This document shows, piece by piece, positions 1-64,000 of a stretch of 64,000 nt of DNA. Origin of the DNA: Weissella tructae (lineage in GTDB: Bacteria; Bacillota; Bacilli; Lactobacillales; Lactobacillaceae). A program made the translations under genes and the position numbers. Each line of letters begins with the position of its first letter. Within the stretch, counting starts at the first letter, position 1. The DNA lies in assembly GCF_000732905.1 (NCBI RefSeq), contig NZ_CP007588.1, positions 310,001 through 374,000 of the forward strand, read 5' to 3'. Below the pieces are notes generated by a model. That model was given only the letters and a program-made list of their open reading frames with translations, was not told where the DNA came from and made no database searches.

Positions 1-1
1 G

Positions 2-427
2 GCTAAGCGTATTCAAGCGGTGTACGACGTGCCCGCATCAATTATTATGGCGCAAGCAGCATTAGAATCTGATTTTGGTAATTCAGAATTGGGTGCTAAA
101 CATCATAATTTATTCGGTGTTAAGGCTAGCCCAGGTATGGAACAAGTCACATTAACAACCAAGGAATTTGTAGATGGGGAATGGATCACAATACACGCCA
201 ACTTTAGAGAATATCCCGATTGGACCGCATCCATGATTGATCACGCACAGTTGATACGACGTGGTACAACTGATCAGCCAGACCGATACGCGCAGGTAAA
301 TACATCCGGCACATACAAAGATGCAGCAAATGGATTGGTATCAGGTGGGTATGCAACAGACCCTAAATATGCAGATAAATTGATTGCAGTTATTGAAACA
401 TATGACTTAGAGACGTATGATAAATAA
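2..427 (+). CDS. Glucosaminidase-type cell-wall hydrolase, 3' part of gene
   Basis: The reading frame is open to the left edge, so this is the C-terminal part of a larger protein; a GTG at position 20 is in frame but is not taken as the start. The visible part has the lysozyme-like fold typical of GH73 N-acetylglucosaminidases (FlgJ/Acm type): an AQAALESDFG segment carrying the catalytic Glu, then HHNLFGVKA, a YPDW segment and a terminal GGYATDPKYADKL block. Family members cut the glycan strands of peptidoglycan outside the membrane during cell separation. No wall-binding repeats follow the catalytic domain, so any targeting domain must lie upstream of the window. Confidence 0.85.
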   Translation, partial: AKRIQAVYDVPASIIMAQAALESDFGNSELGAKHHNLFGVKASPGMEQVTLTTKEFVDGEWITIHANFREYPDWTASMIDHAQLIRRGTTDQPDRYAQVNTSGTYKDAANGLVSGGYATDPKYADKLIAVIETYDLETYDK

Positions 428-460
428 AAGAAACAAATTCAGAAAGGAGGAGAGCAGACA

Positions 461-1584
461 ATGTCATTTCATTTATTACCAGGCCACACTATTGGAATCA
501 TTAGTAATGATTTAATGGGACAAAACATGGCCCAAAAAGCACATGCCATGGGATTTAATGTTGTTGGATTCAGTGAATATCCAGATACACCGGTAACGTT
601 TGAAGCTGATGAATCATTTATTGGATATGAACAATTAGCTCTCTTCAAAGAAAAAGCAGATATTATAACGTATACGGCACCATGCTGGCACCTGAATTAA
701 CAGACGAGCTAGAAGGCACTGTCTTGCCACAAGGATTAGATCTTGTATCAATTACAGGGGATCATGCAGTTAGTCGTGCGTTTAATGAAGCGTGTGGCTT
801 GAATATCCTACCGTATCGTATTGCGACATCTCTCGATGAGGTGAGTGAAGCAGCACGTATGTTAGGTTATCCGGTTGTTGTAAAACCAATCTTCAAACAT
901 AAGCATCATGATGAAACAGTTATTCTACATGGTGTTTGGGATTTGGGGATGGTCGCACCACTTGTTGATGGTGGTACAATGCTCGTTGAAAATTGGTTAG
1001 AGCCTGTTCGAGAATTCTCAGTGACAGCGATTCGTAGTGAGACTGGGGATGTTAAAGCATTTCCCATTCGAGAAACACAAAAGCAAGCGCAACATTTGCG
1101 TAAAGCATGGACTGTTGATAACCTTGATCATGATTTAATTGAAGCGTTGCAAGAAGTTGTCATACGAATTAGTACGGCATTGGATTATGTGGGAGCTTTC
1201 TCAGTTAACTTCTTCTTTAGTAGTGAAGAGAATTTATACGTCCGTGATATTTTGCCAGGGATTGAAGCAACTGATGCTGTATATGAAGGGATCACATCAA
1301 TCTCTGTTGTAGAACAGCATCTACGAGCCATTACCGGGCAACCACTACAAGCAGTTAAACAGTATGGCGCTGCAATGTATTTGCCAATTACAGCACGTGA
1401 ACGGACGAGTGTGTTATGGAATTGGGGTATCCAGGACAGTTGGGCCATATCCTTTTATCGTCATGATGACGGTATTAAATTAGGCCATGTTAATGTTTTA
1501 GCGACGAATACGGTAGAACTATTACAAAATATTGATGCGACACAAATCTGGACTAACAATCCAGATACAAAAGTTGAGTCGTAA
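461..1584 (+). pseudogene. Diverged PurK-like ATP-grasp gene broken by a frameshift
   Basis: Two consecutive frames, 461-700 and 682-1584, together spell one PurK-like protein (N5-carboxyaminoimidazole ribonucleotide synthase family, purine synthesis). The first begins LLPGHTIGII as PurK does; the second runs to the PurK-like EQHLRAITGQPL. The frame changes near 680, as if one base had been lost. A strong AGAAAGGAGG ribosome site precedes 461, but none is visible before the ATG at 682. Signature residues are also missing: the usual GGGQLG loop reads SNDLMG, the GGYDGKG loop is replaced, and the NEIAPRPHNSGH block reads RDILPGIEATDAV. It was probably already a non-canonical paralogue before the frameshift. 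A sequencing error could mimic the break. Confidence 0.7.
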
Positions 1585-1604
1585 TAAAAATAACTGACGT
1601 AAAT

Positions 1605-1637
1605 AAAAAGGTCCGCAGAATATCTGCGGACCTTTTT
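1605..1637. terminator. Bidirectional terminator
   Basis: An 11-bp perfect stem (AGGTCCGCAGA / TCTGCGGACCT) with a 3-base loop is flanked by A and T runs. It lies between the PurK-like gene and a convergent small gene, so it can serve both strands. Confidence 0.9.
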
Positions 1638-1644
1638 ATTTAAC

Positions 1645-1761
1645 TTAGAAGGCGATTGAAAGAATAGCTAGAAGTGAGCTAACAATCATAATTGCCAACA
1701 TGAATACGACGAAAACCTTGATAATCTTTTGCATTGTTGATTTGCGCTTTTTTGTTGCCAT
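1645..1761 (-). CDS. DUF4044-type single-pass membrane peptide (38 aa)
   Basis: I take the ATG at 1761 because GGAGAT stands a few bases upstream; the longer open frame to 1839 has no ribosome site. The 38-residue product starts with a basic MATKKRKSTMQK segment followed by one hydrophobic helix of about 22 residues. This is the layout of the small DUF4044 family common in lactic acid bacteria. Its function is unknown; the sequence shows only a short basic cytoplasmic end and one membrane anchor. It is convergent with the PurK-like gene and shares its terminator. Confidence 0.7.
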   Translation of the reverse strand: MATKKRKSTMQKIIKVFVVFMLAIMIVSSLLAILSIAF

Positions 1762-1897
1762 GTTAATTATATCTCCAATTGTTTTATGGTTATTTAATAG
1801 TATAGCAAATATTTTCATTAGATTGGGAAGATAGAACACGTATAATTAAATTTAACGATATTTAGTAAAAAAACACTTATTAATTCGAGGTGAATAT

Positions 1898-2320
1898 ATG
1901 TATAAGTCAGTAGAGATATTAAAAGCATGTCTTGATATGTCTTTTGATAATGTTGAAATCATCGAAGAAAAACAAAATGCTGCTTATGAAGGGTTTTATA
2001 TCCCGAAATTAAATGTTCGAAGTCGTTTAGCCAAACAAACGCCTAAGAAGGCAGGTTTCTTTGTTACGCATTATGTGGCAGACGGGGATGGTAATCGACC
2101 ATATACTGTGAAAGAAACATTAAACATGTTAGCCATCTGTATTCCTGATGAGGGTGCATTTCTATTTCCAAAAGAAATTTTAATGGAAAAGAAAATCATT
2201 ACAACAAGTGTTATAGGTAAAATGGGATTCAGAGTCTACTTGCCAACAGAGATGGCATTAAATGCTTCGGCTCAGAAAACGCAAGCGTGGCAGGCTAAAT
2301 ATTACTATAGTGTCCGTTAG
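1898..2320 (+). CDS. MepB-family protein
   Basis: This 140-residue soluble protein resembles the MepB family, named from the staphylococcal mepRAB locus. Matching landmarks are RLAKQTPKKAGFFVTHYV, a FLFPKEILMEKKIIT segment and a GFRVYLP...Q..WQ end. No biochemical role is established for the family. A GAGGTG ribosome site precedes the ATG. It is monocistronic, with no mepA-like MATE pump or mepR regulator beside it, so a link to multidrug export is not supported here. Confidence 0.7.
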   Translation: MYKSVEILKACLDMSFDNVEIIEEKQNAAYEGFYIPKLNVRSRLAKQTPKKAGFFVTHYVADGDGNRPYTVKETLNMLAICIPDEGAFLFPKEILMEKKIITTSVIGKMGFRVYLPTEMALNASAQKTQAWQAKYYYSVR

Positions 2321-2447
2321 AAAACTGATATATTCAGGACGGCAAATAATCGACAAAATTTTAATCGTTATTTTTCATGATTTTTAAAAAGTACCTTAAA
2401 AACTCTAAGATTAGCGATGCAACATGGCTCAGTCTTAAGGCTTGATA

Positions 2448-2456
2448 TGGTATAAT
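2448..2456 (+). promoter_or_regulatory. Extended -10 promoter for the DUF3397 operon
   Basis: TGGTATAAT is a perfect extended -10 element 33 bases before the DUF3397 start. No good -35 box is visible, which is tolerated in extended -10 promoters. Confidence 0.65.
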
Positions 2457-2488
2457 GACGCATAATACTTACAAAAGGAAGTGGCAGT

Positions 2489-2851
2489 ATGGCAACAATC
2501 GTCGCATGGCCAATAACCATTGTTATAACACTTGTTCTATGGGGTGTTTTATGGGGATCAAAGCGATTCTTTCTACAAAGTTCTTGGCCTAAATGGGTAG
2601 AACCTGTGGACATAGCAACTGTTGTGGCATGGTGGAGTATTCAAAGCATCTCATATCAAAATTGGGGCCATTCATTTTTGTTACCACTATTATTGATGTT
2701 GGTATTATGGGGAATTGCCATAGCACTATATCAAACATTTTTGGGTCAAAATTTCACGTTGCAACGTTTTGGACGTCAATGGTTCCGAATCATGAATATC
2801 ACAACAATGAGTTTAGTAGTTATCTTGGCCTTGCTGAGTTGGTTACTTTAA
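2489..2851 (+). CDS. DUF3397 family membrane protein
   Basis: This 120-residue protein consists of four hydrophobic helices with short loops and fits the DUF3397 family, found in lactic acid bacteria and often near mraZ or housekeeping genes. Function is unknown. It has a good AAAGGAAG ribosome site and is the first gene after an extended -10 promoter. A cold-shock gene follows 18 bases after its stop, so the two are probably co-transcribed. Confidence 0.7.
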   Translation: MATIVAWPITIVITLVLWGVLWGSKRFFLQSSWPKWVEPVDIATVVAWWSIQSISYQNWGHSFLLPLLLMLVLWGIAIALYQTFLGQNFTLQRFGRQWFRIMNITTMSLVVILALLSWLL

Positions 2852-2869
2852 TTAATAAGGAGACATCAC

Positions 2870-3079
2870 ATGGAAAAAGTTTTAGGAACAGTTAAGAGCT
2901 GGGATAAAGGGTTTGGTTTTATTGAAATTAAAGGTGAACCAGATGTCTTTGTACATTACACACAAATCGAAACGCAAAATGTTCGTCGTTTGACTGAAGG
3001 GCAACAAGTTGCGCTAATGGTTGTACAAGGACTACGTGGACCACAAGCAACTGGTGTGGAAGTGATTAACGAAGCATAG
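2870..3079 (+). CDS. Cold-shock family single-stranded nucleic-acid binding protein
   Basis: At 69 residues this is one complete cold-shock domain. RNP1 is present as KGFGFIEI (residues 13-20) and RNP2 as DVFVHY (25-30), the aromatic surface that binds single-stranded RNA or DNA. Family members melt RNA secondary structure and can act as antiterminators or RNA chaperones. It lies inside an operon and has no long cspA-like 5' leader, so housekeeping rather than classical cold induction is likely. Loop residues (GEPD, ETQNVRR) differ from the common CspA paralogues. Confidence 0.9.
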   Translation: MEKVLGTVKSWDKGFGFIEIKGEPDVFVHYTQIETQNVRRLTEGQQVALMVVQGLRGPQATGVEVINEA

Positions 3080-3089
3080 GAGATACATC

Positions 3090-3644
3090 ATGGATGAACA
3101 ATATCGAGAAGAAGTCATTGCAGAGGCTGTTAAATTTGACGGTAAGATTATCAAAGTAACCCAACAAACGGTGCGTTTACCAAATGGGGCAGAAGCAACG
3201 CGCGATATTGTTTATCACAGTGGTGCAGTAGCCGTGATGGCATTAACATCAGATGACAAAATGATTTTAACGCGTCAATGGCGTGCGCCTATTAAAGCAA
3301 TGTCTTTGGAAATTCCTGCTGGGAAGCTTGATGATCGAGATAAAAAAGACACCTTACATGCGGCAATTCGTGAATTAAATGAAGAAGTACGCATGCAAGC
3401 TGGAAATTGGCAAGAAGTGGCTAATTTTTACACGTCAATTGGTTTTGCCGATGAACATATGACATTGTATCTAGCAACAGACTTATCACCAGTGGATGAT
3501 GAACTTCCGCAAGACGATGATGAGAATCTAGATTTGTTAATGGTCACATTTGATGAAATGACTGAATTATTTAATGCCGGAAAACTTCAAGATGCGAAGA
3601 CGTTAATGGCTTATTTCCATTGGCAAGTGTTGCGCAACAAGTGA
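3090..3644 (+). CDS. nudF: ADP-ribose pyrophosphatase (Nudix hydrolase)
   Basis: This 184-residue Nudix protein carries the Nudix box at about residues 78-100, with the REL..E core of the metal site in AAIRELNEEV. A preceding IPAGKLD segment and the later FYTSIGFADEHMTLYLA block are typical of the NudF/ADP-ribose pyrophosphatase branch. It would hydrolyse ADP-ribose to AMP and ribose 5-phosphate in the cytoplasm. Its stop is 7 bases before the next start, so it is in the same operon as csp and mtnN. Confidence 0.85.
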   Translation: MDEQYREEVIAEAVKFDGKIIKVTQQTVRLPNGAEATRDIVYHSGAVAVMALTSDDKMILTRQWRAPIKAMSLEIPAGKLDDRDKKDTLHAAIRELNEEVRMQAGNWQEVANFYTSIGFADEHMTLYLATDLSPVDDELPQDDDENLDLLMVTFDEMTELFNAGKLQDAKTLMAYFHWQVLRNK

Positions 3645-3651
3645 GGTTAGC

Positions 3652-3912
3652 ATGAATACACTAAAGATATGGTGGCAAAAGATTCGTCCAATGAAGAAAC
3701 GGGCGCAAGCTGAGATGCCAGAAATTAATGGACGACCGATCACACGCGCTGAATATCGGTTGAGTGGTAAAGGTCGTTATGAATTAGATCAACAAACAGG
3801 TAAGCTAACTGTTGAAGGGAAAACAAATCGATTGAAGCATCGTTTGAACCTTGCGATGGTGTGGTTAGTTGTTTTAATTATTATTGTTTATATTTTGTTA
3901 TTTACGTTATAG
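3652..3912 (+). CDS. Small protein with C-terminal membrane helix, function unknown
   Basis: I do not recognise a named family for this 86-residue product. It has a basic N-terminal half (KKRAQAEMPEINGRPITRAEYRLSGKGRYELD) and a single C-terminal hydrophobic helix at about residues 66-85, so it is probably tail-anchored with its N-terminus inside. It sits between nudF and mtnN with tight spacing (7 and 12 bases) and its own ribosome site, which supports translation in the operon. Confidence 0.65.
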   Translation: MNTLKIWWQKIRPMKKRAQAEMPEINGRPITRAEYRLSGKGRYELDQQTGKLTVEGKTNRLKHRLNLAMVWLVVLIIIVYILLFTL

Positions 3913-3924
3913 GAGAAAATAAGA

Positions 3925-4614
3925 ATGCGTTACGGTGTTATTAATGCGATGCAAGAAGAAAAGTTAGCATTGTTAGAAGCAATGACTGACATGGTTAAAG
4001 TAGAAAAAGGGTTGAAGGAATTTTACACAGGTAAAATTGGATCAACTGAAGTTGTTGTTGTAGAATCTGGAATTGGTAAGGTCGAAGCTGCGATTACAAC
4101 AACATTGTTGATTAATGAATTTGATGTTGATGCTGTGATTAACTCAGGATCAGCAGGTGCCTTGGGTGCAGATTTGCGTATTGGAGACATCGTCATTGCT
4201 GATAACTTAGCTTATGGGGATGCTGATGCACGTGCATTCGGTTATGCCTATGGTCAAGTACCACAACAACCAGCGACATTTGTACCAGATGAAGCATTGG
4301 CTTCTGCAATGGCTGATGAATTTGCTAAGAAGGCAACAGGAAAGCTATATCGTGGATTGATTTTGACGTCTGATTCATTTATTGCTGGTCCAGAACAAAA
4401 GGATGTTTTGTTGGGACACTTCCCTGAAGCAATGTCTGCAGAAATGGAAGGGGCAGCGATTGCGCAAGTAGCAACAACTTACAACAAGCCATTTGCTGTT
4501 GTTCGTGCTATTTCAGACAATGCTAACGGTGAAGCAGGACCAACATTTGATGAATTCATTGTAGATGCGGGACGTCAATCTGCAGAAGTATTGATTCATT
4601 TTTTTAACAAGTAA
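3925..4614 (+). CDS. mtnN: 5'-methylthioadenosine/S-adenosylhomocysteine nucleosidase
   Basis: The 229-residue length and fold are those of MTA/SAH nucleosidase. It cleaves adenine from methylthioadenosine and S-adenosylhomocysteine in methionine salvage and methyl-cycle detoxification. Visible signatures are NAMQEE at the N-terminus with the catalytic Glu near residue 12, the SGSAGAL phosphate loop (74-80), SAEMEGAA (171-178) for ribose binding, and the catalytic Asp in ISDNA (near 198). GGAGA precedes the ATG. It is the fifth gene of the operon starting at 2489. Confidence 0.95.
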   Translation: MRYGVINAMQEEKLALLEAMTDMVKVEKGLKEFYTGKIGSTEVVVVESGIGKVEAAITTTLLINEFDVDAVINSGSAGALGADLRIGDIVIADNLAYGDADARAFGYAYGQVPQQPATFVPDEALASAMADEFAKKATGKLYRGLILTSDSFIAGPEQKDVLLGHFPEAMSAEMEGAAIAQVATTYNKPFAVVRAISDNANGEAGPTFDEFIVDAGRQSAEVLIHFFNK

Positions 4615-4656
4615 TTAGATAGGGAAATATAAGCGGGATTTAGGAGGAGTAGAGTT

Positions 4657-5001
4657 ATGGCTTTTGAAACAACAGTTACTATTGCAGGGGACAATCAAAC
4701 ATATGTTTTTAATCCAAAGATGCGTAAGTATGCATTAACTGATTTGGGGTTTGTAACAAACAATGCTGGCACATATGTCATGGAACGTGCGTTGCAACCA
4801 ATGAAGGGACTACAAGCATCTATCAAGTTAAAGGTTATGGTGGATAAGAACCTAACTGGTATTAAGATTAAGACGCTAAATCCAGCGGGAACAGATCGTG
4901 TAGATATTTTTAAAATCTCAGACAATGAAGAAATGGTTGAATTGTACCATTACTATTTGAACGAATTAGTTGCACGTGAAGTAATGACGATTGCAGATTA
5001 A
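4657..5001 (+). CDS. DUF1831 family protein
   Basis: This 114-residue protein matches DUF1831, a small lactobacillal family often encoded between mtnN and a cysteine desulfurase gene. It has no catalytic motif I can name and no membrane segment. It starts after a strong AGGAGG ribosome site 42 bases beyond mtnN. A terminator follows directly, so the usual cysteine desulfurase partner is not part of this operon here. Any sulfur-metabolism role is only inferred from gene order in relatives. Confidence 0.7.
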   Translation: MAFETTVTIAGDNQTYVFNPKMRKYALTDLGFVTNNAGTYVMERALQPMKGLQASIKLKVMVDKNLTGIKIKTLNPAGTDRVDIFKISDNEEMVELYHYYLNELVAREVMTIAD

Positions 5002-5007
5002 TCTAAT

Positions 5008-5045
5008 AAAAGGAGCGTAAATACAGATGTATTTACGCTCCTTTT
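5008..5045 (+). terminator. Terminator of the mtnN operon
   Basis: A 16-bp stem (AAAAGGAGCGTAAATA with its complement) and a 6-base loop ends in a T-rich tract directly after the DUF1831 gene. Confidence 0.95.
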
Positions 5046-5143
5046 ATTTTAAATGTCGTCTTTGCTTACTTTTTCTCTTAATTTTTTACTGAAATGATTT
5101 AGAATAAATTAAGAAAGATAAGAAAAGGTCTAGACCGTGTAAG

Positions 5144-5173
5144 TTAAGCTAGGCTAAATGCTAGGATTATACT
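5144..5173 (+). promoter_or_regulatory. Promoter of the LysM protein gene
   Basis: TTAAGC and TATACT are separated by 18 bases, about 85 bases upstream of the ATG. A perfect palindrome GGTCTAGACC at 5127-5136 lies just upstream and could be a regulator site. Confidence 0.5.
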
Positions 5174-5258
5174 GGTATGAATTTTTAAAATGCTATAAAT
5201 GTCGATGAACAGAACGTTAGCTCAATATCTTATAGGTAGGCGAAGGAGAAAAGTTCAA

Positions 5259-6239
5259 ATGAATAAAAAGTTGATGTCCACAGTAACGATTGCAGGATTA
5301 GCAACACTTGGGGGTGTTGTGGATGCCTCAGCAGATACTAAGTATACTATTGAAAAGGGAGATACATTGTCACATATTGCTTTAGAATATGCGACCACTG
5401 TACGCCAACTAGCAACTGAAAATAAAATTGAAAATCCAGATTTGATCTTTGCAGGAGATACATTGTGGATTAATGGGGTACCTACAAACGTACGCCCAGC
5501 AGCACCACAAGCTAATGTAGCACCTACAAACAATGTTGTGGCACCAAGTACACCTGACGTGCAAAACGTCGTTGTAGAACAAACAACACCACAAACAGAA
5601 GAAAAGGTAACTACAACACCGGAAGTAGAAGAGAAAGCTCCTGAAGCCAACGTAGAAGTCGCTGAACCAGAAACAACACCTGTTGTGGAAGAAGAAGCGA
5701 CAGAAGAACCTACTAAGGACGTGGAATCAGAAGTAGTTGTTGAAGAAGAACCTGCTGTTGAAGAAGTACAAACGCCAGTTCAACCAGAAACACCAAAAGC
5801 TGTCGAAGTGCCTAAGGCTGTTGAAGCGCCAAAGCCGGTAGCACCTAAAGCTGTAGAAGTACCTAAGGCTGTTGAAACACCAAAGCCAATTGAAATTGTA
5901 CAACCACAAGTACAAGAAAAGAAGCAACCGGTAACGCCAGTAGCACCAAAGCCACAAACACCGGCACAACCACAAGTAAACCAAAACTTGTCTGTTTACG
6001 ATCGTTTCTTGAACGCAGGTGGAACTGCAGCTATGTGGACACACATTGTGATGCCTGAATCAGGTGGAAACCCAAATGCATTGTCACCAAATGGTTACCG
6101 TGGACTTGGACAAACCAAAGAAGCTTGGGGAGTTGGATCAGTTGAAGAACAAACTGCGGGGATGCTAAACTATGCATCACAACGTTATGGTTCTATTGCT
6201 GGCGCAATCTCATTCCGCTTGGCTAATGGTTGGTGGTAA
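5259..6239 (+). CDS. Secreted LysM protein with transglycosylase-like C-terminus (Apf type)
   Basis: I start at the ATG at 5259, which has GAAGGAG upstream; the in-frame ATG at 5199 has none. The 326-residue product has a signal peptide (probable cut after ASA, residue 25) and one LysM domain at about 28-72 for peptidoglycan binding. A long Pro/Glu/Val-rich spacer holds two copies of a 17-residue KAVEVPKAVE-PKP repeat (51-bp period, nt 5796-5897). The last 85 residues contain the HIVMPESGGNPNA catalytic-Glu region, GLGQTKEAWG and a terminal ANGWW. This resembles aggregation-promoting-factor/Sle-type wall proteins of lactobacilli. It is monocistronic. Confidence 0.85.
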   Translation: MNKKLMSTVTIAGLATLGGVVDASADTKYTIEKGDTLSHIALEYATTVRQLATENKIENPDLIFAGDTLWINGVPTNVRPAAPQANVAPTNNVVAPSTPDVQNVVVEQTTPQTEEKVTTTPEVEEKAPEANVEVAEPETTPVVEEEATEEPTKDVESEVVVEEEPAVEEVQTPVQPETPKAVEVPKAVEAPKPVAPKAVEVPKAVETPKPIEIVQPQVQEKKQPVTPVAPKPQTPAQPQVNQNLSVYDRFLNAGGTAAMWTHIVMPESGGNPNALSPNGYRGLGQTKEAWGVGSVEEQTAGMLNYASQRYGSIAGAISFRLANGWW

Positions 6240-6291
6240 TCCGAGTATAGACTTGGGTGATATCGTCAATGTTTAACATATTGTTTGATTA

Positions 6292-6329
6292 AAAAAGAGT
6301 CGTTCAAAATTTATTGAACGACTCTTTTT
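6292..6329. terminator. Bidirectional terminator between the LysM gene and nrdI
   Basis: A 16-bp inverted repeat (AAAAAGAGTCGTTCAA and complement) with a short AT loop is flanked by A and T runs, and is shared by the two convergent genes. Confidence 0.9.
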
Positions 6330-6367
6330 ACATATATTTTATGATTAAACCTTTTGCTTTAGTTTGT

Positions 6368-6820
6368 TTAAAGTAAATTTTTATCTGTTAGATGTTGAAG
6401 TAAGATGTCGTAAATGCGGGTAACATCTTGAGGCATCCCTCGTAGTTCGAAATCAGCCAACATTGGGACATTATATTTATCGGCATATCGATTAGCGGTC
6501 AAGGTATATTGGATATTGAAGTTTTTATTACCTGATCCAATGACACCAAGAATGTGTCGACCGTTATTACCATAGTCTAGATATTCGCCTAAGGCATTTG
6601 TTAGCGTTTCTTTAACACCATTGTCAATGCCGTTTCCACCATCAAGATATGTGGGAACAAATGCATAATAAGGTGTGGTCTCAAAGTCATCAGGTGTTGC
6701 GTCAGAGATTTCAACTGGGGTGAAAGTTACCTGTCCCTGTTCTGCAGCAAAAGTAGTTAGCCGTTGTACAAATGCTCTAGTGTTTCCTGATTGTGAGATG
6801 TAAAGTAGACGAATTTCCAT
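6368..6820 (-). CDS. nrdI: NrdI flavodoxin-like activator of class Ib ribonucleotide reductase
   Basis: This 150-residue flavodoxin-like protein has the FMN phosphate loop SQSGNTRAF (residues 10-18) and the GVIGSGNKNFN segment typical of NrdI. NrdI supplies the oxidant that assembles the Mn(III)2-tyrosyl radical cofactor in NrdF. It is usually in one operon with nrdHEF. Here it is on the opposite strand, separated from nrdH by about 315 bases, so it must have its own promoter in that shared gap. GGGAG precedes the ATG. Confidence 0.92.
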   Translation of the reverse strand: MEIRLLYISQSGNTRAFVQRLTTFAAEQGQVTFTPVEISDATPDDFETTPYYAFVPTYLDGGNGIDNGVKETLTNALGEYLDYGNNGRHILGVIGSGNKNFNIQYTLTANRYADKYNVPMLADFELRGMPQDVTRIYDILLQHLTDKNLL

Positions 6821-7052
6821 GGTGAACTCCCTTAAATATGATACTGTCTACGTTAGAACAAATTCTAAAAAATAACAATCAAATTTTATGCTTTTTTTTG
6901 ATAAAAAAAGCTTGCTAATTGAAAGGAATCGTGGTTTGTAAAAACACCGATTATAACAATGCGTTATCTTTAAAGAGATTGTAATATAAGCTCTAAACGT
7001 TGATTTAAAGCGGTTTCTTTCTAAATTGGTTAAAAAACATCTCGGAATGACC

Positions 7053-7081
7053 TTGCAATGAGTTAGTTAATTAACTATACT
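7053..7081 (+). promoter_or_regulatory. Promoter of nrdHEF
   Basis: TTGCAA and TATACT are spaced 17 bases apart and end 55 bases before nrdH. I do not see a convincing pair of NrdR boxes in the 6821-7136 gap between nrdI and nrdH. Confidence 0.6.
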
Positions 7082-7136
7082 CGATTTACGGCAAAAAACT
7101 GAAAAATAATATAAGTAAATCTAAGGAGAAAATAGA

Positions 7137-7382
7137 ATGAATGAAGTAACAATTTACACAAAAAATCAATGTGTCCAATGTATGATGACAAAGAAGACCT
7201 TGGCACAATATGGTGTTGATTTTGTTGAAAAAAATATTGAAGAAGATCCAGAAGCACTAGCATTTTTGCGTGCAGAAGGTTTCCAAGCAGTACCTGTTTT
7301 GTTTGCAGAAGGAATGGAACCTGTTCAAGGTTTCCGACCTGACGTATTAACAGCCTTGGCAAAGGCACAAGCAGCTATCTAA
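7137..7382 (+). CDS. nrdH: NrdH glutaredoxin-like redoxin
   Basis: This 81-residue thioredoxin-fold protein has the redox motif CVQC at Cys12 and Cys15 and the C-terminal VQGFRPD segment typical of NrdH rather than glutathione-dependent glutaredoxins. It passes electrons, normally from thioredoxin reductase, to the catalytic subunit NrdE encoded downstream. AAGGAG precedes the ATG. nrdE begins 63 bases after its stop, supporting one nrdHEF transcript. Confidence 0.93.
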   Translation: MNEVTIYTKNQCVQCMMTKKTLAQYGVDFVEKNIEEDPEALAFLRAEGFQAVPVLFAEGMEPVQGFRPDVLTALAKAQAAI

Positions 7383-7445
7383 TCAAGATAGACTGTCTCA
7401 AATATTTTAAAATTTAGTATTCATTTAGAAACACGAGGAGAGATC

Positions 7446-9617
7446 ATGTCATTGTTGGACCTAGATCAAGACAAAGTAACGTACTTTGACTTAAACAACG
7501 AATTAAATATCCCAAAGGATAATTCTATTCAAATGGGAAAGGATAAGGAAGCGTTAGCAGCATTCCTTACAGAAAATGTTGAACCCAACACTTTAAAATT
7601 TGCGACTCTCCGTGAACGATTCGATTACCTATTGGAAAATGATTTCATCGATCCTGCACTATTAGCGCAATACGACTTTTCAGTAATTGAAAAGCTATAC
7701 GACTTCTTATTTGAACAAAAGTTCCAATTCAAGTCATTTATGGCGGCTTACAAGTTCTACGCACAATATGCTATCAAGACAAATGATGGTGCTTATTATG
7801 TTGAACGTTATGAAGACCGTGTTGTGATGAACGCATTGTTCTACGCGGCAGGAAACGAAGAATTAGCCATGCGTTTGGCAAATGAAATGGTTCACCAACG
7901 TTATCAACCAGCCACACCATCATTCTTGAACGCAGGTCGTTCACGTCGTGGTGAACTTGTCTCATGTTTCATCTTGCAAACAAGTGATGACATGAATGCA
8001 ATTGGACGAACAATTAATTCTGCTTTGCAACTATCTAAAATTGGTGGTGGAGTTGGAATTACTTTGTCTAACCTACGTGAAGCTGGAGCCCCAATCAAGG
8101 GAATTCAAAATGCCGCATCAGGTGTGGTACCAGTGATGAAGTTGTTGGAAGACTCTTTCTCTTACTCAAACCAAATGGGACAACGTAATGGGGCTGGGGT
8201 TGTGTACTTGTCAGTATTCCATCCAGACATTATGGCCTTTTTGGCAACGAAGAAAGAAAATGCCGATGAAAAGGTTCGTATCAAGACGCTTTCAATGGGT
8301 GTAACAGTTCCAGACAAGTTTTATGACTTGGTGAAGAACAATGACAAGATGTACCTATTTTCACCATACGATGTTGAACGTGAATATGGTACACCATTCA
8401 ACTATGTAGACATTACAGCTGAATATGACAACATGGTGGCTAATGACAACATTAAGAAGACTGTGATTAATGCACGTGATCTTGAAAATGAATTGTCAAA
8501 GATGCAACAAGAATCAGGTTACCCATATGTAATCAACATTGACACAGTTAATCGTGCTAACCCGATTGCTGGTAAAGTTGTGTCATCTAACTTGTGTTCA
8601 GAGATTCTACAAATCCAAAAGCCTTCTATTGTGAATAACAAGCAAGAACATGAGGTTTTGGGAACAGATGTTTCATGTAACTTGGGTTCTACGAACATCG
8701 TTAACATGATGGAAACAGATAACTTTGAACAATCAGTAGATACAATGGTTCGTGCATTGACATTCGTGTCAGATAACACGTCATTGGACATCGTACCTAC
8801 TGTTCAAAATGGTAACCGTCAAGTCCATGCTATCGGTCTAGGAGCAATGGGACTACATGCAATGTTTGCTAAGAACCACATGCATTACGGAGACGAAGAA
8901 GCATTGGACTTTACAAATGCTTACTTCTTGATGTTGAATTACTACACATTAAAGGCATCTAACGAAATCGCTAAGGAACGTAATGAAGCGTTCTACGAAT
9001 TTGAATTGTCAGACTATGCTAGTGGTCAATACTTCGATAAGTATGTGCAAAATGACTGGACTCCAAAGACGCAAAAAGTACGTGATTTGTTTGCTAACCA
9101 TAACTTCCCAACTCAAGCTGATTGGGAAGAATTGAAGGCATCTGTTATGAAGTATGGTGTGTACAATGCATACCGTATGGCTATTGCACCAACAGGATCA
9201 ATTTCATACGTTAATGACTCAACTGCTTCATTGCACCCAATCATTAACAAGATTGAAGAACGTCAAGAAAAGAAGATTGGGAAGATTTACTACCCAGCAC
9301 CATATCTTGATGCATCAACGATTCCATATTACGAATCAGCCTACAACATGGATATGCGTAAGGTGATTGATGTGTATGCAATTGCACAACAACATATCGA
9401 TCAAGGAATGTCTTTGACATTGTTTATGCGTTCAACTATCACAGAAGGTTTGTACGAATGGAAGAACGGTCGAACAAACAAGATGACAACTCGTGATCTA
9501 AATATTCTTCGTAATTATGCCTACCATAAGGGTGTAAAGTCATTGTATTATGTACGTACGTACACAGATGACATGGAAGAATTTGGTGTTAATGAGTGTG
9601 AAAGTTGTTCAATCTAA
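7446..9617 (+). CDS. nrdE: Class Ib ribonucleoside-diphosphate reductase, alpha subunit
   Basis: The 723-residue length is that of NrdE. The protein reduces ribonucleoside diphosphates to deoxyribonucleotides. Visible hallmarks are LVSCFILQ and NLCSEI (the two active-site cysteines), the glycine-rich KIGGGVGITLSNLR segment, YVNDSTASLHP near the substrate site, and the C-terminal CESC shuttle cysteines that receive electrons from NrdH. The N-terminus lacks the ATP-cone allosteric domain of class Ia enzymes, as expected for Ib. GAGGAG precedes the ATG. Confidence 0.96.
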   Translation: MSLLDLDQDKVTYFDLNNELNIPKDNSIQMGKDKEALAAFLTENVEPNTLKFATLRERFDYLLENDFIDPALLAQYDFSVIEKLYDFLFEQKFQFKSFMAAYKFYAQYAIKTNDGAYYVERYEDRVVMNALFYAAGNEELAMRLANEMVHQRYQPATPSFLNAGRSRRGELVSCFILQTSDDMNAIGRTINSALQLSKIGGGVGITLSNLREAGAPIKGIQNAASGVVPVMKLLEDSFSYSNQMGQRNGAGVVYLSVFHPDIMAFLATKKENADEKVRIKTLSMGVTVPDKFYDLVKNNDKMYLFSPYDVEREYGTPFNYVDITAEYDNMVANDNIKKTVINARDLENELSKMQQESGYPYVINIDTVNRANPIAGKVVSSNLCSEILQIQKPSIVNNKQEHEVLGTDVSCNLGSTNIVNMMETDNFEQSVDTMVRALTFVSDNTSLDIVPTVQNGNRQVHAIGLGAMGLHAMFAKNHMHYGDEEALDFTNAYFLMLNYYTLKASNEIAKERNEAFYEFELSDYASGQYFDKYVQNDWTPKTQKVRDLFANHNFPTQADWEELKASVMKYGVYNAYRMAIAPTGSISYVNDSTASLHPIINKIEERQEKKIGKIYYPAPYLDASTIPYYESAYNMDMRKVIDVYAIAQQHIDQGMSLTLFMRSTITEGLYEWKNGRTNKMTTRDLNILRNYAYHKGVKSLYYVRTYTDDMEEFGVNECESCSI

Positions 9618-9636
9618 CTTTAATAGCAATAAACGT

Positions 9637-9663
9637 ACAGTCATCGATGTCATCGGTGACTGT
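9637..9663 (+). other. Stem-loop between nrdE and nrdF
   Basis: ACAGTCATCGAT and ATCGGTGACTGT form a 12-bp stem with one G-T wobble and a 3-base loop. It is not followed by a T run, so it looks like an RNA stability or processing element that could set the nrdE:nrdF ratio rather than a terminator. Confidence 0.5.
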
Positions 9664-9689
9664 TTCGTCGATTAGTCGAGGGGAAAATC

Positions 9690-10655
9690 ATGGCCGAAAA
9701 TTATAAGGCAATTAATTGGAATCAAGTTGAAGATGCAATTGATAAGGCAACGTGGGAAAAACTAACTGAACAATTTTGGTTGGACACACGTATTCCATTA
9801 TCAAACGATTTGGATGATTGGCGTCAAATGACATCAGTGGAACACAACTTGGTAGGTAAGGTATTTGGTGGATTAACACTTTTGGATACTTTGCAATCAC
9901 AAGATGGAATGACTTCATTGAAGGAAAACAGCACGACGCAACACGAAGAAGCTGTGTTGAACAACATTGAATTTATGGAATCTGTCCATGCTAAGTCATA
10001 CTCATCAATTTTCGAAACGTTGAATACTGAACGCGAAATTGATGAAATCTTTGAATGGGTTGATGAAAATGAATACCTACAATACAAGGCACAAAAGATT
10101 AATGATATTTATCATAATGGAACTGCCTTGCAACGTAAGGTTGCGTCTGTATTCTTGGAAACATTTTTGTTCTATTCAGGATTCTACACACCGTTGTACT
10201 ACCTAGGACACAACAAGTTGAACAACGTTGCTGAAATCATTAAGCTAATTTTGCGTGACGAATCTGTTCACGGAACGTATATTGGATATAAGTTCCAAAT
10301 CGGATTTAATAAGCTTTCTGAAGAAGAACAAACAGAATTAAAGACTTGGATGTATGATCTATTGTTTGACTTGTACTCAAACGAAGAAAAGTACACACAT
10401 GAATTATATGATGGTGTCGGATGGTCAGATTCTGTTTTGACATTCCTACGTTACAATGCCAACAAAGCATTGATGAACTTGGGACAAGATCCTTTGTTCC
10501 CAGACACAGTAGCTGATGTAAATCCAATTGTTATGAATGGTATCTCAACAACGACTTCAAACCATGATTTCTTCTCACAAGTGGGAAACGGTTACCGTTT
10601 GGGTGAAGTTGAAGTGATGTCAGATGATGACTATAACTACGGACTAACAAAATAA
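9690..10655 (+). CDS. nrdF: Class Ib ribonucleotide reductase, beta subunit
   Basis: This 321-residue ferritin-like protein matches NrdF, which houses the dimetal-tyrosyl radical and passes it to NrdE. Helices carrying the metal ligands are visible: an Asp/Gln-rich DTLQSQDG segment, NNIEFMESVHAKSYS with the Glu..Glu-His cluster and nearby Tyr, and LILRDESVHGTYIG with the second Glu..His set. The C-terminal tail (EVMSDDDYNYGLTK) would dock on NrdE. It ends the nrdHEF operon; the promoter of the next operon begins only 5 bases after its stop. Confidence 0.96.
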   Translation: MAENYKAINWNQVEDAIDKATWEKLTEQFWLDTRIPLSNDLDDWRQMTSVEHNLVGKVFGGLTLLDTLQSQDGMTSLKENSTTQHEEAVLNNIEFMESVHAKSYSSIFETLNTEREIDEIFEWVDENEYLQYKAQKINDIYHNGTALQRKVASVFLETFLFYSGFYTPLYYLGHNKLNNVAEIIKLILRDESVHGTYIGYKFQIGFNKLSEEEQTELKTWMYDLLFDLYSNEEKYTHELYDGVGWSDSVLTFLRYNANKALMNLGQDPLFPDTVADVNPIVMNGISTTTSNHDFFSQVGNGYRLGEVEVMSDDDYNYGLTK

Positions 10656-10659
10656 CGCC

Positions 10660-10688
10660 TTGACCATAAACGGTCAGAGTGCTATATT
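10660..10688 (+). promoter_or_regulatory. Promoter of the Trp-leader/ABC importer operon, with inverted repeat
   Basis: TTGACC (10660-10665) and TATATT (10683-10688) are separated by exactly 17 bases, giving a transcript that starts near 10695. The inverted repeat TGACC-N6-GGTCA (10661-10676) covers the -35 box and part of the spacer, so a dimeric regulator could bind there. Confidence 0.7.
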
Positions 10689-10722
10689 AAATTTATTATT
10701 ATTAGATTGAGTGGAAACAGAC

Positions 10723-10767
10723 ATGATGCATTTAACAACACAATTAAATGGTTGGTGGCGCAGCTAG
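10723..10767 (+). CDS. Putative leader peptide with tandem Trp codons (14 aa)
   Basis: A 14-codon open frame, MMHLTTQLNGWWRS, starts 28 bases downstream of the predicted transcription start and ends in TAG. It contains two adjacent TGG codons (10753-10758) near its end. The frame is followed by alternative RNA helices, two terminators and then an importer operon. This is the arrangement expected for ribosome-stalling attenuation sensing charged tRNA-Trp. The ribosome site (GAGTGGAAA) is weak. Translation and stalling are inference. Confidence 0.55.
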   Translation: MMHLTTQLNGWWRS

Positions 10768-10833
10768 CGCATCTGAACTGTATTTTGTACAGATTCGATG
10801 CGCGTTTTCGATGAACGTAAGTATCGATTCTGT
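10767..10833 (+). promoter_or_regulatory. Alternative RNA helices of the Trp leader
   Basis: GCGCATC (10767-10773) pairs with GATGCGC (10797-10803), enclosing further pairs CTG-ACTGTA/TACAG. The 3' strand of this hairpin, ACAGATTCGAT (10789-10799), can instead pair with ATCGATTCTGT (10823-10833), 10 of 11 positions. The two structures exclude each other. The first begins at the leader-peptide stop codon, so ribosome position could choose between them. Confidence 0.5.
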
Positions 10834-10857
10834 GCTGACATGTTTCCGTAAAAACGA

Positions 10858-10890
10858 AAGGTCCGCATGGGAAGCCAGCGGACCTTTTCT
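10858..10890 (+). terminator. First leader terminator
   Basis: AAGGTCCGC and GCGGACCTT form a 9-bp stem with an 11-base loop followed by a T-rich tail, in the untranslated leader of the ABC importer operon. Confidence 0.85.
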
Positions 10891-10894
10891 TTTG

Positions 10895-10935
10895 CCGTAA
10901 GAAAAGCCCCAGGCTTGTCTTACGGTTTTTCTTTT
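10895..10935 (+). terminator. Second leader terminator
   Basis: CCGTAAGA and TCTTACGG form an outer stem with an inner AAGCC/GGCTT stem, followed by TTTTTCTTTT. It lies 34 bases before the first importer gene. CCGTAA also occurs at 10846-10851 and could compete for the same TTACGG strand. Confidence 0.85.
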
Positions 10936-10968
10936 GGAGCGGCGTACTAAGCTGAAGAGGGATGAATA

Positions 10969-11970
10969 ATGAATAATAAAATTAAAGCAACAATCACAGG
11001 ATTAGCGGTTATCTTGTTGGTAGGATTATATACAGAAACAAAGGCAGAAGAAACTGCGACACGTGATGTGGCACATGTCGGTATACTACAGTTCACTGCA
11101 CATCCAGCGTTAGACGCAATTAATAAAGGGATTTTATCTGAACTATCTGATGCAGGATACATTCTCGGTAAAAATCTAGAAGTGACGCAATTGAATGCGC
11201 AAGGTGATCAATCTAATCTCCAAACAATGGCAACTAAGTTAGCGACCCAAAAAAATGACGTAAATGTTGGGATTGCAACACCGGCGGCTGTGCCTTTGGC
11301 TAATAGTATTACTGATAAGCCGGTTGTATTTGCTGCTTCAACGAATCCTGTAGGGGCTAAGTTAGTTAAGTCGATGGAAAAGCCAGGTGCAAATGTGACT
11401 GGGGTATCTGATCAAGCACCTCTACCAGCGCAGTTAAAAATGATTCATGCTTTTGTTCCAGAGTTAAAGACTCTAGGGATTATCTATACATCATCTGATG
11501 ATGCAGCTTCAACAGAAGCCAAGCGAATGGATGCCCTAGCTCAGAAAGCCGGCATTGCGACTAAAATGTATACAATTAGCTCTTCAAATGATCTAAATCA
11601 AACAGCACAACAATTAGTGTCTAATGGGCAGGTAGAAGCAATCTTTGTTCCAACGGATAATACCATCGCGGGAGCATTTTCAACGTTAGTGAAACAAGCA
11701 AATGAGGCACACGTTCCGATCTTTCCAACCGTTGATACGATGGTGGAAAGCGGAGGTGTAGCTGCCGTATCAATCAATCAAACAGAGATTGGTCGTATGA
11801 CAGGGCGTCAAATTGTTAAAATATTAAAGGGGCAAGAACCCAAAGATATGCCCGTCGATTTCATTAAGGACGGACAATTTGTTGTTAATGAAAAACAAAT
11901 GAAACAATTAAACATGAAGATACCTGCAGCGTATTCTGATGCAAAAGCAGTGAAAAGTGAGGCAAACTAA
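10969..11970 (+). CDS. trpX: ABC importer substrate-binding protein, TrpX type
   Basis: This 333-residue periplasmic-binding-like protein belongs to the ABC_sub_bind family (VAHVGILQFTAHPALDAINKGI; later FVPTDNTIAGAF and GGVAAVSINQTEIGRMTGRQ). In streptococci and lactobacilli members are annotated TrpX, a predicted tryptophan transporter component. The tandem-Trp leader upstream supports tryptophan as substrate, but this is inferred. The N-terminus is a signal sequence or anchor (hydrophobic residues 9-20) with no lipobox Cys, unlike most Gram-positive binding proteins. Its stop overlaps the permease start. Confidence 0.75.
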   Translation: MNNKIKATITGLAVILLVGLYTETKAEETATRDVAHVGILQFTAHPALDAINKGILSELSDAGYILGKNLEVTQLNAQGDQSNLQTMATKLATQKNDVNVGIATPAAVPLANSITDKPVVFAASTNPVGAKLVKSMEKPGANVTGVSDQAPLPAQLKMIHAFVPELKTLGIIYTSSDDAASTEAKRMDALAQKAGIATKMYTISSSNDLNQTAQQLVSNGQVEAIFVPTDNTIAGAFSTLVKQANEAHVPIFPTVDTMVESGGVAAVSINQTEIGRMTGRQIVKILKGQEPKDMPVDFIKDGQFVVNEKQMKQLNMKIPAAYSDAKAVKSEAN

Positions 11971-12854
11971 TGGCAATGTTAATATCAGCAATTGGACAAG
12001 GGTTAATCTGGGCAGCCGTAGGAATCGGATTGTTTTTAACATTTCGAATTCTTAACTTTCCAGATATGACAGTTGAAGGGACATTCCCACTAGGAGCCGC
12101 GACAGCGGTTGTGTTGATTTCTGGAGGTATGAACCCATATCTAGCAACATTATGCGCGATGGGCGCTGGGGCGTTGGCAGGAATGGTGACAGGGTTACTC
12201 TATACGAAAGGCCAAGTCCCTATTTTATTGGCAGGTATTCTAACGATGACCGCTGCATATTCAATCAATCTACGTATTTTAGGTCAAGCAAACCGTTCGT
12301 TGTTACAAATGCCGACGGTATTCTCTAATGACTTACTACAAAAGTTACCTAATAATTATCCCGTCGTTATCGTCGGGTTAATCGTTGTGATTATCGTTAT
12401 CACATTAGTTAGTTTGTTTTTAAAAACACAATTAGGGCAAGCGTTTGTGGCAACTGGTGATAATGCAACAATGGCTCGTTCAATGGGAATTAGTACTGAC
12501 ACAATGACTATTTTAGGCTTGATGATTGCGAATGGATTTATTGGTCTTGGTGGTGCATTAGTCGCGCAAAATAATGGTTTTGCCGATGTAAATATGGGAA
12601 TGGGAATTATTGTTGTGGGACTTGCCTCAATTATTATCGGAGAAGTGTTGTTTTCTGGTAACTTAACATTGATGGAACGTTTGATTACTGTAGCAATTGG
12701 ATCAATTCTATATCGATTTGTCTTAGTACTTGTCTTATACATTGGATTTAACGCAGACGACCTTAAATTAGTGAGTGCTATCATTTTGGGATTGGCATTA
12801 ATGATTCCAAAATTAGGTAAGCGTCTAAATATTAAGTGGCGAAAGGAGGCTTAA
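11970..12854 (+). CDS. trpY: ABC importer permease, TrpY type
   Basis: This 294-residue membrane protein has about eight to nine hydrophobic helices and resembles the branched-chain-permease-like (BPD_transp_2) branch. Landmarks are RILNFPDMTVEGTFPLGAA at the N-terminus and the cytoplasmic segment TGDNATMARSMGIS, which contacts the ATPase. The start ATG shares a base with the preceding TAA, so translation is coupled. It would form the channel for the substrate delivered by the upstream binding protein. Confidence 0.75.
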   Translation: MAMLISAIGQGLIWAAVGIGLFLTFRILNFPDMTVEGTFPLGAATAVVLISGGMNPYLATLCAMGAGALAGMVTGLLYTKGQVPILLAGILTMTAAYSINLRILGQANRSLLQMPTVFSNDLLQKLPNNYPVVIVGLIVVIIVITLVSLFLKTQLGQAFVATGDNATMARSMGISTDTMTILGLMIANGFIGLGGALVAQNNGFADVNMGMGIIVVGLASIIIGEVLFSGNLTLMERLITVAIGSILYRFVLVLVLYIGFNADDLKLVSAIILGLALMIPKLGKRLNIKWRKEA

Positions 12855-12855
12855 C

Positions 12856-13626
12856 ATGGCCGAAATGAGTTTAGAATTAATCGATGCAACGGTAACAGTT
12901 AATCAAGGAACGCCTGAAGAGCGGAACATTTTAAATCATGTGAATCTACAAATTCGTCAAGGTGAATTTGTTACCGTGTTAGGCTCAAATGGAGCTGGAA
13001 AATCAACTTTATTGAATGTTATTGCAGGAAATTTAAAGCTAACAAGTGGAGAAATCTGGTTGGGTGGTCAAAATGTGACACACTTAAATGATTTACAACG
13101 AACGAAGACACTAGCCCGTGTGTTTCAAGATCCTAAATTAGGGACTGCCCCTCGAATGACTGTCGCTGAGAATTTACTGTTATCTCAAAAGCGTGGTCAA
13201 CGTCGCTCATTGCGTAACCGTGGACTAACAGCGCAAAAGAAAATGGAACTTGCTGAAATTGCACAAACTATGGGGAATGGATTAAGTGAACGACTTGATG
13301 TACCAACAGGTAATTTATCAGGTGGTCAACGTCAAGCATTGTCATTCTTAATGGCGACACAAGTGCGACCAGATGTGCTACTTTTAGATGAACATACGGC
13401 AGCGTTAGATCCGAAGACAAGTCAACAACTGATGACATTAACAAACGATAAAATTCGTGAAGCTGATTTAACGGCCATGATGATTACTCACGACTTAAAT
13501 GATGCATTAGTTTATGGTGATCGTTTATTGGTCATTGAGAATGGTGGTATTGGGAAAGACTTTGATAGCAATGCTAAATCTGATTTATCAGTATCAGACT
13601 TATTGACGTATTTTAATAAATATTAA
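12856..13626 (+). CDS. trpZ: ABC importer ATP-binding protein, TrpZ type
   Basis: This is a 256-residue ATPase. Walker A is GSNGAGKST (43-51), the ABC signature LSGGQRQ (154-160), Walker B VLLLDEH (174-180) and the H-loop ITHD. The D-loop region reads DEHTAALD rather than the common DEPTSGLD, as in the family paired with TrpX/TrpY-like proteins. It begins one base after the permease stop with GGAGG upstream, completing a three-gene importer operon. Confidence 0.8.
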   Translation: MAEMSLELIDATVTVNQGTPEERNILNHVNLQIRQGEFVTVLGSNGAGKSTLLNVIAGNLKLTSGEIWLGGQNVTHLNDLQRTKTLARVFQDPKLGTAPRMTVAENLLLSQKRGQRRSLRNRGLTAQKKMELAEIAQTMGNGLSERLDVPTGNLSGGQRQALSFLMATQVRPDVLLLDEHTAALDPKTSQQLMTLTNDKIREADLTAMMITHDLNDALVYGDRLLVIENGGIGKDFDSNAKSDLSVSDLLTYFNKY

Positions 13627-13658
13627 GCTGTACTGTGTGATACAGGGAAGGTGTGAAC

Positions 13659-14033
13659 ATGAAACGACAGATTTTAGTACAAATTTTAGCGGTATTTGTC
13701 GGGGGACTAATCGGGGGTGCAGTTCGAGAAACCTTAATGTTAACGATTAAAATGGGACAATTTCCATTAAATACAGTCGTTGTTAATTTAACAGGTGTCT
13801 TTTTAGCTGTATTAGTGACAACCAAATTGTGCCAATCATGGCATAAAATTGCCTATGTTCACGAATTTTTAGATGTCGGAATCTTAGGGGCGTACACAAC
13901 ATATGGTACGGTGATTTTAGACTTAGCAACTAAAACGAGTTTTGTGATGGGAATGATTTATTTGACGACTACGATAGTCGGGAGTGTATTCATGATTTAT
14001 CTAGCGCGTTATGTCGGTAGGAGGTGGTCATAA
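13659..14033 (+). CDS. crcB: CrcB/Fluc fluoride channel subunit 1
   Basis: About 124 residues with four helices, including GGLIGGAVRETL, the NLTGVFLA segment (normally N.xG.F) and GAYTTYGT (normally GGxTTFST). These are Fluc landmarks. Fluc exports fluoride as an antiparallel dimer; Gram-positive bacteria often use heterodimers of two adjacent genes, as here. I choose the ATG at 13659, 7 bases after GGAAGG. It overlaps the next gene by one base. No fluoride riboswitch is visible upstream; it follows the importer operon by 32 bases and may be co-transcribed. Confidence 0.85.
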   Translation: MKRQILVQILAVFVGGLIGGAVRETLMLTIKMGQFPLNTVVVNLTGVFLAVLVTTKLCQSWHKIAYVHEFLDVGILGAYTTYGTVILDLATKTSFVMGMIYLTTTIVGSVFMIYLARYVGRRWS

Positions 14034-14389
14034 TGGCTATGATTATGATGGCAAGCTTTGGCGCAGCGATTGGATCAATTGTACGATTTATTGTCCAAAC
14101 GCGTTTCAAATTAAATGCAGAAATAACCGTCTTAGGTATTAATTGGGTTGCTGCGTTCCTGGCGGGGATGATTTATGCATCTGAATTAGCACCGATGCTA
14201 CACACGTTAGTAATGGCAGGATTTGTGGGTGGATTTTCAACCTTTTCGGCACCGATTATCACGTTAGTTGATGGGCTAGAAAAGCATGTATTACGCTGGA
14301 AAGCAGTGATTAACATTATGGTGTTGTTTATAGGCGGCCTAGTGATTTTCTGGTTCGGCTATAACATTGTGCAATTACTTGGTATGTAG
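14033..14389 (+). CDS. crcB: CrcB/Fluc fluoride channel subunit 2
   Basis: About 118 residues, four helices, with GAAIGSIVRF at the N-terminus, GINWVAAFLAG and GFVGGFSTFSA, the conserved Fluc phenylalanine/threonine region. The ATG at 14033 overlaps the TAA of the first crcB and has AGGAGG upstream; an in-frame GTG at 14024 would sit on the ribosome site itself. The two unequal subunits probably form a heterodimeric fluoride channel in the membrane. Confidence 0.88.
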   Translation: MAMIMMASFGAAIGSIVRFIVQTRFKLNAEITVLGINWVAAFLAGMIYASELAPMLHTLVMAGFVGGFSTFSAPIITLVDGLEKHVLRWKAVINIMVLFIGGLVIFWFGYNIVQLLGM

Positions 14390-14392
14390 ACA

Positions 14393-14425
14393 AAAAGAGC
14401 AGCTAGTTAATCTAGCTGCTCTTTT
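14393..14425. terminator. Bidirectional terminator after crcB
   Basis: A 14-bp perfect stem (AAAAGAGCAGCTAG and complement) with a 5-base loop, placed between convergent crcB and VOC genes. Confidence 0.93.
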
Positions 14426-14454
14426 ATTTATATATTAAGGATGAATGGATACTA

Positions 14455-14796
14455 TTATTTATTGGCGATAACCTTAATCTTGTTACCTTCAAAATCAACA
14501 AGATGAAAGATGACATGACGTCCGTCTGCATCAACTGTCATAGGTTCTGCTTGCTTCACATAATAGTTCAGTAAATGGTTTTCAACGGTTTCTTGATGGT
14601 CACGAACAATAACTTCAACAGTTGTTGTTTCTTCACCATTTTCATCAAAGAAAATATCTTCCTCGTGAAATGATAGTTGGCGGCTTTCATTTGCACCGAA
14701 AGTTGTAGGTAAATCAAAGACTTCACGATAGAAACGAGTTGCACGTTCGACGTTTTGAACTGGAATTGTTAGGGGTGAAAATTTACGGACACGCAT
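14455..14796 (-). CDS. VOC (glyoxalase/bleomycin-resistance fold) protein
   Basis: This 113-residue protein has the two beta-alpha-beta-beta-beta modules of the vicinal oxygen chelate superfamily: FSPLTIPVQNVERATRFYREVFDLP at the start (quoted in part) and FHLVDFEGNKIKVI at the end. Family members range from glyoxalases to antibiotic-binding proteins, and the sequence does not say which. The usual metal ligands are only partly recognisable. It is monocistronic on the minus strand with a GGAGT ribosome site. Confidence 0.7.
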   Translation of the reverse strand: MRVRKFSPLTIPVQNVERATRFYREVFDLPTTFGANESRQLSFHEEDIFFDENGEETTTVEVIVRDHQETVENHLLNYYVKQAEPMTVDADGRHVIFHLVDFEGNKIKVIANK

Positions 14797-14920
14797 AGGG
14801 AAAACTCCTTGTAAATATACTTATATTGTAATCCTAAGTATACACGTCTGATAAAGGACTGGAAAGAAATTTACCAAACGACGCTTTTATACGATAGGGT
14901 GCTACAAAGAGGGAGAAAAC

Positions 14921-15334
14921 ATGAAAATCACGTCAATTGATCAATTGGGGAAGCAACTATATCCCGAATACGGCCATCACCCTCAAGAACATTGCTGGGT
15001 GCTAAGTGTAAACACACAAATGGAAATATTAGAAATGGTTTCAGTTGCCTTAGGCACGATTAATCAGGTAAGTGTTCATCCACGAGATGTGTTTCGGCGA
15101 CTTGTTTCAGTGAACGCTTATGGTTATATATTGATCCATAATCATCCAAGTGGTGTTTTAGAACCATCGGATGCAGATCGGCGGGTGTTACAACAATTTG
15201 TGGCTTGTAGTGGATTAATGCAGATACATTTATTAGATTTTATGATTGTGAGTAAGGGTGGGTTTTATAGCATTCGAACCCATGAAATGTGGCCCGAAAT
15301 CTCACTGAATTCGTTGCTTGATTTATGGACGTAA
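14921..15334 (+). CDS. Short RadC-like JAB/MPN domain protein
   Basis: This 137-residue protein contains a RadC-type JAMM metal site: HNHPSG with the downstream Asp in LEPSDAD. Its start keeps only the JAB domain and lacks the N-terminal helix-hairpin-helix region of full RadC (about 220 residues). The family is no longer thought to be a DNA repair enzyme; its role is uncertain. It lies directly upstream of mreB, where radC is commonly found in Firmicutes, which supports orthology despite the short length. Confidence 0.75.
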   Translation: MKITSIDQLGKQLYPEYGHHPQEHCWVLSVNTQMEILEMVSVALGTINQVSVHPRDVFRRLVSVNAYGYILIHNHPSGVLEPSDADRRVLQQFVACSGLMQIHLLDFMIVSKGGFYSIRTHEMWPEISLNSLLDLWT

Positions 15335-15387
15335 ACCGTGTATTTATGATAAGATAATGAAAGGTATTTTGTTCGTAGGAATTACTG

Positions 15388-15417
15388 TGGACAAAATTGG
15401 ACTAATTTGACTATAAA
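15388..15417 (+). promoter_or_regulatory. Possible mreB promoter
   Basis: TGGACA and TATAAA are spaced 18 bases apart, ending 27 bases before the mreB start. Confidence 0.4.
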
Positions 15418-15444
15418 ATAAGTAAAGAAAAGGGAAATAGTGCC

Positions 15445-16455
15445 ATGTTTTCATTTGGAACGCATAATATCGGAATTGACTTAGGGACAGCTAACACATT
15501 GGTTTACATCGAAGGAAAGGGTGTAGTACTTCGCGAACCATCAGTTGTTGCACGTAACATGAAGACAAATGAAATTGTCGCTGTTGGTGAAGCTGCTAAG
15601 GAAATGTTGGGACGTACACCAGAATCAATTAAGACTATTCGCCCAATGCGCGATGGTGTTATTGCTGATTACGAAACAACTGTTGCAATGCTTAAGTACT
15701 ACCTTGAAAAGGCTATGGGTGGTCGTATCACTGGAAAGCCATACATCACGATTGGTGTTCCTTCTGGTGTTACTGCTGTTGAACGTCGTGCCGTTAAGGA
15801 CGCAGCCAAGGTTGCTGGTGCACGTGATGCATTCGTTATCGAAGAACCATTTGCAGCCGCAATTGGTGCCGGTCTACCAGTTATGGAACCAACAGGTTCA
15901 ATGGTTGCTGACCTTGGTGGTGGAACGTCTGACATCGCAACAATTTCATTGGGTGGAATTGTGTCATCACGTTCAATTCGTATGGCTGGAGATAAGTTGG
16001 ATGAAGCCATCATGACTTACATCCGTCAACACTTCTCAATTTTGATTGGGGAACAAACAGCAGAACACTTGAAGACAGAAATCGGATCAGCAGATATTGA
16101 AGCCGCTAAGAACATGGCTGGAAGTATCGCACGTGGTCGTGATTTGGTAACAGGATTGCCAAAGACTGTTGAAGTGCCAGCCGTTGATATCGCAATGGCA
16201 ATTAACGATGTTGTTTCTGAAATCATTGTTGCCATTAAGGAAACTTTGGAAGAAACATCACCTGAAATTGCAGCCGACGTTATCGATCACGGTATCGTAT
16301 TGACTGGTGGTGGTGCTTTGTTGAAGAACATCGACGAAGTTATTTCACGCGAAACACAAGTGCCAGTATTCATTGCTGCGGAACCTTTGGATGCCGTTGT
16401 AGTTGGAACTGGAGAAGCGTTGAAGTCAATTGATGTGTTGAAAGACACTGAATAA
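15445..16455 (+). CDS. mreB: Rod shape-determining protein MreB
   Basis: This 336-residue actin-like protein has the nucleotide-binding signatures [13 protein letters not shown] (phosphate 1), [10 protein letters not shown] (phosphate 2) and [13 protein letters not shown] (adenosine motif). It forms membrane-bound filaments that guide side-wall peptidoglycan synthesis with MreC and MreD. A terminator follows, yet mreC begins 79 bases downstream, so mreB may be expressed at a higher level than mreC. Confidence 0.96.
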
Positions 16456-16464
16456 TCAACCATA

Positions 16465-16495
16465 AGACGCCCACACGATTACGTGGGGCGTTTTT
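16465..16495 (+). terminator. Terminator after mreB
   Basis: ACGCCCAC and GTGGGGCGT form a stem with one bulged base, followed by TTTTT. It may only partly stop read-through into mreC. Confidence 0.75.
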
Positions 16496-16534
16496 ACTAT
16501 CAAGATACGCAATGAAGCGAGAGGGTTATGTCGT

Positions 16535-17386
16535 ATGAAAAAACTTTTCACATCTCGACGATTAGTAGTGGGGGTCATCCTGATTATTGTCACAATCGGT
16601 ATGATTACATTGAGTTCACGAGCACGTGTTAAACAAGAGAATCCAGCCCTACCAGTACGAATTGTTACTGATATATCAAGTTGGATGTCTGAAGTCGTTA
16701 ATACGCCATTAAAGGTGGTAGGAAACGCGGCAAATGCTACAACTGATCTATTTAAGACGTATCAAGAAAACGAACGCCTGAACCAACGTGTTGATGATTT
16801 GGCTGCTACTAAGGTCGAATTACAAACCGTGCGCAAAGAAAATGAAGCATTAAAAAACCAGCTTGAATTAGGAAAGACTTTGACTGATTATCAAGTTGTG
16901 AACGCGACTGTTGTGTCTCGTTCACCTAATAATTGGCAATCAGAATTGATTATTAATCAAGGTGCCAAAGCTGGAATCAAAAAAGACATGGCTGTTATGG
17001 GTGGTGGAAGCCTAATTGGTCGTGTATCAGAAGTTGATACAACTAATGCGAAAGTTGAATTGTTGTCTGATAATAGTCAAACAAACAATCGTTTCGCGAT
17101 TCGTATCACAAATAAAGATAATGAAACAGTAGATGGAATCATTACGAAATTCAATCAAACTAAAAATGTGATTGAAATGAAAAATGTTACGTCAAATACT
17201 AAAATCAAAAAGGGTGATAAAGTTGCAACAAGCGGACTTGGAGGGGTAACACCGTCTGGTCTATATATCGGAGAAGTTGATTCTATTGAAGATGATGATT
17301 ATGGATTAACGAAGACGGTATATATCAAGCCGGCAGCTGATTTCAACAATGTACCAGTCGTTAGCGTTGCTATTCCTGGCGCATAA
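16535..17386 (+). CDS. mreC: Rod shape-determining protein MreC
   Basis: This 283-residue bitopic protein has an N-terminal membrane helix at about residues 9-26, a coiled coil (RLNQRVDDLAATKVELQ and following, about 80-112), and beta-barrel domains with VVSRSPNNWQSELIINQG and GLGGVTPSGLYIGEV. MreC links MreB filaments to the outside elongation enzymes. The usual next gene, mreD, is displaced here by an inverted carbonic anhydrase gene and a terminator. Confidence 0.95.
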   Translation: MKKLFTSRRLVVGVILIIVTIGMITLSSRARVKQENPALPVRIVTDISSWMSEVVNTPLKVVGNAANATTDLFKTYQENERLNQRVDDLAATKVELQTVRKENEALKNQLELGKTLTDYQVVNATVVSRSPNNWQSELIINQGAKAGIKKDMAVMGGGSLIGRVSEVDTTNAKVELLSDNSQTNNRFAIRITNKDNETVDGIITKFNQTKNVIEMKNVTSNTKIKKGDKVATSGLGGVTPSGLYIGEVDSIEDDDYGLTKTVYIKPAADFNNVPVVSVAIPGA

Positions 17387-17390
17387 AAAT

Positions 17391-17423
17391 AAAAGCGGAC
17401 ATCAGAGATGATGTCCGCTTTTT
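17391..17423. terminator. Bidirectional terminator between mreC and the carbonic anhydrase gene
   Basis: A 14-bp perfect stem (AAAAGCGGACATCA and complement) with a GAGA loop, flanked by A and T runs. Confidence 0.93.
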
Positions 17424-17455
17424 AATTGGTTACTGAAGATACTATCTACCTTGCA

Positions 17456-18097
17456 CTATTTATCTTCGTAATATTGAACGACACGTGTGTGCAAAGGTTG
17501 AATGGCGCGGTTATTTCCTACATAAAAATGTTTGAAACGATCCAATTGAGCCGCTGAAATTGCCAGAGGCTCATCTAAAATGTACCATTCCACGTTTTCA
17601 GTTAATGGTGGTGTTGTTAGCGATCCTAAATATTCATAGTAATTTCGTGTTTTTGGTAATAATGCCATGATATTTGTTCTAAAAGGTGTATCAGTGGGCA
17701 TATGTGCCAAGATATCTGTTAGGGGAGATTCTAGTTGTGAGGTGATTTGTAGTAGCACGGCGACTACTGCTAATCGTCCATCAGGTGCTTGGTGAACAAA
17801 ATGCAGTTCACCATCAAATTGACGGCCACGTAAGGTATGCTCACTTGGAAAATGCAAATGCCCTTGTTGTGGTGAAAATGGACGATGGTTTAGCCAAACC
17901 TGTGGTCCGGTAAGACCGAATTCGATACCTCGACCAGTATCATGTACGTAAGGAACAGTTTGCCAATACTGTAACTTTAAGGGAGCATCATAGGTGATTG
18001 GATGTGTTTTTTCTGGCTCGATATTAATCGGAGATTGCATATCACCAGCCACAAATGACCATTCTTCTTGGTGCGTGTAGTTTAAGTAGGGCATCAT
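17456..18097 (-). CDS. Alpha-type carbonic anhydrase, apparently cytoplasmic
   Basis: This 213-residue protein matches alpha-carbonic anhydrases: QSPINI near the N-terminus, GHLHFPSEHTLRG carrying two zinc histidines plus the Glu-His pair, ELHFVHQ with the third zinc His, and YLGSLTTPP at the substrate pocket. It interconverts CO2 and bicarbonate, which is needed for carboxylations. Most bacterial alpha enzymes are exported, but this one starts MMPYLNYTHQEEW with no signal peptide. It is monocistronic and inverted between mreC and mreD. GAGGTAA precedes its ATG. Confidence 0.92.
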   Translation of the reverse strand: MMPYLNYTHQEEWSFVAGDMQSPINIEPEKTHPITYDAPLKLQYWQTVPYVHDTGRGIEFGLTGPQVWLNHRPFSPQQGHLHFPSEHTLRGRQFDGELHFVHQAPDGRLAVVAVLLQITSQLESPLTDILAHMPTDTPFRTNIMALLPKTRNYYEYLGSLTTPPLTENVEWYILDEPLAISAAQLDRFKHFYVGNNRAIQPLHTRVVQYYEDK

Positions 18098-18254
18098 CGT
18101 TACCTCTTTAGCTAAATTTTAAATATATTAGCAAATCCTGTAAGCCTTGTCAAAGGAATGTCAGGTAACCTATCGTGAGTAATGTTTGACGAGGTACGCT
18201 GGACACGATAAAATAAGTAAGATATAGTCACGAAAGATTAATGGGGAGAAACGC

Positions 18255-18869
18255 ATGCTTAAATACATTCATACAACATGGCTGCATGTCATATTAGCCA
18301 TTCTAGCTTTGTTTTTGGATGGCGGCATTGCCTTTCAATTTGCTGGAATTTTATTCCAATTACCAATATCTGCAAGTCCTTATTTATGCTTACTAGTGTT
18401 ACTAATGCCAGTATTGTCTGGAACTAGTAAAAATCAAGTGCGTATGCGTTGGTCATACGGTGTGGCAATGCTAGTAGGACTGATTTACGATATTACCTAT
18501 ATCGGTATTATTGGTATTTCTTTCATTGGATTCCCATTAACAGTTTGGGTAACAGCTAACATCAAGAAATTTTTTGCGAATACAATGAGCTGGGCATTAG
18601 CGACATGGTTCTTGTCATTAACATTTTTCTTGATTTATGATTACTTGGCATTTGGGATTATTAATATGGCAAACGTCTCAGTACCTAGTTTTATTATTTT
18701 CCATCTATTCCCAACATTGTTGGTGAACTTGATTTTATTCTTTATGTTTTATGGTATGTTGGATTATTTGTATCGTTCAACACGTCAGCTAGACGTTACA
18801 TCATATAGTATGGAAGGTCATGAATTAGATGTGACGATGCCATTGCGTCGACGTACACGAAAATATTAA
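18255..18869 (+). CDS. mreD: Rod shape-determining protein MreD
   Basis: This 204-residue polytopic membrane protein, with five to six helices, has the MreD pattern: an FLDGGIAFQF N-terminal region, GLIYDITYIGIIGISF in the middle and a basic C-terminal tail (LRRRTRKY). It works with MreB and MreC in lateral wall synthesis. It is cut off from mreC by about 870 bases holding the inverted carbonic anhydrase, so it needs its own promoter upstream of 18255. Confidence 0.9.
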   Translation: MLKYIHTTWLHVILAILALFLDGGIAFQFAGILFQLPISASPYLCLLVLLMPVLSGTSKNQVRMRWSYGVAMLVGLIYDITYIGIIGISFIGFPLTVWVTANIKKFFANTMSWALATWFLSLTFFLIYDYLAFGIINMANVSVPSFIIFHLFPTLLVNLILFFMFYGMLDYLYRSTRQLDVTSYSMEGHELDVTMPLRRRTRKY

Positions 18870-18898
18870 TTGACTTTGAGGGAATATTCCCTTAAAAT
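18870..18898 (+). promoter_or_regulatory. Promoter of the T-box operon with palindrome in spacer
   Basis: TTGACT (18870-18875) and TAAAAT (18893-18898) are 17 bases apart. A perfect 14-bp palindrome, AGGGAATATTCCCT (18879-18892), fills most of the spacer and could be an operator or, less likely, a weak mreD terminator. Confidence 0.65.
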
Positions 18899-18909
18899 TT
18901 CAAATTAAA

Positions 18910-19163
18910 GATATGAACGAACGAGTACCTTACATTTTGTTGCAAAGAGAGTCACGCTGAAGTTGAGAAGTGATCAACAGATTAAGGGAACCACATTCGT
19001 GATAATTGACATATTAAACGTATGTTCGGGTCGCTCCGTTACAAGCTTTACCTTGGATACAAGGTAAATGAGTGTTAGGCAGTAATGTCTAACAAAATTG
19101 AGGTGGAATCACGAATTTTATCGTCCTCAAGTCATCCCATGGGGTGGCTTGGGGACTTTTTTT
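18910..19163 (+). promoter_or_regulatory. T-box riboswitch leader of an amino-acid ABC importer
   Basis: The leader contains an AGAGAG element (18946-18951), an upper stem TCACG/CGTGA (18952-18956 with 18998-19002), and an antiterminator core at 19100-19128, where GAGG-TGGAATC-ACGA pairs with TCGT-CCTC. The terminator at 19123-19163 competes with it. The tRNA-binding bulge is TGGA, which would pair with a U discriminator base. The specifier codon is not certain: GAC and ACA in the TTGACAT stretch after the upper stem are candidates. Confidence 0.85.
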
Positions 19164-19190
19164 ATTATCTGGAAATAGGAGATAAATATT

Positions 19191-19835
19191 ATGACATATA
19201 TGCTTGAAATATTACCAAGTTTATTGAGTGGGTTGAAAATGACATTAGGGGTGTTTGTACTAACCCTATTAGGTTCTTTGCCACTAGGTGTCCTTGTTGC
19301 ATTAGCTCAAAAGTCATCATTGTTTATTGTACGTTGGGTGACGAATGCTTATGTGACAATTATGCGTGGAACACCATTGCTGTTACAAATTGTGTTTGTC
19401 TATTATGGGCTTAGCTTAGCAAATATTGTGACGCTACCTCGCTTTGAAGCAGCCGTATTAACATTTATTTTGAATTATGCGGCCTACTTTGCTGAAATTT
19501 TCCGCGGTGGTATGCAAGCAGTAGATGCTGGTCAATATGATGGTGCGAAGGTATTAGGATTTAGTCGTTGGCAAACAATGCGCTACATTGTATTACCGCA
19601 AGTATTTAAGACGGTTATGCCTTCTGTTGGAAACGAAGTGATTAGTCTCGTTAAGGATTCATCATTAGTCTATGTGATTGGATTGGGTGACTTGATGCGC
19701 GCAGGTAATATCGCCGTTGCACGTGACATTACGTTAGTGCCATATTTGATGGTTGGGGCGTTATATCTATTACTAACAGTGTTCTTAACTAGCATTTTGC
19801 GCACGATTGAAAATCGATTGAATTATTACCAATAA
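19191..19835 (+). CDS. Polar amino-acid ABC importer permease
   Basis: This 214-residue HisM/GlnP-type permease has five helices. The EAA loop region reads YDGAKVLGFSRWQTMRYIVLPQ (quoted in part), and the N-terminal segment has RGTPLLLQIVFVYYG, typical of polar amino-acid importers. It is the first gene behind a T-box, so its expression should respond to one uncharged tRNA. Cystine, glutamine, aspartate and others are all transported by this family, and the protein alone does not settle the substrate. Confidence 0.88.
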   Translation: MTYMLEILPSLLSGLKMTLGVFVLTLLGSLPLGVLVALAQKSSLFIVRWVTNAYVTIMRGTPLLLQIVFVYYGLSLANIVTLPRFEAAVLTFILNYAAYFAEIFRGGMQAVDAGQYDGAKVLGFSRWQTMRYIVLPQVFKTVMPSVGNEVISLVKDSSLVYVIGLGDLMRAGNIAVARDITLVPYLMVGALYLLLTVFLTSILRTIENRLNYYQ

Positions 19836-19846
19836 GAAGGAGAGAT

Positions 19847-20488
19847 ATGATGTTAGAAATTACAGATTTAAACAAGAAATATGATGATCGCGTTATTTTT
19901 AAAGATTTGAATCTCCGTGTCCAACCTGGAGAAATCATGACCATCGTAGGACCCTCTGGAATTGGAAAAACAACATTTTTACGTATCCTAGCCGGCTTAT
20001 TGCCAGCTGATTCAGGGCGTATGACATTATCAGGGGATGATGTTGATGTCACTGGAAATCGTATGGGAGCACAAGTGGGGGTTATTTTTCAGGACTTCAA
20101 CTTGTTTCCACAATATTCTGTAAAAGAAAATATTGGATTGGCCCTTAAATTAGTTGCCAAGTTACCGCAAAATGAAGTGGACGAACAAGTTAAGGCCTTA
20201 ATGGAACAATTAGATTTGACGGCTTATCAAAATCAATACCCACATGCATTATCAGGTGGTCAGAAACAACGTGTGGCAATCGCACGCGCCTTAGCAATGC
20301 AACCAGGGGTATTGGCTTATGATGAACCAACATCGGGGTTAGATGAAGCGTCAACGGCTCGTGTGGTTGAAGTGATTAAAGGACTGCAATTGCAAGGTGT
20401 GACACAATTAATCGTGACACATGATTTAGCTTTTGCTGATCAATTAGATGCAACTGTCTTTGACTTCAGTACCGATGTCCAACGATAG
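19847..20488 (+). CDS. Polar amino-acid ABC importer ATP-binding protein
   Basis: This 213-residue ATPase is of GlnQ/HisP type, slightly shorter than the usual 240. Walker A is GPSGIGKTT, the signature LSGGQKQRVAIARAL, and Walker B LAYDEPTSGLD. It starts after AAGGAG, 11 bases beyond the permease stop, and is followed 9 bases later by the binding-protein gene. It would power the importer at the inner membrane face. Confidence 0.9.
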   Translation: MMLEITDLNKKYDDRVIFKDLNLRVQPGEIMTIVGPSGIGKTTFLRILAGLLPADSGRMTLSGDDVDVTGNRMGAQVGVIFQDFNLFPQYSVKENIGLALKLVAKLPQNEVDEQVKALMEQLDLTAYQNQYPHALSGGQKQRVAIARALAMQPGVLAYDEPTSGLDEASTARVVEVIKGLQLQGVTQLIVTHDLAFADQLDATVFDFSTDVQR

Positions 20489-20497
20489 GAGTAAGGT

Positions 20498-21319
20498 ATG
20501 TCACCAGAAAAAAAGGCTCAGAAGCGAAAAAAAGTCATTGGAAATAGTATCGTATGTTTTGTGCTAATCCTCATTGTTGGTGGTCTGTGGATTAAAAGTA
20601 TGCAACGTTCTGATACTTGGAATGATGTTAGTCAACGTCAAAAGATTGTTATTGGATTGGATGATACCTATGTGCCGATGGGATTTAGAGATGCACAGGG
20701 AAACCTAACTGGTTATGATGTTGAATTAGCACAAGCAGCATTTAAAAAACTCGGTCTAACACCAGAATTTCAAGTGATCGATTGGTCAATGAAAGAAACC
20801 GAGTTAGTCACGCAACACATTGATGTTATTTGGAATGGGTATACAAAGAATGCAGAGCGTGAAAGCAAAGTTGCCTTTACAGATACTTATCATCAAACAC
20901 AACAAGTTCTCTTAGTTCGTAATGGTGACATTAAGTCAGTGGCTGAAATGACTGACAAACAATTAGGTGTACAATCTGGTTCAGCAGGTTTGACAATTTT
21001 TAATGAAGAACCGGACGTATTAAAAAACCAATTAAAAGCAGCGCCTATTCAATATGATACTTTTGATAAGGCAATCAACGATTTACAGGTTGGTCGTTTA
21101 GATGCCGTGTTGATTGATGCAGACTATGCTAAGTATTATTTAGCAACAGAAAAGTTTCAGATTGCGTTAACCACAATTCCGACGGCATATTCTAAAGATG
21201 CATATGGAGTTGGCGTGCGTAAGGAAGATAAAATATTACGTGAGAAATTAAATGACGTTCTAGCTGAATTGAAATCAGATGGAACAGAGGCCCGCTTAAC
21301 GAAAAAGTACTTTGGTTAA
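20498..21319 (+). CDS. Amino-acid ABC importer binding protein, membrane-anchored
   Basis: This 273-residue SBP_bac_3 protein contains the ligand-pocket segments IVIGLDDTYVPMGFRD, LTGYDVELAQAAFKKLGL and FTDTYHQTQQVLLV. A basic N-terminus is followed by one long hydrophobic helix (about residues 15-30). The single Cys in it precedes the hydrophobic core, so this is not a lipobox; the protein is probably tethered by an uncleaved helix. Last gene of the T-box operon, ending just before a strong terminator. Confidence 0.88.
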   Translation: MSPEKKAQKRKKVIGNSIVCFVLILIVGGLWIKSMQRSDTWNDVSQRQKIVIGLDDTYVPMGFRDAQGNLTGYDVELAQAAFKKLGLTPEFQVIDWSMKETELVTQHIDVIWNGYTKNAERESKVAFTDTYHQTQQVLLVRNGDIKSVAEMTDKQLGVQSGSAGLTIFNEEPDVLKNQLKAAPIQYDTFDKAINDLQVGRLDAVLIDADYAKYYLATEKFQIALTTIPTAYSKDAYGVGVRKEDKILREKLNDVLAELKSDGTEARLTKKYFG

Positions 21320-21338
21320 AGGCGAATAAGTTGATTAG

Positions 21339-21362
21339 AGCGACCTTTGGTCGCTTTTTTTT
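21339..21362 (+). terminator. Terminator of the amino-acid importer operon
   Basis: AGCGACC and GGTCGCT with a TTT loop, followed by eight T residues. Confidence 0.92.
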
Positions 21363-21418
21363 ATGGAATGGGCTACACTGATAGTACATTATGCCGTTCC
21401 ATTGTAAGGGGGAAGAAT

Positions 21419-23080
21419 ATGAAGAGTGATATCCAGATTTCTAAAGAAGCTACATTGTGGCCAATTGATCAAATTGCAGAAGCTGCCGGTCTATCTGAAT
21501 CAGAATGGGAGCCGTATGGGCGTCATAAAGCCAAAGTATGGTTGGACGAATCTCATGAGAAAAATGCTGACATGGGTAAGTTGATTCTAGTCACGTCTAT
21601 TAACCCAACACCGGCTGGTGAAGGAAAATCAACAGTGACAGTGGGATTAGCCGACGCATTGGCTCAAAATCACCGTACAATGATTGCGCTACGTGAACCA
21701 TCATTAGGGCCTGTTATGGGATTGAAGGGTGGTGCCACGGGTGGTGGATACTCACAGGTTATTCCAATGGATGAAATTAACTTGCACTTTACAGGAGATT
21801 TTCACGCGTTGACGAGTGCCCATAATACTCTAGCAGCGTTGATTGATAACCATTTGTATCAAGGCAATAACTTACAATTAGATCCGCGTCGTATTTTATG
21901 GAAGCGTGCGCTAGATGTTAATGATCGTGCGTTGCGAAATGTGACCATTGGACTTGGTGGTCCAACAAGTGGGGTACCGCGTGAAGATGGATTTGATATT
22001 ACGGTTGCCTCAGAATTAATGGCTATCTTAACACTATCTAAAACCATTGAAGAACTACAAGAACGTATTAATAAAATTGTTATTGGATATACTTACGCGA
22101 AGGTACCCGTTACGGTTCAAGAATTAGGTGTAGGTGGTGCGATTACTGCGCTATTAAAAGATGCATTGAAGCCGAATTTGGTTCAAACTATTGCACACAC
22201 ACCGACCTTGATTCATGGTGGGCCGTTTGCCAACATTGCGCAAGGAACAAATTCAATTTTGGCAACACGTACAGCGTTGAAATTAGCTGATTATGTTGTT
22301 ACTGAAGCTGGATTCGGTGCTGATTTAGGTGCCGAAAAGTTTTTGGATATTAAAGTTCCTTTGTTAGAAAAGCATCCAGACACAATTGTTGTTGTAGCAA
22401 CAATCCGTGCTTTGAAAATGCACGGTGGCGTTGCGAAAACAGACTTAACAACACCCAATGTAGCTGCCCTTGAGATTGGCTTGAGTAACTTAGGTCAACA
22501 TATTAAGAGTATGCAACGATACGGTGTGCCTGTTGTTGTTGCCATTAATCAATTCACCGCTGATACGGCTGAAGAAATGGAAATTGTGCAAAAGTATGTT
22601 GCACAATTCGGGGTACAAGCCTATGTCGCCGACGTTTGGGTACAAGGTGGAGATGGGGCGCTGACATTGGCTGATGCCGTTGTGAAGGCGACTCAAGCAG
22701 CTAGTGCGTACACACCGTTGTATACACCAGACATGAGTGCTAAAGAAAAGCTACAAGCAATCGTACAAACAATTTATGGTGGTGCAGATGTTGAACTATC
22801 TGGTAAAGCACAACGTCAATTAATTGAATTTGCGAAATATGGATGGGACAAGTTACCAATTGTGGTTGCTAAGACACAATATTCTTTGTCAGACGATGCT
22901 AAGAAGTTAGGTGCACCAAAAGACTTTGCAATCCATGTACGTGAATTTGTGCCTAAACTAGGGGCTGGATTCTTAGTCGCCTTGACAGGTAGCATCTTAA
23001 CGATGCCCGGATTGCCAGCAGACCCAGCGGCTAATCATATTACAGTCGATAATATGGGCGAAATTGACGGGATTTTCTAA
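21419..23080 (+). CDS. fhs: Formate-tetrahydrofolate ligase
   Basis: The ATG at 21419 follows AAGGGGG and gives 553 residues, the normal family length; the longer in-frame extension to 21347 runs back through the terminator and is rejected. The protein has the P-loop TPAGEGKST (64-72) and the glycine-rich [12 protein letters not shown] segment. It makes 10-formyl-THF from formate, ATP and THF in the cytoplasm, feeding purine synthesis and the formyl donor used by Fmt, whose gene lies at 61.4 kb. Confidence 0.96.
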
Positions 23081-23104
23081 CCCAAAACAACTAGATAAAA
23101 TGAG

Positions 23105-23158
23105 AAAACACCCTTTAGATAAAGTGATTAATTTCACATTGGTCTAAAGGGTGTTTTT
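23105..23158 (+). terminator. Terminator after fhs
   Basis: A 15-bp stem (AAAACACCCTTTAGA and complement) with a 23-base loop and a T tail. Confidence 0.85.
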
Positions 23159-23196
23159 CATTATGTGTGTATAGGCATAATATTACTTACTTTAAG

Positions 23197-23225
23197 TTGT
23201 GTCGAATTGGTATATGTAGTATTAT
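23197..23225 (+). promoter_or_regulatory. Promoter of the LPXTG protein gene
   Basis: TTGTGT and TATTAT are spaced 17 bases apart, ending 42 bases before the chosen start codon. Confidence 0.6.
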
Positions 23226-23267
23226 AGGCTCTTGTCTTAGAAATTATAAAAAAGGGGGATGCAATTT

Positions 23268-25145
23268 ATGCATTATAAAAATCTTTTAAAGAGTCATATG
23301 CTAATTATGAGTGCGCTAGCAAGTACGATGGTTCTAGCCACAACCGCTAAAGCAGATGACCAAACAACATTAGCTCGTCCACATGATAATCATCATATTC
23401 ATGGTGATCACCATAAGCCGAAGGGGAAGTTCACGAAGGAACAAGTTTCTCGTGTTGCAACGAACTACAATGCCATTATTTTAGGTAATCACACTGTTCA
23501 TACAGCCGATATTGAAGGTGCTGCAGCTGTTAAAGGGGATGTAATCGTCAAGGGAGGATTCACATTTGGAGCCGCAGCTAGTGGATTTGATAATGTTGTA
23601 GTTGGAGATCCTAAGTTACCAACATTTACACCTAGTTTGGTGCTAGGTGGTAACATGAATATCCAAACAACAAGCATGCCTGTTATGGAAGGAAATGGAT
23701 TTGTCACACGTGAAAGTGTCGATTTAAAGAATCGCGTTAGTGACCGCGACAATACTGCATTGACTTTCAATAATGATGAAATGGATAATTTCTTTGCAAC
23801 ATTGGAATCACAAATGTATCAACGACAAGCAGCTTTTTCAAAAATGGGGGCTGATGTTAAAGCAAAGCCTGGCTTTGAATTAGAAGTATCAAAAGAAGAC
23901 AAGGATGTCGTGGTTGTAAACATTTCTGGAGATGATGTCCAATTGAAAGACATTTGGCTACCGGAAAAAGTAGCAGGTCGTGCGTTGACAGATTACAATC
24001 GTATTATTGTAAAGACAACGGCTAAAAACGTTACTTTTGGACCAGGAGGTTCAATTGTTTACAATAATGGTGTTGTTAATACAGGGGCACCAAATAAAGA
24101 TGCGGGAAACGCAACAATGCGTATGCTGGCGGGAAAGATTGTTTGGTTGTTCCCAGAAGTAGAAACTATACAAGCCAATGGTTATGGAATTATTGGAGAC
24201 ATGTATGCTCCAAAGGCAACTATGACCACAAAGGGTGGATCACTTAATGGTCAACTATTTATTAATAATTTGACACAAGATGGTGGATTCGAAGTACATA
24301 ATTTGTTACAAGGGGCACAAAACCCACCGTTGTTAAAGCCGGATCATGAAACTGAAAATGAAGAACATAATCCTGATGAAACAACAACACCTTTACCTAA
24401 GGAACCAGACTATGAAACTGGAAATCCAAGTGAAGAAGAAAATCATTTACATAAGCCAGAAGTAACCGAACCACCGACAGTTGAAGTTAAGCCTAACGAA
24501 GAAAACGTGGAAAAACTTCCAGATGAAGAAGAAGTTGAAGAATTCCCTAAGGAAGAAGAACCAAAGGAAGATAACGCAACTGAAACGGAAGAACCTAAGT
24601 TAGAAGAAAAGCCAGAAGTGACAGAACCACCAACGGTTGAAGTAAAGCCTAACGAAGAAAACGTAGAAGAAATTCCGGGTGAAGAAGAAGTTGAAGAGAT
24701 GCCAGAGGTTGAAGAACCAAAGGAAGATAACGCAACTGAAACAGAAGAACCTAAGTTAGAAGAAAAGCCAGAAATCACAGAACCACCAGTGATTGAAGTA
24801 AACCCTAACGAAGAAACCGTGGAAGAAATTCCGGGTGAAGAAGAAGTTGAAGAGATTCCTGAAGAAAAGGATCCAGATGCTGAAGTTGCAACAGAGACAG
24901 AAGAACCAGGATTAGAAGACCCGAAATCATCAAAGCCAACGCCTTTCATTGGCCAAGGAAATGATGAAAAGGGTAAAACAACATCAGGTGAAAAGAATCA
25001 TCCGTCTGTAAAGACTGGAAAAGAAACACCATCAGTAGCACAAGAATTGCCAGAAACTGGTACTGGTAAGACAAATGTTGGTATTATTGCAGTTGGATTT
25101 GCAACACTATTAACAACATTAGGCACATATTTCCGTCGTCGTTAA
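23268..25145 (+). CDS. LPXTG-anchored surface protein with choice-of-anchor A domain
   Basis: The ATG at 23268 is 9 bases after GGGGG; the ATG at 23259 is too close. The 625-residue product has a signal peptide (cut near TAKADDQ), a short His-rich stretch (DNHHIHGDHHK), and a choice-of-anchor A/collagen-binding-like beta domain at about 55-345 (YNAIILGNHTVH, DIEGAAAVKGDV, LVLGGNMNI, LNGQLFINNL). An acidic wall-spanning region holds three 52-residue repeats, and the sorting signal is LPETG (594-598), a hydrophobic helix and RRR. Sortase A would attach it to the wall. Adhesion is a likely but unproved role. Confidence 0.88.
   Translation: MHYKNLLKSHMLIMSALASTMVLATTAKADDQTTLARPHDNHHIHGDHHKPKGKFTKEQVSRVATNYNAIILGNHTVHTADIEGAAAVKGDVIVKGGFTFGAAASGFDNVVVGDPKLPTFTPSLVLGGNMNIQTTSMPVMEGNGFVTRESVDLKNRVSDRDNTALTFNNDEMDNFFATLESQMYQRQAAFSKMGADVKAKPGFELEVSKEDKDVVVVNISGDDVQLKDIWLPEKVAGRALTDYNRIIVKTTAKNVTFGPGGSIVYNNGVVNTGAPNKDAGNATMRMLAGKIVWLFPEVETIQANGYGIIGDMYAPKATMTTKGGSLNGQLFINNLTQDGGFEVHNLLQGAQNPPLLKPDHETENEEHNPDETTTPLPKEPDYETGNPSEEENHLHKPEVTEPPTVEVKPNEENVEKLPDEEEVEEFPKEEEPKEDNATETEEPKLEEKPEVTEPPTVEVKPNEENVEEIPGEEEVEEMPEVEEPKEDNATETEEPKLEEKPEITEPPVIEVNPNEETVEEIPGEEEVEEIPEEKDPDAEVATETEEPGLEDPKSSKPTPFIGQGNDEKGKTTSGEKNHPSVKTGKETPSVAQELPETGTGKTNVGIIAVGFATLLTTLGTYFRRR
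24453..24920 (+). repeat. Three 156-bp (52-aa) tandem repeats in the LPXTG protein
   Basis: Units begin at 24453, 24609 and 24765, each opening with codons for KPE(V/I)TEPP and containing KPNEENVE-like, EEEVEE and DNATETEEP segments. The third unit diverges at its end. Two 156-bp steps at exact spacing suggest recent expansion by slippage or recombination. Confidence 0.9.
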
Positions 25146-25188
25146 GCGCAATTAATGTGAAAAATTAGCGACGGTGCGATTAAAAATA

Positions 25189-25240
25189 AATAGGCGACTA
25201 ATCATCAGAATGATTCTGATGCTAGTCGCCTATTTTTTAT
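25189..25240. terminator. Long bidirectional terminator
   Basis: AATAGGCGACTA and TAGTCGCCTATT enclose an inner ATCAGAA/TTCTGAT stem, with a T run after it. It lies between the LPXTG gene and a convergent membrane-protein gene. Confidence 0.9.
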
Positions 25241-25260
25241 GATTTGAAATAAGTTTGTGG

Positions 25261-25905
25261 TTAGTACCAAGAATTATGAAAAATGGGCATCTTACTAGCA
25301 ATGTGAGCATAGCGGACGTAGAGTATTTCGCAAGCTTCTAGCCATATTATAGCTAAAAACCAACCAGCTAAAATACTACTAAAAGCTAGGCCAGGTTGGA
25401 AAAGACTGTACAGCATAGTTGAGCCCCAGATGATAAGACAAAGTGTTGCGATAGACCAATGCCATCGACGACGTAATGTTGTTAATTCTGGCTGTACAAA
25501 AATCACCCAAAATGAATAAATAAGCGTTACCCAAAATGCTGCATGTGCTGGGAACGTTTGGTGAGTAACGCCATTTAGCATTAAGTTAAAAATTAGAAGG
25601 ATAATTGCACCACCGATACTAGTAAATCCGACCCATGCAGCTGGAATTTTAAATTTAAATCCCCAAAAGAAGAAGATGAATAGAAACAAGACGGCGAATA
25701 CTAAAAAACCTGTGTTAAAGCTATAGAAAAGATTAAACGGAATACGCAGATAGTTAGGTAGCATTTTGGGTGCTAATTGGATGGTTACAGTGTCCAATAA
25801 ACTTAACCATGTGTTATGGAAGAGTTTCATCAACAATAGGCTTAGGAACCCAAAGGAACTAATACCAAGTAACCATTTTTGTGTTTTTAAGTTCTGGATT
25901 AACAT
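25261..25905 (-). CDS. Polytopic membrane protein, weakly PAP2-like
   Basis: I start at the ATG at 25905, six bases after AGGAG; a TTG at 25911 would touch the ribosome site. The product of about 214 residues has six hydrophobic helices. A FPAHAAFWVTLIYSFWV segment recalls the PSGHA motif of PAP2 phosphatases, but the upstream K-x6-RP motif and the last SR-x5-H motif are not recognisable. It may be an inactive or unrelated relative. The gene is monocistronic. Confidence 0.5.
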   Translation of the reverse strand: MLIQNLKTQKWLLGISSFGFLSLLLMKLFHNTWLSLLDTVTIQLAPKMLPNYLRIPFNLFYSFNTGFLVFAVLFLFIFFFWGFKFKIPAAWVGFTSIGGAIILLIFNLMLNGVTHQTFPAHAAFWVTLIYSFWVIFVQPELTTLRRRWHWSIATLCLIIWGSTMLYSLFQPGLAFSSILAGWFLAIIWLEACEILYVRYAHIASKMPIFHNSWY

Positions 25906-25960
25906 ACACAACTCCTATAAAAATAAGTGATTATGTTTAGTGTAAACCATATAAGAGGCG

Positions 25961-25966
25961 TATAAT
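25961..25966 (+). promoter_or_regulatory. -10 element for the TauE-like gene
   Basis: TATAAT lies 45 bases before the start at 26011; no clear -35 box is seen. Confidence 0.4.
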
Positions 25967-26010
25967 CAAAAATACAGAGTTTCTTAAATACTTTTGGGGG
26001 ATTATGAACA

Positions 26011-26850
26011 ATGGATCAACTTATAATTATGCTAATAACAGGGATTGCGGCCGGGATTTTTGGTGCGTTATTAGGATTAGGTGGTGGAATGATTGTGACG
26101 CCAATATTAACGGTGTTTTTAGGCGTTGATATTAAATATGCAATTGGTGCAAGTATTATTGCGGTGATTGCAACAAGTTCTGGATCAGCAATTGCTTTTT
26201 TGAAGGACGATATTGTTAATTTAAGAGTCGCGATGTTTTTAGAAATTTTTACAACAGTAGGTGCTTTAATTGGTGCGATATTATCAGGATATATGAAAGC
26301 TAACTGGTTGTTCTTCTTATTTGGTGGCTTGTTACTGTTCCAAGTATGGAACATGGTGAATAAAGTACGTAATCCCAAAGCAGATGTAGCGGCAGAAGAA
26401 GCAGATCCATTAGCAACGAAGTTACAGCTAAATGGATCATATTACGATAAGCAACAACAAAAGCAAATATCATATACACTGGAAAATGTTCCTGGAGGAT
26501 CAAGTGTGATGTTTGGTGCTGGAATTGCATCTGGATTATTGGGAATTGGGTCAGGTGCGTTCAAAGTGATGGCTATGGATGGTGTTATGAAAATGCCGCT
26601 TAAGCCATCATCAGCAACGTCTAACGTTATGATGGGGGTTACGGCTTCCGCATCAGCGTTGGTCTATTTCTTCAACGGGATGTTGCAACCACTTATTGCG
26701 GTACCGATTGCAGTAGGTGTGGTAGCTGGAGCAGCATTAGGCGCACGTATTATGCAATATTTGCCAGCTAAGTTACTACGATATATCTTTATTCCAGTTG
26801 TTTTAATTATGGCCATACAGCTAATTATGAAAGGAATAACAGGTGCTTAA
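26011..26850 (+). CDS. TauE/SafE family anion transporter
   Basis: This 279-residue membrane protein has the two-fold repeat of TauE/SafE (DUF81) transporters: GIFGALLGLGGGMIVTPIL near the N-terminus (quoted in part) and SGLLGIGSGAFKVMAMD in the second half, with about eight helices. Characterised members export sulfite, sulfoacetate or other small organic anions; the substrate here is unknown. Its stop region abuts the DUF1634 gene, a common pairing that suggests the two work together. Confidence 0.85.
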   Translation: MDQLIIMLITGIAAGIFGALLGLGGGMIVTPILTVFLGVDIKYAIGASIIAVIATSSGSAIAFLKDDIVNLRVAMFLEIFTTVGALIGAILSGYMKANWLFFLFGGLLLFQVWNMVNKVRNPKADVAAEEADPLATKLQLNGSYYDKQQQKQISYTLENVPGGSSVMFGAGIASGLLGIGSGAFKVMAMDGVMKMPLKPSSATSNVMMGVTASASALVYFFNGMLQPLIAVPIAVGVVAGAALGARIMQYLPAKLLRYIFIPVVLIMAIQLIMKGITGA

Positions 26851-26851
26851 T

Positions 26852-27202
26852 ATGGAACAGACAGAAAATTCACTTCAAATCATGGAACAACGCATCGCGA
26901 TTATTATGCGTATTGGTGTGGGAATTTCAATGACTATTATGATTATAGGATTAGCGCTGTTCTTTATGACACCAGCTACTGCGGTACCAACTAATTTAGT
27001 TGATATATATCAAGCCATGTTATCGTTGAACGGAACAGCATGGATGATGATGGGATTGTTCTGCTTGATTTTGACACCAGTTTTACGAGTGGTAAGTTCA
27101 ATTATCTATTTCTTGCATGCCAAAGATACAACATATGTTCTTATTACAGGACTTGTTTTGGCAATTTTAGTGGTAGGTATGATTTATGGTGCAATTGGTT
27201 AA
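26852..27202 (+). CDS. DUF1634 family membrane protein
   Basis: This protein of about 116 residues has three hydrophobic helices and matches DUF1634, found next to TauE/SafE genes in many Firmicutes and archaea. The ATG at 26852 follows the preceding TAA by one base; an alternative GTG at 26843 overlaps that gene. It probably serves as an accessory subunit of the adjacent transporter, though this rests only on conserved gene order. Confidence 0.78.
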   Translation: MEQTENSLQIMEQRIAIIMRIGVGISMTIMIIGLALFFMTPATAVPTNLVDIYQAMLSLNGTAWMMMGLFCLILTPVLRVVSSIIYFLHAKDTTYVLITGLVLAILVVGMIYGAIG

Positions 27203-27204
27203 GG

Positions 27205-27234
27205 TTGACTTGAGTTAGATATACATGCTATATT
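27205..27234 (+). promoter_or_regulatory. Promoter of the lysine riboswitch-lysP unit
   Basis: TTGACT and TATATT are separated by 18 bases, ending about 17 bases before the riboswitch begins. Confidence 0.65.
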
Positions 27235-27251
27235 CGGTTATGTAAATAAAA

Positions 27252-27471
27252 TGAATAGAGGTTGCAGTCAACAAGAGTAATCAATCAAACCGGCAGGTAA
27301 AGCGATTGATGAAAGGGAAGATTGCCGAAATAACAACATGGCAATGTTGGTTGTTGGTCCAGACATTAACAGTGGTTGGATTGTCGCAAGGAATTGCGGA
27401 GCGCTATCAATGATATTCTATAGGACTAAACCCCTTAGTTTATGCGCTTTTGTATAAACTAAGGGTTTTTT
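27252..27471 (+). promoter_or_regulatory. Lysine riboswitch (L box) with terminator
   Basis: The conserved L-box landmarks occur in order: AGAGGTTGCA (27257 onward), AAGAGTA, GATGAAAGGG with TTGCCGAAAT, GTCCAGACATTAACAG, and GGAGCGCTATC near 27398-27408. A long terminator follows (AACCCC-TTAGTTTAT with its complement, 27429-27471). Lysine binding should favour the terminator and shut off lysP. The match to the Bacillus lysC leader pattern is by memory of the family, not by a search. Confidence 0.93.
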
Positions 27472-27514
27472 ATTAGCTTATTGTGACGGGGCCTCATGTT
27501 ATGGAGGAAAAAAG

Positions 27515-28999
27515 ATGGAAAATGAAGCAAATACCGGTGAGCTGAAGCGTACATTGAAGACGCGTCACTTATCAATGATTGCATTGGGTGGAACAATTGG
27601 AACAGGATTGTTCGTGGCATCTGGCGCAACAATCTCGCAAGCCGGACCACTGGGTGCGCTTGCAGCATACGCTATCACTGGATTGATGGTGTACTTCTTG
27701 ATGACAAGTCTTGGAGAAATGGCCACATACATGCCTGTTTCTGGATCATTCTCAACTTATGCGGATCGATTTGTTGATCCTGCATTTGGATTTGCGATGG
27801 GATGGAATTTTTGGTTGAATTGGACCGTTACAGTGGCTGTTGAAGCAGCGACGGTCGGAGTGGTTATGCGTTATTGGTTCCCAGATGTACCAACAATTAT
27901 TTGGTCTGTGGCAGTTATGGTATTAATTATTTCAATTAATCTACTATCTACCAAAGCATTTGGTGAAGCTGAATTCTTAATGGCTATGATTAAAGTTATC
28001 GCGGTTTTGGTATTCTTAGCAGTGGGATTTGCAATGATTCTAGGAATCATGACATACAAGCCTGACGTTGCTCACAATTTGAGCGCTGGAAATGGTGGTT
28101 TTGTAAATGGCTGGAATGGAATCCTGGCCGTGTTGATGGTCGCTGGTTTTTCATTCCAAGGAACAGAATTCGTTGGAATTACAGCGGGTGAATCAGAAAC
28201 ACCAGAAACATCAGTACCCAAAGCAATTAAGCAAGTATTTTGGCGTATTTTACTATTCTACATTCTATCAATCTTTGTGATTGGCGCAGTTATCTACTAT
28301 AAAGACCCATCATTGCTTAATGCGAGTGAAAGTAATATTGCCGTGTCACCATTTACCTTAGTATTTGAACGTGCAGGACTTGCGAGTGCTGCTTCAGTAA
28401 TGAATGCTGTTATCTTGACATCAGTGTTGTCTGCTGCGAACTCAGGTTTGTATACATCATCACGTATGTTGTATTCAATGTCACGTGAAGGAACAGCACC
28501 AAAGTTCTTCGGGAAATTGAGTGGTAAAGGGCGTATTCCAGTGAATGCGTTAATTGTCACAATCTTGGTTAGTTTCTTGGTATTTCTGACGAGTGTTGTG
28601 GGTGAAAATGTTTACCTATACTTAGTTGCAGCGTCTGGATTAACCGGATTTATTACATGGATTGGGATTGCAATTGCCGATTATCGTTTCCGTCGTGCCT
28701 TTAAAGCACAAGGACATGACATCTCAGAATTACACTATCATGCTAAGTGGTTCCCAGTAGGACCTATTTTAGCGCTTGTTATGTCAGTTATTATTGTCTT
28801 GGGACAAGATGTTGCGTCTTTCCAGGGATCAATTACGGAATGGAATTGGCAAGCCATTATTACAACATATGCGGCTATTCCGATTTTCTTAGCGTTATAT
28901 TTTGGATATAAAGTGAAGCACCGCACAAAGATTCGTCCTTTGATGGAAGTTGATTTGATGACAGATGCGCGTCCATTTCAAATAAACGACGAAAAATAA
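27515..28999 (+). CDS. lysP: Lysine-specific amino-acid permease
   Basis: This 494-residue APC-family (amino acid transporter, AAT branch) permease has about 12 helices, starting with LKTRHLSMIALGGTIGTGLF and including GFSFQGTEFVGITAGE, the LysP-like helix 6 region. The lysine riboswitch directly upstream makes lysine the substrate with good confidence. It would import lysine by proton symport. GGAGG precedes its ATG and a terminator follows its stop. Confidence 0.93.
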   Translation: MENEANTGELKRTLKTRHLSMIALGGTIGTGLFVASGATISQAGPLGALAAYAITGLMVYFLMTSLGEMATYMPVSGSFSTYADRFVDPAFGFAMGWNFWLNWTVTVAVEAATVGVVMRYWFPDVPTIIWSVAVMVLIISINLLSTKAFGEAEFLMAMIKVIAVLVFLAVGFAMILGIMTYKPDVAHNLSAGNGGFVNGWNGILAVLMVAGFSFQGTEFVGITAGESETPETSVPKAIKQVFWRILLFYILSIFVIGAVIYYKDPSLLNASESNIAVSPFTLVFERAGLASAASVMNAVILTSVLSAANSGLYTSSRMLYSMSREGTAPKFFGKLSGKGRIPVNALIVTILVSFLVFLTSVVGENVYLYLVAASGLTGFITWIGIAIADYRFRRAFKAQGHDISELHYHAKWFPVGPILALVMSVIIVLGQDVASFQGSITEWNWQAIITTYAAIPIFLALYFGYKVKHRTKIRPLMEVDLMTDARPFQINDEK

Positions 29000-29008
29000 A
29001 AAAATAAG

Positions 29009-29036
29009 ACATCTTTTCTTAGGAAAAGATGTTTTT
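29009..29036 (+). terminator. Terminator after lysP
   Basis: ACATCTTTTC and GAAAAGATGT stem with TTAG loop and a T tail. Confidence 0.88.
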
Positions 29037-29103
29037 ATTTTTGTATTTTAGATGAAAAAAACATGTAAGGGGTTACATTGGAAAAAACCTGTATTTCCTT
29101 GTA

Positions 29104-29117
29104 TTAAAACGTTTCGA
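29104..29117 (+). promoter_or_regulatory. Imperfect catabolite-response (cre-like) element before pyk
   Basis: TTAAAACGTTTCGA matches the cre core AANCGNT with two mismatches at the ends (consensus TG...CA). A TACAAT -10 lies shortly downstream (29125-29130). CcpA control of pyk is known in relatives; binding here is a guess. Confidence 0.3.
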
Positions 29118-29179
29118 ACTGGTGTACAATAAGTCTTAGTTAATGCTAGAAATTGAACCAAAAAGGAGATTTTTCAAAG

Positions 29180-30598
29180 ATGAAAAAGACGAAAATTGTT
29201 GCAACCCTTGGTCCTGCCAGTTCAGATGTCGAAACGATTGCTAAGCTTGTTCAAGCTGGTGCAAACGTTGCGCGTATGAACTTTTCACACGGTGATCACG
29301 AAGAACACCTAGGACGTATGAACGCGGTCCACGAAGCTGAAAACATGACTGGTAAGACTGTTGGTATCTTGTTGGATACTAAGGGTGCCGAAATTCGTAC
29401 AACTGTTCAAGAAACAGGGAAGATTGAATTCAACATTGGTGATATCGTACGTATTTCAATGGATTCTTCACTTGAAGGAACTAAGGAAAAGGTTGCCGTA
29501 ACTTACGCAGGTTTGTTCGATGACGTTCAAATCGGTGGACACGTATTGTTTGACGACGGTAAGTTGGACATGGTCATCACTGAAAAGGATGACGCAACTC
29601 GCGAATTGATTACTGAAGTTCAAAACCACGGTTGGCTTGGTTCACGTAAGGGTGTTAACGCACCTGGTGTGTCAATCAACTTGCCTGGTATTACTGAAAA
29701 GGATGCAGAAGACATTCGTTTCGGTTTGGACAATGGTATTCAATACATTGCCGCTTCATTTGTACGTAAGGCTGCGGACGTTTTGGACATCCGTGCTTTG
29801 TTGAAGGAAGCTGGTAAGGAAGAAGTAATGATCTTCCCTAAGATTGAATCACAAGAAGGTATCGATAACTTCGCTGAAATCTTGGAAGTCTCTGATGGTT
29901 TGATGATTGCTCGTGGAGACATGGGTGTTGAAATTCCAGCAGAAAATGTGCCATTGGTACAAAAGAAGTTGATCCGCATGATGAACAAGGCTGGAAAGCC
30001 AGTTATCACTGCAACAGACATGTTGGACTCAATGCAAGAAAACCCACGTCCTACACGTGCCGAAGCTTCTGACGTTGCCAACGCCGTATTTGACGGAACT
30101 GACGCAACTATGCTTTCTGGTGAATCAGCTAACGGTGCATACCCAGTTGAAGCCGTAGCAACTATGGCTCGTATTAACGAAAAGGCTGAATCAGCTTTGG
30201 TAGTTAATGGACGTCACTCAGATGATTTCGATATCGTTAACATCACAGAATCAGTTGCAGCTTCAGTTGCAAACGCAGCTAACTCATTGGACATCAAGGC
30301 AATTGTTGCGGCTACTAACTCAGGTTACACTGCAAAGTTGATCTCAAAGTACCGTCCAAACGCTGACATCTTGGCTATGACATTTAGCGAAGAAGTACAA
30401 CGTTCATTGACAATTTACTGGGGTGTTCAACCGGTTGTTACACAACCAGTTGCAACTACTGACGAAATGATCGAATCAGCAAAGAAGACTGTTGTTGAAG
30501 CTGGATTGGCAGAAAAGGGAGACACTATCATCGTGACTGCCGGTATCCCTGTCACAACTTCAGGAACAACTAACTTGATGACAATCGTAACTATCTAA
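29180..30598 (+). CDS. pyk: Pyruvate kinase
   Basis: The ATG at 29180 follows AAAAGGAG and gives 472 residues. The sequence has KIVATLGPASSD at the start, the catalytic MIARGDMGVEIP block, TATDMLDSM and a C-terminal allosteric domain. It lacks the extra PEP-utiliser-like C-terminal domain of Bacillus Pyk. It makes pyruvate and ATP in glycolysis. pfkA, its usual operon partner in homofermentative lactobacilli, is absent, in line with a heterofermenter. Highly optimised codon use (AAG, AAC, GAA) fits high expression. Confidence 0.97.
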   Translation: MKKTKIVATLGPASSDVETIAKLVQAGANVARMNFSHGDHEEHLGRMNAVHEAENMTGKTVGILLDTKGAEIRTTVQETGKIEFNIGDIVRISMDSSLEGTKEKVAVTYAGLFDDVQIGGHVLFDDGKLDMVITEKDDATRELITEVQNHGWLGSRKGVNAPGVSINLPGITEKDAEDIRFGLDNGIQYIAASFVRKAADVLDIRALLKEAGKEEVMIFPKIESQEGIDNFAEILEVSDGLMIARGDMGVEIPAENVPLVQKKLIRMMNKAGKPVITATDMLDSMQENPRPTRAEASDVANAVFDGTDATMLSGESANGAYPVEAVATMARINEKAESALVVNGRHSDDFDIVNITESVAASVANAANSLDIKAIVAATNSGYTAKLISKYRPNADILAMTFSEEVQRSLTIYWGVQPVVTQPVATTDEMIESAKKTVVEAGLAEKGDTIIVTAGIPVTTSGTTNLMTIVTI

Positions 30599-30626
30599 TT
30601 AGCCGATTAATATCTAGTTAATAAAG

Positions 30627-30658
30627 AAACCACCTAACTTTGGTTAGGTGGTTTTTTT
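30627..30658 (+). terminator. Terminator after pyk
   Basis: AAACCACCTAAC and GTTAGGTGGTTT stem with a 4-base loop and T run. Confidence 0.93.
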
Positions 30659-30719
30659 ATATCGTAGATTCATGCTAAGATAGTAATAATTAAACGAATT
30701 GAAAAAGAGGATGACAAGT

Positions 30720-31670
30720 ATGAATTGGCAAGAAGTCACAGTGACAACGCAATCAGAATCAGTTGAAGCGATTAGTAATATTTTGATGGAAGCTGGCGCT
30801 GAAGGGATTCAAATTGAAGATGCAGCAGATAAGGACAATTACGTTCCTGCTGATGATACTGTTTGGGTCGAATGGGATAAGCTAGACCGTATCGAAAGTG
30901 GTGCGATTGTATCTGGATTTTTCCCTGGTAATATTCAAGTGCGTGAAATGCTAGATGAATTACGTGTGAAAGTATTGGGGCTAAAAGACTTTGGTTTAGA
31001 TCCATTACCAGGAACTGTTCAAATGGCCGATGTCAAAGATGAAGACTGGGCGACAGAATGGCAAAAGTACTACCATCCCGTACGTATTACCCGTGATTTA
31101 ACTGTTGTGCCTAAGTGGGAAAAATACGAAGTTACAAACCAAGACGAAAAGTTGATTATGCTTGATCCAGGTCTAGCGTTTGGAACAGGAACTCACCCAA
31201 CAACGCGCTTGATGCTACAAGCTTTGACGTTTGTTATGCGTGGTGGAGAACGTGTCTTGGACGTTGGAACAGGGTCAGGGGTTTTGGCAATTGCCGCTAA
31301 ACACTTAGGAGCAGACTATGTGCTGGGAACAGACATTGATGAAGTTGCTGTGCGTTCTGCACAAGGAAATCTTGATTTGAACCCAGTTGCATCTGATATT
31401 GATGTGCAAGTAAGTGACCTTTTGAAAGACGTTGACGCAGGTGACTTTAATCTAGTTATCGCTAACATGTTGTCAGAAGTACTATTCCCGTTGATTCCAA
31501 CATTACCAGATGTATTAGTTCCGGGCGGAACGCTGTTATTGTCAGGAATTTATGAAGACAAGATTGAAGCAATTAAAGCATTGTTGATTGAACAAGACTA
31601 CACGATTGATGAAGTTATGCAAGCAGGACCATGGTTTGGTGTCGTAGCACGTCGTGTGGTGGAGGACTAA
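30720..31670 (+). CDS. prmA: Ribosomal protein L11 methyltransferase
   Basis: I start at the ATG at 30720, nine bases after AAAGAGG. The 316-residue protein has the N-terminal L11-recognition domain with AGAEGIQIED, then a Rossmann methyltransferase with GLAFGTGTHPTT and the SAM loop VLDVGTGSGVLAIAA. The catalytic NPP-like motif reads NLVIANM. It methylates ribosomal protein L11. rsmE follows immediately, as in most Firmicutes. Confidence 0.94.
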   Translation: MNWQEVTVTTQSESVEAISNILMEAGAEGIQIEDAADKDNYVPADDTVWVEWDKLDRIESGAIVSGFFPGNIQVREMLDELRVKVLGLKDFGLDPLPGTVQMADVKDEDWATEWQKYYHPVRITRDLTVVPKWEKYEVTNQDEKLIMLDPGLAFGTGTHPTTRLMLQALTFVMRGGERVLDVGTGSGVLAIAAKHLGADYVLGTDIDEVAVRSAQGNLDLNPVASDIDVQVSDLLKDVDAGDFNLVIANMLSEVLFPLIPTLPDVLVPGGTLLLSGIYEDKIEAIKALLIEQDYTIDEVMQAGPWFGVVARRVVED

Positions 31671-31671
31671 T

Positions 31672-32412
31672 ATGCAACGTTACTTTTTGACAGAAGAACC
31701 AGATGCGAAAACATTTGTCTTACCAGCTGATATTGCGCATCATTTTATGACGGTATTGCGTGGTGAATTAGAATCTCAAGCCGAGTTTGTGTTACCAGAT
31801 CGCCAACGTGTTGTTGTGGCACAAGTGATTGAAATTGACGGTGATGAAACGACGATGGAGATTCTGTCAGAACGTCAAAGCGATGTAGAATTGCCGATTG
31901 CAACGACGCTAGTATTAGGACTAACAAAAGGTGACAAACCTGAATTGGTTGTACAAAAAGCGACAGAGTTGGGTGTGACAAATATCATTTTCGTAGAGAC
32001 AGCATGGTCAGTCGTTCGTTGGGGAATGAAAGTTGATAAAAAGCTGGCTCGTTTAAATAAAATTGCGCAAGCTGCCGCTGAGCAAAGCCATCGTTTGCAC
32101 ATTCCGGAAGTGACGTACGCACCAAGTATTAAAGCATTGGATTTACCTGCGGGTGAGCGTATTGTGGCGTGGGAAGAAAGTGCGAAACAAGGCGAAAAAG
32201 GACAATTGGTACAAACGCTGCAAGCAATGCAACCAGGTATGCATCTGACAGCAATGGTTGGTCCGGAAGGTGGTTTATCACCAGAAGAATTAGTTCAATT
32301 GCAAACGTTAGATTTTAAGCCTGCAGGATTAGGACCACGTATTTTACGTGCAGAAACAGCACCACTGTACATTCTAAGTGCAGTTAGTTATGTGTTGGAA
32401 TTAGAAAAATAA
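31672..32412 (+). CDS. rsmE: 16S rRNA m3U1498 methyltransferase
   Basis: This 246-residue SPOUT-class methyltransferase has MVGPEGGLSPEE and LGPRILRAETAPL, the two strands of the trefoil knot that binds SAM, and an N-terminal PUA-like region (RYFLTEE...HHFMTVLRG). It methylates U1498 of 16S rRNA. The ATG at 31672 has GGAGG upstream and lies one base after the prmA stop, so the two rRNA/ribosomal-protein methyltransferases are translated together. Confidence 0.94.
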   Translation: MQRYFLTEEPDAKTFVLPADIAHHFMTVLRGELESQAEFVLPDRQRVVVAQVIEIDGDETTMEILSERQSDVELPIATTLVLGLTKGDKPELVVQKATELGVTNIIFVETAWSVVRWGMKVDKKLARLNKIAQAAAEQSHRLHIPEVTYAPSIKALDLPAGERIVAWEESAKQGEKGQLVQTLQAMQPGMHLTAMVGPEGGLSPEELVQLQTLDFKPAGLGPRILRAETAPLYILSAVSYVLELEK

Positions 32413-32421
32413 AATAATTCG

Positions 32422-32452
32422 AAGACGCTATCGAAAGATGGCGTCTTTTTTT
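32422..32452 (+). terminator. Terminator after rsmE
   Basis: AAGACGC and GCGTCTT with internal TATC/GATG pairs, GAAA loop and a T run. Confidence 0.88.
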
Positions 32453-32677
32453 AGTGTGCGCGCAATATATAACGTAATAATTTAATAAAATATATGATTT
32501 CTATTCATGCTAGCTTATGGATAGAGGCGGTAAAACGATTAATAATCCGTATGGCATAGGCGTTTTAACCAAAATTACCAAAAAATTAAACTCTAAAGAA
32601 AATCTTAATAATTGTTAAGGAATATTGAGAAATGCCTATATGACGGGCTTTCTTATCCACTCTCTTTAATAAGGTAA
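32453..32677. other. AT-rich gap between rsmE and the mraZ operator
   Basis: This part of the rsmE-mraZ gap is AT-rich and shows no gene. CCACTCTC at 32656-32663 is the inverted complement of GAGAGTGG at 32681-32688, so the operator region downstream may extend to one inverted box. I could not fix a single promoter. Confidence 0.5.
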
Positions 32678-32731
32678 GTGGAGAGTGGTGGGGGAGGGTG
32701 GTAGAAAGTGGTAGAAAGTGGAGGAATGTGG
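32678..32731 (+). promoter_or_regulatory. Putative MraZ operator: six GTGG boxes at 10-bp period
   Basis: GTGG begins at 32678, 32688, 32698, 32708, 32718 and 32728, one box per helical turn on the same face of the DNA. The last three units read GTAGAAAGTG, GTAGAAAGTG and GAGGAATGTG. MraZ is known to autoregulate through repeated short direct repeats upstream of its own gene (TGGG in E. coli, AAAGTG in mycoplasmas), so this is very likely the site that controls the dcw cluster. Confidence 0.8.
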
Positions 32732-32812
32732 TAAATTATTACTATTGAAACATGAGAAAGAGTAGCATTGGGATCTAACTATCGAAGGAATTTAGAAGGG
32801 AGGTAATGAGCG

Positions 32813-33247
32813 ATGTTTATGGGAACGTATCAACATACAATAGACACGAAAAATCGTCTCATTATTCCAGCTAAATTCCGTAACCAACTTGGTGATTCTT
32901 TTGTTGTGACACGCTGGATGGATCATTCATTACGTGCTTACACACAAGAAGGCTGGATTGAATTTTCAGCAAAGCTTCGTAAGTTGCCAGAAACAAATGC
33001 ACAAGCGCGTCAGTTTAAGCGTTTCGTGTTGGGTGGGGCACAAGAAGTGGAATTTGATAAGCAAGGGCGTATTAACTTAGCGCAAACATTGCGTCAATAT
33101 GCTGAGATTGAAAAAGAAGCGACAATCTTTGGATTGGGTGAAGATTCTTTTGAAATTTGGAGTTCACAGCGTTGGCAAGATTATGAAGATATGACAGCAG
33201 ATAATTTTGACGCTGTTGCGGATAGTCTTGATGGATTAGAGTTTTAA
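32813..33247 (+). CDS. mraZ: Transcriptional regulator MraZ
   Basis: This 144-residue protein is made of two AbrB-like halves, each with the family motif: YQHTIDTKNRLIIPAKFR at 5-22 and EVEFDKQGRINLAQTLR near 81-97. MraZ forms rings that bind direct repeats at its own promoter and tune expression of the division and cell-wall cluster. It is the first dcw gene; six GTGG boxes lie 80-135 bases upstream. The AAGGGAGG ribosome site supports this start. Confidence 0.96.
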   Translation: MFMGTYQHTIDTKNRLIIPAKFRNQLGDSFVVTRWMDHSLRAYTQEGWIEFSAKLRKLPETNAQARQFKRFVLGGAQEVEFDKQGRINLAQTLRQYAEIEKEATIFGLGEDSFEIWSSQRWQDYEDMTADNFDAVADSLDGLEF

Positions 33248-33282
33248 CTCACTTTCAATATAAAAGGTAAAAAGGTAAACAA

Positions 33283-34227
33283 ATGGCAGAATTTGACCAC
33301 ACAACAGTCTTATTGCATGAGGCGATTGATAATTTAGATGTACAACCTGATGGGACGTATGTAGATGCGACATTAGGTGGTGGTGGACACTCAGGATTGT
33401 TGGCAAGTAAGCTAACAACTGGAAAGCTTTGGAGCTTTGATCAAGACATTACCGCAATTCGTTATAACGAAGAAAATTTGGCAACTGAATTAGCGGAAGG
33501 AAAGATTGCGTTTATTCAAGATAATTTCCGTAATTTAGCTGTAGATTTAGCTGAACAAGGCGTAACGGGTATTGATGGAATTGTTTATGACTTAGGTGTT
33601 TCATCTCCACAATTTGACGATGGACAACGTGGTTTTTCATATAACTATGATGCGCCATTGGATATGCGTATGAACCAAAGCCAAGAACTAAATGCTCGTA
33701 CTGTTGTGAACGAATGGTCATTCCATGAACTATTACGTATTCTGAGCCGATATGGTGAAGAAAAATTTGCGAAGCAAATTGCACGTGCTATTGAACGTCA
33801 ACGTGAAATTGCACCGATTGAAACAACATTTGAATTGGTTGAAGTTGTGAAGTCAGCAATTCCAGCGCCTGCCCGTCGTACGGGTGGACATCCTGCTAAA
33901 AAGAGTTTCCAAGCAATTCGTATTGCGGTTAACGATGAATTGGGTGTTGTTGAAGATTCTCTACAACAAGCGTTGGATATTCTGAACGTTGGTGGTCGCA
34001 TTGCTGTGATTACTTTCCATTCTTTGGAAGATCGTTTGGTCAAGACGATGTTTAAAGAAAAGACAACAATTCCAGAATTGCCAGCAGGACTGCCAATTAT
34101 TCCGGATGAACTACAACCGGATTTCAAACTAGTATCACGTAAGCCGATTTTGCCTGGTGAAGTTGAAATGGAACAAAATCATCGTGCGCACTCAGCGAAG
34201 TTGCGTGTCATTGAACGCTTGCGTTAA
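33283..34227 (+). CDS. rsmH: 16S rRNA m4C1402 methyltransferase
   Basis: At 314 residues, with the SAM loop [11 protein letters not shown] near residue 25 and [12 protein letters not shown] further on, this is RsmH (formerly MraW). It methylates N4 of C1402 in the decoding centre of 16S rRNA. Landmarks [15 protein letters not shown] and [12 protein letters not shown] complete the family pattern. It sits in its conserved place between mraZ and ftsL. Confidence 0.96.
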
Positions 34228-34264
34228 AAATAAAAACTGTTGAACACAAAGAAAGGAACAGACT

Positions 34265-34621
34265 ATGGCTGCGATCCCACAATATAAAACGAATCCAACC
34301 ACAAAGTCCCGCCCAGTGCAGAAGCGACAAGTGCACCGTAAGTACGCTGTGCCAAAGTGGAATTTGATTGACAAGGTAATGGTAGGCGCAGTTGGTCTAA
34401 CCATTCTTTGTATGATGTTATTAGTTATTTCTATGGCAGACAGAGCCGCAGCGGCTAACAATGCATTGTCAGTGACGACTGCACAATACACTAAAGTTGA
34501 AAACGAAAATAACGATTTGAAACAAGAAATTAATGATTTATCTAGTCCAGGTCGACTAGACAAAATTGCCAAGAAGTATGGCCTATCAATGCAGAACAAT
34601 AATGTTAGGAATGTAAAGTAA
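34265..34621 (+). CDS. ftsL: Cell division protein FtsL
   Basis: This 118-residue bitopic protein has a basic cytoplasmic N-terminus, one membrane helix at about residues 40-60, and an extracellular coiled-coil/leucine-zipper segment (TAQYTKVENENNDLKQEI) followed by the terminal RLDKIAKKYGLSM. FtsL forms a complex with DivIB/FtsQ and DivIC/FtsB that activates septal synthesis. Identification relies on topology and on its place between rsmH and the PBP gene. Its stop touches the next start. Confidence 0.9.
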   Translation: MAAIPQYKTNPTTKSRPVQKRQVHRKYAVPKWNLIDKVMVGAVGLTILCMMLLVISMADRAAAANNALSVTTAQYTKVENENNDLKQEINDLSSPGRLDKIAKKYGLSMQNNNVRNVK

Positions 34622-36802
34622 ATGGCAGATAAAAAACGGACACTCAAAAGCCAATTAGATCGAAACAGTCGTAACGCGGGGAGAATTCTCGTGTTAGCTA
34701 TGTTGCTGGTGCTAATTGTTTTGGGTGCCCGTTTTTCTTATGTTTCGATTACAAAAGACGTGCGTGGGCATAAATTAGATACCGCAACACAGCAACTGTA
34801 TCAAAATCAGAACATCGATCGTGCACGACGTGGAACGATTTATGATGCTGATGGGAATGTTATTGCTGAAAATTCGACGGCCTACACAGTCATTGGTGTG
34901 ATTGACGAGCGACAAGTTGCTTTGGATGGTACAAAGCGATACATTGCACCAGAGAATGATAAGGATGTGGCGAAGAAACTAGCTAAGACATTAGGTGGTA
35001 AGGCGAAAGATTACGAAGACATCCTTCGGGATGGTCGTAAGAATGAGCTGAGTCAGGTTCAATTTGGTGTTCGTGGTCAAAACTTGAATGCATCCAAATA
35101 TAAAGAATTGAAAAAACAAGAAATACCTGGAATTGATTTCTTGAATAATTTGGTTCGTTTCTACCCGAATGGATACTTTGCGTCTGATTTGATTGGTATT
35201 GCGCAACGTCAAGAAGACGAAAAAACAGGTGTTAATCAATTACGTGGAACGATGGGAATCGAAGCCAGTTGGGATAATGCTTTGTCTGGTATTGATGGTA
35301 TCAAGACAACCAACATGCCAAAAAATGAAGAAGTTGCCTTGCGTAATACATCTGCTGAGAGTGGACACGATATCTACACAACTTTAAATAGTAATCTACA
35401 AAAGTTATTAGAAGGTCAGATGGATACCCTAGCCAAGGAGACAAAACCTTATTCAGCGACAGCAATCGTGATGGATACACAAACTGGAAAGATTGTGGCA
35501 CAAGCCCAACGTCCAAGTTACAACCCAGAAACGGGTAAAGGTGTTGGAGACTTATGGTCAAACGAATTTGTGGAATCACCATATGAACCTGGATCTGTTA
35601 TGAAGGGTGTGATGGTTGCTTCAGCAATTGAAAATGGTACTTGGAAGCCGAATGATGTCTTTGCCTCAGGTCGTTTGCGTATCGGTGACAAAGTGGTGAA
35701 TGATTGGAATGAAGGTAAAGGTTGGGGGAAAATTTCATACAGTGAAGGATTAGCACGATCATCCAACGTTGCGATGGCTAAGTCTGTTGAGAACATGGGA
35801 CCTGATGTATGGCGTTCATACATTGATAAATTCCATTTCCTTGCCTCTACAAAATCAGGATTAAAGACCGAACAAGTTGGAAATATTCAATATAAATACC
35901 CAATTGAACAAGCAAGTACAGCATTTGGACAAGCTATCTCAGTGACGCAAATCCAAATGATGCAAGCTTATTCTGCGATTGCGGGTAATGGAGAAATGAT
36001 CAAGCCACAATTTATTGATAAAATTGTGGATTCTGAAAAAGGTGACGTCTTGTTTGAGGCTAAGCGTGAAGTTGTTGATAAGCCAATCAGCGAGAAAACA
36101 GCTAAAGAAACACGAAAGCAGTTAGAAGAAGTTATCTATTCTCCGGCTGGAACAGGTAAGGAATTTGCCATACCAGATGTCCGTACATCTGGTAAGTCAG
36201 GAACGGCGCAAATTGCGACATCAAGTGGATATAGCACACCAGGAGACACGACAAACGAAATTCATTCATGGATGGGAATGGCGCCGGCAGATAAGCCACG
36301 TTATTTGATGTATGTGGTGGTTAAAAAACCAGCTAAAAATGGAGGCAATATAAATAAGTATATTGCAGACGTCTTTACACCGGTTATGCAACGTGCATTA
36401 ACGATGTCTGAAGATGACAACAAGATCATTGTGAGTGAAGACCAAGAATTCGCAATGCCAGATGTCACAAATATGGCAACGAAAGAAGCGACTAAGAAAT
36501 TAAAGAAGCTTGGGTTAGAACCAATTGTCATTGGAAATGGATCAACCATTAAAAAACAAGACACCCCAAGTGGACGTAAGTCCTTAGCTGCCCAGCGCGT
36601 ATTTGTTGTAACGGATGGTGATATAATAACTATGCCTGATATGACTGGATGGTCAAACAGTGACGTCTTGGCATGGGGGAAGTTAGCCAACGTCGAAGTG
36701 AAAGTGAAGGGACAAGGTTTTGTTCAAAGTCAATCAGTCGATGTTGATGCTAAGTTAGATAAAAGTACTAAAGGCATAACAGTAGAATTAAAAATGCCAT
36801 AA
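34622..36802 (+). CDS. pbpX: Penicillin-binding protein 2X (septal transpeptidase) with PASTA domains
   Basis: This 726-residue class B PBP has an N-terminal membrane helix at about 19-40 and a dimerisation domain starting RARRGTIYDADG. The transpeptidase domain has SVMK (catalytic Ser near 325), SSN and KSGT (near 524). Two C-terminal PASTA-like domains begin near residue 611 (FAMPDVTNMATKEATKKL and TMPDMTGWSNSDVLAW). It cross-links septal peptidoglycan with FtsW. It follows ftsL with no gap. Confidence 0.95.
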   Translation: MADKKRTLKSQLDRNSRNAGRILVLAMLLVLIVLGARFSYVSITKDVRGHKLDTATQQLYQNQNIDRARRGTIYDADGNVIAENSTAYTVIGVIDERQVALDGTKRYIAPENDKDVAKKLAKTLGGKAKDYEDILRDGRKNELSQVQFGVRGQNLNASKYKELKKQEIPGIDFLNNLVRFYPNGYFASDLIGIAQRQEDEKTGVNQLRGTMGIEASWDNALSGIDGIKTTNMPKNEEVALRNTSAESGHDIYTTLNSNLQKLLEGQMDTLAKETKPYSATAIVMDTQTGKIVAQAQRPSYNPETGKGVGDLWSNEFVESPYEPGSVMKGVMVASAIENGTWKPNDVFASGRLRIGDKVVNDWNEGKGWGKISYSEGLARSSNVAMAKSVENMGPDVWRSYIDKFHFLASTKSGLKTEQVGNIQYKYPIEQASTAFGQAISVTQIQMMQAYSAIAGNGEMIKPQFIDKIVDSEKGDVLFEAKREVVDKPISEKTAKETRKQLEEVIYSPAGTGKEFAIPDVRTSGKSGTAQIATSSGYSTPGDTTNEIHSWMGMAPADKPRYLMYVVVKKPAKNGGNINKYIADVFTPVMQRALTMSEDDNKIIVSEDQEFAMPDVTNMATKEATKKLKKLGLEPIVIGNGSTIKKQDTPSGRKSLAAQRVFVVTDGDIITMPDMTGWSNSDVLAWGKLANVEVKVKGQGFVQSQSVDVDAKLDKSTKGITVELKMP

Positions 36803-36823
36803 GGCAAAATAGAGGAGTTAATA

Positions 36824-37816
36824 ATGTTTGTTTGGATGATTGGTTTAGTTGTAGGTATCATCGCCACTGCCATTTTGGTGCCGATTGTACGTGATTACTT
36901 CAAGAAGAAAAAGGTTGAGCAATTAGTCATGCGTTCTGGGGAATTTGGTCCAGATCATGCGGCCAAGGCTGGAACACCAACAATGGGTGGTGTCGCATTT
37001 ATTGCTGTCGTTGTTTTGGGTTACATGATTATCGGATTGTTTACACAATCTTATGATGCAACTGCATGGGCGACACTAAGTGGAATCGTCTTATACGCCA
37101 TTGTCGGTGCCATTGATGACAGCGTGAAGGTCTTTAACAGTCGTGATGAGGGATTACGTTTCCTTCCTAAGTTGAGCGTAGAAATCATCGCAGCCATTTT
37201 GGCGGTTGGTATTTTGTACGCCAATAACTTTGAATTTAGTTGGCCAATGCCATTTGGTCTAGAACCCATTCAAAGCGTGGTTATCTATACACTATTTGTG
37301 ATTGTCTGGTTAGTCGGTTGGTCAAATGCGACCAACCTAACAGACGGTCTTGATGGATTGGCAACTGGGGCAAGTATCATTGCATACTTCGCATACTTGA
37401 TTATTGCGATGCAAGCAGGTAACACATCAATGATGCTATTGGATGCATTGATGGTTGGAGCGCTTATTGGTTTCTTCATCTACAATCACTATCCAGCATC
37501 TATTTTCATGGGTGATACAGGTTCACTAGCGTTGGGAGCCGGACTAGCATTAAATGCTATTGTTTTGCACGTTGAATGGTCATTGTTGCTAATTGGAATT
37601 GTTTTCTTCATCGATACACTGTCTGTCATTATTCAAGTTGGAAGTTTCAAGCTACGTGGTAAGCGTGTCTTCCTAATGACACCTATTCATCACGGATTTG
37701 AAAAGGGTGGTTTGACTGGTAACACAGACAAGCCATGGAATGAATGGCAAGTTGATACTTTCTTCTGGGCAATGGGATTGCTAGGAGCCGCAGCTTACTT
37801 CATTTTCTTTAATTAA
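36824..37816 (+). CDS. mraY: Phospho-MurNAc-pentapeptide translocase
   Basis: This 330-residue integral membrane enzyme has about ten helices. Motifs include KAGTPTMGGVAF, the NATNLTDGLDGLA segment with catalytic Asp residues, and PIHHGFE near the C-terminus, all characteristic of MraY. It transfers phospho-MurNAc-pentapeptide from UDP to undecaprenyl phosphate, making lipid I. It starts 21 bases after pbpX with GAGGAG. Confidence 0.97.
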   Translation: MFVWMIGLVVGIIATAILVPIVRDYFKKKKVEQLVMRSGEFGPDHAAKAGTPTMGGVAFIAVVVLGYMIIGLFTQSYDATAWATLSGIVLYAIVGAIDDSVKVFNSRDEGLRFLPKLSVEIIAAILAVGILYANNFEFSWPMPFGLEPIQSVVIYTLFVIVWLVGWSNATNLTDGLDGLATGASIIAYFAYLIIAMQAGNTSMMLLDALMVGALIGFFIYNHYPASIFMGDTGSLALGAGLALNAIVLHVEWSLLLIGIVFFIDTLSVIIQVGSFKLRGKRVFLMTPIHHGFEKGGLTGNTDKPWNEWQVDTFFWAMGLLGAAAYFIFFN

Positions 37817-37826
37817 GACATACATC

Positions 37827-37905
37827 TGGGGCGTGGCCCCATACATAGTTTAATCGGATTGATTGCATGGGAATCGTCAATCTACACACGGGTAAATAGG
37901 CCCGT
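37827..37905 (+). other. Cluster of three hairpins between mraY and murD
   Basis: Three inverted repeats follow one another: TGGGGC-GTG-GCCCCA (37827-37841), GATTGA...TCAATC (37857-37882) and ACGGG...CCCGT (37888-37905). None has a T run. They could be RNA processing or attenuation elements within the dcw transcript. Confidence 0.4.
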
Positions 37906-37945
37906 ACATATATCAACAACACTCGGAGAAAGGATATATATTGTT

Positions 37946-39277
37946 ATGAAAGCATTAGTTATTGGTTTTGCCCGATCAGGGGCAGCAGCTGCGACTTTAT
38001 TAAAGGCTGAAGGGGCGGACGTCATTGTATCGGATCCTAAATTAGATTTAAATGATGAGAAAGTCCAGAAGTTGATTGAAGCGGGTGTTGTGTTTACGCA
38101 AGATCAAAGCGATGATCTGTTAACAGATATTGATGTTATTGTGAAAAACCCAGGAATTCCCTATGGTATTCCAATTTTGAAAACTGCGATGGCACGAGAT
38201 ATTCCGATTGAAGTAGAAGTAACTCGCGCCCAAGCGTATATCAAAGGACCTTGGATTGCGTTGACTGGATCAAATGGGAAGACAACTGCTACAAAAATGG
38301 TTGCCAGTGTACTTGAATCAGTGGCGGATGCGAAGCATCCAGTTAAAGTAGCGGGAAACATTGGTACACCTGTAAGTGAATTAGCTGCCACGTTATCAGC
38401 TGATGATACGTTGATAACAGAGCTATCTTCATTTCAATTAATGGCGATGCCAAATGCCCAACCGAATATTGCGGTGATTACCAATATTTTTGCATCACAC
38501 TTAGACTTTCATGGAGATCGTGAAGGCTATGTTGCGGCTAAAATGAATATCACCATGCATCAAACGGCCAACGATTTCTTGGTTATGAATTATGACCGAC
38601 CAGAATGGGCCGCAATGGTACAAGAAACAAAAGCAGAGATTGTACCATTCAGTCGTTTGAACATGACGCAAGCTGGAGCATATCAATTAGAGGGTGACCT
38701 TTACTTCCGTGAAGAACGTATTATGTCAGCTGATGAAATTGGCGTACCGGGTGATCACAATATTGAAAATGCACTGATTGCGATTGCTGTTGGGAAATTA
38801 CGTGGTGTACCAAACGAGAACATCGTCACGGCATTAAAGAACTTTGGTGGGGTTGCCCACCGATTACAAAAAGTCGGCGTATTTAACGACCGTCTTGTCT
38901 TCAATGATTCAAAAGCAACAGACATTGAGGCGACTGAAAGTGCCTTATCTGGATTTAATCAACCAGTCGTATTGTTAGCCGGTGGTCTTGATCGCGGGGA
39001 TGACCTAATGCGTTTGGCTCCTGTGTTGAAGGACAAAGTGAAGCAAATGATTGTATTTGGTGAAACAGCCGACCAATTGGTGGCTGTTGCAGAGGCTTGT
39101 AACATTCCGGTTGTGAAAACAGCCGACGTGAAAACAGCAACGCCGTTAGCATTTGAAACAAGTGCATCAGGGGATGTTATCTTACTTTCACCAGCAGCGG
39201 CATCATGGGATCAATATACAAACTTTGAAATCCGTGGTGATTTATTCATCGATGCGGTAAAAACATACACAAACTAG
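37946..39277 (+). CDS. murD: UDP-N-acetylmuramoylalanine-D-glutamate ligase
   Basis: I choose the ATG at 37946 (GGAGAAAGGA upstream) because it gives the normal MurD start, MKALVIGFARSGAAAATLL, and 443 residues; the longer frame to 37859 runs through the hairpin region. The ATP loop is LTGSNGKTTATKM, followed by the NIGTP motif and HRLQKVGVFNDRLVFNDSKATD (quoted as separate motifs HRLQ and NDSKATD). It adds D-Glu to UDP-MurNAc-L-Ala in the cytoplasm. murG follows 12 bases later. Confidence 0.96.
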   Translation: MKALVIGFARSGAAAATLLKAEGADVIVSDPKLDLNDEKVQKLIEAGVVFTQDQSDDLLTDIDVIVKNPGIPYGIPILKTAMARDIPIEVEVTRAQAYIKGPWIALTGSNGKTTATKMVASVLESVADAKHPVKVAGNIGTPVSELAATLSADDTLITELSSFQLMAMPNAQPNIAVITNIFASHLDFHGDREGYVAAKMNITMHQTANDFLVMNYDRPEWAAMVQETKAEIVPFSRLNMTQAGAYQLEGDLYFREERIMSADEIGVPGDHNIENALIAIAVGKLRGVPNENIVTALKNFGGVAHRLQKVGVFNDRLVFNDSKATDIEATESALSGFNQPVVLLAGGLDRGDDLMRLAPVLKDKVKQMIVFGETADQLVAVAEACNIPVVKTADVKTATPLAFETSASGDVILLSPAAASWDQYTNFEIRGDLFIDAVKTYTN

Positions 39278-39289
39278 AGAGGGAAAATT

Positions 39290-40399
39290 ATGCGAATTGT
39301 GGTATCAGGTGGTGGAACCGGTGGTCATATCTATCCGGCATTAGCAACAATTAAGAAGATGCAAGAACGTGACCCAGAGTTAGAAGTTCTGTACATTGGT
39401 GGCCAACGTGGTCTTGAAAAGGATATTGTTCCTGCCGCAGGTGTAGACTTTGAAGCAATTGAAATTCAAGGATTTAATCGTTCTGCGATTTTTGATAATT
39501 TTAAGACAATCAACTTGTTCTTAGCCGGAACAAAAAAGGTTCGTAAGATGTTACGTGACTTTAAGCCAGATGTTGTGATTGGTACAGGTGGTTATGTGTC
39601 TGGTCCTGTTTTGTATGCCGCACAAACGTTGAAGATTCCAACGGTTATTCATGAACAAAATTCTGTTGTTGGGGTAACCAATAAATTCTTAGCACGTAAA
39701 GCAACGAAGGTTGGGGTTGCCTTTCCAGCGGCTATGCCTGCGTTTAAAGAAAACCAAGCTTCTGTTGTGGGAAACCCACGTGCACAAGAAGTTGTTGAAT
39801 CAGGTGGTGAGTTCGATTGGCAAGACTTGGGACTATCAGCAGATGTTCCAACGGTACTTATTTTTGGTGGGTCACAAGGAGCATTGAAGTTAAATAATGC
39901 AATGGTAGAAGCAGCCAAGGAATTTACAGGTCGTGACTATCAAGTTGTGTTTGCAACTGGATCAAAGCGTTTTGATGAAGTGCAAGCGGCTATTACAGAA
40001 CAAGATGTAACTATTCCAGCCAACGTTGCGATTGTGCCATACATCAATAACATGCCAGCGCTAATGCCAGAGGTAGATTTGGTCGTTGGACGTGCGGGGG
40101 CGACAAGTTTGGCCGAACAAACAGCGCTTGGAAAGCCAATGGTGCTAATTCCAAGTCCATACGTAACAAATGATCATCAAACAAAGAATGCACAAAGCTT
40201 GGTTCAAGCAGGTGCAGCCACAATGATTACAGAACCAGAATTAGTGGGTGCGACATTGTTTGGGGCGATTGATGACATTATGTCTAACGTCACAACACGT
40301 CAAACGATGGCTGAACAAGCTAAAAAGTTGGGTGTTCCTGATGCAGCTGATCAATTCGCAGATTTGATTGAATCAACCATTATTGATTATCAAGCGTAA
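39290..40399 (+). CDS. murG: Lipid I GlcNAc transferase
   Basis: The 369-residue GT28 protein has the N-terminal loop SGGGTGGHIYPALA, a second glycine loop FGGSQGALKLNNA, and GRAGATSLAEQTALGKP in the UDP-GlcNAc site. These are clear MurG signatures. It adds GlcNAc to lipid I to form lipid II on the inner membrane face. It completes the mraY-murD-murG run of lipid II synthesis genes. Confidence 0.97.
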   Translation: MRIVVSGGGTGGHIYPALATIKKMQERDPELEVLYIGGQRGLEKDIVPAAGVDFEAIEIQGFNRSAIFDNFKTINLFLAGTKKVRKMLRDFKPDVVIGTGGYVSGPVLYAAQTLKIPTVIHEQNSVVGVTNKFLARKATKVGVAFPAAMPAFKENQASVVGNPRAQEVVESGGEFDWQDLGLSADVPTVLIFGGSQGALKLNNAMVEAAKEFTGRDYQVVFATGSKRFDEVQAAITEQDVTIPANVAIVPYINNMPALMPEVDLVVGRAGATSLAEQTALGKPMVLIPSPYVTNDHQTKNAQSLVQAGAATMITEPELVGATLFGAIDDIMSNVTTRQTMAEQAKKLGVPDAADQFADLIESTIIDYQA

Positions 40400-40437
40400 T
40401 GTAACATAGAAAATTCCGACGTTAGGAGGGAATCTTT

Positions 40438-41424
40438 ATGACGAAAGAAAAAGATGAAGCACAAGAACAAAGTAAAACCGCGCATATTCAAGATCATCTG
40501 AATCAACTATTAGCCGAAGAAGACCGCCTAACAGAGGAGCATGATAGCCAAAGTAATAAGAAGACGGCTATCGTACATACTGACAGTGCGGAAAAGCTAT
40601 CATGGCGTGAACGTCTGGTAAAGACACTGCGTACTTTTTATAGTGACGATGGAGAAACACTACACGTGGCAACACCAGCGGAACTAAAGGAGATGGACGA
40701 CAGTACCAAATCGAAACGTCAATTCTCGATTCCTGTTCTAGATACAATGGAGCAACAAGGCGTGATGACAATTGCAGGTCTATTAGTCGTTGCGGGACTA
40801 TTAGGCTTTTTGGTCTCGCCTTGGGGTTCTGTTTCAACGTATAAAGTCAAAGGGAATCAAGAAGTTCCCACGGCGCAGTTGTTGGATAAATTAGAATTAG
40901 ATAAAGGACAATCGTCACTTCTTTTGTTGACGGAAGAAAGAGCGTTGGCTAAAAAAGCGCATCAATTTGATCCGCAAATTCAAAATGTGAAATTCACTTT
41001 GAAGTCACCGACTGTTTTGGAAGTAAAAGTAACTGAAATTCCGAGTGTGGGATATATCAAAGAAAAAGATATGTATGTGCCATTGTTAGCTGACGGTACC
41101 CGATTAACTGAGGATGCTAAAAAATGGCCTGCTGAAAATTTCCCTGTGTACTCAGGATTTAAATCAGATGAGCAGTTAGATAATGTCTTAGAGTCGTTTG
41201 GAACGTTATCATTAGCATTACGTCAGGCTGTTTCGGAAGTTATCTGGTCACCAACAAGTGAAAATAGTAGCCGTTTAATCTTTGTAATGAACGATGGGAA
41301 TCAAGTTTTTGCGAATGCTGAAAATTTTGAAAAGAAGTTTAAATATTATCCAGGAATGGCAACACAATTAAAGAAAAATGGTGTGATTGATTTACAAGTA
41401 GGAGCATATGCAAAACCCTATTAA
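40438..41424 (+). CDS. divIB: Cell division protein DivIB/FtsQ
   Basis: The 328-residue protein has a long charged cytoplasmic N-terminus, one membrane helix at about 103-122 (MTIAGLLVVAGLLGFLV), then a POTRA domain (VSTYKVKGNQEVPTAQLL) and a beta domain. This is the DivIB layout of Gram-positives. It stabilises the FtsL-DivIC complex at the septum. AGGAGG lies before its ATG. About 130 bases with a new promoter separate it from ftsA. Confidence 0.92.
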   Translation: MTKEKDEAQEQSKTAHIQDHLNQLLAEEDRLTEEHDSQSNKKTAIVHTDSAEKLSWRERLVKTLRTFYSDDGETLHVATPAELKEMDDSTKSKRQFSIPVLDTMEQQGVMTIAGLLVVAGLLGFLVSPWGSVSTYKVKGNQEVPTAQLLDKLELDKGQSSLLLLTEERALAKKAHQFDPQIQNVKFTLKSPTVLEVKVTEIPSVGYIKEKDMYVPLLADGTRLTEDAKKWPAENFPVYSGFKSDEQLDNVLESFGTLSLALRQAVSEVIWSPTSENSSRLIFVMNDGNQVFANAENFEKKFKYYPGMATQLKKNGVIDLQVGAYAKPY

Positions 41425-41483
41425 TAATCCATTTTTTAATCTTATTATTTGTGCATAAAACCTAGTGAAATCAAGGTTAAGTA

Positions 41484-41492
41484 TGGTATCAT
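41484..41492 (+). promoter_or_regulatory. Extended -10 promoter upstream of ftsA
   Basis: TGGTATCAT is an extended -10 element about 60 bases before ftsA. It could boost ftsA-ftsZ transcription from inside the cluster. Confidence 0.45.
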
Positions 41493-41552
41493 CATAGAGA
41501 AAGTTTTATTTTCGAATGGACTAATGGTGAGTATGTAAAAAGGAGGGGACAC

Positions 41553-42926
41553 ATGGCCAATCATGGGATGATTGTTGGGCTCGATGTTGGGACCAACACA
41601 GTAAAAGTTCTGGCTGCAGATGTCCGCGATCAACAAGCGAATATTATCGCAGTAGGTCGTTCTGTTTCACATGGTGTGAATAAAGGTGTCGTTGTTGATA
41701 TTGATTCAACTGCAAACGACATTCGACAAGCAGTGGCTCAAGTAAATGAACAAGCAAATGAAGCCGTAACAGATGTGATTGCGTTATTACCGGCAAAAGA
41801 TATTCAAATGAGTCATGTTGAAGGGACGGTAACCGTTGAGGAAAGCCAACATATCTCTTATCATGATGTTGCCGCAGTAGTACAAGAATCTTTGAAGGGA
41901 CAAGTTAGTCACGATCGCGAAGTGATTGAAATGTTACCAGAAGAATTTATCGTGGATGATTTTGATGGTATTCAAGATCCAAACGATATGGTTGGGATGC
42001 GCCTGGGAATGCGAGCAACCGTATATACTGCACCACGTAACTTAGTACGTAACTTGCGTATGGCAATTGAAAAAGCTGGTTTGAATGTACGTGACATGGT
42101 TTTGACACCTGTTGCGGAAGGTAAAACAATTCTAAGTGATGCTGAGCAAGAATTTGGCACAATCTTACTTGATATGGGTGCGGGTCAAACAACCGCAACC
42201 GTCATTCAAGATCGCATGACCAAATTCATAACGACATTTCCTGCTGGTGGAGATAACATTACGCGTGATATTAGTACGGTGTTATCAATCGGCGGGTACG
42301 ATGCGGATATGCTGAAGTTAGATGCTGGAGTTGCATTGGTTGATCATGCTAACGGTGAGAATCAAGTGATGATTCAAAAAGTTGGTGAAGATGAACCAGA
42401 GCGTATCTCTGAAAAGCATTTAGCAGAAATCGTTGAAGCACGTACAATGCAAATTCTAACGAAACTTCAAGAACCGTTGGCAGAAGCTGATGCATTATCA
42501 GTTCCTGGTGGTGTGACCTTAATTGGTGGCACAGCAACGCTTCGAGGAATGCCAGATGCTGTTAGTGCAGTGTTTGACATGAAGGCGCGTGAATTCGCCC
42601 CTGATGACATTGGACTTCGTCATCCGGGTATGTCAGGTGTGTGGGCAGTTGTTCAATATGCTGCATTACAAACACCAGTACAGTTGATTGTGAAACAAGC
42701 TTTGTATGGTCTGCCGCTTTATGTGGTTGGAAAGCCCCAATTAGGAGCGCCGTTCAAGGCTGAGAAGAAAGCATTCTTTGAACCAAAGCAAGAAACGCGT
42801 ACAACACGTCCGGCCATCGAACGTGAGACGATAATTGAAGATGATGAAATAGATACGAATAATCAAATTGAAGACGAGAAAAAAAGCGCTCGCGCAGTAA
42901 ACTTCTTAAAAGACTTTTTTGATTAA
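41553..42926 (+). CDS. ftsA: Cell division protein FtsA
   Basis: The 457-residue actin-like protein has GLDVGTNTVKVLAAD as phosphate 1, LLDMGAGQTTATVI as phosphate 2 and LIGGTATLRGMPD as the adenosine motif, plus the inserted 1C domain. A C-terminal amphipathic helix (SARAVNFLKDFFD) would bind the membrane. FtsA tethers FtsZ filaments to the membrane at the division site. AGGAGG precedes its ATG. Confidence 0.96.
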   Translation: MANHGMIVGLDVGTNTVKVLAADVRDQQANIIAVGRSVSHGVNKGVVVDIDSTANDIRQAVAQVNEQANEAVTDVIALLPAKDIQMSHVEGTVTVEESQHISYHDVAAVVQESLKGQVSHDREVIEMLPEEFIVDDFDGIQDPNDMVGMRLGMRATVYTAPRNLVRNLRMAIEKAGLNVRDMVLTPVAEGKTILSDAEQEFGTILLDMGAGQTTATVIQDRMTKFITTFPAGGDNITRDISTVLSIGGYDADMLKLDAGVALVDHANGENQVMIQKVGEDEPERISEKHLAEIVEARTMQILTKLQEPLAEADALSVPGGVTLIGGTATLRGMPDAVSAVFDMKAREFAPDDIGLRHPGMSGVWAVVQYAALQTPVQLIVKQALYGLPLYVVGKPQLGAPFKAEKKAFFEPKQETRTTRPAIERETIIEDDEIDTNNQIEDEKKSARAVNFLKDFFD

Positions 42927-42951
42927 CATGTAAAAAAACGAGGAGCTCAGT

Positions 42952-44232
42952 ATGGATTTCCAAATGGATACAGGCGCAAGCCAAGAATATGGTGCAACAA
43001 TCAAGGTGATTGGTGTTGGTGGTGGTGGTGGAAACGCCGTTAACCAAATGGTCAACGCTGATGTGGAAGGTGTGGACTTTATCGTAGCAAACACTGATGC
43101 ACAAGCATTAGAAAGTTCAGCTGCAGAAATTAAGATTCAAATCGGGACAAAAGCAACCCGTGGTCTTGGTGCCGGAGCAAAGCCCGAAGTAGGGGAAGTT
43201 GCGGCAAAGGAAAGTGAAACTGAAATTGCAGAAGCACTTGCTGGCGCAGACATGGTCTTTGTTACAGCAGGAATGGGTGGAGGAACTGGAACTGGTGCCG
43301 CCCCTGTTATTGCTCAAATTGCTAAGGAATCAGGTGCGTTAACAATTGGTGTTGTGACACGTCCATTCTCATTTGAAGGACCAAAGCGTGGTAAGTCTGC
43401 TGCTGAAGGTTTGGCTAAGTTGAAGGAAAACGTCGACACATTGATCGTTGTGTCAAACAACAACTTGTTGGAAATCGTTGATAAGAAGGCGCCTATCATG
43501 GAAGCCTTCCGTATGGTTGACGATGTCTTGTTGCAAGGAGTTGCCGGTATTTCAGACTTGATTACAAAGCCTGGAATCATTAACTTGGACTTTGCGGACG
43601 TTAAGACTGCTATGGCTGATCAAGGAAGTGCCCTTCTTGGAATTGGTAGTGCCAGCGGTGAAAACCGTGCGGCTGAAGCTACTAAGCAAGCAATTGCATC
43701 TCCATTGCTAGAAGCTAAGATTGAAGGGGCAAGTAATGTCTTGCTTTCAATTAAGGGTGGTATGGACATGTCATTGTTCGAAGCACAAGAAGCATCTGAA
43801 GCCATTGCGCAAGCAGCAGGAACAGATGTTGACATTATCTTCGGAACAACAATTGACATGGATGTTGAAGGCGAATTGGTGGTAACAGTTATTGCAACTG
43901 GTATCGACAAGCCTAAGAAGCAACCAGTTCGTCCAGAAATCAACTTGGGAGCTACTGCTACACCAAGCCCTTTTGAACAAGTAGCTGAACAACCAGCTGC
44001 ACCTGTTCAACCAGTTGTAGAAGAAACACGTCAAGCAACTAACAATGTGGCTGATCCATTTGAAAACTGGAACATGTTGAACAAGGGAAACGGAAACGTA
44101 ACACCTGAACAACCTGTTGCCCCAGAACAAGCACCTGCACCAGTAGCACCAGCACAACCTGTTGTGTCTGCAGGCGAAGAAGAATTGGAACAACCACCAT
44201 ACTTCAACTGGAACAAGCGTAACGAAAAGTAG
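42952..44232 (+). CDS. ftsZ: Cell division protein FtsZ
   Basis: The 426-residue tubulin homologue has the GTP-binding signature [16 protein letters not shown]-terminal [13 protein letters not shown], and the T7 loop [11 protein letters not shown] with the catalytic Asp. A Pro/Gln-rich linker (about 325-405) leads to the C-terminal peptide [14 protein letters not shown], which binds FtsA and SepF. It polymerises into the Z ring. It lies 25 bases after ftsA. Confidence 0.98.
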
Positions 44233-44242
44233 GTAAATAAAT

Positions 44243-44668
44243 ATGGCATTTAATATTAAAGAATTGTTCATCCCAGCGGATGAATATGACGAAGAAATCA
44301 TCGAGCAAGATGGTTCTGACAATATTGAAAATGCTGATGTAAAGGAACCCGTTACGCGTAGTAAGAAAGTGCAACGGAATGTCATCAGCATGGACGGTAA
44401 CCGTTTTGCTCCATCAAAAATTGCGCTTTACGAACCTCGAACATACGCTGATGCACAAACAATCGCTACACAAATCCTGCAAGGAGAAGCGGTGATTGTT
44501 AACTTTGGTGGTATCGATGAACGTAATCAACTACGTGTATTGGACTACATAGCTGGGGCTGCATTTGCAGTTGACGGTATGGTAGAACGTGTTGGAGAAC
44601 AAATTTTTCTAGCAACACCACACAATTTTGAAATTACGGGATCTATTTCGCAAAATCAAGGTCAATAA
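44243..44668 (+). CDS. sepF: Cell division protein SepF
   Basis: The 141-residue protein has an N-terminal amphipathic membrane-binding helix (MAFNIKELFI), an acidic linker and a C-terminal SepF core (PRTYADAQTIATQILQGEAV, GGIDERNQLRVLDYIAGAAFAVDG, cited in part). SepF rings bundle FtsZ filaments and help anchor them. It starts 10 bases after ftsZ, its normal position in Firmicutes. Confidence 0.94.
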   Translation: MAFNIKELFIPADEYDEEIIEQDGSDNIENADVKEPVTRSKKVQRNVISMDGNRFAPSKIALYEPRTYADAQTIATQILQGEAVIVNFGGIDERNQLRVLDYIAGAAFAVDGMVERVGEQIFLATPHNFEITGSISQNQGQ

Positions 44669-44689
44669 ACATAAGGAGAAACAACACCA

Positions 44690-44959
44690 ATGGGTATGAT
44701 ATTTTATGTCTTGAGCTTAGTACTACAAGCATTTCAAATTATTATCATTGTTTGGGCGTTGTTGTCTTGGTTACCTGGTGGACAACAATCAGGCTTTGGG
44801 CAATTACTGGGACGTATTGCTGGGCTGATTGTGGATCCAATCCGTCGTATTTTGCCAACAATTGGGATGCTTGATTTTTCACCTCTTGTGGCAATCTTGT
44901 TATTGCAAGCGGCGCAATCAGGATTGGTAAATATTGCTCGGATGGTTCTTTATGGATGA
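44690..44959 (+). CDS. yggT: YggT family membrane protein
   Basis: This 89-residue protein has two hydrophobic helices around the family motif DPIRRILPTIGMLDFSPLVA. YggT (YlmG) proteins accompany sepF and ylmH in Firmicutes; a link to osmotic tolerance or division is suggested but the molecular role is unknown. AAGGAG lies before its ATG, and its end overlaps the following ylmH start. Confidence 0.9.
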   Translation: MGMIFYVLSLVLQAFQIIIIVWALLSWLPGGQQSGFGQLLGRIAGLIVDPIRRILPTIGMLDFSPLVAILLLQAAQSGLVNIARMVLYG

Positions 44960-45734
44960 TCTCAAGCAACATTTTCGACCAAGTGAAGCAGCTTTTGTGA
45001 ATCAATCTCAGGGATGGGTGAATCAAGCGAGTAAAGAATATCGCCCCATCCTGACGCCTTTTCTAAATCCTCGCCAACGTTACATTCTCACCACATTAGT
45101 CAACAGGCAAGAGGAACTTAAAATTGAATCTCAAGGCATATTTAATCACGCAGAAAGTCAACGGGTGTTGATTATGCCTGATTATTATGTGTCATCACCT
45201 GATGACTTTGAGATGACATTATTAGAACTTGAGTATTCACAAAAATTTGCGACCTTACAACATCGCACTATTTTAGGTGCAATGGTTCATAGCGGACTAA
45301 AAAGGGAAAGCTTTGGCGATATCGTTGTTGATGATAATCAACGTTGGCAAATTGCAGTATCAAATCATATTGCACCGTTTGTGCAACAAGATTTGACGCG
45401 TATGGGCCGTAACAAAGTTAAACTTAAGCCAGTATCAGCAGAACAAGCGATTACGTTGGTTCAAGATTGGGTCGAATCAGATGTGACGGTAACGTCATTA
45501 CGATTAGACACAGTTGTTGCCCAAGCATATCGTTTGTCGCGTACACAGGCTAAGGAACTTATTGAACGCGGGCTAGTCAAAGTTAACTGGACTGAAATCA
45601 CCCAAGCTGACTTTACAATTGCGACAGATGACTTATTATCTGTCCGTGGGTATGGGCGAGTCCGAATTACGCAGAACAATGGTATCACCAAAAAAGAAAA
45701 GCATCGTTTGACGATAGCTGTTATTCAAAAGTAG
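44952..45734 (+). CDS. ylmH: YlmH-type RNA-binding protein with S4 domain
   Basis: The likely start is the ATG at 44952 (MDDLKQHFRPSE), overlapping yggT by 8 bases; an in-frame TTG at 44934 is weaker. The protein of about 260 residues has the YlmH N-terminal domain (FLNPRQRYI, DYYVSSPDDFEMTLLEL) and a C-terminal S4 RNA-binding domain (SLRLDTVVAQAYRLSR...ERGLVKVN). The Bacillus homologue takes part in ribosome-associated quality control by recycling stalled tRNA complexes; the same role is likely here. Confidence 0.9.
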   Translation: MDDLKQHFRPSEAAFVNQSQGWVNQASKEYRPILTPFLNPRQRYILTTLVNRQEELKIESQGIFNHAESQRVLIMPDYYVSSPDDFEMTLLELEYSQKFATLQHRTILGAMVHSGLKRESFGDIVVDDNQRWQIAVSNHIAPFVQQDLTRMGRNKVKLKPVSAEQAITLVQDWVESDVTVTSLRLDTVVAQAYRLSRTQAKELIERGLVKVNWTEITQADFTIATDDLLSVRGYGRVRITQNNGITKKEKHRLTIAVIQK

Positions 45735-45748
45735 AGGAGTAAGTTACG

Positions 45749-46420
45749 ATGATCACCCCACAAGAAATTCACGCAAAACAATTTACAGAACGTTCAAATA
45801 AATGGTACGACAAGTCTGAAGTAACTGACTTCTTAGACCAATTGGCGATTCAATTAGAAGAAATGCAACAAGAAAACAACAACTTGCGTACTCGCGTAAG
45901 TGATGCAGATCAAAACTATGCACAAGTTGAAGAAATGAAGCAATCTGTTAATTCTTCTATCTTGATTGCGCAAGAAGCTGCTGAACGTTTGAAGCGTCAA
46001 ACTGAAGCAGAAGCAGAGGCAACTTTGCAACAAGCGCAAATCGAAGCGCAAAAGATTGTGATGGAAGCTAACGTTAAGGCAAATGCTTTGCTAACTGAAA
46101 GCCAAGCGTCTAACGAAGAATTGGTTAAGCACCATGACGGTCTAGAAAATGAAATGGCGGCCTTCAAGGTACACGTTTCATCTTTGATGGCAAATGTACA
46201 AGAGATGTTATCATCAAAGGACTGGGCTGAATTCCAAACTAAGGGACGTCATGCAAGTATTGCGATTGTTCCTGAAGAAGTAGAAACACCAGTTTACGAA
46301 GCTGAAGCAACTGTTGTTGCTGAACCTGTAGCTGTTCCAGTGGAAGAAGATCAAACAGAAACAATGGTTATCTTCCCTGATTTAGAAGAAAATCAAGAAA
46401 ACTTCTTGAATAAAGATTAA
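45749..46420 (+). CDS. divIVA: Division site and pole protein DivIVA
   Basis: The 223-residue protein starts with the conserved membrane-binding crossed-loop domain (ITPQEIHAKQFTERSNKWYD, cited in part, and VTDFLDQLA), then a long coiled coil rich in Gln/Glu (about 30-150) and a variable acidic tail. DivIVA senses negative membrane curvature and marks septa and poles. It ends the dcw cluster. GAGGAG stands upstream. Confidence 0.94.
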   Translation: MITPQEIHAKQFTERSNKWYDKSEVTDFLDQLAIQLEEMQQENNNLRTRVSDADQNYAQVEEMKQSVNSSILIAQEAAERLKRQTEAEAEATLQQAQIEAQKIVMEANVKANALLTESQASNEELVKHHDGLENEMAAFKVHVSSLMANVQEMLSSKDWAEFQTKGRHASIAIVPEEVETPVYEAEATVVAEPVAVPVEEDQTETMVIFPDLEENQENFLNKD

Positions 46421-46440
46421 TAATTCGTTATTCTTCTATA

Positions 46441-46639
46441 TGTAGTTCTTTAACCAAACGGTAGATAGTATTCTAAAAAGCGACTTAGGGATTGGTGTGA
46501 GCCTAAGATAGTAACGCTAGCTACTTATCAGTAAAGAAATCATTTGAATAAAACTGTTGAGGCGACTATTGTCGCAAAAACGGGTGGTACCACGTTAATT
46601 AACGTCCCGGGTCAGTGTATACTGGCCTGGGACTTTTTA
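46441..46639 (+). promoter_or_regulatory. T-box riboswitch, isoleucine type, upstream of ileS
   Basis: The core GGGTGGTACCACG (46582-46594) is a nearly canonical T-box. The base helix TTCTTTA/TAAAGAA and the helix AGCG/CGCT frame a specifier ATC (Ile) followed by A in CTTATCAG at about 46526-46531. The bulge TGGT pairs with the A discriminator of tRNA-Ile. The terminator GTCCCGGGTCAGT with its complement spans 46604-46639. Uncharged tRNA-Ile should turn ileS on. Confidence 0.93.
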
Positions 46640-46657
46640 TTTAGAAAGGGTTTTATA

Positions 46658-49450
46658 ATGAAAATTAAAGAAACGCTAAACTTAGGAAAAACTAAGTTTC
46701 CCATGCGTGGAAACTTGCCCCAAACAGAATTGCAACGCGAAAATGTTTGGTTTGAAAACAAGGTTTACGAAGCACGTCAAAAGTTGAATGAAGGTAAGCC
46801 TTGGTTCATGTTGCATGATGGACCTCCATACGCCAACGGAAACATCCACATTGGTCACGCTTTGAACAAGATTTCTAAGGATATCTTGGTTCGATACAAG
46901 TCAATGAACGGCTTTAACGCACCATTTGTACCTGGTTGGGACACACACGGGTTGCCAATTGAACAACAATTGACAAAGGCTGGTAAGGACCGTAAGAAGG
47001 TTGGACCAGTTATCTGGCGTAAGATGGCGGCTGAATTTGCTGATAAGCAAGTGAAGAAGCAAAAGGATGATTTCAAGCGTCTTGGAATTTCTGCAGATTG
47101 GGACAACCCATATTTGACAAAGGACCAAGAATTCGAAGCAGCTGAAGTCCGTGTATTCGGAAAGATGGTTGCGCGTGATTTGATTTACCGTGGGAAGAAG
47201 CCTGTGCTTTGGTCATGGTCATCAGAATCAGCACTAGCGATGGCTGAAATTGAATATCACGATGTGACATCAACATCAGTTTCATTCTCAGAACGTGTTG
47301 TGGATGGTAAGGGTGTGTTGGATAACGACACATACTTTGTTGTTTGGACAACGACACCATGGACTATTCCAGCGTCACAAGCGATTGCGGTTAACCCAAA
47401 CTTTGAATACGTTGTTGTAAAGCCAGCAAACTCAGACAAGAAGTTTGTTGTGGCAAATGCCCGATTGGCTACTGCAGCAGCTGATTTTGGTTGGGAAGAA
47501 TACGAAATCATCAAGACTGTTAAGGGATCAGACATTGACCGTGTAACTGCGCAACACCCATACTTGGACCGCGAAGTTTTGGTTATCAATGGAGACCACG
47601 TTACAGATGAAGCTGGAACTGGACTTGTTCACACAGCGCCTGGATTTGGTGAAGATGACTTCTATGCAGCACAAAAGTACGATTTGCCTGTTATCATGAA
47701 CGTTGATGGTCAAGGTAAGTTGACTGACGAAACTGGTGAAGACTTTGCTGGTGTGTTCTATGAAGACGCTAATGAAATTTCATTGCAAAAGTTGACTGAA
47801 AATGATGCTTTGGTTAAGGCACAAGAAATTACACACAGCTACCCATTTGACTGGCGTACAAAGAAGCCAGTTATCTACCGTGCTGTACCACAATGGTTTG
47901 CATCAATTGAACCATTCCGTCAAGAAATCTTGGACAGCCTAGACGATGTTGAATTCCAACCTGCATGGGGAAAGAAGCGTCTTGGAAACATGATTCGTGA
48001 CCGTGGTGACTGGGTTATCTCACGTCAACGTGTTTGGGGAGTGCCATTGCCAATTTTCTACGCAGAAGATGGGACACCAATTCTAGATCCTGCATTGATT
48101 GACCACGTCGCAAACTTGTTTGCAGAACATGGATCAAGCATCTGGTTTGAAAAGGAAGCGGCAGAATTGTTGCCTGCAGGCTACTCAAATGAACACTCAC
48201 CAAATGGTATCTTTACTAAGGAATCAGATATCATGGACGTTTGGTTTGACTCAGGTAGCTCACACGAAGGTGTGCTAAAGGAACGTTCAAACTTGAACTT
48301 CCCAGCAGACGTTGTGTTAGAAGGTTCTGACCAATACCGTGGATGGTTTAACTCATCATTGATTACATCAGTTGCGGTTAACCATAAGGCACCTTACAAG
48401 CGTGTTATCTCTCAAGGGTTCGCCTTGGACGGTAACGGGGATAAGATGTCTAAGTCAATCGGAAACACAATTGTGCCTGAAGAAATCGTTAAAGACATGG
48501 GTGCCGAAATTATCCGTCTATGGGTAACTTCAGTGGACTCATCTGCTGACGTGCGTGTATCTAAGGAAATCTTGGCAAAGACATCAGACACTTACCGTAA
48601 GATCCGTAACACAATGCGTTTCCTATTGTCTAACGTTGATGACTTTAACCCAGAAACAGATGCGGTCGCATTTGCCGACATGACACCTGTTGACCAATAC
48701 TTCTATGCACGTTTCAATGAATTTGTACGTGACGTTAAGGCTGCTTACGACGCCTACGATTTCCAAGCAATCAACAAGTTGATTATCAACTTTATCAACG
48801 TTGATTTGTCTGCATTCTACTTGGACTTCGCTAAGGACATTTTGTATGTTGAAGCACCTAAGGGTGAATTGCGTCGTTCATTGCAAACAGTGTTGTACAA
48901 GATTTTGGTAGACATGAACAAGATGTTGTTGCCAATTTTGCCACACACTGCAGAAGAAATCTTTGAATACATGCCATTTGAAACAGCTGAATTTGCCTAC
49001 CTTACAGAAATGGCTGAAGTTGAAGATCTTGGTGACACAACGACTTTGATTGCAAACTGGCAACAATTTATGACATTGCGTGACGCAGCCAACAAGGCGC
49101 TTGAAGTTGCACGTGATGCTAAGTTGATTGGTAAGCCAGCTGAAGCTGCATTGACTGTTTACTTGACTGCTGAACAAGCTGAATTGTTGTCAGCGCTTGG
49201 TCAAGATGTTCGTGTCTTGTTGTTGGTTTCTCAACTACACTTAGCTGATATCGCCGATGCACCAGCTGATACACCAGTATTCGATGAATACACAATCGCA
49301 GTGGCACATGCCGAAGGTGAAGTTTCACCTCGTGACCGTATGTACCACACTGATTTGGGTACCGATGCTGACTTCCCTATGTTGTCAGCACACGAAGCAC
49401 AAATCGTGCGTGAAAACTACCCTGAAGCAGTTGCTGAAGGTCTAGAATAA
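46658..49450 (+). CDS. ileS: Isoleucyl-tRNA synthetase
   Basis: The ATG at 46658 follows GAAAGGG and gives 930 residues, the usual length; the longer frame from 46544 lies within the T-box RNA. Class I motifs are [13 protein letters not shown] (HIGH) and DKMSKSIGN (KMSKS); the editing domain has [10 protein letters not shown]. The C-terminal region, normally a CxxC...CxxC zinc finger, reads [18 protein letters not shown] and [10 protein letters not shown] with all four cysteines replaced. It charges tRNA-Ile and is controlled by the T-box upstream. Confidence 0.97.
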
Positions 49451-49455
49451 TTAAG

Positions 49456-49486
49456 AAAGCCTCTACGTCTTGTAGAGGCTTTTTTA
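49456..49486 (+). terminator. Terminator after ileS
   Basis: AAGCCTCTAC and GTAGAGGCTT stem, GTCTT loop, T run. Confidence 0.93.
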
Positions 49487-49588
49487 TTTCGCTGATTGCG
49501 TAAATTAAACATGTTGCACAAGCAAAGCTGTGGCATAATTAGAACATATATATAAGCGAGTGTTTGCGGAAAAGGATGTACATGAGAA

Positions 49589-50254
49589 ATGACAAAGTTA
49601 TATTTTATTCGCCACGGTAAGACAGAGTGGAATCAAGAAGGACGTTTTCAAGGAAAAGATGGAGATTCACCATTATTAGCAGAGTCATTCGATCAAATTA
49701 AGCTATTAGGTGGTGCATTAGCTGATGTTTCATTTGATCATGCATTTACAAGTCCAATTAAGCGTGCAGTAGATACAGCAGAGCTAACATTAGAAGCCAT
49801 GCATCAAGCAAATGTACCTTTGACAAAATTATCAGGTCTTGCAGAATTTGGTATGGGTGTTTGGGAAGGGATGCGCTTTGTGGATGTAGAAGCGGGTTGG
49901 CCTGAAATGCTCTATGCATACCGCCATCAACCAGAACTATTTGACGCGACACAAGTCGAAGGCGCAGAAACATTTGCCCAAGTACAAGGTCGTTTCATGG
50001 ACGCTGTAAATGAAGCGGTGGCTGAATTTGGTGGTCCAGATGTCAATTTAATTTTCTTTAGTCATGGTATGTCTTTGACGGCAGGAATGGCTGCATTGGT
50101 GGAACTACCCTTGTCAGAAACACGTGCTCGTGGCGGGCTATCAAATACGAGTACCTCAATTTTAGAAACTAGTGACGGTATCAATTACGTTGAATTATCA
50201 CGTAATGATACGAGTTATTTAAATCTTGGTGATGACAGTACAAACACTGTTTAA
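49589..50254 (+). CDS. Histidine phosphatase family protein (phosphoglycerate-mutase-like)
   Basis: The 221-residue protein has the catalytic motif FIRHGKTEWN at 6-15 with the phosphorylated His, TSPIKRAVDTAEL, a Glu-bearing LAEFGMGVWEG segment, and FSHGMSL with the second His. Length and spacing are those of a cofactor-independent-type phosphatase rather than glycolytic GpmA (about 230-250, with a different GxRHYG block). The substrate is unknown. A TPR gene follows 23 bases later. Confidence 0.85.
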   Translation: MTKLYFIRHGKTEWNQEGRFQGKDGDSPLLAESFDQIKLLGGALADVSFDHAFTSPIKRAVDTAELTLEAMHQANVPLTKLSGLAEFGMGVWEGMRFVDVEAGWPEMLYAYRHQPELFDATQVEGAETFAQVQGRFMDAVNEAVAEFGGPDVNLIFFSHGMSLTAGMAALVELPLSETRARGGLSNTSTSILETSDGINYVELSRNDTSYLNLGDDSTNTV

Positions 50255-50277
50255 TCCAGCAGTGAAGGAGTAAAGCA

Positions 50278-50922
50278 ATGCCAGAAACAAATGCAATGGA
50301 ACGAAGCGTTAGTGAATTAGTACAATTAATCGAGATGGACGCGGACAATTGGTCTGCCTATGTGGATTTAATTGGTGCTTTGGTATTATCTAATGCTTTG
50401 CCTGAAGCAGAAGAATTAGGCTTGAAGAGTCTGACGTTATTTGCAGATAATCCTGAAGCTGTTGATCATTTGTTGTATGCGGTTGGAAATGTCTATTACA
50501 CAGCGGGAGCCTATGACCGTGCACAAACATTTTTTGATCGCATCACACTTGAGTCATTACGATTGGATGCTGCATTAATGCAGGCACAAAGTTTATATGG
50601 ACAAGGGCAATATAAAAAAGCGTTGGCCTTTGCATTAACATACACTGAAAAAGTGCCCACAGACGTTGATGGGCATGTCCTTTTGGGACGTGTTTGGTTA
50701 GCGCTGAATAATCTAGATACGGCTAAGGACATGTTTGATAAAGCCTTAGGATTAGATGCGGATCATTATGGTGCTAATTTTGGTCGTGGAGTTGTGGCAG
50801 TCTCTAATGGGGATGCGCAACATAATGAATGGTTAGAAAAAGCCAAGCAATTGAATCCTGTCCAATTTAAATCAGATGCAGAACAATTAGATGGACTATT
50901 AACGGTGTTAGGAGGCAATTGA
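50278..50922 (+). CDS. Tetratricopeptide-repeat protein
   Basis: The 214-residue all-helical protein contains TPR-like repeats, for example QSLYGQGQYKKALAFALTYTEKVP and GRVWLALNNLDTAKDMFDKALGLD (quoted in part), with Ala, Gly and Tyr at TPR positions. Such proteins are scaffolds. It lies directly before recD2 with one base between them, an arrangement common in lactic acid bacteria, so a link to RecD2 is possible but unproved. Confidence 0.8.
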   Translation: MPETNAMERSVSELVQLIEMDADNWSAYVDLIGALVLSNALPEAEELGLKSLTLFADNPEAVDHLLYAVGNVYYTAGAYDRAQTFFDRITLESLRLDAALMQAQSLYGQGQYKKALAFALTYTEKVPTDVDGHVLLGRVWLALNNLDTAKDMFDKALGLDADHYGANFGRGVVAVSNGDAQHNEWLEKAKQLNPVQFKSDAEQLDGLLTVLGGN

Positions 50923-50923
50923 T

Positions 50924-53416
50924 ATGAATCAAGAAGCCAATTCGAATCAAGCAACAGTTCAAGGTCGGGTTGAACATATTGTGTTCGCCGCACAAGATTC
51001 TTTTTATAAGGTCTTAGCCATTGAAGTTGATGATAATAATTTTGATTATGATGATACTGTCTTAACCGTTACAGGAAATTTTGGTGATATTCAACTGGAT
51101 GGTGAATATGAATTCTTTGGTCGCGTGACGACGCATGCCAAATATGGTCGTCAATTTTTAGCGGAGAATTATCAACGTATTTCAACGGGGACAATTTCTG
51201 GATTAGTCCAATATCTATCAAGTGAGCGTTTCAAAGGGATTGGAGAAGCGACAGCGCAAAAAATCGTGGATGATTTGGGGATTAATGCTGTTGAATTAAT
51301 TTTAGATGATCCCGATGTGTTGGCTGATATTAATGTATCGGACAAAATTAAACAAACATTGTACGCACAATTACAACAATCTGATGGGATGGAACGCGCT
51401 ATTTATGCGTTAAATACCTTTGGATTTGGTGCGACATTGGCCACGAAAATTTACGAGATGTACCAGTTAGAAACATTGCAGGTCTTGAAGGCGAATCCAT
51501 ATCAGCTTGTGCAAGATGTTGATGGGGTATCTTTCAAGCGAATTGATCAATTAGCTCAGCAACAAGGGATTTCTTTTGATGATGAACGTCGTGTACGTGC
51601 CGCTGTGATTGCTGCGTTAAACGCTGTGACATTTGATTCAGGTGATACGTATATTGATGTCACACAATTAATGCAAGCGACTCAGCGTTTGCTAGGGAGT
51701 CGTGTGTCTGGAGAGCAAATTAAGGATGCTTTCGAGAATTTACTGGCTAATGACTATATCGTTCAAGAAGGTGAACACGTCTATATTGAAGCGGTGTATG
51801 AAGCAGAAAAAGCCATTGCACAAAAAATGTTACGCATGACAAAGCACAATCGGGTTTCTTTTGATCGTCAAACTGTCGTTAAAGAATTGAGTGTTGTTGA
51901 AAAGAATAATCAATTTACGTACGATGAGGACCAAAAAGAAGCCATCATTGCAGCATTGACCAATCGTTTGTTTATTTTGACCGGGGGACCTGGAACGGGT
52001 AAAACGACGATTGTGAATGCGATTGTTGCAACATACAAGCGATTGTTACGTGCCGAAGGGTTAAAAGAAGATGCTGTACAAGCCAATATTCTTTTAGCAG
52101 CGCCAACTGGTCGTGCTGCCAAACGTTTATCTGAAGCAACAGATATGCCAGCTTCTACCATTCATCGTTTGTTAGGTATCACTGGTCGTGAGAATTTAGA
52201 TGCGATTGATATCGAGCCACTCGAAGGTCGTTTGTTAGTTATCGATGAAATGTCGATGGTGGATACACAATTATTTGCCTTATTAGTTGAAGCAATTGCT
52301 TCAAACATGCATGTTATTTTAGTGGGTGATAAGGACCAATTGCCATCAGTTGGGCCAGGACGTGTCTTTTATGATTTGTTAGCAAGTGGCTTATTGAGTT
52401 ATCGTGAGTTAGAAATTATTCATCGCCAAGGTAAAGGGTCAACAATTATTGAGCTGGCTAATGAAGTGAAACAAGGTCGTTTACCTGATAATTTGACGGA
52501 ACGTCAAGTGGATCGTTCTTTCTTTCCAGCGTCTGGTACGCAAGTACGTGATATTGTCCAAAAAATTGCTGAGACGTGGCAGAAACGTGGATTTAGTGTC
52601 GCGGATATGCAAATTTTGTCACCGATGTATCGTTCAGCCGCTGGGGTGAATGAGTTAAATGAATTAGCACAAGAAATCTTTAACCCACTTACCGGGAAAA
52701 AGCGTGAAATTGTGATTAAAACAGGTGAGATGCCAACGAGTTTCCGTGTTGGTGATAAAGTGATGCAAACGGCTAATGATCCAGAAAACAACGTGTTTAA
52801 TGGGGATATTGGTTACATCAAAACCATCATGTATGCCAAAGATAAAGAAAATGATGCTAAAGAAGACATTGTGACGGTTGAATTTGATACTGGGGTGGTT
52901 GATTATCCACGTCAGAATTTGATTCAATTACGTTTAGCATATGCAACGACGATTCACAAAGCGCAAGGGGCTGAATATAAATTAGTTATTATGCCAATGG
53001 TTGGTGCGTTTTCTCGTATGTTACAACGAAATTTGTTGTATACAGGTTTAACACGTGCGAGTGAGTCATTGGTGTTGATTGGGGAACAATCAGCCTTCAT
53101 GCAAGCTGCACAAACTGAAGGTATTAAGCGTCAAACTACTTTGAAAGAACGACTACTCCAATTTGATTTGGGAGAAATTGTGGAAGTGACCTCAGAACCG
53201 GAGATGGTTGAAACACCAACGACTAAGGTGGCTGATGATAGCATTACTGAGGTCGTTCAGGATACGCCCGTTGAACCGATGGATGTTGCGAAAAAGGCGG
53301 TAAATGATGCACCCATTACTGGACCACTTACCGCTGAAATAATTATGGCCGAAATTATTGATCCTAATATTGGGATGATGGGGATGAAACCAGAAGATTT
53401 TGTTTCCGTTGACTAG
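50924..53416 (+). CDS. recD2: RecD2 family SF1B DNA helicase
   Basis: The 830-residue protein has the RecD2 layout: an N-terminal OB-like region (about 1-90), helix-hairpin-helix region with FKGIGEATAQKIVDD, then helicase motifs: Walker A GGPGTGKTT near 354, LVIDEMSMVD, GDKDQLPSVGPG, and motif VI LYTGLTRASE. It unwinds DNA 5' to 3' and acts in repair and replication-fork processing without RecBC. An acidic, variable 90-residue tail follows the helicase core. Confidence 0.95.
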   Translation: MNQEANSNQATVQGRVEHIVFAAQDSFYKVLAIEVDDNNFDYDDTVLTVTGNFGDIQLDGEYEFFGRVTTHAKYGRQFLAENYQRISTGTISGLVQYLSSERFKGIGEATAQKIVDDLGINAVELILDDPDVLADINVSDKIKQTLYAQLQQSDGMERAIYALNTFGFGATLATKIYEMYQLETLQVLKANPYQLVQDVDGVSFKRIDQLAQQQGISFDDERRVRAAVIAALNAVTFDSGDTYIDVTQLMQATQRLLGSRVSGEQIKDAFENLLANDYIVQEGEHVYIEAVYEAEKAIAQKMLRMTKHNRVSFDRQTVVKELSVVEKNNQFTYDEDQKEAIIAALTNRLFILTGGPGTGKTTIVNAIVATYKRLLRAEGLKEDAVQANILLAAPTGRAAKRLSEATDMPASTIHRLLGITGRENLDAIDIEPLEGRLLVIDEMSMVDTQLFALLVEAIASNMHVILVGDKDQLPSVGPGRVFYDLLASGLLSYRELEIIHRQGKGSTIIELANEVKQGRLPDNLTERQVDRSFFPASGTQVRDIVQKIAETWQKRGFSVADMQILSPMYRSAAGVNELNELAQEIFNPLTGKKREIVIKTGEMPTSFRVGDKVMQTANDPENNVFNGDIGYIKTIMYAKDKENDAKEDIVTVEFDTGVVDYPRQNLIQLRLAYATTIHKAQGAEYKLVIMPMVGAFSRMLQRNLLYTGLTRASESLVLIGEQSAFMQAAQTEGIKRQTTLKERLLQFDLGEIVEVTSEPEMVETPTTKVADDSITEVVQDTPVEPMDVAKKAVNDAPITGPLTAEIIMAEIIDPNIGMMGMKPEDFVSVD

Positions 53417-53502
53417 ATGTGAATCTGAACTAAAAACTAGGCACATAAAAAAAATTATGATAAAATAAGTTGATAAATTTTCGAAGAAACGGGGTTTTTG
53501 AT

Positions 53503-54225
53503 ATGTCAGGACACAGTAAATGGCACAATATTCAAGGACGTAAGAACGCCCAAGATGCAAAGCGTGGAAAGATCTTCCAAAAGATCTCACGTGACCTATA
53601 CACGGTAGCGAAAGATGGTGGAGCAGATCCTGCATCAAACGCATCATTGCGTTTGGTTATGGATAAGGCTAAGGCCGCTAACATGCCAAAGGAAAACATC
53701 CAACGTGCATTGGACAAGGCGTCTGGTGCTGGTGGAGCGAACTACCAAGAATTGACATATGAAGGATACGGACCAGCTGGTTTGGCCGTATTGGTTCAAG
53801 CATTGACGGATAACACAAACCGTACTGCTGCATCAATTCGTGCTAGTTTCAAGCACTTCGGTGGAGAATTGGGAGCTACTGGATCAGTTGCTTACCAATT
53901 CGAACGTAAGGGATACATTGAAATTCCTCGTGATGGAGAAACTGAAATCGACGAAGACCAATTGTTTGAAGACATGCTTGAAGCAGGTGCAGATGACATG
54001 AAGACTTACGATGACCAATTCGAAATCTACACAGAACCTAAGGCATTCCCTGAAGTTCGTGATGCGTTGACTGAAAAGGGATACACTCTAGTGAACGATG
54101 AAGTAACAATGATTGCTGAAAACCCAATGGAAGTTCCAGCGGACAAGCAAGAAACATTGGTTAACTTGGTTGACGAACTAGAAGCAAACGATGACGTTGT
54201 GGCTGTATTTACAACTGCTGAATAA
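53503..54225 (+). CDS. yebC: YebC/PmpR family protein
   Basis: The start at 53503 ([21 protein letters not shown]) matches the invariant family N-terminus; the longer frame to 53470 has no support. The 240-residue protein has the [20 protein letters not shown] core. Family members have been studied as DNA-binding regulators and, more recently, as factors relieving ribosome stalling at proline stretches; either role may apply. Codon use resembles highly expressed genes. A terminator follows. Confidence 0.93.
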
Positions 54226-54254
54226 TCATTTGCACTTATAAGTAAAATTAAGAG

Positions 54255-54287
54255 CCTTGGACAGGTAAAACTGTTCAAGGTTTTTTT
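54255..54287 (+). terminator. Terminator after yebC
   Basis: CCTTGGACAG and CTGTTCAAGG stem with one mismatch, GTAAAA loop and a T run. Confidence 0.85.
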
Positions 54288-54337
54288 GTGTCTTTCAACC
54301 AAACCTGGTGCTTTCTTTAGATGTTAGGAGGGTAAGT

Positions 54338-55180
54338 ATGAAGACACAAATTCAAGCATTAATCGAAGCTGCGTATGCACAAAAAGCCAGTGATATCTAT
54401 CTCATCCCCGACATCCAAGGTTATCGTTGTGGCTTTTACACTCGGACTGGTATCACCTGGCAAGAAACACTCACGCAAAGTGAAGGCGAGCATATGATTC
54501 GCTATCTTAAATACAAGGGTGGATTAGATTTATCAGATGGGCGTCGACCACAAGATGGCAGGATTCGATTTAATATCAATCAAGGGACGATCTATGGTCG
54601 GATTTCTTGTGTTGGGGATTATCAGTTACGAGAAATGTTGGTGCTGCGTTTAATCTATGCCTTATCGGCGGAATGGTTGTCTTGGGAGAATGACCAAGCG
54701 TTGAATCGTTTGGGTACACAGTTACAGGATGCAAATGGGTTGATTTTATTTGCAGGTAAGATGGGGAGTGGGAAAACCACAACAATGCACTACACGCTAC
54801 AAACGTATTTGAAAGATAAATTAGTCCTGACGATTGAAGACCCCGTCGAAATTGTCCAAGCTGATTTTATGCAATTGGAAGTGAATGAGTTAGCTGGTAT
54901 GACCTATGAACAATTATTGCGAGTGGCTTTACGACATCATCCAGAAGTATTAGTCATTGGTGAAATCCGTGATGCTGCCACAGCGGCGTGTGCGATTAAA
55001 GCGGCGTTAAGTGGGCATCTTGTATTGGCAACCATCCATGCGAAATCAGATGGCGATATCAAGGCACGCTTACATACCTTAGGTGTTAAACGTGCCTTAG
55101 CAGAACAAGCAATGACAGCGACTGTCTTTACACAAAAGCAAGCCGATAGTCAGCTTGTTCATTTGGAGGTCAATCGTTGA
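54338..55180 (+). CDS. comGA: Competence pilus assembly ATPase ComGA
   Basis: The ATG at 54338 follows AGGAGGG. The 280-residue secretion ATPase has Walker A GKMGSGKTT (about 140-148), the Asp box TIEDPVEIV, Walker B LVIGEIRD and a His box ATIHAKS. It powers assembly of the transformation pseudopilus on the inner membrane face. It is the first gene of a seven-gene comG operon. No classical ComX box (TACGAATA) is seen upstream. Confidence 0.95.
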   Translation: MKTQIQALIEAAYAQKASDIYLIPDIQGYRCGFYTRTGITWQETLTQSEGEHMIRYLKYKGGLDLSDGRRPQDGRIRFNINQGTIYGRISCVGDYQLREMLVLRLIYALSAEWLSWENDQALNRLGTQLQDANGLILFAGKMGSGKTTTMHYTLQTYLKDKLVLTIEDPVEIVQADFMQLEVNELAGMTYEQLLRVALRHHPEVLVIGEIRDAATAACAIKAALSGHLVLATIHAKSDGDIKARLHTLGVKRALAEQAMTATVFTQKQADSQLVHLEVNR

Positions 55181-56163
55181 TGCGACTAACCTCAAAAAAA
55201 TGGACCAGAAAGACGGAACATCAATTTTTTCAGTCCTTACGCGACTTACAACAAAATGGCTATAGCTTATGTCGTAGCCTAGATGTCTTACAGGCGATGT
55301 ACCCTAAAATAAGTGCGGATTTATTGGTCGTTAGACGTATATTGGCCCAGGGACGCCCCTTAACAGAAGCGCTAGCAACATTTGTGCGCCAGGGAATTTT
55401 AGATGAATTGTCATTAGTCTCTTTACATGGTTATCAGTTGGCATTATTAAGCGTGATTGGTCAACGTGAGCGACAGCAACTCCTACAACGAAAACGATTA
55501 ATCACGGTCTTATGTTATCCAGTTCTGTTACTGCTGTTACTGAGTATTCTTGGTGCCTATTTAAGTTTCTGCCTCATGCCACAGATAGGCGCAAAGTTCT
55601 GTGACCAAATGACGTGGTGGGGCATTGGTATCGTTTGTATGAGTAGCTATTTGATTCCAGCGTGGTTTAAGCGCTTATCAAAGCGCCAACAATTGGCATG
55701 GGTACAACGTATCCCCGTGATTGGACCAATAATTCAATTGAGCGTCCAACAAGGTTTATGTATTCAGATTGGTTATTTGTTAATGAGTGGGGTGAATTTA
55801 TATGACGTTGTGACCTATTGTCAGGGGCATCAGCGGTATTGGTTATGTCAATTAATCGGCCCGTCAGTGGCAAATGCTTGGGAACAAGGGCAAACATTAG
55901 AGCGCGGACTAAATCAGGTGCAATATCTACCGACAGAAGCAAAGACCTTATTCATGCGGGGGAATCCAACGCAACAAGTCGGTCGTGATTTAGTGCAATT
56001 AGCTGAGCACCTAAATGTCCGCCAAGAACAACGTATTCAAGCGGGTTTGGCCTCGGTACAACCACTATTATTTTTGGTGATTGGTCTGTTGGTAGTTGGA
56101 CTTTATATGATGTTATTGTTGCCGATTTACGATCAAATGTTAACAATGGGAGGGCCGGAATGA
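55180..56163 (+). CDS. comGB: Competence pilus platform protein ComGB
   Basis: This GspF-type membrane platform protein of about 327 residues has a cytoplasmic domain (FFQSLRDLQQNGYSLCRSL) and three hydrophobic segments, at about 110-135, 150-165 and 295-318. It anchors the pseudopilus machine in the membrane. The ATG at 55180 overlaps the comGA stop as TGATG; a TTG at 55177 is an alternative. Its stop overlaps the comGC start. Confidence 0.93.
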   Translation: MRLTSKKWTRKTEHQFFQSLRDLQQNGYSLCRSLDVLQAMYPKISADLLVVRRILAQGRPLTEALATFVRQGILDELSLVSLHGYQLALLSVIGQRERQQLLQRKRLITVLCYPVLLLLLLSILGAYLSFCLMPQIGAKFCDQMTWWGIGIVCMSSYLIPAWFKRLSKRQQLAWVQRIPVIGPIIQLSVQQGLCIQIGYLLMSGVNLYDVVTYCQGHQRYWLCQLIGPSVANAWEQGQTLERGLNQVQYLPTEAKTLFMRGNPTQQVGRDLVQLAEHLNVRQEQRIQAGLASVQPLLFLVIGLLVVGLYMMLLLPIYDQMLTMGGPE

Positions 56164-56471
56164 AAAAGAAACGTCGTGGATTTACATTGATTGAAACAGT
56201 GACAACCTTATTTATCGTGTCATTATTAGCGATGTTGATTATTCCCAATGTCGCTAATGTTCGTCAAGCCGCGAATAAACGACAGTCAGACGCAATGGTT
56301 CATATGATTCAAGGTCAAATTGCGATGTATTATGAAGGCTCAAATAAAGCGAACGTGAATTACAAAGAATTAATTGATGGTGGTTATTTATCAGAAGCAC
56401 AGGTGAAATCAGCCGAAGAAGCCGATATTTACATTAAGAATGGTCAGGCGATTAAAGGAGATTTGAAATAA
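56160..56471 (+). CDS. comGC: Major competence pseudopilin ComGC
   Basis: The 103-residue protein has a prepilin peptidase site KKKRRG|FTLIETV (cut after Gly7, Glu at +5 of the mature protein) and a 20-residue hydrophobic helix. It is the major subunit of the competence pseudopilus that binds and pulls DNA. It starts within the comGB stop (AATGA). The downstream comGD reading frame opens over its stop codon. Confidence 0.95.
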   Translation: MKKKRRGFTLIETVTTLFIVSLLAMLIIPNVANVRQAANKRQSDAMVHMIQGQIAMYYEGSNKANVNYKELIDGGYLSEAQVKSAEEADIYIKNGQAIKGDLK

Positions 56472-56857
56472 GGCGCCAAGGTTTCTTACTAAATGAATGG
56501 TGTTTGGCGCTGGTATTACTGGGAACCATAATCGGTTTTACACCGACCTATCAGCGATACGCTGAGCAACTTGCTTGGCAAGGCTTTGAACAACAAATTC
56601 GTATGATGCAACACCGTGCTTTAATGCAGATGCGCTATGATAAAACACGCCATTATTTATATTTAGCAGAGACAACAGTGCAATTAGATAATGGCATCGC
56701 GATATCATTACCTGATGGTTGGCATATCGCGCAAGCGTGTCGGATTGAAATTAGTCGGGCGCATCCCCAAGCTGGGAAAGTACAATTAATGAATCAAACC
56801 AAACGGAAAGCCGTGGTATTTCAACTGGGAGGTGGCACGTTTGATATTCAAGGTTAG
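56468..56857 (+). CDS. comGD: Competence minor pseudopilin ComGD, probable ATA start
   Basis: The reading frame is closed by TAA at 56453, so any start lies after that, and no ATG, GTG or TTG occurs before the pilin motif. The prepilin site RRQG|FLLNEW is at codons 2-10 counted from ATA at 56468. That ATA overlaps the comGC stop (ATAA) and has AAAGGAG 7 bases upstream. A TTG at 56504 would remove the processing site. Minor pseudopilins prime assembly of the pseudopilus. The product would be about 129 residues. Confidence 0.75.
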   Translation: MRRQGFLLNEWCLALVLLGTIIGFTPTYQRYAEQLAWQGFEQQIRMMQHRALMQMRYDKTRHYLYLAETTVQLDNGIAISLPDGWHIAQACRIEISRAHPQAGKVQLMNQTKRKAVVFQLGGGTFDIQG

Positions 56858-57023
56858 GCGGGGGTTCATATTGAGTGAAGCATTGATTAGTTTAATGATT
56901 GTTTGTTTGGCCATCAATATGACGGTGATGCTATTAAGCCAACAACGTACGCAACTAAAACGAGAACAAGACTTATTACGGGCCGCAGAAGTACGGTGGG
57001 AATCATTACGAACAATACGATAG
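56841..57023 (+). CDS. comGE: Competence minor pseudopilin ComGE
   Basis: I take TTG at 56841, eight bases after GGGAGG; a GTG at 56832 overlaps that site. The product of about 60 residues has a prepilin motif KVRRG|FILSEALISL, a hydrophobic helix and a short basic tail. It overlaps the end of comGD by 17 bases. At 60 residues it is short for ComGE but has all the parts needed to be processed and inserted. Confidence 0.75.
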   Translation: MIFKVRRGFILSEALISLMIVCLAINMTVMLLSQQRTQLKREQDLLRAAEVRWESLRTIR

Positions 57024-57052
57024 CTAACCAATTAAAGGGAACTAGCCGTCAT

Positions 57053-57496
57053 TTGCGTCAGGGCTATATTTTGATGGAAGTTGTGCTGAGCCTAGCGATT
57101 TTAAGTATGTTATGTCAGTTAGGGACACAGATGTTAAGCAGCGTCCGCTTAGACATTCATCAAACAATCCAACAAGTACGAGCACGTGAAATGACGGATT
57201 TAATTTGGCGTCTAAATAACATTGCACCGAAAATGACGCAGGTCAGGATTACATCAGATCAATTGACCTTTTACAACGCCAAAGTGCGCGATGATTGTAC
57301 TTTAGGTTTGAATAAACAACGTCTCGTATATCGCAAACATGATCGTGGGTATTATGTGTGTTGTACGCAAGTTGATGCGGTCAATTTTCAGCGAATCTCG
57401 GCACACATAGTTTTGTTAAAAATCACATTTTTAGATGGCACCAAAGGAGAGGCTCAATTAGCTATCCATACTTGGGACAAAAGCAGAAGGAGCTGA
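57053..57496 (+). CDS. comGF: Competence minor pseudopilin ComGF
   Basis: The prepilin site is LRQG|YILMEVVLSLAIL. The start is uncertain: TTG at 57053 gives a 4-residue leader and 147 residues, with AAAGGGA 12 bases upstream; GTG at 56996 overlaps comGE and lacks a ribosome site. The mature part has one hydrophobic helix and a beta-rich domain with Cys pairs (RDDCTLG, YYVCCTQV), as in ComGF proteins. It is part of the pseudopilus tip complex. Confidence 0.75.
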   Translation: MRQGYILMEVVLSLAILSMLCQLGTQMLSSVRLDIHQTIQQVRAREMTDLIWRLNNIAPKMTQVRITSDQLTFYNAKVRDDCTLGLNKQRLVYRKHDRGYYVCCTQVDAVNFQRISAHIVLLKITFLDGTKGEAQLAIHTWDKSRRS

Positions 57497-57500
57497 GGAC

Positions 57501-57719
57501 GTGATACAAAAACGAAAAGGCTGTTTGTTAATGACAAGTATTGGTTTGGCGATGATCATCAGTGTGGCAACATGCCTCTTACTGCCCATAAAGCAACATG
57601 AAATGCTGATTGTCCGCGATAAGCGACAATACCTAGAAAAACAAGCGCAACAGTTACAAGCTATCCGTCATGAACGGGCAAAGGGGAATGCATCTAAGCA
57701 GGCGTTAAGTGAACCATGA
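57501..57719 (+). CDS. comGG: Putative ComGG-like protein
   Basis: This 72-residue product, the last in the comG run, starts with GTG at 57501 after AAGGAG. It has a KRKGCLLMTSIGLAMII segment, a hydrophobic helix and a charged, Gln/Arg-rich coil. It is assigned mainly by position; ComGG is the least conserved pseudopilin and this one is shorter than usual. Confidence 0.6.
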   Translation: MIQKRKGCLLMTSIGLAMIISVATCLLLPIKQHEMLIVRDKRQYLEKQAQQLQAIRHERAKGNASKQALSEP

Positions 57720-57794
57720 TACCCCAGAAGTGTAAGACGAAAGTGAATACAGCATCATCTGGCTAAATTTAGCGGCGTGATAGTGATTTAAGCA

Positions 57795-57822
57795 TTGAGT
57801 CAGGGGTGAAACTTGATACAAT
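57795..57822 (+). promoter_or_regulatory. Promoter of the YtxK-like methyltransferase gene
   Basis: TTGAGT and TACAAT are spaced 16 bases apart, ending 35 bases before the start codon. Confidence 0.5.
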
Positions 57823-57857
57823 GGAAGTAACAAAAACTGATAAAAGAGGATGAAACC

Positions 57858-58850
57858 ATGTTTGAAGCCATTGAGCAAGCAATTAAGCAATTACAAAAAG
57901 TGCAAGAAATGATTGGTGAAGTGATGGAAGGTCCAGCAATTGAAGCCCACATTGGGGTCTACGAATTATTGCTTGGTCAACCGGATACTTGGTTTACTGA
58001 TTTACCAGCCGATATTCAAGCCCAAATTCAAGATGCCTTAAAGGAAAGTGGTTTCTTTGAATTAAATGCTGAACAACGTCGCCAAGTGTTGCAACTACAA
58101 CTAGTTGCAACGATGCGTGCCGACAGTTTGCCATCAAACTACCAAGTCACACCTGATGCCATTGGTTTGTGGTTCACAGTTTTGGCTGAAACTTACTTTG
58201 CTAAGCAAGAAACTGTTGAAATCTTAGACACAACTGTGGGAACAGGAAACTTGTTAGCCACTGTTGCCTTGAGTTTGCAACAAAAGGGTAAGGAAGTGCA
58301 TGCTAGCGGAATCGAAAACGATGATACGATGATTACCATCGCTAGTGGTATGGCTGCGTTAACTGATATGGATTGGGACTTGGTACATGAAGATGCTATG
58401 GTCGCGAATATGCCTAATCAACAATTGGTTATCGGTGATTTACCAATTGGTTACTATCCAAATGAAGTGGCCGATAACTTCATTACGAAGGCACCAGAAG
58501 GACGTTCATTCGTGCACCAAGTTTTGATTGAGCAAGCGATGCACCAAGTTCGTCCAGGTGGATTGGGATTGTTCTTGGTACCTGTTAATGCATTGGAAAA
58601 TAAAGAATTGTTGGCATACTTTGCGGCCGATGCAGTACATTTCCAAGGGATGGTGCAATTGCCAGATAAGTTGTTTACAGATGCCAAGCAAGCCAAGAGT
58701 ATCTTGATGTTACAAAAGGCCGGGGATGATTCACAACAAGCATCACCAGCCATGATTGGACTTGCGCCTGAAATGCGTGATTTAGATGGTATCCGTGATT
58801 TCGTTAAGCGTCTGCAAAAGTGGATGATTGAAAATAAGATTCAAGCGTAA
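57858..58850 (+). CDS. Class I SAM-dependent DNA-methyltransferase-like protein (YtxK type)
   Basis: The 330-residue protein has an N-terminal helical domain and a Rossmann methyltransferase with the SAM loop ILDTTVGTGNLLATVA and a catalytic GDLPIGYYP motif in the position of the N6-adenine methylase (N/D)PP(Y/F). Homologues follow comG operons in many Firmicutes. The motif variant DLPIGYY leaves real DNA methylation unproven. It has its own promoter and an AGAGGA ribosome site, and ends at a terminator. Confidence 0.85.
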   Translation: MFEAIEQAIKQLQKVQEMIGEVMEGPAIEAHIGVYELLLGQPDTWFTDLPADIQAQIQDALKESGFFELNAEQRRQVLQLQLVATMRADSLPSNYQVTPDAIGLWFTVLAETYFAKQETVEILDTTVGTGNLLATVALSLQQKGKEVHASGIENDDTMITIASGMAALTDMDWDLVHEDAMVANMPNQQLVIGDLPIGYYPNEVADNFITKAPEGRSFVHQVLIEQAMHQVRPGGLGLFLVPVNALENKELLAYFAADAVHFQGMVQLPDKLFTDAKQAKSILMLQKAGDDSQQASPAMIGLAPEMRDLDGIRDFVKRLQKWMIENKIQA

Positions 58851-58863
58851 ACACTTGATAATT

Positions 58864-58899
58864 AAGGGATGACAATGAATAATTGTTGTCCCTTTTTTT
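58864..58899 (+). terminator. Terminator after the methyltransferase gene
   Basis: AAGGGATGACAAT and ATTGTTGTCCCTT stem with GAATA loop and a T run. Confidence 0.88.
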
Positions 58900-58917
58900 C
58901 GTTTTGGCCTGTTTTTT

Positions 58918-58939
58918 TGGTACAATAGATAAGTGTACC
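58918..58939 (+). promoter_or_regulatory. priA promoter with overlapping inverted repeat
   Basis: TGGTACAAT (58918-58926) is an extended -10. The inverted repeat GGTACA-N9-TGTACC (58919-58939) covers it and the likely transcription start, so a repressor site is possible. Confidence 0.55.
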
Positions 58940-58958
58940 GAAAAAAGGAGGACTTAGA

Positions 58959-61379
58959 ATGCAAGCTCAAGTTGTAGTTGATGTACCGACCATGCAGACT
59001 AATCAACCTTATACTTATCAGATTCCAACCCATTTAGAAGAAATGGTGGAAGCGGGTATGCGTGTGATTGTGCCTTTTGGAAAAGGGAATCGTCGTGTAC
59101 AAGGATTTGTCGTCGAAACAAGTCTAAGTGAAACGGACACAACAAATAAGATAAAAGAAATCGATGAAGTACTTGATTTGGCTCCAGTGTTAAATCAAGA
59201 GATGTTAGAACTTGGTGCGTGGATTGCACAGGAAACATTTGCATTTCAAATTAATGTGTTTCAAGCCATGCTGCCCAATGTGATGCGTGCAAAATATTCA
59301 AAAACGCTGCAATTGATTGATGGCGTTGATTTACATGATTATCCAGAAATAGCAGATTTGTTTGTGGATCGTTATGAAATTCCGTTTAATGCGGAAGAAG
59401 TTGATCCAGCTTGGTGGCCACAATTACAACGTCTACAAAAAAAGCAAATGATTCAATTTGGTTATTATGTGGATGATCGTGCGCAAGCCAAAATGGTAAC
59501 GGCACTACGTCCAACGAAAGATGCGGCATTTTATGAAAACGAATTAACGCAGTTACGTAAAAATGCGGTGAAACAAGCGCGATTGTTACGCTATCTGGCT
59601 CAAGCAGAGTCTGTCTACCAACCACAACGAGAAATCGTGGCGGCATTAGAATTGGATTATGCGAGCTTGCAAAAAGCAGAAGATAATGGCTGGATTGAAC
59701 GTACTGAAATCGAGCAATATCGTTTACCAAAGTTAACGAGTGCGATTGAACGAACTGAACCATTAGTATTAAATTCTGAGCAAGAAATTGCGTATGCAGC
59801 AATTACGGATAGCTTAGTCAATGAGCCCAAAACTTTCTTATTAGAAGGTGTCACCGGTTCAGGAAAAACGGAAGTCTATCTGCAAAGTATTGCGCAGACC
59901 TTAGCACAAGGTAAGACCGCCTTGATGTTAGTACCTGAAATTACGCTAACACCACAAATGGTGCGTCGTGTGAAAGGCCGTTTTGGTGACGCAGTTGCGG
60001 TGATGCATAGTGGACTCTCAGATGGTGAGCGATTTGACGAATGGCGTCGCATTGAACGTCAAGAAGTTAACGTCGTGGTTGGGGCGCGTTCAGCTGTATT
60101 TGCTCCTTTGGCAAATATTGGGCTAATCATCATGGATGAAGAGCACGAAGCAACTTATAAACAAGATGAAAATCCCCGCTATCATGCTCGGGATGTTGCC
60201 TTGTGGCGAGCCAAATATCATGGTGCTGTCAGCGTCTTAGGTTCAGCAACGCCTTCGTTGGAAAGTCGCGCACGTGCACAAAAAGGTGTCTATGGTTTGT
60301 TGACGATGACAAAACGTGCCCTGAATAATCCATTGCCGGAAACAACGATTGTGGATATGCGTGAAGCAGTCAAAGTAACTGGGGATGATTTGTTTTCACC
60401 GGAATTAATGACGGCAATACAGACACGCTTAGACCGTAAGGAACAAAGTGTCTTGATGTTGAATCGTCGTGGGTTTGCGAATTTTGTGACCTGTCGTGAT
60501 TGTGGTGAGACACCAACCTGTGTGAACTGTGATTTGGCATTGACGATGCATGCACATCAAGGACAACTTGTTTGTCACTATTGTGGATATAGCCAGGCCA
60601 TTCCAACAGCTTGCCCAGCTTGTGGCTCAAACCGTATTCGTCCGTTTGGAACTGGGACGGAGAAAGTGGAACAAGAATTACAGGCTCGTTTCCCTGAAGC
60701 GCGTATTTTACGTATGGACGCTGATACAACCCGTCGTAAAGGGGCGAGTGACGCCTTATTAGAAACCTTTGGTGCTGGTAAGGCAGATATCTTATTGGGA
60801 ACGCAAATGATTGCGAAAGGATTAGATTTTCCAAATGTCACATTAGTCGGTGTTTTAAACGCCGATACAACATTGGGATTACCTGATTTTCGAGCGGCTG
60901 AGCGTACATTCCAATTGTTAACTCAGGTATCGGGTCGTGCCGGTCGTGCGGATAAATTAGGTGAAGTCGTGATTCAAACCTTTAATCCAGATCATTATGC
61001 GATTCAATTCGCACAGGCACATGACTATGAAGGTTTTTATGGTCAAGAAATGAGTTTACGTCGTGAATGGCGATATGCACCGTATTTCTATACGATACAG
61101 ATTAAGATTGGTCATCAAGATGAAGCACATGCGGCTAAAGTGGCGTATCAATTAGCTGAATGGCTAAAGCCACAGATGGGTTCTCAAACAATTATGCTTG
61201 GCCCATCAACAGGAGCCGTCGCACGGTTAAAAAATAAATATTATTATCGTTTGGTTTTGAAGTATCGTAATGGTACCGAACTATTTAATGCATTGACTGA
61301 ATTAATGCAAAAAGGCCAAGTATTACAAAGAGAAAAAGTCACCTTAGTGATTGACCGTGAACCGGTTAGTTTCATCTAA
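58959..61379 (+). CDS. priA: Primosomal replication restart helicase PriA
   Basis: The 806-residue helicase has an N-terminal 3'-DNA-binding domain, Walker A GVTGSGKTE near 297, the DEEH box, and two zinc clusters with eight Cys in CRDCGETPTCVNCDLAL and CHYCGYS...CPACGS (about 511-557), all intact. The C-terminal helicase motifs include GTQMIAKGLDFP. It reloads the replisome at stalled forks. GGAGG precedes its ATG. Its stop codon overlaps a tandem duplication leading into fmt. Confidence 0.96.
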   Translation: MQAQVVVDVPTMQTNQPYTYQIPTHLEEMVEAGMRVIVPFGKGNRRVQGFVVETSLSETDTTNKIKEIDEVLDLAPVLNQEMLELGAWIAQETFAFQINVFQAMLPNVMRAKYSKTLQLIDGVDLHDYPEIADLFVDRYEIPFNAEEVDPAWWPQLQRLQKKQMIQFGYYVDDRAQAKMVTALRPTKDAAFYENELTQLRKNAVKQARLLRYLAQAESVYQPQREIVAALELDYASLQKAEDNGWIERTEIEQYRLPKLTSAIERTEPLVLNSEQEIAYAAITDSLVNEPKTFLLEGVTGSGKTEVYLQSIAQTLAQGKTALMLVPEITLTPQMVRRVKGRFGDAVAVMHSGLSDGERFDEWRRIERQEVNVVVGARSAVFAPLANIGLIIMDEEHEATYKQDENPRYHARDVALWRAKYHGAVSVLGSATPSLESRARAQKGVYGLLTMTKRALNNPLPETTIVDMREAVKVTGDDLFSPELMTAIQTRLDRKEQSVLMLNRRGFANFVTCRDCGETPTCVNCDLALTMHAHQGQLVCHYCGYSQAIPTACPACGSNRIRPFGTGTEKVEQELQARFPEARILRMDADTTRRKGASDALLETFGAGKADILLGTQMIAKGLDFPNVTLVGVLNADTTLGLPDFRAAERTFQLLTQVSGRAGRADKLGEVVIQTFNPDHYAIQFAQAHDYEGFYGQEMSLRREWRYAPYFYTIQIKIGHQDEAHAAKVAYQLAEWLKPQMGSQTIMLGPSTGAVARLKNKYYYRLVLKYRNGTELFNALTELMQKGQVLQREKVTLVIDREPVSFI

Positions 61380-61449
61380 GGTGTGTAAAAGGAGTCAGTA
61401 TGACAACAAAGATAAGGTGTGTAAAAGGAGTCAGTATGACAACAAAGAT
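61378..61449 (+). repeat. Perfect 36-bp tandem duplication spanning the fmt start
   Basis: Copy 1 is 61378-61413 and copy 2 is 61414-61449, identical base for base. Each holds the ribosome site AAAAGGAG and the first codons ATGACAACAAAGAT. Because 36 is divisible by 3, both ATGs (61400 and 61436) are in the same open frame. Confidence 0.97.
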
Positions 61450-62398
61450 TATTTTTATGGGTACACCTGATTTTTCAGTGCCAATTTTGAATGCCTTGAT
61501 TGCGGCACCAGAATATGATGTGATCGCAGCCGTAACACAACCTGATCGTCCAGTAGGGCGTAAGAAGGTATTACAACCAACGCCAATTAAGGCAGCTGCA
61601 TTGGCTGGTGACGTGCCAGTGTTCCAACCCGTTAAATTGGGTGGTTCTGACGAATTGGACCAACTAATCGCGATGGAACCAGATTTGATTGTGACAGCTG
61701 CTTATGGCCAATTTTTGCCTACGCGTTTCTTAGAATCAGCCAAGATTGCAGCCATTAATGTGCATGCATCATTGTTACCTAAGTACCGTGGTGGGGCGCC
61801 AATTCATTACGCTGTGATGAATGGTGATGCCAAAACCGGTGTCTCAATCATGTACATGGTCAAGAAGATGGATGCGGGTGATGTTTTGTCACAAGCTGAA
61901 ATTGCAATTCCTGAAAATGCAACAACAGGTGAGATGTTTGCGGATCTAAGTACTTTGGGGCGTGATACATTGTTAGCAACTTTGCCAGGCTTGATTGCTG
62001 GTGAAATTGAAGGGACACCACAAGATGCAGAATTGGTCAGTTTCTCACCAAACATTGCACCAGAAGAAGAAATTCTTGATTTCACAGGGTCAGCTCAATC
62101 AGTACATAACCATGTGCGTGGGTTAAACCCATTCCCAACTGCCCACACAACAATTAATGGTGTGCGCACAAAGATTCAACAAACACATTTGACTGGTGAA
62201 ACAACAGAGTTGCCTGCCGGAGCAATTGTTAAAAAGACGAAAAAAGAATTGTGGTTAGCGGCTGGAGATGGTCAAGTTATCGCAATCGATGAACTACAAC
62301 CAGCAGGTAAGCCTAAGATGGCCGTTGCTGCATACTTAAATGGCCATGCGGCCTTCAACGAAGGAGATATTGTAATTACTCATGACGAACCAAAGTAA
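61436..62398 (+). CDS. fmt: Methionyl-tRNA formyltransferase
   Basis: The second ATG (61436) gives the normal start MTTKIIFMGTPDFS and 320 residues; the duplicated upstream ATG at 61400 would add 12 residues (MTTKIRCVKGVS). Catalytic features are HASLLPKYRGGAPIHYAV and the downstream Asp in KKMDAGDVL. It formylates Met-tRNA for initiation using 10-formyl-THF. It follows priA and overlaps rsmB by 17 bases. Confidence 0.96.
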   Translation: MTTKIIFMGTPDFSVPILNALIAAPEYDVIAAVTQPDRPVGRKKVLQPTPIKAAALAGDVPVFQPVKLGGSDELDQLIAMEPDLIVTAAYGQFLPTRFLESAKIAAINVHASLLPKYRGGAPIHYAVMNGDAKTGVSIMYMVKKMDAGDVLSQAEIAIPENATTGEMFADLSTLGRDTLLATLPGLIAGEIEGTPQDAELVSFSPNIAPEEEILDFTGSAQSVHNHVRGLNPFPTAHTTINGVRTKIQQTHLTGETTELPAGAIVKKTKKELWLAAGDGQVIAIDELQPAGKPKMAVAAYLNGHAAFNEGDIVITHDEPK

Positions 62399-63755
62399 AG
62401 GTAAGATCCCACAATGGGAAAAGAACAATGCACGTGCATTAGCCGTACGCACATTGGAAAAGGTCCAAAATGGTGCCTACTCTAATCTACAATTGAATGC
62501 GATTGTGAAGCAATCAGAACTAGATAGTCGTGACATCGCCTTTATGACAAACATGGTTTATGGGGTGATTCAACATCGTTTGACATTGAATTACTGGTTG
62601 ACGAGTTTTGTTAAGAACCCAGACAAGTTGGATCCATGGGTTCGTGAATTGTTGTTGATTTCAATGTTCCAAATGGTTTACATGGACAAGGTTCCTAAGC
62701 ACGCCATTTTTGACGAAGCAATTGAATTAGCAAAGCGTCGTGGGCACGCTGGAATTCGTAAGTTGGTGACGGGTGTCTTGCATGCCATTGATCGTGAAGG
62801 TTTGTCAGACTTTTCTGAATTAACAAACTTGTCAGAACGTCTGTCAATTCAATACTCAATGCCAGAATGGTTAGTGGAATCTTTCTTGAACGATTACGGA
62901 CAAGAACGTACAGAACAACTGTTGACGAGTGTTAATGAAGCACCTAAGCAATCAGCTCGAGTGAATACAGTTATGAATACAGTTGAAGAAGCCATTGAAA
63001 CTTTGACAGCTGAAGGCTTCACCGTTGAACGTTCTGAAGTGAGCCCAGTTGGTTTGTTGTTGAGCGGCGGTCATGTGGCCAGTTCAGATGCTTTTGCAAA
63101 TGGACTTGTGACATTACAAGACGAATCAGCTATGTTGATGGCGCCAGCGATGACATTGACAGAAAGCATGCAAGTGCTTGATGCTGCAGCTGCACCAGGT
63201 GGAAAGACAACACAAATTGCCACATACCTTGACCCTGCGCAAGGTGGGATGGTCACAGCGTTGGATATCCATGAACATAAGGTCTCATTGATTGAAGATA
63301 ATGCAGCGCGTTTGGCCGTTGCTAAGCAAGTTGATGCACGTTTGCTTGATGCACGTAAGGTTGATGAAGCCTTTGCAGATGCAACTTTCGACCGTATCTT
63401 GGTTGACGCACCATGTTCAGGATTTGGACTATTGCGTCGTAAGCCAGAAATTCGTTACGACAAGTCAATTGCAGATAGTCAAAACTTGCAACGTATTCAA
63501 TTAGCCATTTTGGACGCAGTGGCGGACAAGGTTAAGGTTAACGGGGATATTGTTTACGGTACTTGTACAATTTTGAAGTTGGAAAACACAGACGTTGTGG
63601 ATGCCTTTTTGGCCACACACGATGACTTTGAAGTAGTGCCAACATTCTTGGACAATGACTTAGACGTTCGTACAGCTGATGGTAGCGTACAAATTTTGCC
63701 AGATGATTTTGGTTCAGACGGTTTCTTTATTGCAACACTACGTCGAACAAAGTAA
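62382..63755 (+). CDS. rsmB: 16S rRNA m5C967 methyltransferase
   Basis: The 457-residue protein has an N-terminal NusB-like RNA-binding domain (ARALAVRTLEKVQNGAYSN) and a methyltransferase domain with the SAM loop DAAAAPGGKTTQIA and the catalytic cysteines in VDAPCSGFGLLRR and YGTCT. It methylates C967 in 16S rRNA. Its start overlaps fmt by 17 bases, the usual fmt-rsmB order. Confidence 0.95.
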   Translation: MTNQSKGKIPQWEKNNARALAVRTLEKVQNGAYSNLQLNAIVKQSELDSRDIAFMTNMVYGVIQHRLTLNYWLTSFVKNPDKLDPWVRELLLISMFQMVYMDKVPKHAIFDEAIELAKRRGHAGIRKLVTGVLHAIDREGLSDFSELTNLSERLSIQYSMPEWLVESFLNDYGQERTEQLLTSVNEAPKQSARVNTVMNTVEEAIETLTAEGFTVERSEVSPVGLLLSGGHVASSDAFANGLVTLQDESAMLMAPAMTLTESMQVLDAAAAPGGKTTQIATYLDPAQGGMVTALDIHEHKVSLIEDNAARLAVAKQVDARLLDARKVDEAFADATFDRILVDAPCSGFGLLRRKPEIRYDKSIADSQNLQRIQLAILDAVADKVKVNGDIVYGTCTILKLENTDVVDAFLATHDDFEVVPTFLDNDLDVRTADGSVQILPDDFGSDGFFIATLRRTK

Positions 63756-63794
63756 AACGTTCGATTGCTTAAAGAAACGTAGAAAGGAACAAAT

Positions 63795-64000
63795 ATGAAA
63801 ATTTCATATGCGACAGATATTGGTCGTGTTCGAACGAATAATCAAGACTATGTTGGCGTCTACATGAATCAATTTGGGGCACAATTAGCTATCGTGGCTG
63901 ATGGTGTCGGCGGAAGTCGTGGTGGAGATGTTGCATCAACGATGTTGGTGTCAGAATTAGGTCAACTGTGGCAAGCAACTGAATTTGTGAATGCAAGTGA
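63795..64000 (+). CDS. stp: PP2C-type Ser/Thr phosphatase, 5' part
   Basis: The gene starts at ATG 63795 after GAAAGGA and runs off the right edge. The first 68 residues include TDIGRVRTNNQD with metal-binding residues and VADGVGGSRGGDVAS (the DGxGG motif). PP2C phosphatases in this position (rsmB-stp-pknB) reverse phosphorylation by the adjacent PASTA kinase; the kinase gene should lie just beyond the window. Confidence 0.93.
   Translation, partial: MKISYATDIGRVRTNNQDYVGVYMNQFGAQLAIVADGVGGSRGGDVASTMLVSELGQLWQATEFVNAS

Follow-up and report, generated by a model that had tools for sequence, protein, structure and literature searches.

Does a short reading frame with two adjacent tryptophan codons, lying between nrdF and the importer operon trpXYZ, control that operon, and by what means? 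The frame has 14 codons, MMHLTTQLNGWWRS (10723-10767, forward strand; ATG ATG CAT TTA ACA ACA CAA TTA AAT GGT TGG TGG CGC AGC TAG), and is present where a first-pass annotation had placed it in the window, i.e. the whole 64,000-nucleotide stretch of Weissella tructae DNA analysed here. From sequence comparison we conclude that the leader is very probably a ribosome-mediated transcription attenuator of trpXYZ, and one branch of a Lactobacillales family.

Leader and operon

The features are collected in Table 1. The importer had been said to have a TrpX-type binding protein, which agrees with a score of 422.7 bits against the cut-off of 390 of the NCBIfam tryptophan-binding equivalog (NF041285). 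Two Trp in so short a frame had been regarded as notable in itself; this did not hold, as 8 of the 810 ATG frames of 8-30 amino acids in the window carry WW, mononucleotide shuffles averaging 2.5 of 947. WW alone is unremarkable, and conservation is what raises this frame above chance. The promoter had been called strong. A consensus-like site is indeed there, and it is weak evidence because the scan yields 1.8 such sites by chance in this stretch.

Folding gave the two terminators that had been claimed, hairpins each with a T-run at about 10858-10893 and at 10894-10935, and none of 200 shuffles of the segment 10693-10945 folds as well as the segment itself (z -5.2). A simple terminator scan, which admits loops of 3-8 bases only, has neither leader hairpin among its results; its sole match is on the opposite strand, inside trpX. 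A second leader copy in the same genome was considered and rejected: the other match of R1, a covariance model made from the genus leaders, is a similar terminator (window 1486-1637), and the pattern GGTTGGTGGCG has a single occurrence in the genome.

Table 1. Positions of the leader elements and of the operon in the window
Feature	Position	Strand	Evidence
Promoter-like site, -35 TTGACC / -10 TATATT, spacer 17	10660-10688	+	consensus match only
Ribosome-binding region and leader start codon; 5' arm of the long-range SD:A' helix	10709-10728	+	swap test 0/2000, 24 leaders
Strand A, codons G10-W11-W12-R13	10750-10761	+	pairs with B; no two-sided changes, weakest helix
Tandem TGG stall codons	10753-10758	+	in 27 genus leaders (listing criterion included WWR); C:D lowest with ribosome here
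Strand B, begins in the stop codon; under the ribosome at stop	10767-10782	+	B:C swap 0/2000; 7/14 pairs two-sided
Strand C, partner B or D	10788-10803	+	swap tests, two-sided changes
Strand D, partner C (OFF) or E (ON)	10821-10835	+	C:D 9/13 pairs two-sided; D:E 2/7, swap 24/2000
A' segment, partner the leader ribosome-binding region, or A'' inside the antiterminator	10840-10847	+	swap tests, ON-set pairing
A'' segment	10854-10861	+	A':A'' swap test 0/2000
Strand E, 5' arm of terminator 1	10860-10870	+	swap tests, pairing counts, folds
Strand F, 3' arm of terminator 1 with T-run	10875-10893	+	E:F 9/12 pairs two-sided
Terminator 2; 5' arm AAGAAAAG, possible partner of the terminator 1 T-run	10894-10935	+	swap 4/5000, 14 leaders
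trpX, tryptophan ABC transporter binding protein	10969-11970	+	NF041285 422.7 bits
trpY, permease	11970-12854	+	PF02653
trpZ, ATPase	12856-13626	+	PF00005

Conservation within the genus

The leader DNA matches 22 of the 28 genus genomes (own included) and 0 of 32 outside the genus. TrpX was found in all 28, and upstream of trpX in 27 of them lies a 14-codon frame ending in NxWWRx and stop; the alignment of related leaders that the first-pass annotation had proposed as a check therefore keeps both the frame and the WW codons. When every short frame containing two Trp was accepted, 26 genomes were recovered, the 27th sitting in a broken assembly, and the listing of all 27 leaders used a criterion that demanded WWR and 14 codons. 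Several of these leaders also have longer in-frame starts. Codons 2-6 are variable, and N9, W11, W12 and R13 are invariant. The covariance model of the leader, built from these same sequences, finds 27 of the 28 genomes. The exception is G019 (L044), a natural deletion in which trpX has a terminator only and no leader. Leaders that keep the helices and lose the frame or the Trp codons had been named as what would refute the proposal; they were looked for, and this sole exception keeps just the terminator.

A second TrpX paralogue of about 44% identity, with a leader-like frame of its own (MQKSINNNLNMAWQSRHTRS), was seen at L053 and L054, in G025 and G013.

Alternating helices

The structure set of the genus consists of 24 distinct leaders (alignment A1); L012, from the broken assembly G004, was left out, and L031 and L033 are duplicates. 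In the swap test the pairing of the arms of one species was compared with that of arms taken from other species, over permutations and with ancestry ignored. The competing helices claimed earlier are borne out: consecutive pairs of the strands A-B-C-D-E-F fit their own species better, with A:B and D:E being the weakest. Over the 24 leaders, the energies of own and swapped arms were -10.9 and -7.0 kcal/mol for SD:A', -11.8 and -10.9 for A:B, -14.9 and -11.2 for B:C, -18.6 and -15.4 for C:D, -4.2 and -3.1 for A':A'', and -18.0 and -10.6 for E:F (0/2000 in each case), and -8.8 and -8.0 kcal/mol for D:E (24/2000). Five non-neighbour control pairs gave 264-1769/2000 in the same leaders.

The helices were also examined as two sets. 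In the OFF set (SD:A', A:B, C:D and E:F) 85.8% of cells are paired, compared with at most 43.9% when the strands are slid, and there are 77 two-sided changes compared with a shuffle mean of 32. For the ON set (B:C, D:E and A':A'') the corresponding values are 83.5% and at most 51.5%, with 35 two-sided changes and 14 in shuffles. No two-sided change occurs in A:B among the genus leaders; this is expected where one arm consists of codons, and it makes A:B the least supported helix. Outside the Phe/Tyr set, swap-test support for D:E is weak (24/2000 in the genus and 52/2000 in the RF04312 set). Since the terminator E:F is more stable than D:E, the choice between them must be kinetic, made during transcription.

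The T-run of terminator 1 and the purine-rich 5' arm of terminator 2 may form a relay: with E engaged by D, terminator 1 would have its 3' side free to disable terminator 2. This is suggestive only, because U-rich and A-rich stretches pair easily.

Ribosome position and the proposed switch

In a crude switch-point model, the RNA ahead of the leading edge of the ribosome was folded, up to strand E. For the window leader, P(C:D) is 0.00 when the A site holds W11 and 0.46 when it holds W12, and reaches 0.90, 0.92 and 0.86 at codon 13, codon 14 and the stop codon; with W11 in the A site, the best fold is B:C together with the D:E antiterminator and its inner pairs. Mean values over the 24 leaders for codons 9-14 and the stop are 0.59, 0.49, 0.45, 0.59, 0.83, 0.92 and 0.92, so that the minimum falls at the first Trp codon, W11. 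P(C:D) is lower at W11 than at the stop in 22 of the 24 leaders, the reverse being found in none; when W12 is taken as the stall the counts are 18 and 1. Almost no switching is predicted by this model for L047, L048, L049 and L051. A mutually exclusive antiterminator and terminator chosen by the position of the ribosome are thus found in silico. The claim that ribosomes stall on the Trp codons is supported, at the level of sequence, by the conserved frame and WW, the helices and this switch point.

From these results we infer translation of the frame, stalling, termination and a response to amino acids, which might proceed as follows. When charged tRNA-Trp is scarce, the ribosome would wait on the TGG codons and leave strand B, which starts in the stop codon, free to form B:C. 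D would then be free to pair with E, aided by A':A'', and the D:E antiterminator would block the terminator E:F, with expression of the importer. When tryptophan is sufficient, a ribosome at the stop would cover B, C:D and E:F would form, and transcription would end. If no ribosome is present, long-range pairing between the uORF and the segment that follows D would remove part of the antiterminator, giving a default OFF state; the arms of this helix would be the ribosome-binding region and A' in the genus, and the stall codons and the D-tail in other genera.

The attenuator could then act as an AND gate that needs both a ribosome on the uORF and a stall. A queued second ribosome ("two-ribosome attenuator") is part of this idea, which we regard as rather doubtful: an initiating ribosome waiting behind the stalled one would prevent the ribosome-binding region from entering SD:A' and so hold the antiterminator open. 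In the 14-codon frames of the 27 genus leaders, W11 in the A site puts the P site 27 bases from the start codon, and 27 bases are about one ribosome length.

Relation to the orphan motif RF04312

The trpB motif RF04312 (SRC-39-1), with over 900 members, entered the literature as a strong riboswitch candidate; what it most often precedes is an amino-acid ABC transporter that is uncharacterised, and its authors were unable to rule out a classic attenuator (PMC11109978). The window leader gives a weak full-length match to it, 25.9 bits, which is below the cut-off of 59, and in a scan of 20 genus loci L310 alone matched at E≤1 (33.8 bits). At E≤0.001, RF04312 has matches in 159 of the 295 Lactobacillales genomes, 52 of them over the cut-off; a phylum sample gave matches in 4 of 398 genomes, one of these in Lactobacillales.

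We fetched 113 RF04312 places, 33 from searches and 80 as a subset of the match table. Before counting, four matches were dropped by eye as chance: L099, L100, L153 (a TetR-like gene follows) and L180 (secA-like). The best 30 places within the order all have a Trp-containing ATG frame that ends just before the motif, for example ...SWQNWRR (peptide ends are written here up to the stop codon). One uORF per locus was picked by ribosome-binding strength and start codon only, blind to content. All 109 loci offered a uORF to choose, but so did 411 of 545 shuffles, so content and not presence is the evidence: Trp lies in the last 8 residues of the chosen uORF in 99 of the 109 loci, compared with 39 of the 411 shuffle frames. 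Of the remaining 10, four have Trp slightly earlier, one is near a contig end and five have Phe/Tyr.

The swap test was applied to 107 of these loci, with L143 (near the contig end) and L139 left out and strand A being the first codons of the uORF. B:C, C:D, E:F and A:B all gave 0/2000, and D:E 52/2000. The non-neighbour control B:D gave 0/2000 as well, and stall codons:C gave 13/5000 in the Phe/Tyr set described below, so a low count alone is no proof of a helix. After a geometry filter had removed two more loci, P(C:D) was lower at the last stall codon than at the stop in 95 of 105 and higher in 3.

From the other direction, at E≤0.01 R1 matches 28 of 101 family genomes; four belong to the genus, and many of the other matches are weak. 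The loci fetched outside the genus all lie before TrpX (8 of 8), with leaders ending in WQSR (5), WQSW (1) or WWRR (2), and R1 and RF04312 match overlapping places in G029, G060 and G061. Because of these matches in other genera and this overlap, we take the resemblance as one by descent even though the window leader is below the Rfam cut-off; judged by sequence, it is a divergent relative of RF04312. The two share P1 (C:D), the terminator (E:F) and an antiterminator in the right shoulder of P1, and an amino-acid ABC transporter or trpB lies downstream in both RF04312 and this family; five Trp-side loci precede a TrpB, one tested and four judged by eye. RF04312 differs in having been published as a riboswitch candidate, and the uORF of the fetched loci ends before the stretch that is modelled.

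At locus L068 a group II intron-type reverse transcriptase, judged by eye, follows a Trp-type leader, and TrpX was not found in the stretch. One RF04312 match, L098 (G680), is outside the order and has a Phe-rich frame, ...FFNNHFR, before a sodium-dependent transporter; the design may thus extend beyond Lactobacillales.

Phe/Tyr branch

A sister form carries Phe/Tyr codons (QLNxYYFSYFR) and lies before a TrpX paralogue, shikimate dehydrogenase or DAHP synthase. All 30 fetched paralogue genes (L181-L210, the best per genome, query included) have a leader like QLNNYYFSYFR. The Phe/Tyr scan found 26 of these leaders, the other four having weaker ribosome-binding sites below the SD threshold. The codon block varies, for example ...QLNTFNFSYFRRCL in Isobaculum melis, ...TNTYYYFSFFR in Streptococcus agalactiae ATCC 13813, Phe only in Companilactobacillus nantensis (L250, ...QFAFSFFFR) and Tyr only in Lacticaseibacillus brantae (...AYYYGYYG).

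R2, a model of 35 Phe/Tyr leaders, has matches at E≤1e-4 in 190 of the 295 Lactobacillales genomes, and the weaker matches may be Trp-type loci. We fetched 20 places, mostly chosen away from the paralogue genes, and all 20 have a Phe/Tyr frame, which is partly by construction since R2 includes the codon block. Judged by gene starts, 15 precede shikimate dehydrogenase, 2 DAHP synthase and 2 TrpX-like genes, and 1 has no gene in the stretch. NCBIfam was run on five of the shikimate dehydrogenases, which all score best there with four over the curated cut-off, and also on one DAHP synthase and both TrpX-like genes. L168, from the RF04312 set, precedes aroE as well.

The five paralogues with Phe/Tyr leaders that were tested scored 304-336 bits, below the TrpX cut-off of 390. 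In a first tree, all 120 proteins with Trp leaders are apart from three with Phe/Tyr leaders (one clade, support 100). A second tree comprised 166 proteins, the Trp set having been reduced by rule to 56; here the 56 Trp-leader and 57 Phe/Tyr-leader proteins are on opposite sides of one branch (support 100). The Phe/Tyr side also holds 9 proteins with a T-box core, labelled by a core-sequence pattern and not by covariance model, and 44 for which no leader was found, 22 of which fall in the Phe/Tyr clade; the no-leader labels are no proof of absence, because the scan missed 4 of 30. By comparison, the codons follow the downstream gene, Trp for TrpX/TrpB and Phe/Tyr for the paralogue, AroE and DAHP synthase, with the substrate of the paralogue as a prediction.

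Swap tests on the 35 Phe/Tyr leaders gave 0/5000 for each of B:C, C:D, E:F and the pairing of E with D plus its tail. The stall codons also pair with the bases right after D (-11.2 own and -9.7 swapped, 0/5000). Four control pairs gave 1371-2964/5000, and stall codons:C gave the value cited above. RNAalifold itself picks the helix of the stall codons with the D-tail, which survives the changes TTTAGC:GCTAAA, TACGGC:GTCGTA and GCCGGC:GCCGGC. While the ribosome is early in the stall block, P(C:D) is 0.14; it climbs to 0.87 when the ribosome is next to the stop, and drops again once the ribosome edge would cover C. We read the extra helix as the OFF state without a ribosome. In Trp-type loci a broad swap test of this helix was negative (805/2000). 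At the codon level, AGC occurs with GGC in 19 rows and with GGT in 2, and AAC with GGC in 4 and with GGT in 16 (Fisher 5.8e-6); the rows were hand-sorted, the test was chosen post hoc with the sequences in view, after the failed swap test, and ancestry was ignored; 2 AGC and 8 AAC rows with tails in neither class were left out, and one of the 19 has AGCT and not GGC.

Alternative explanations

Chance WW frames do occur, as the 8 in the window illustrate, and the locus might hold mere terminators after nrdF together with such a frame. This is exceedingly improbable, as the frame, the helices and the alternation of partners persist throughout the genus, also at six loci (L046-L051) with no nrdF in the fetched flank. 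T-box or TRAP control is the usual one for Trp genes in Firmicutes; trpX of S. suis has a T-box (PMC9382623), and the own genome has 12 T-box matches, 2 of them over the cut-off. At the trpX locus, however, the covariance model (RF00230) gave no match at either threshold. A TRAP-regulated leader has about eleven G/UAG repeats, and by eye no run of such triplets is present. The first-pass annotation had dismissed both, and we likewise regard their probability as practically negligible.

A metabolite-binding riboswitch with an incidental short frame is the reading under which RF04312 entered the literature as a strong candidate. We find it highly improbable here, for the uORF is conserved and ends just before the motif, its codons track the downstream gene (Trp or Phe/Tyr), the switch point is at the stall codons, and the original authors themselves left room for a classic attenuator (PMC11109978). 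A TnaC-like arrest peptide, in which nascent QLN..WWR senses free tryptophan on the ribosome, would suit the recurrence of QLN before the stall block and of R after it ([QKH]LN in 85 of 165 leaders outside the genus). It is nevertheless quite improbable: the Asn of QLN is AAT in 83 of the 85, compared with 248 AAT and 147 AAC over all leader Asn codons, which points to a constraint on the RNA; the conserved Ser/Asn codons of the stall block pair with the D-tail; and a plentiful amino acid calls for importers and biosynthesis genes to be switched off, not on. Attenuation by a translating ribosome remains our preferred reading, and the frame, codons, helices and match of codons to gene on which it draws are apparent from comparison.

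Comparison with known attenuators

The enteric his attenuator has an alternating-strand topology with six strands. This leader resembles the enteric his and trp attenuators in having the regulatory codons near the end of a short frame and in the selection, by stall or stop, between alternating helices. It differs in sequence, host group and genes, in the extra helix between uORF and antiterminator and the possible tandem-terminator relay, and its family differs in that the codon set changes within it. Identity with Trp_leader (RF00513) was rejected, at 22.3 bits compared with a cut-off of 41. In Firmicutes, leader-peptide attenuators are known for hisS/his (PMC2965389, PMC9413887) and for ilv-leu of S. 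aureus (PMC5794164); in the portions of these papers available, they share ribosome-mediated attenuation in Firmicutes with this leader but concern His or Leu/Ile codons and other genes and taxa, aromatic amino acids not being described. The T-box of S. suis trpXYZ serves the same operon and the same signal, charging of tRNA-Trp, but its RNA reads the tRNA directly without a leader peptide (PMC9382623). Searches of open-access PMC literature, covering result listings and passages of papers, turned up no description of a Trp or Phe/Tyr leader peptide ahead of these genes in Lactobacillales, and the trpB motif is named in one paper there.

The family would accordingly have a Trp branch (trpXYZ and trpB, including RF04312) and a Phe/Tyr branch (TrpX paralogue, aroE and DAHP synthase). 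Leader-peptide attenuation is known in kind; what is new, on the comparative evidence, is the place, breadth and detail, namely a codon-swapped aromatic family in Lactobacillales, which would explain the published riboswitch candidate. Compared with the first-pass annotation, the element would further comprise five alternating helices and a long-range helix to the uORF, and would belong with an orphan Rfam motif and with Phe/Tyr codons elsewhere. RF04312 would thereby gain a function, and for a large group of TrpX-like binding proteins the leader codons would predict Phe/Tyr, not Trp, as the substrate. The results further suggest that, in Lactobacillales, codon-specified leader peptides take the place of the expected T-boxes in running much of the uptake and synthesis of aromatic amino acids. 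Codon swapping in one RNA family would also allow a direct test of how the specificity of an attenuator changes, comparable to the specifier codon of the T-box.

Other elements in the neighbourhood

Two adjoining CrcB-type (fluoride channel) genes directly follow trpXYZ (window 13653-14389). Farther on, the window has a T-box at 18904-19131 (94.2 bits), whose downstream gene resembles by eye an amino-acid ABC permease, and a Lysine riboswitch at 27248-27414 (91.7 bits). THF riboswitches were seen near trpX in 5 of the 20 genus loci scanned (L304, L307 and L310-L312).
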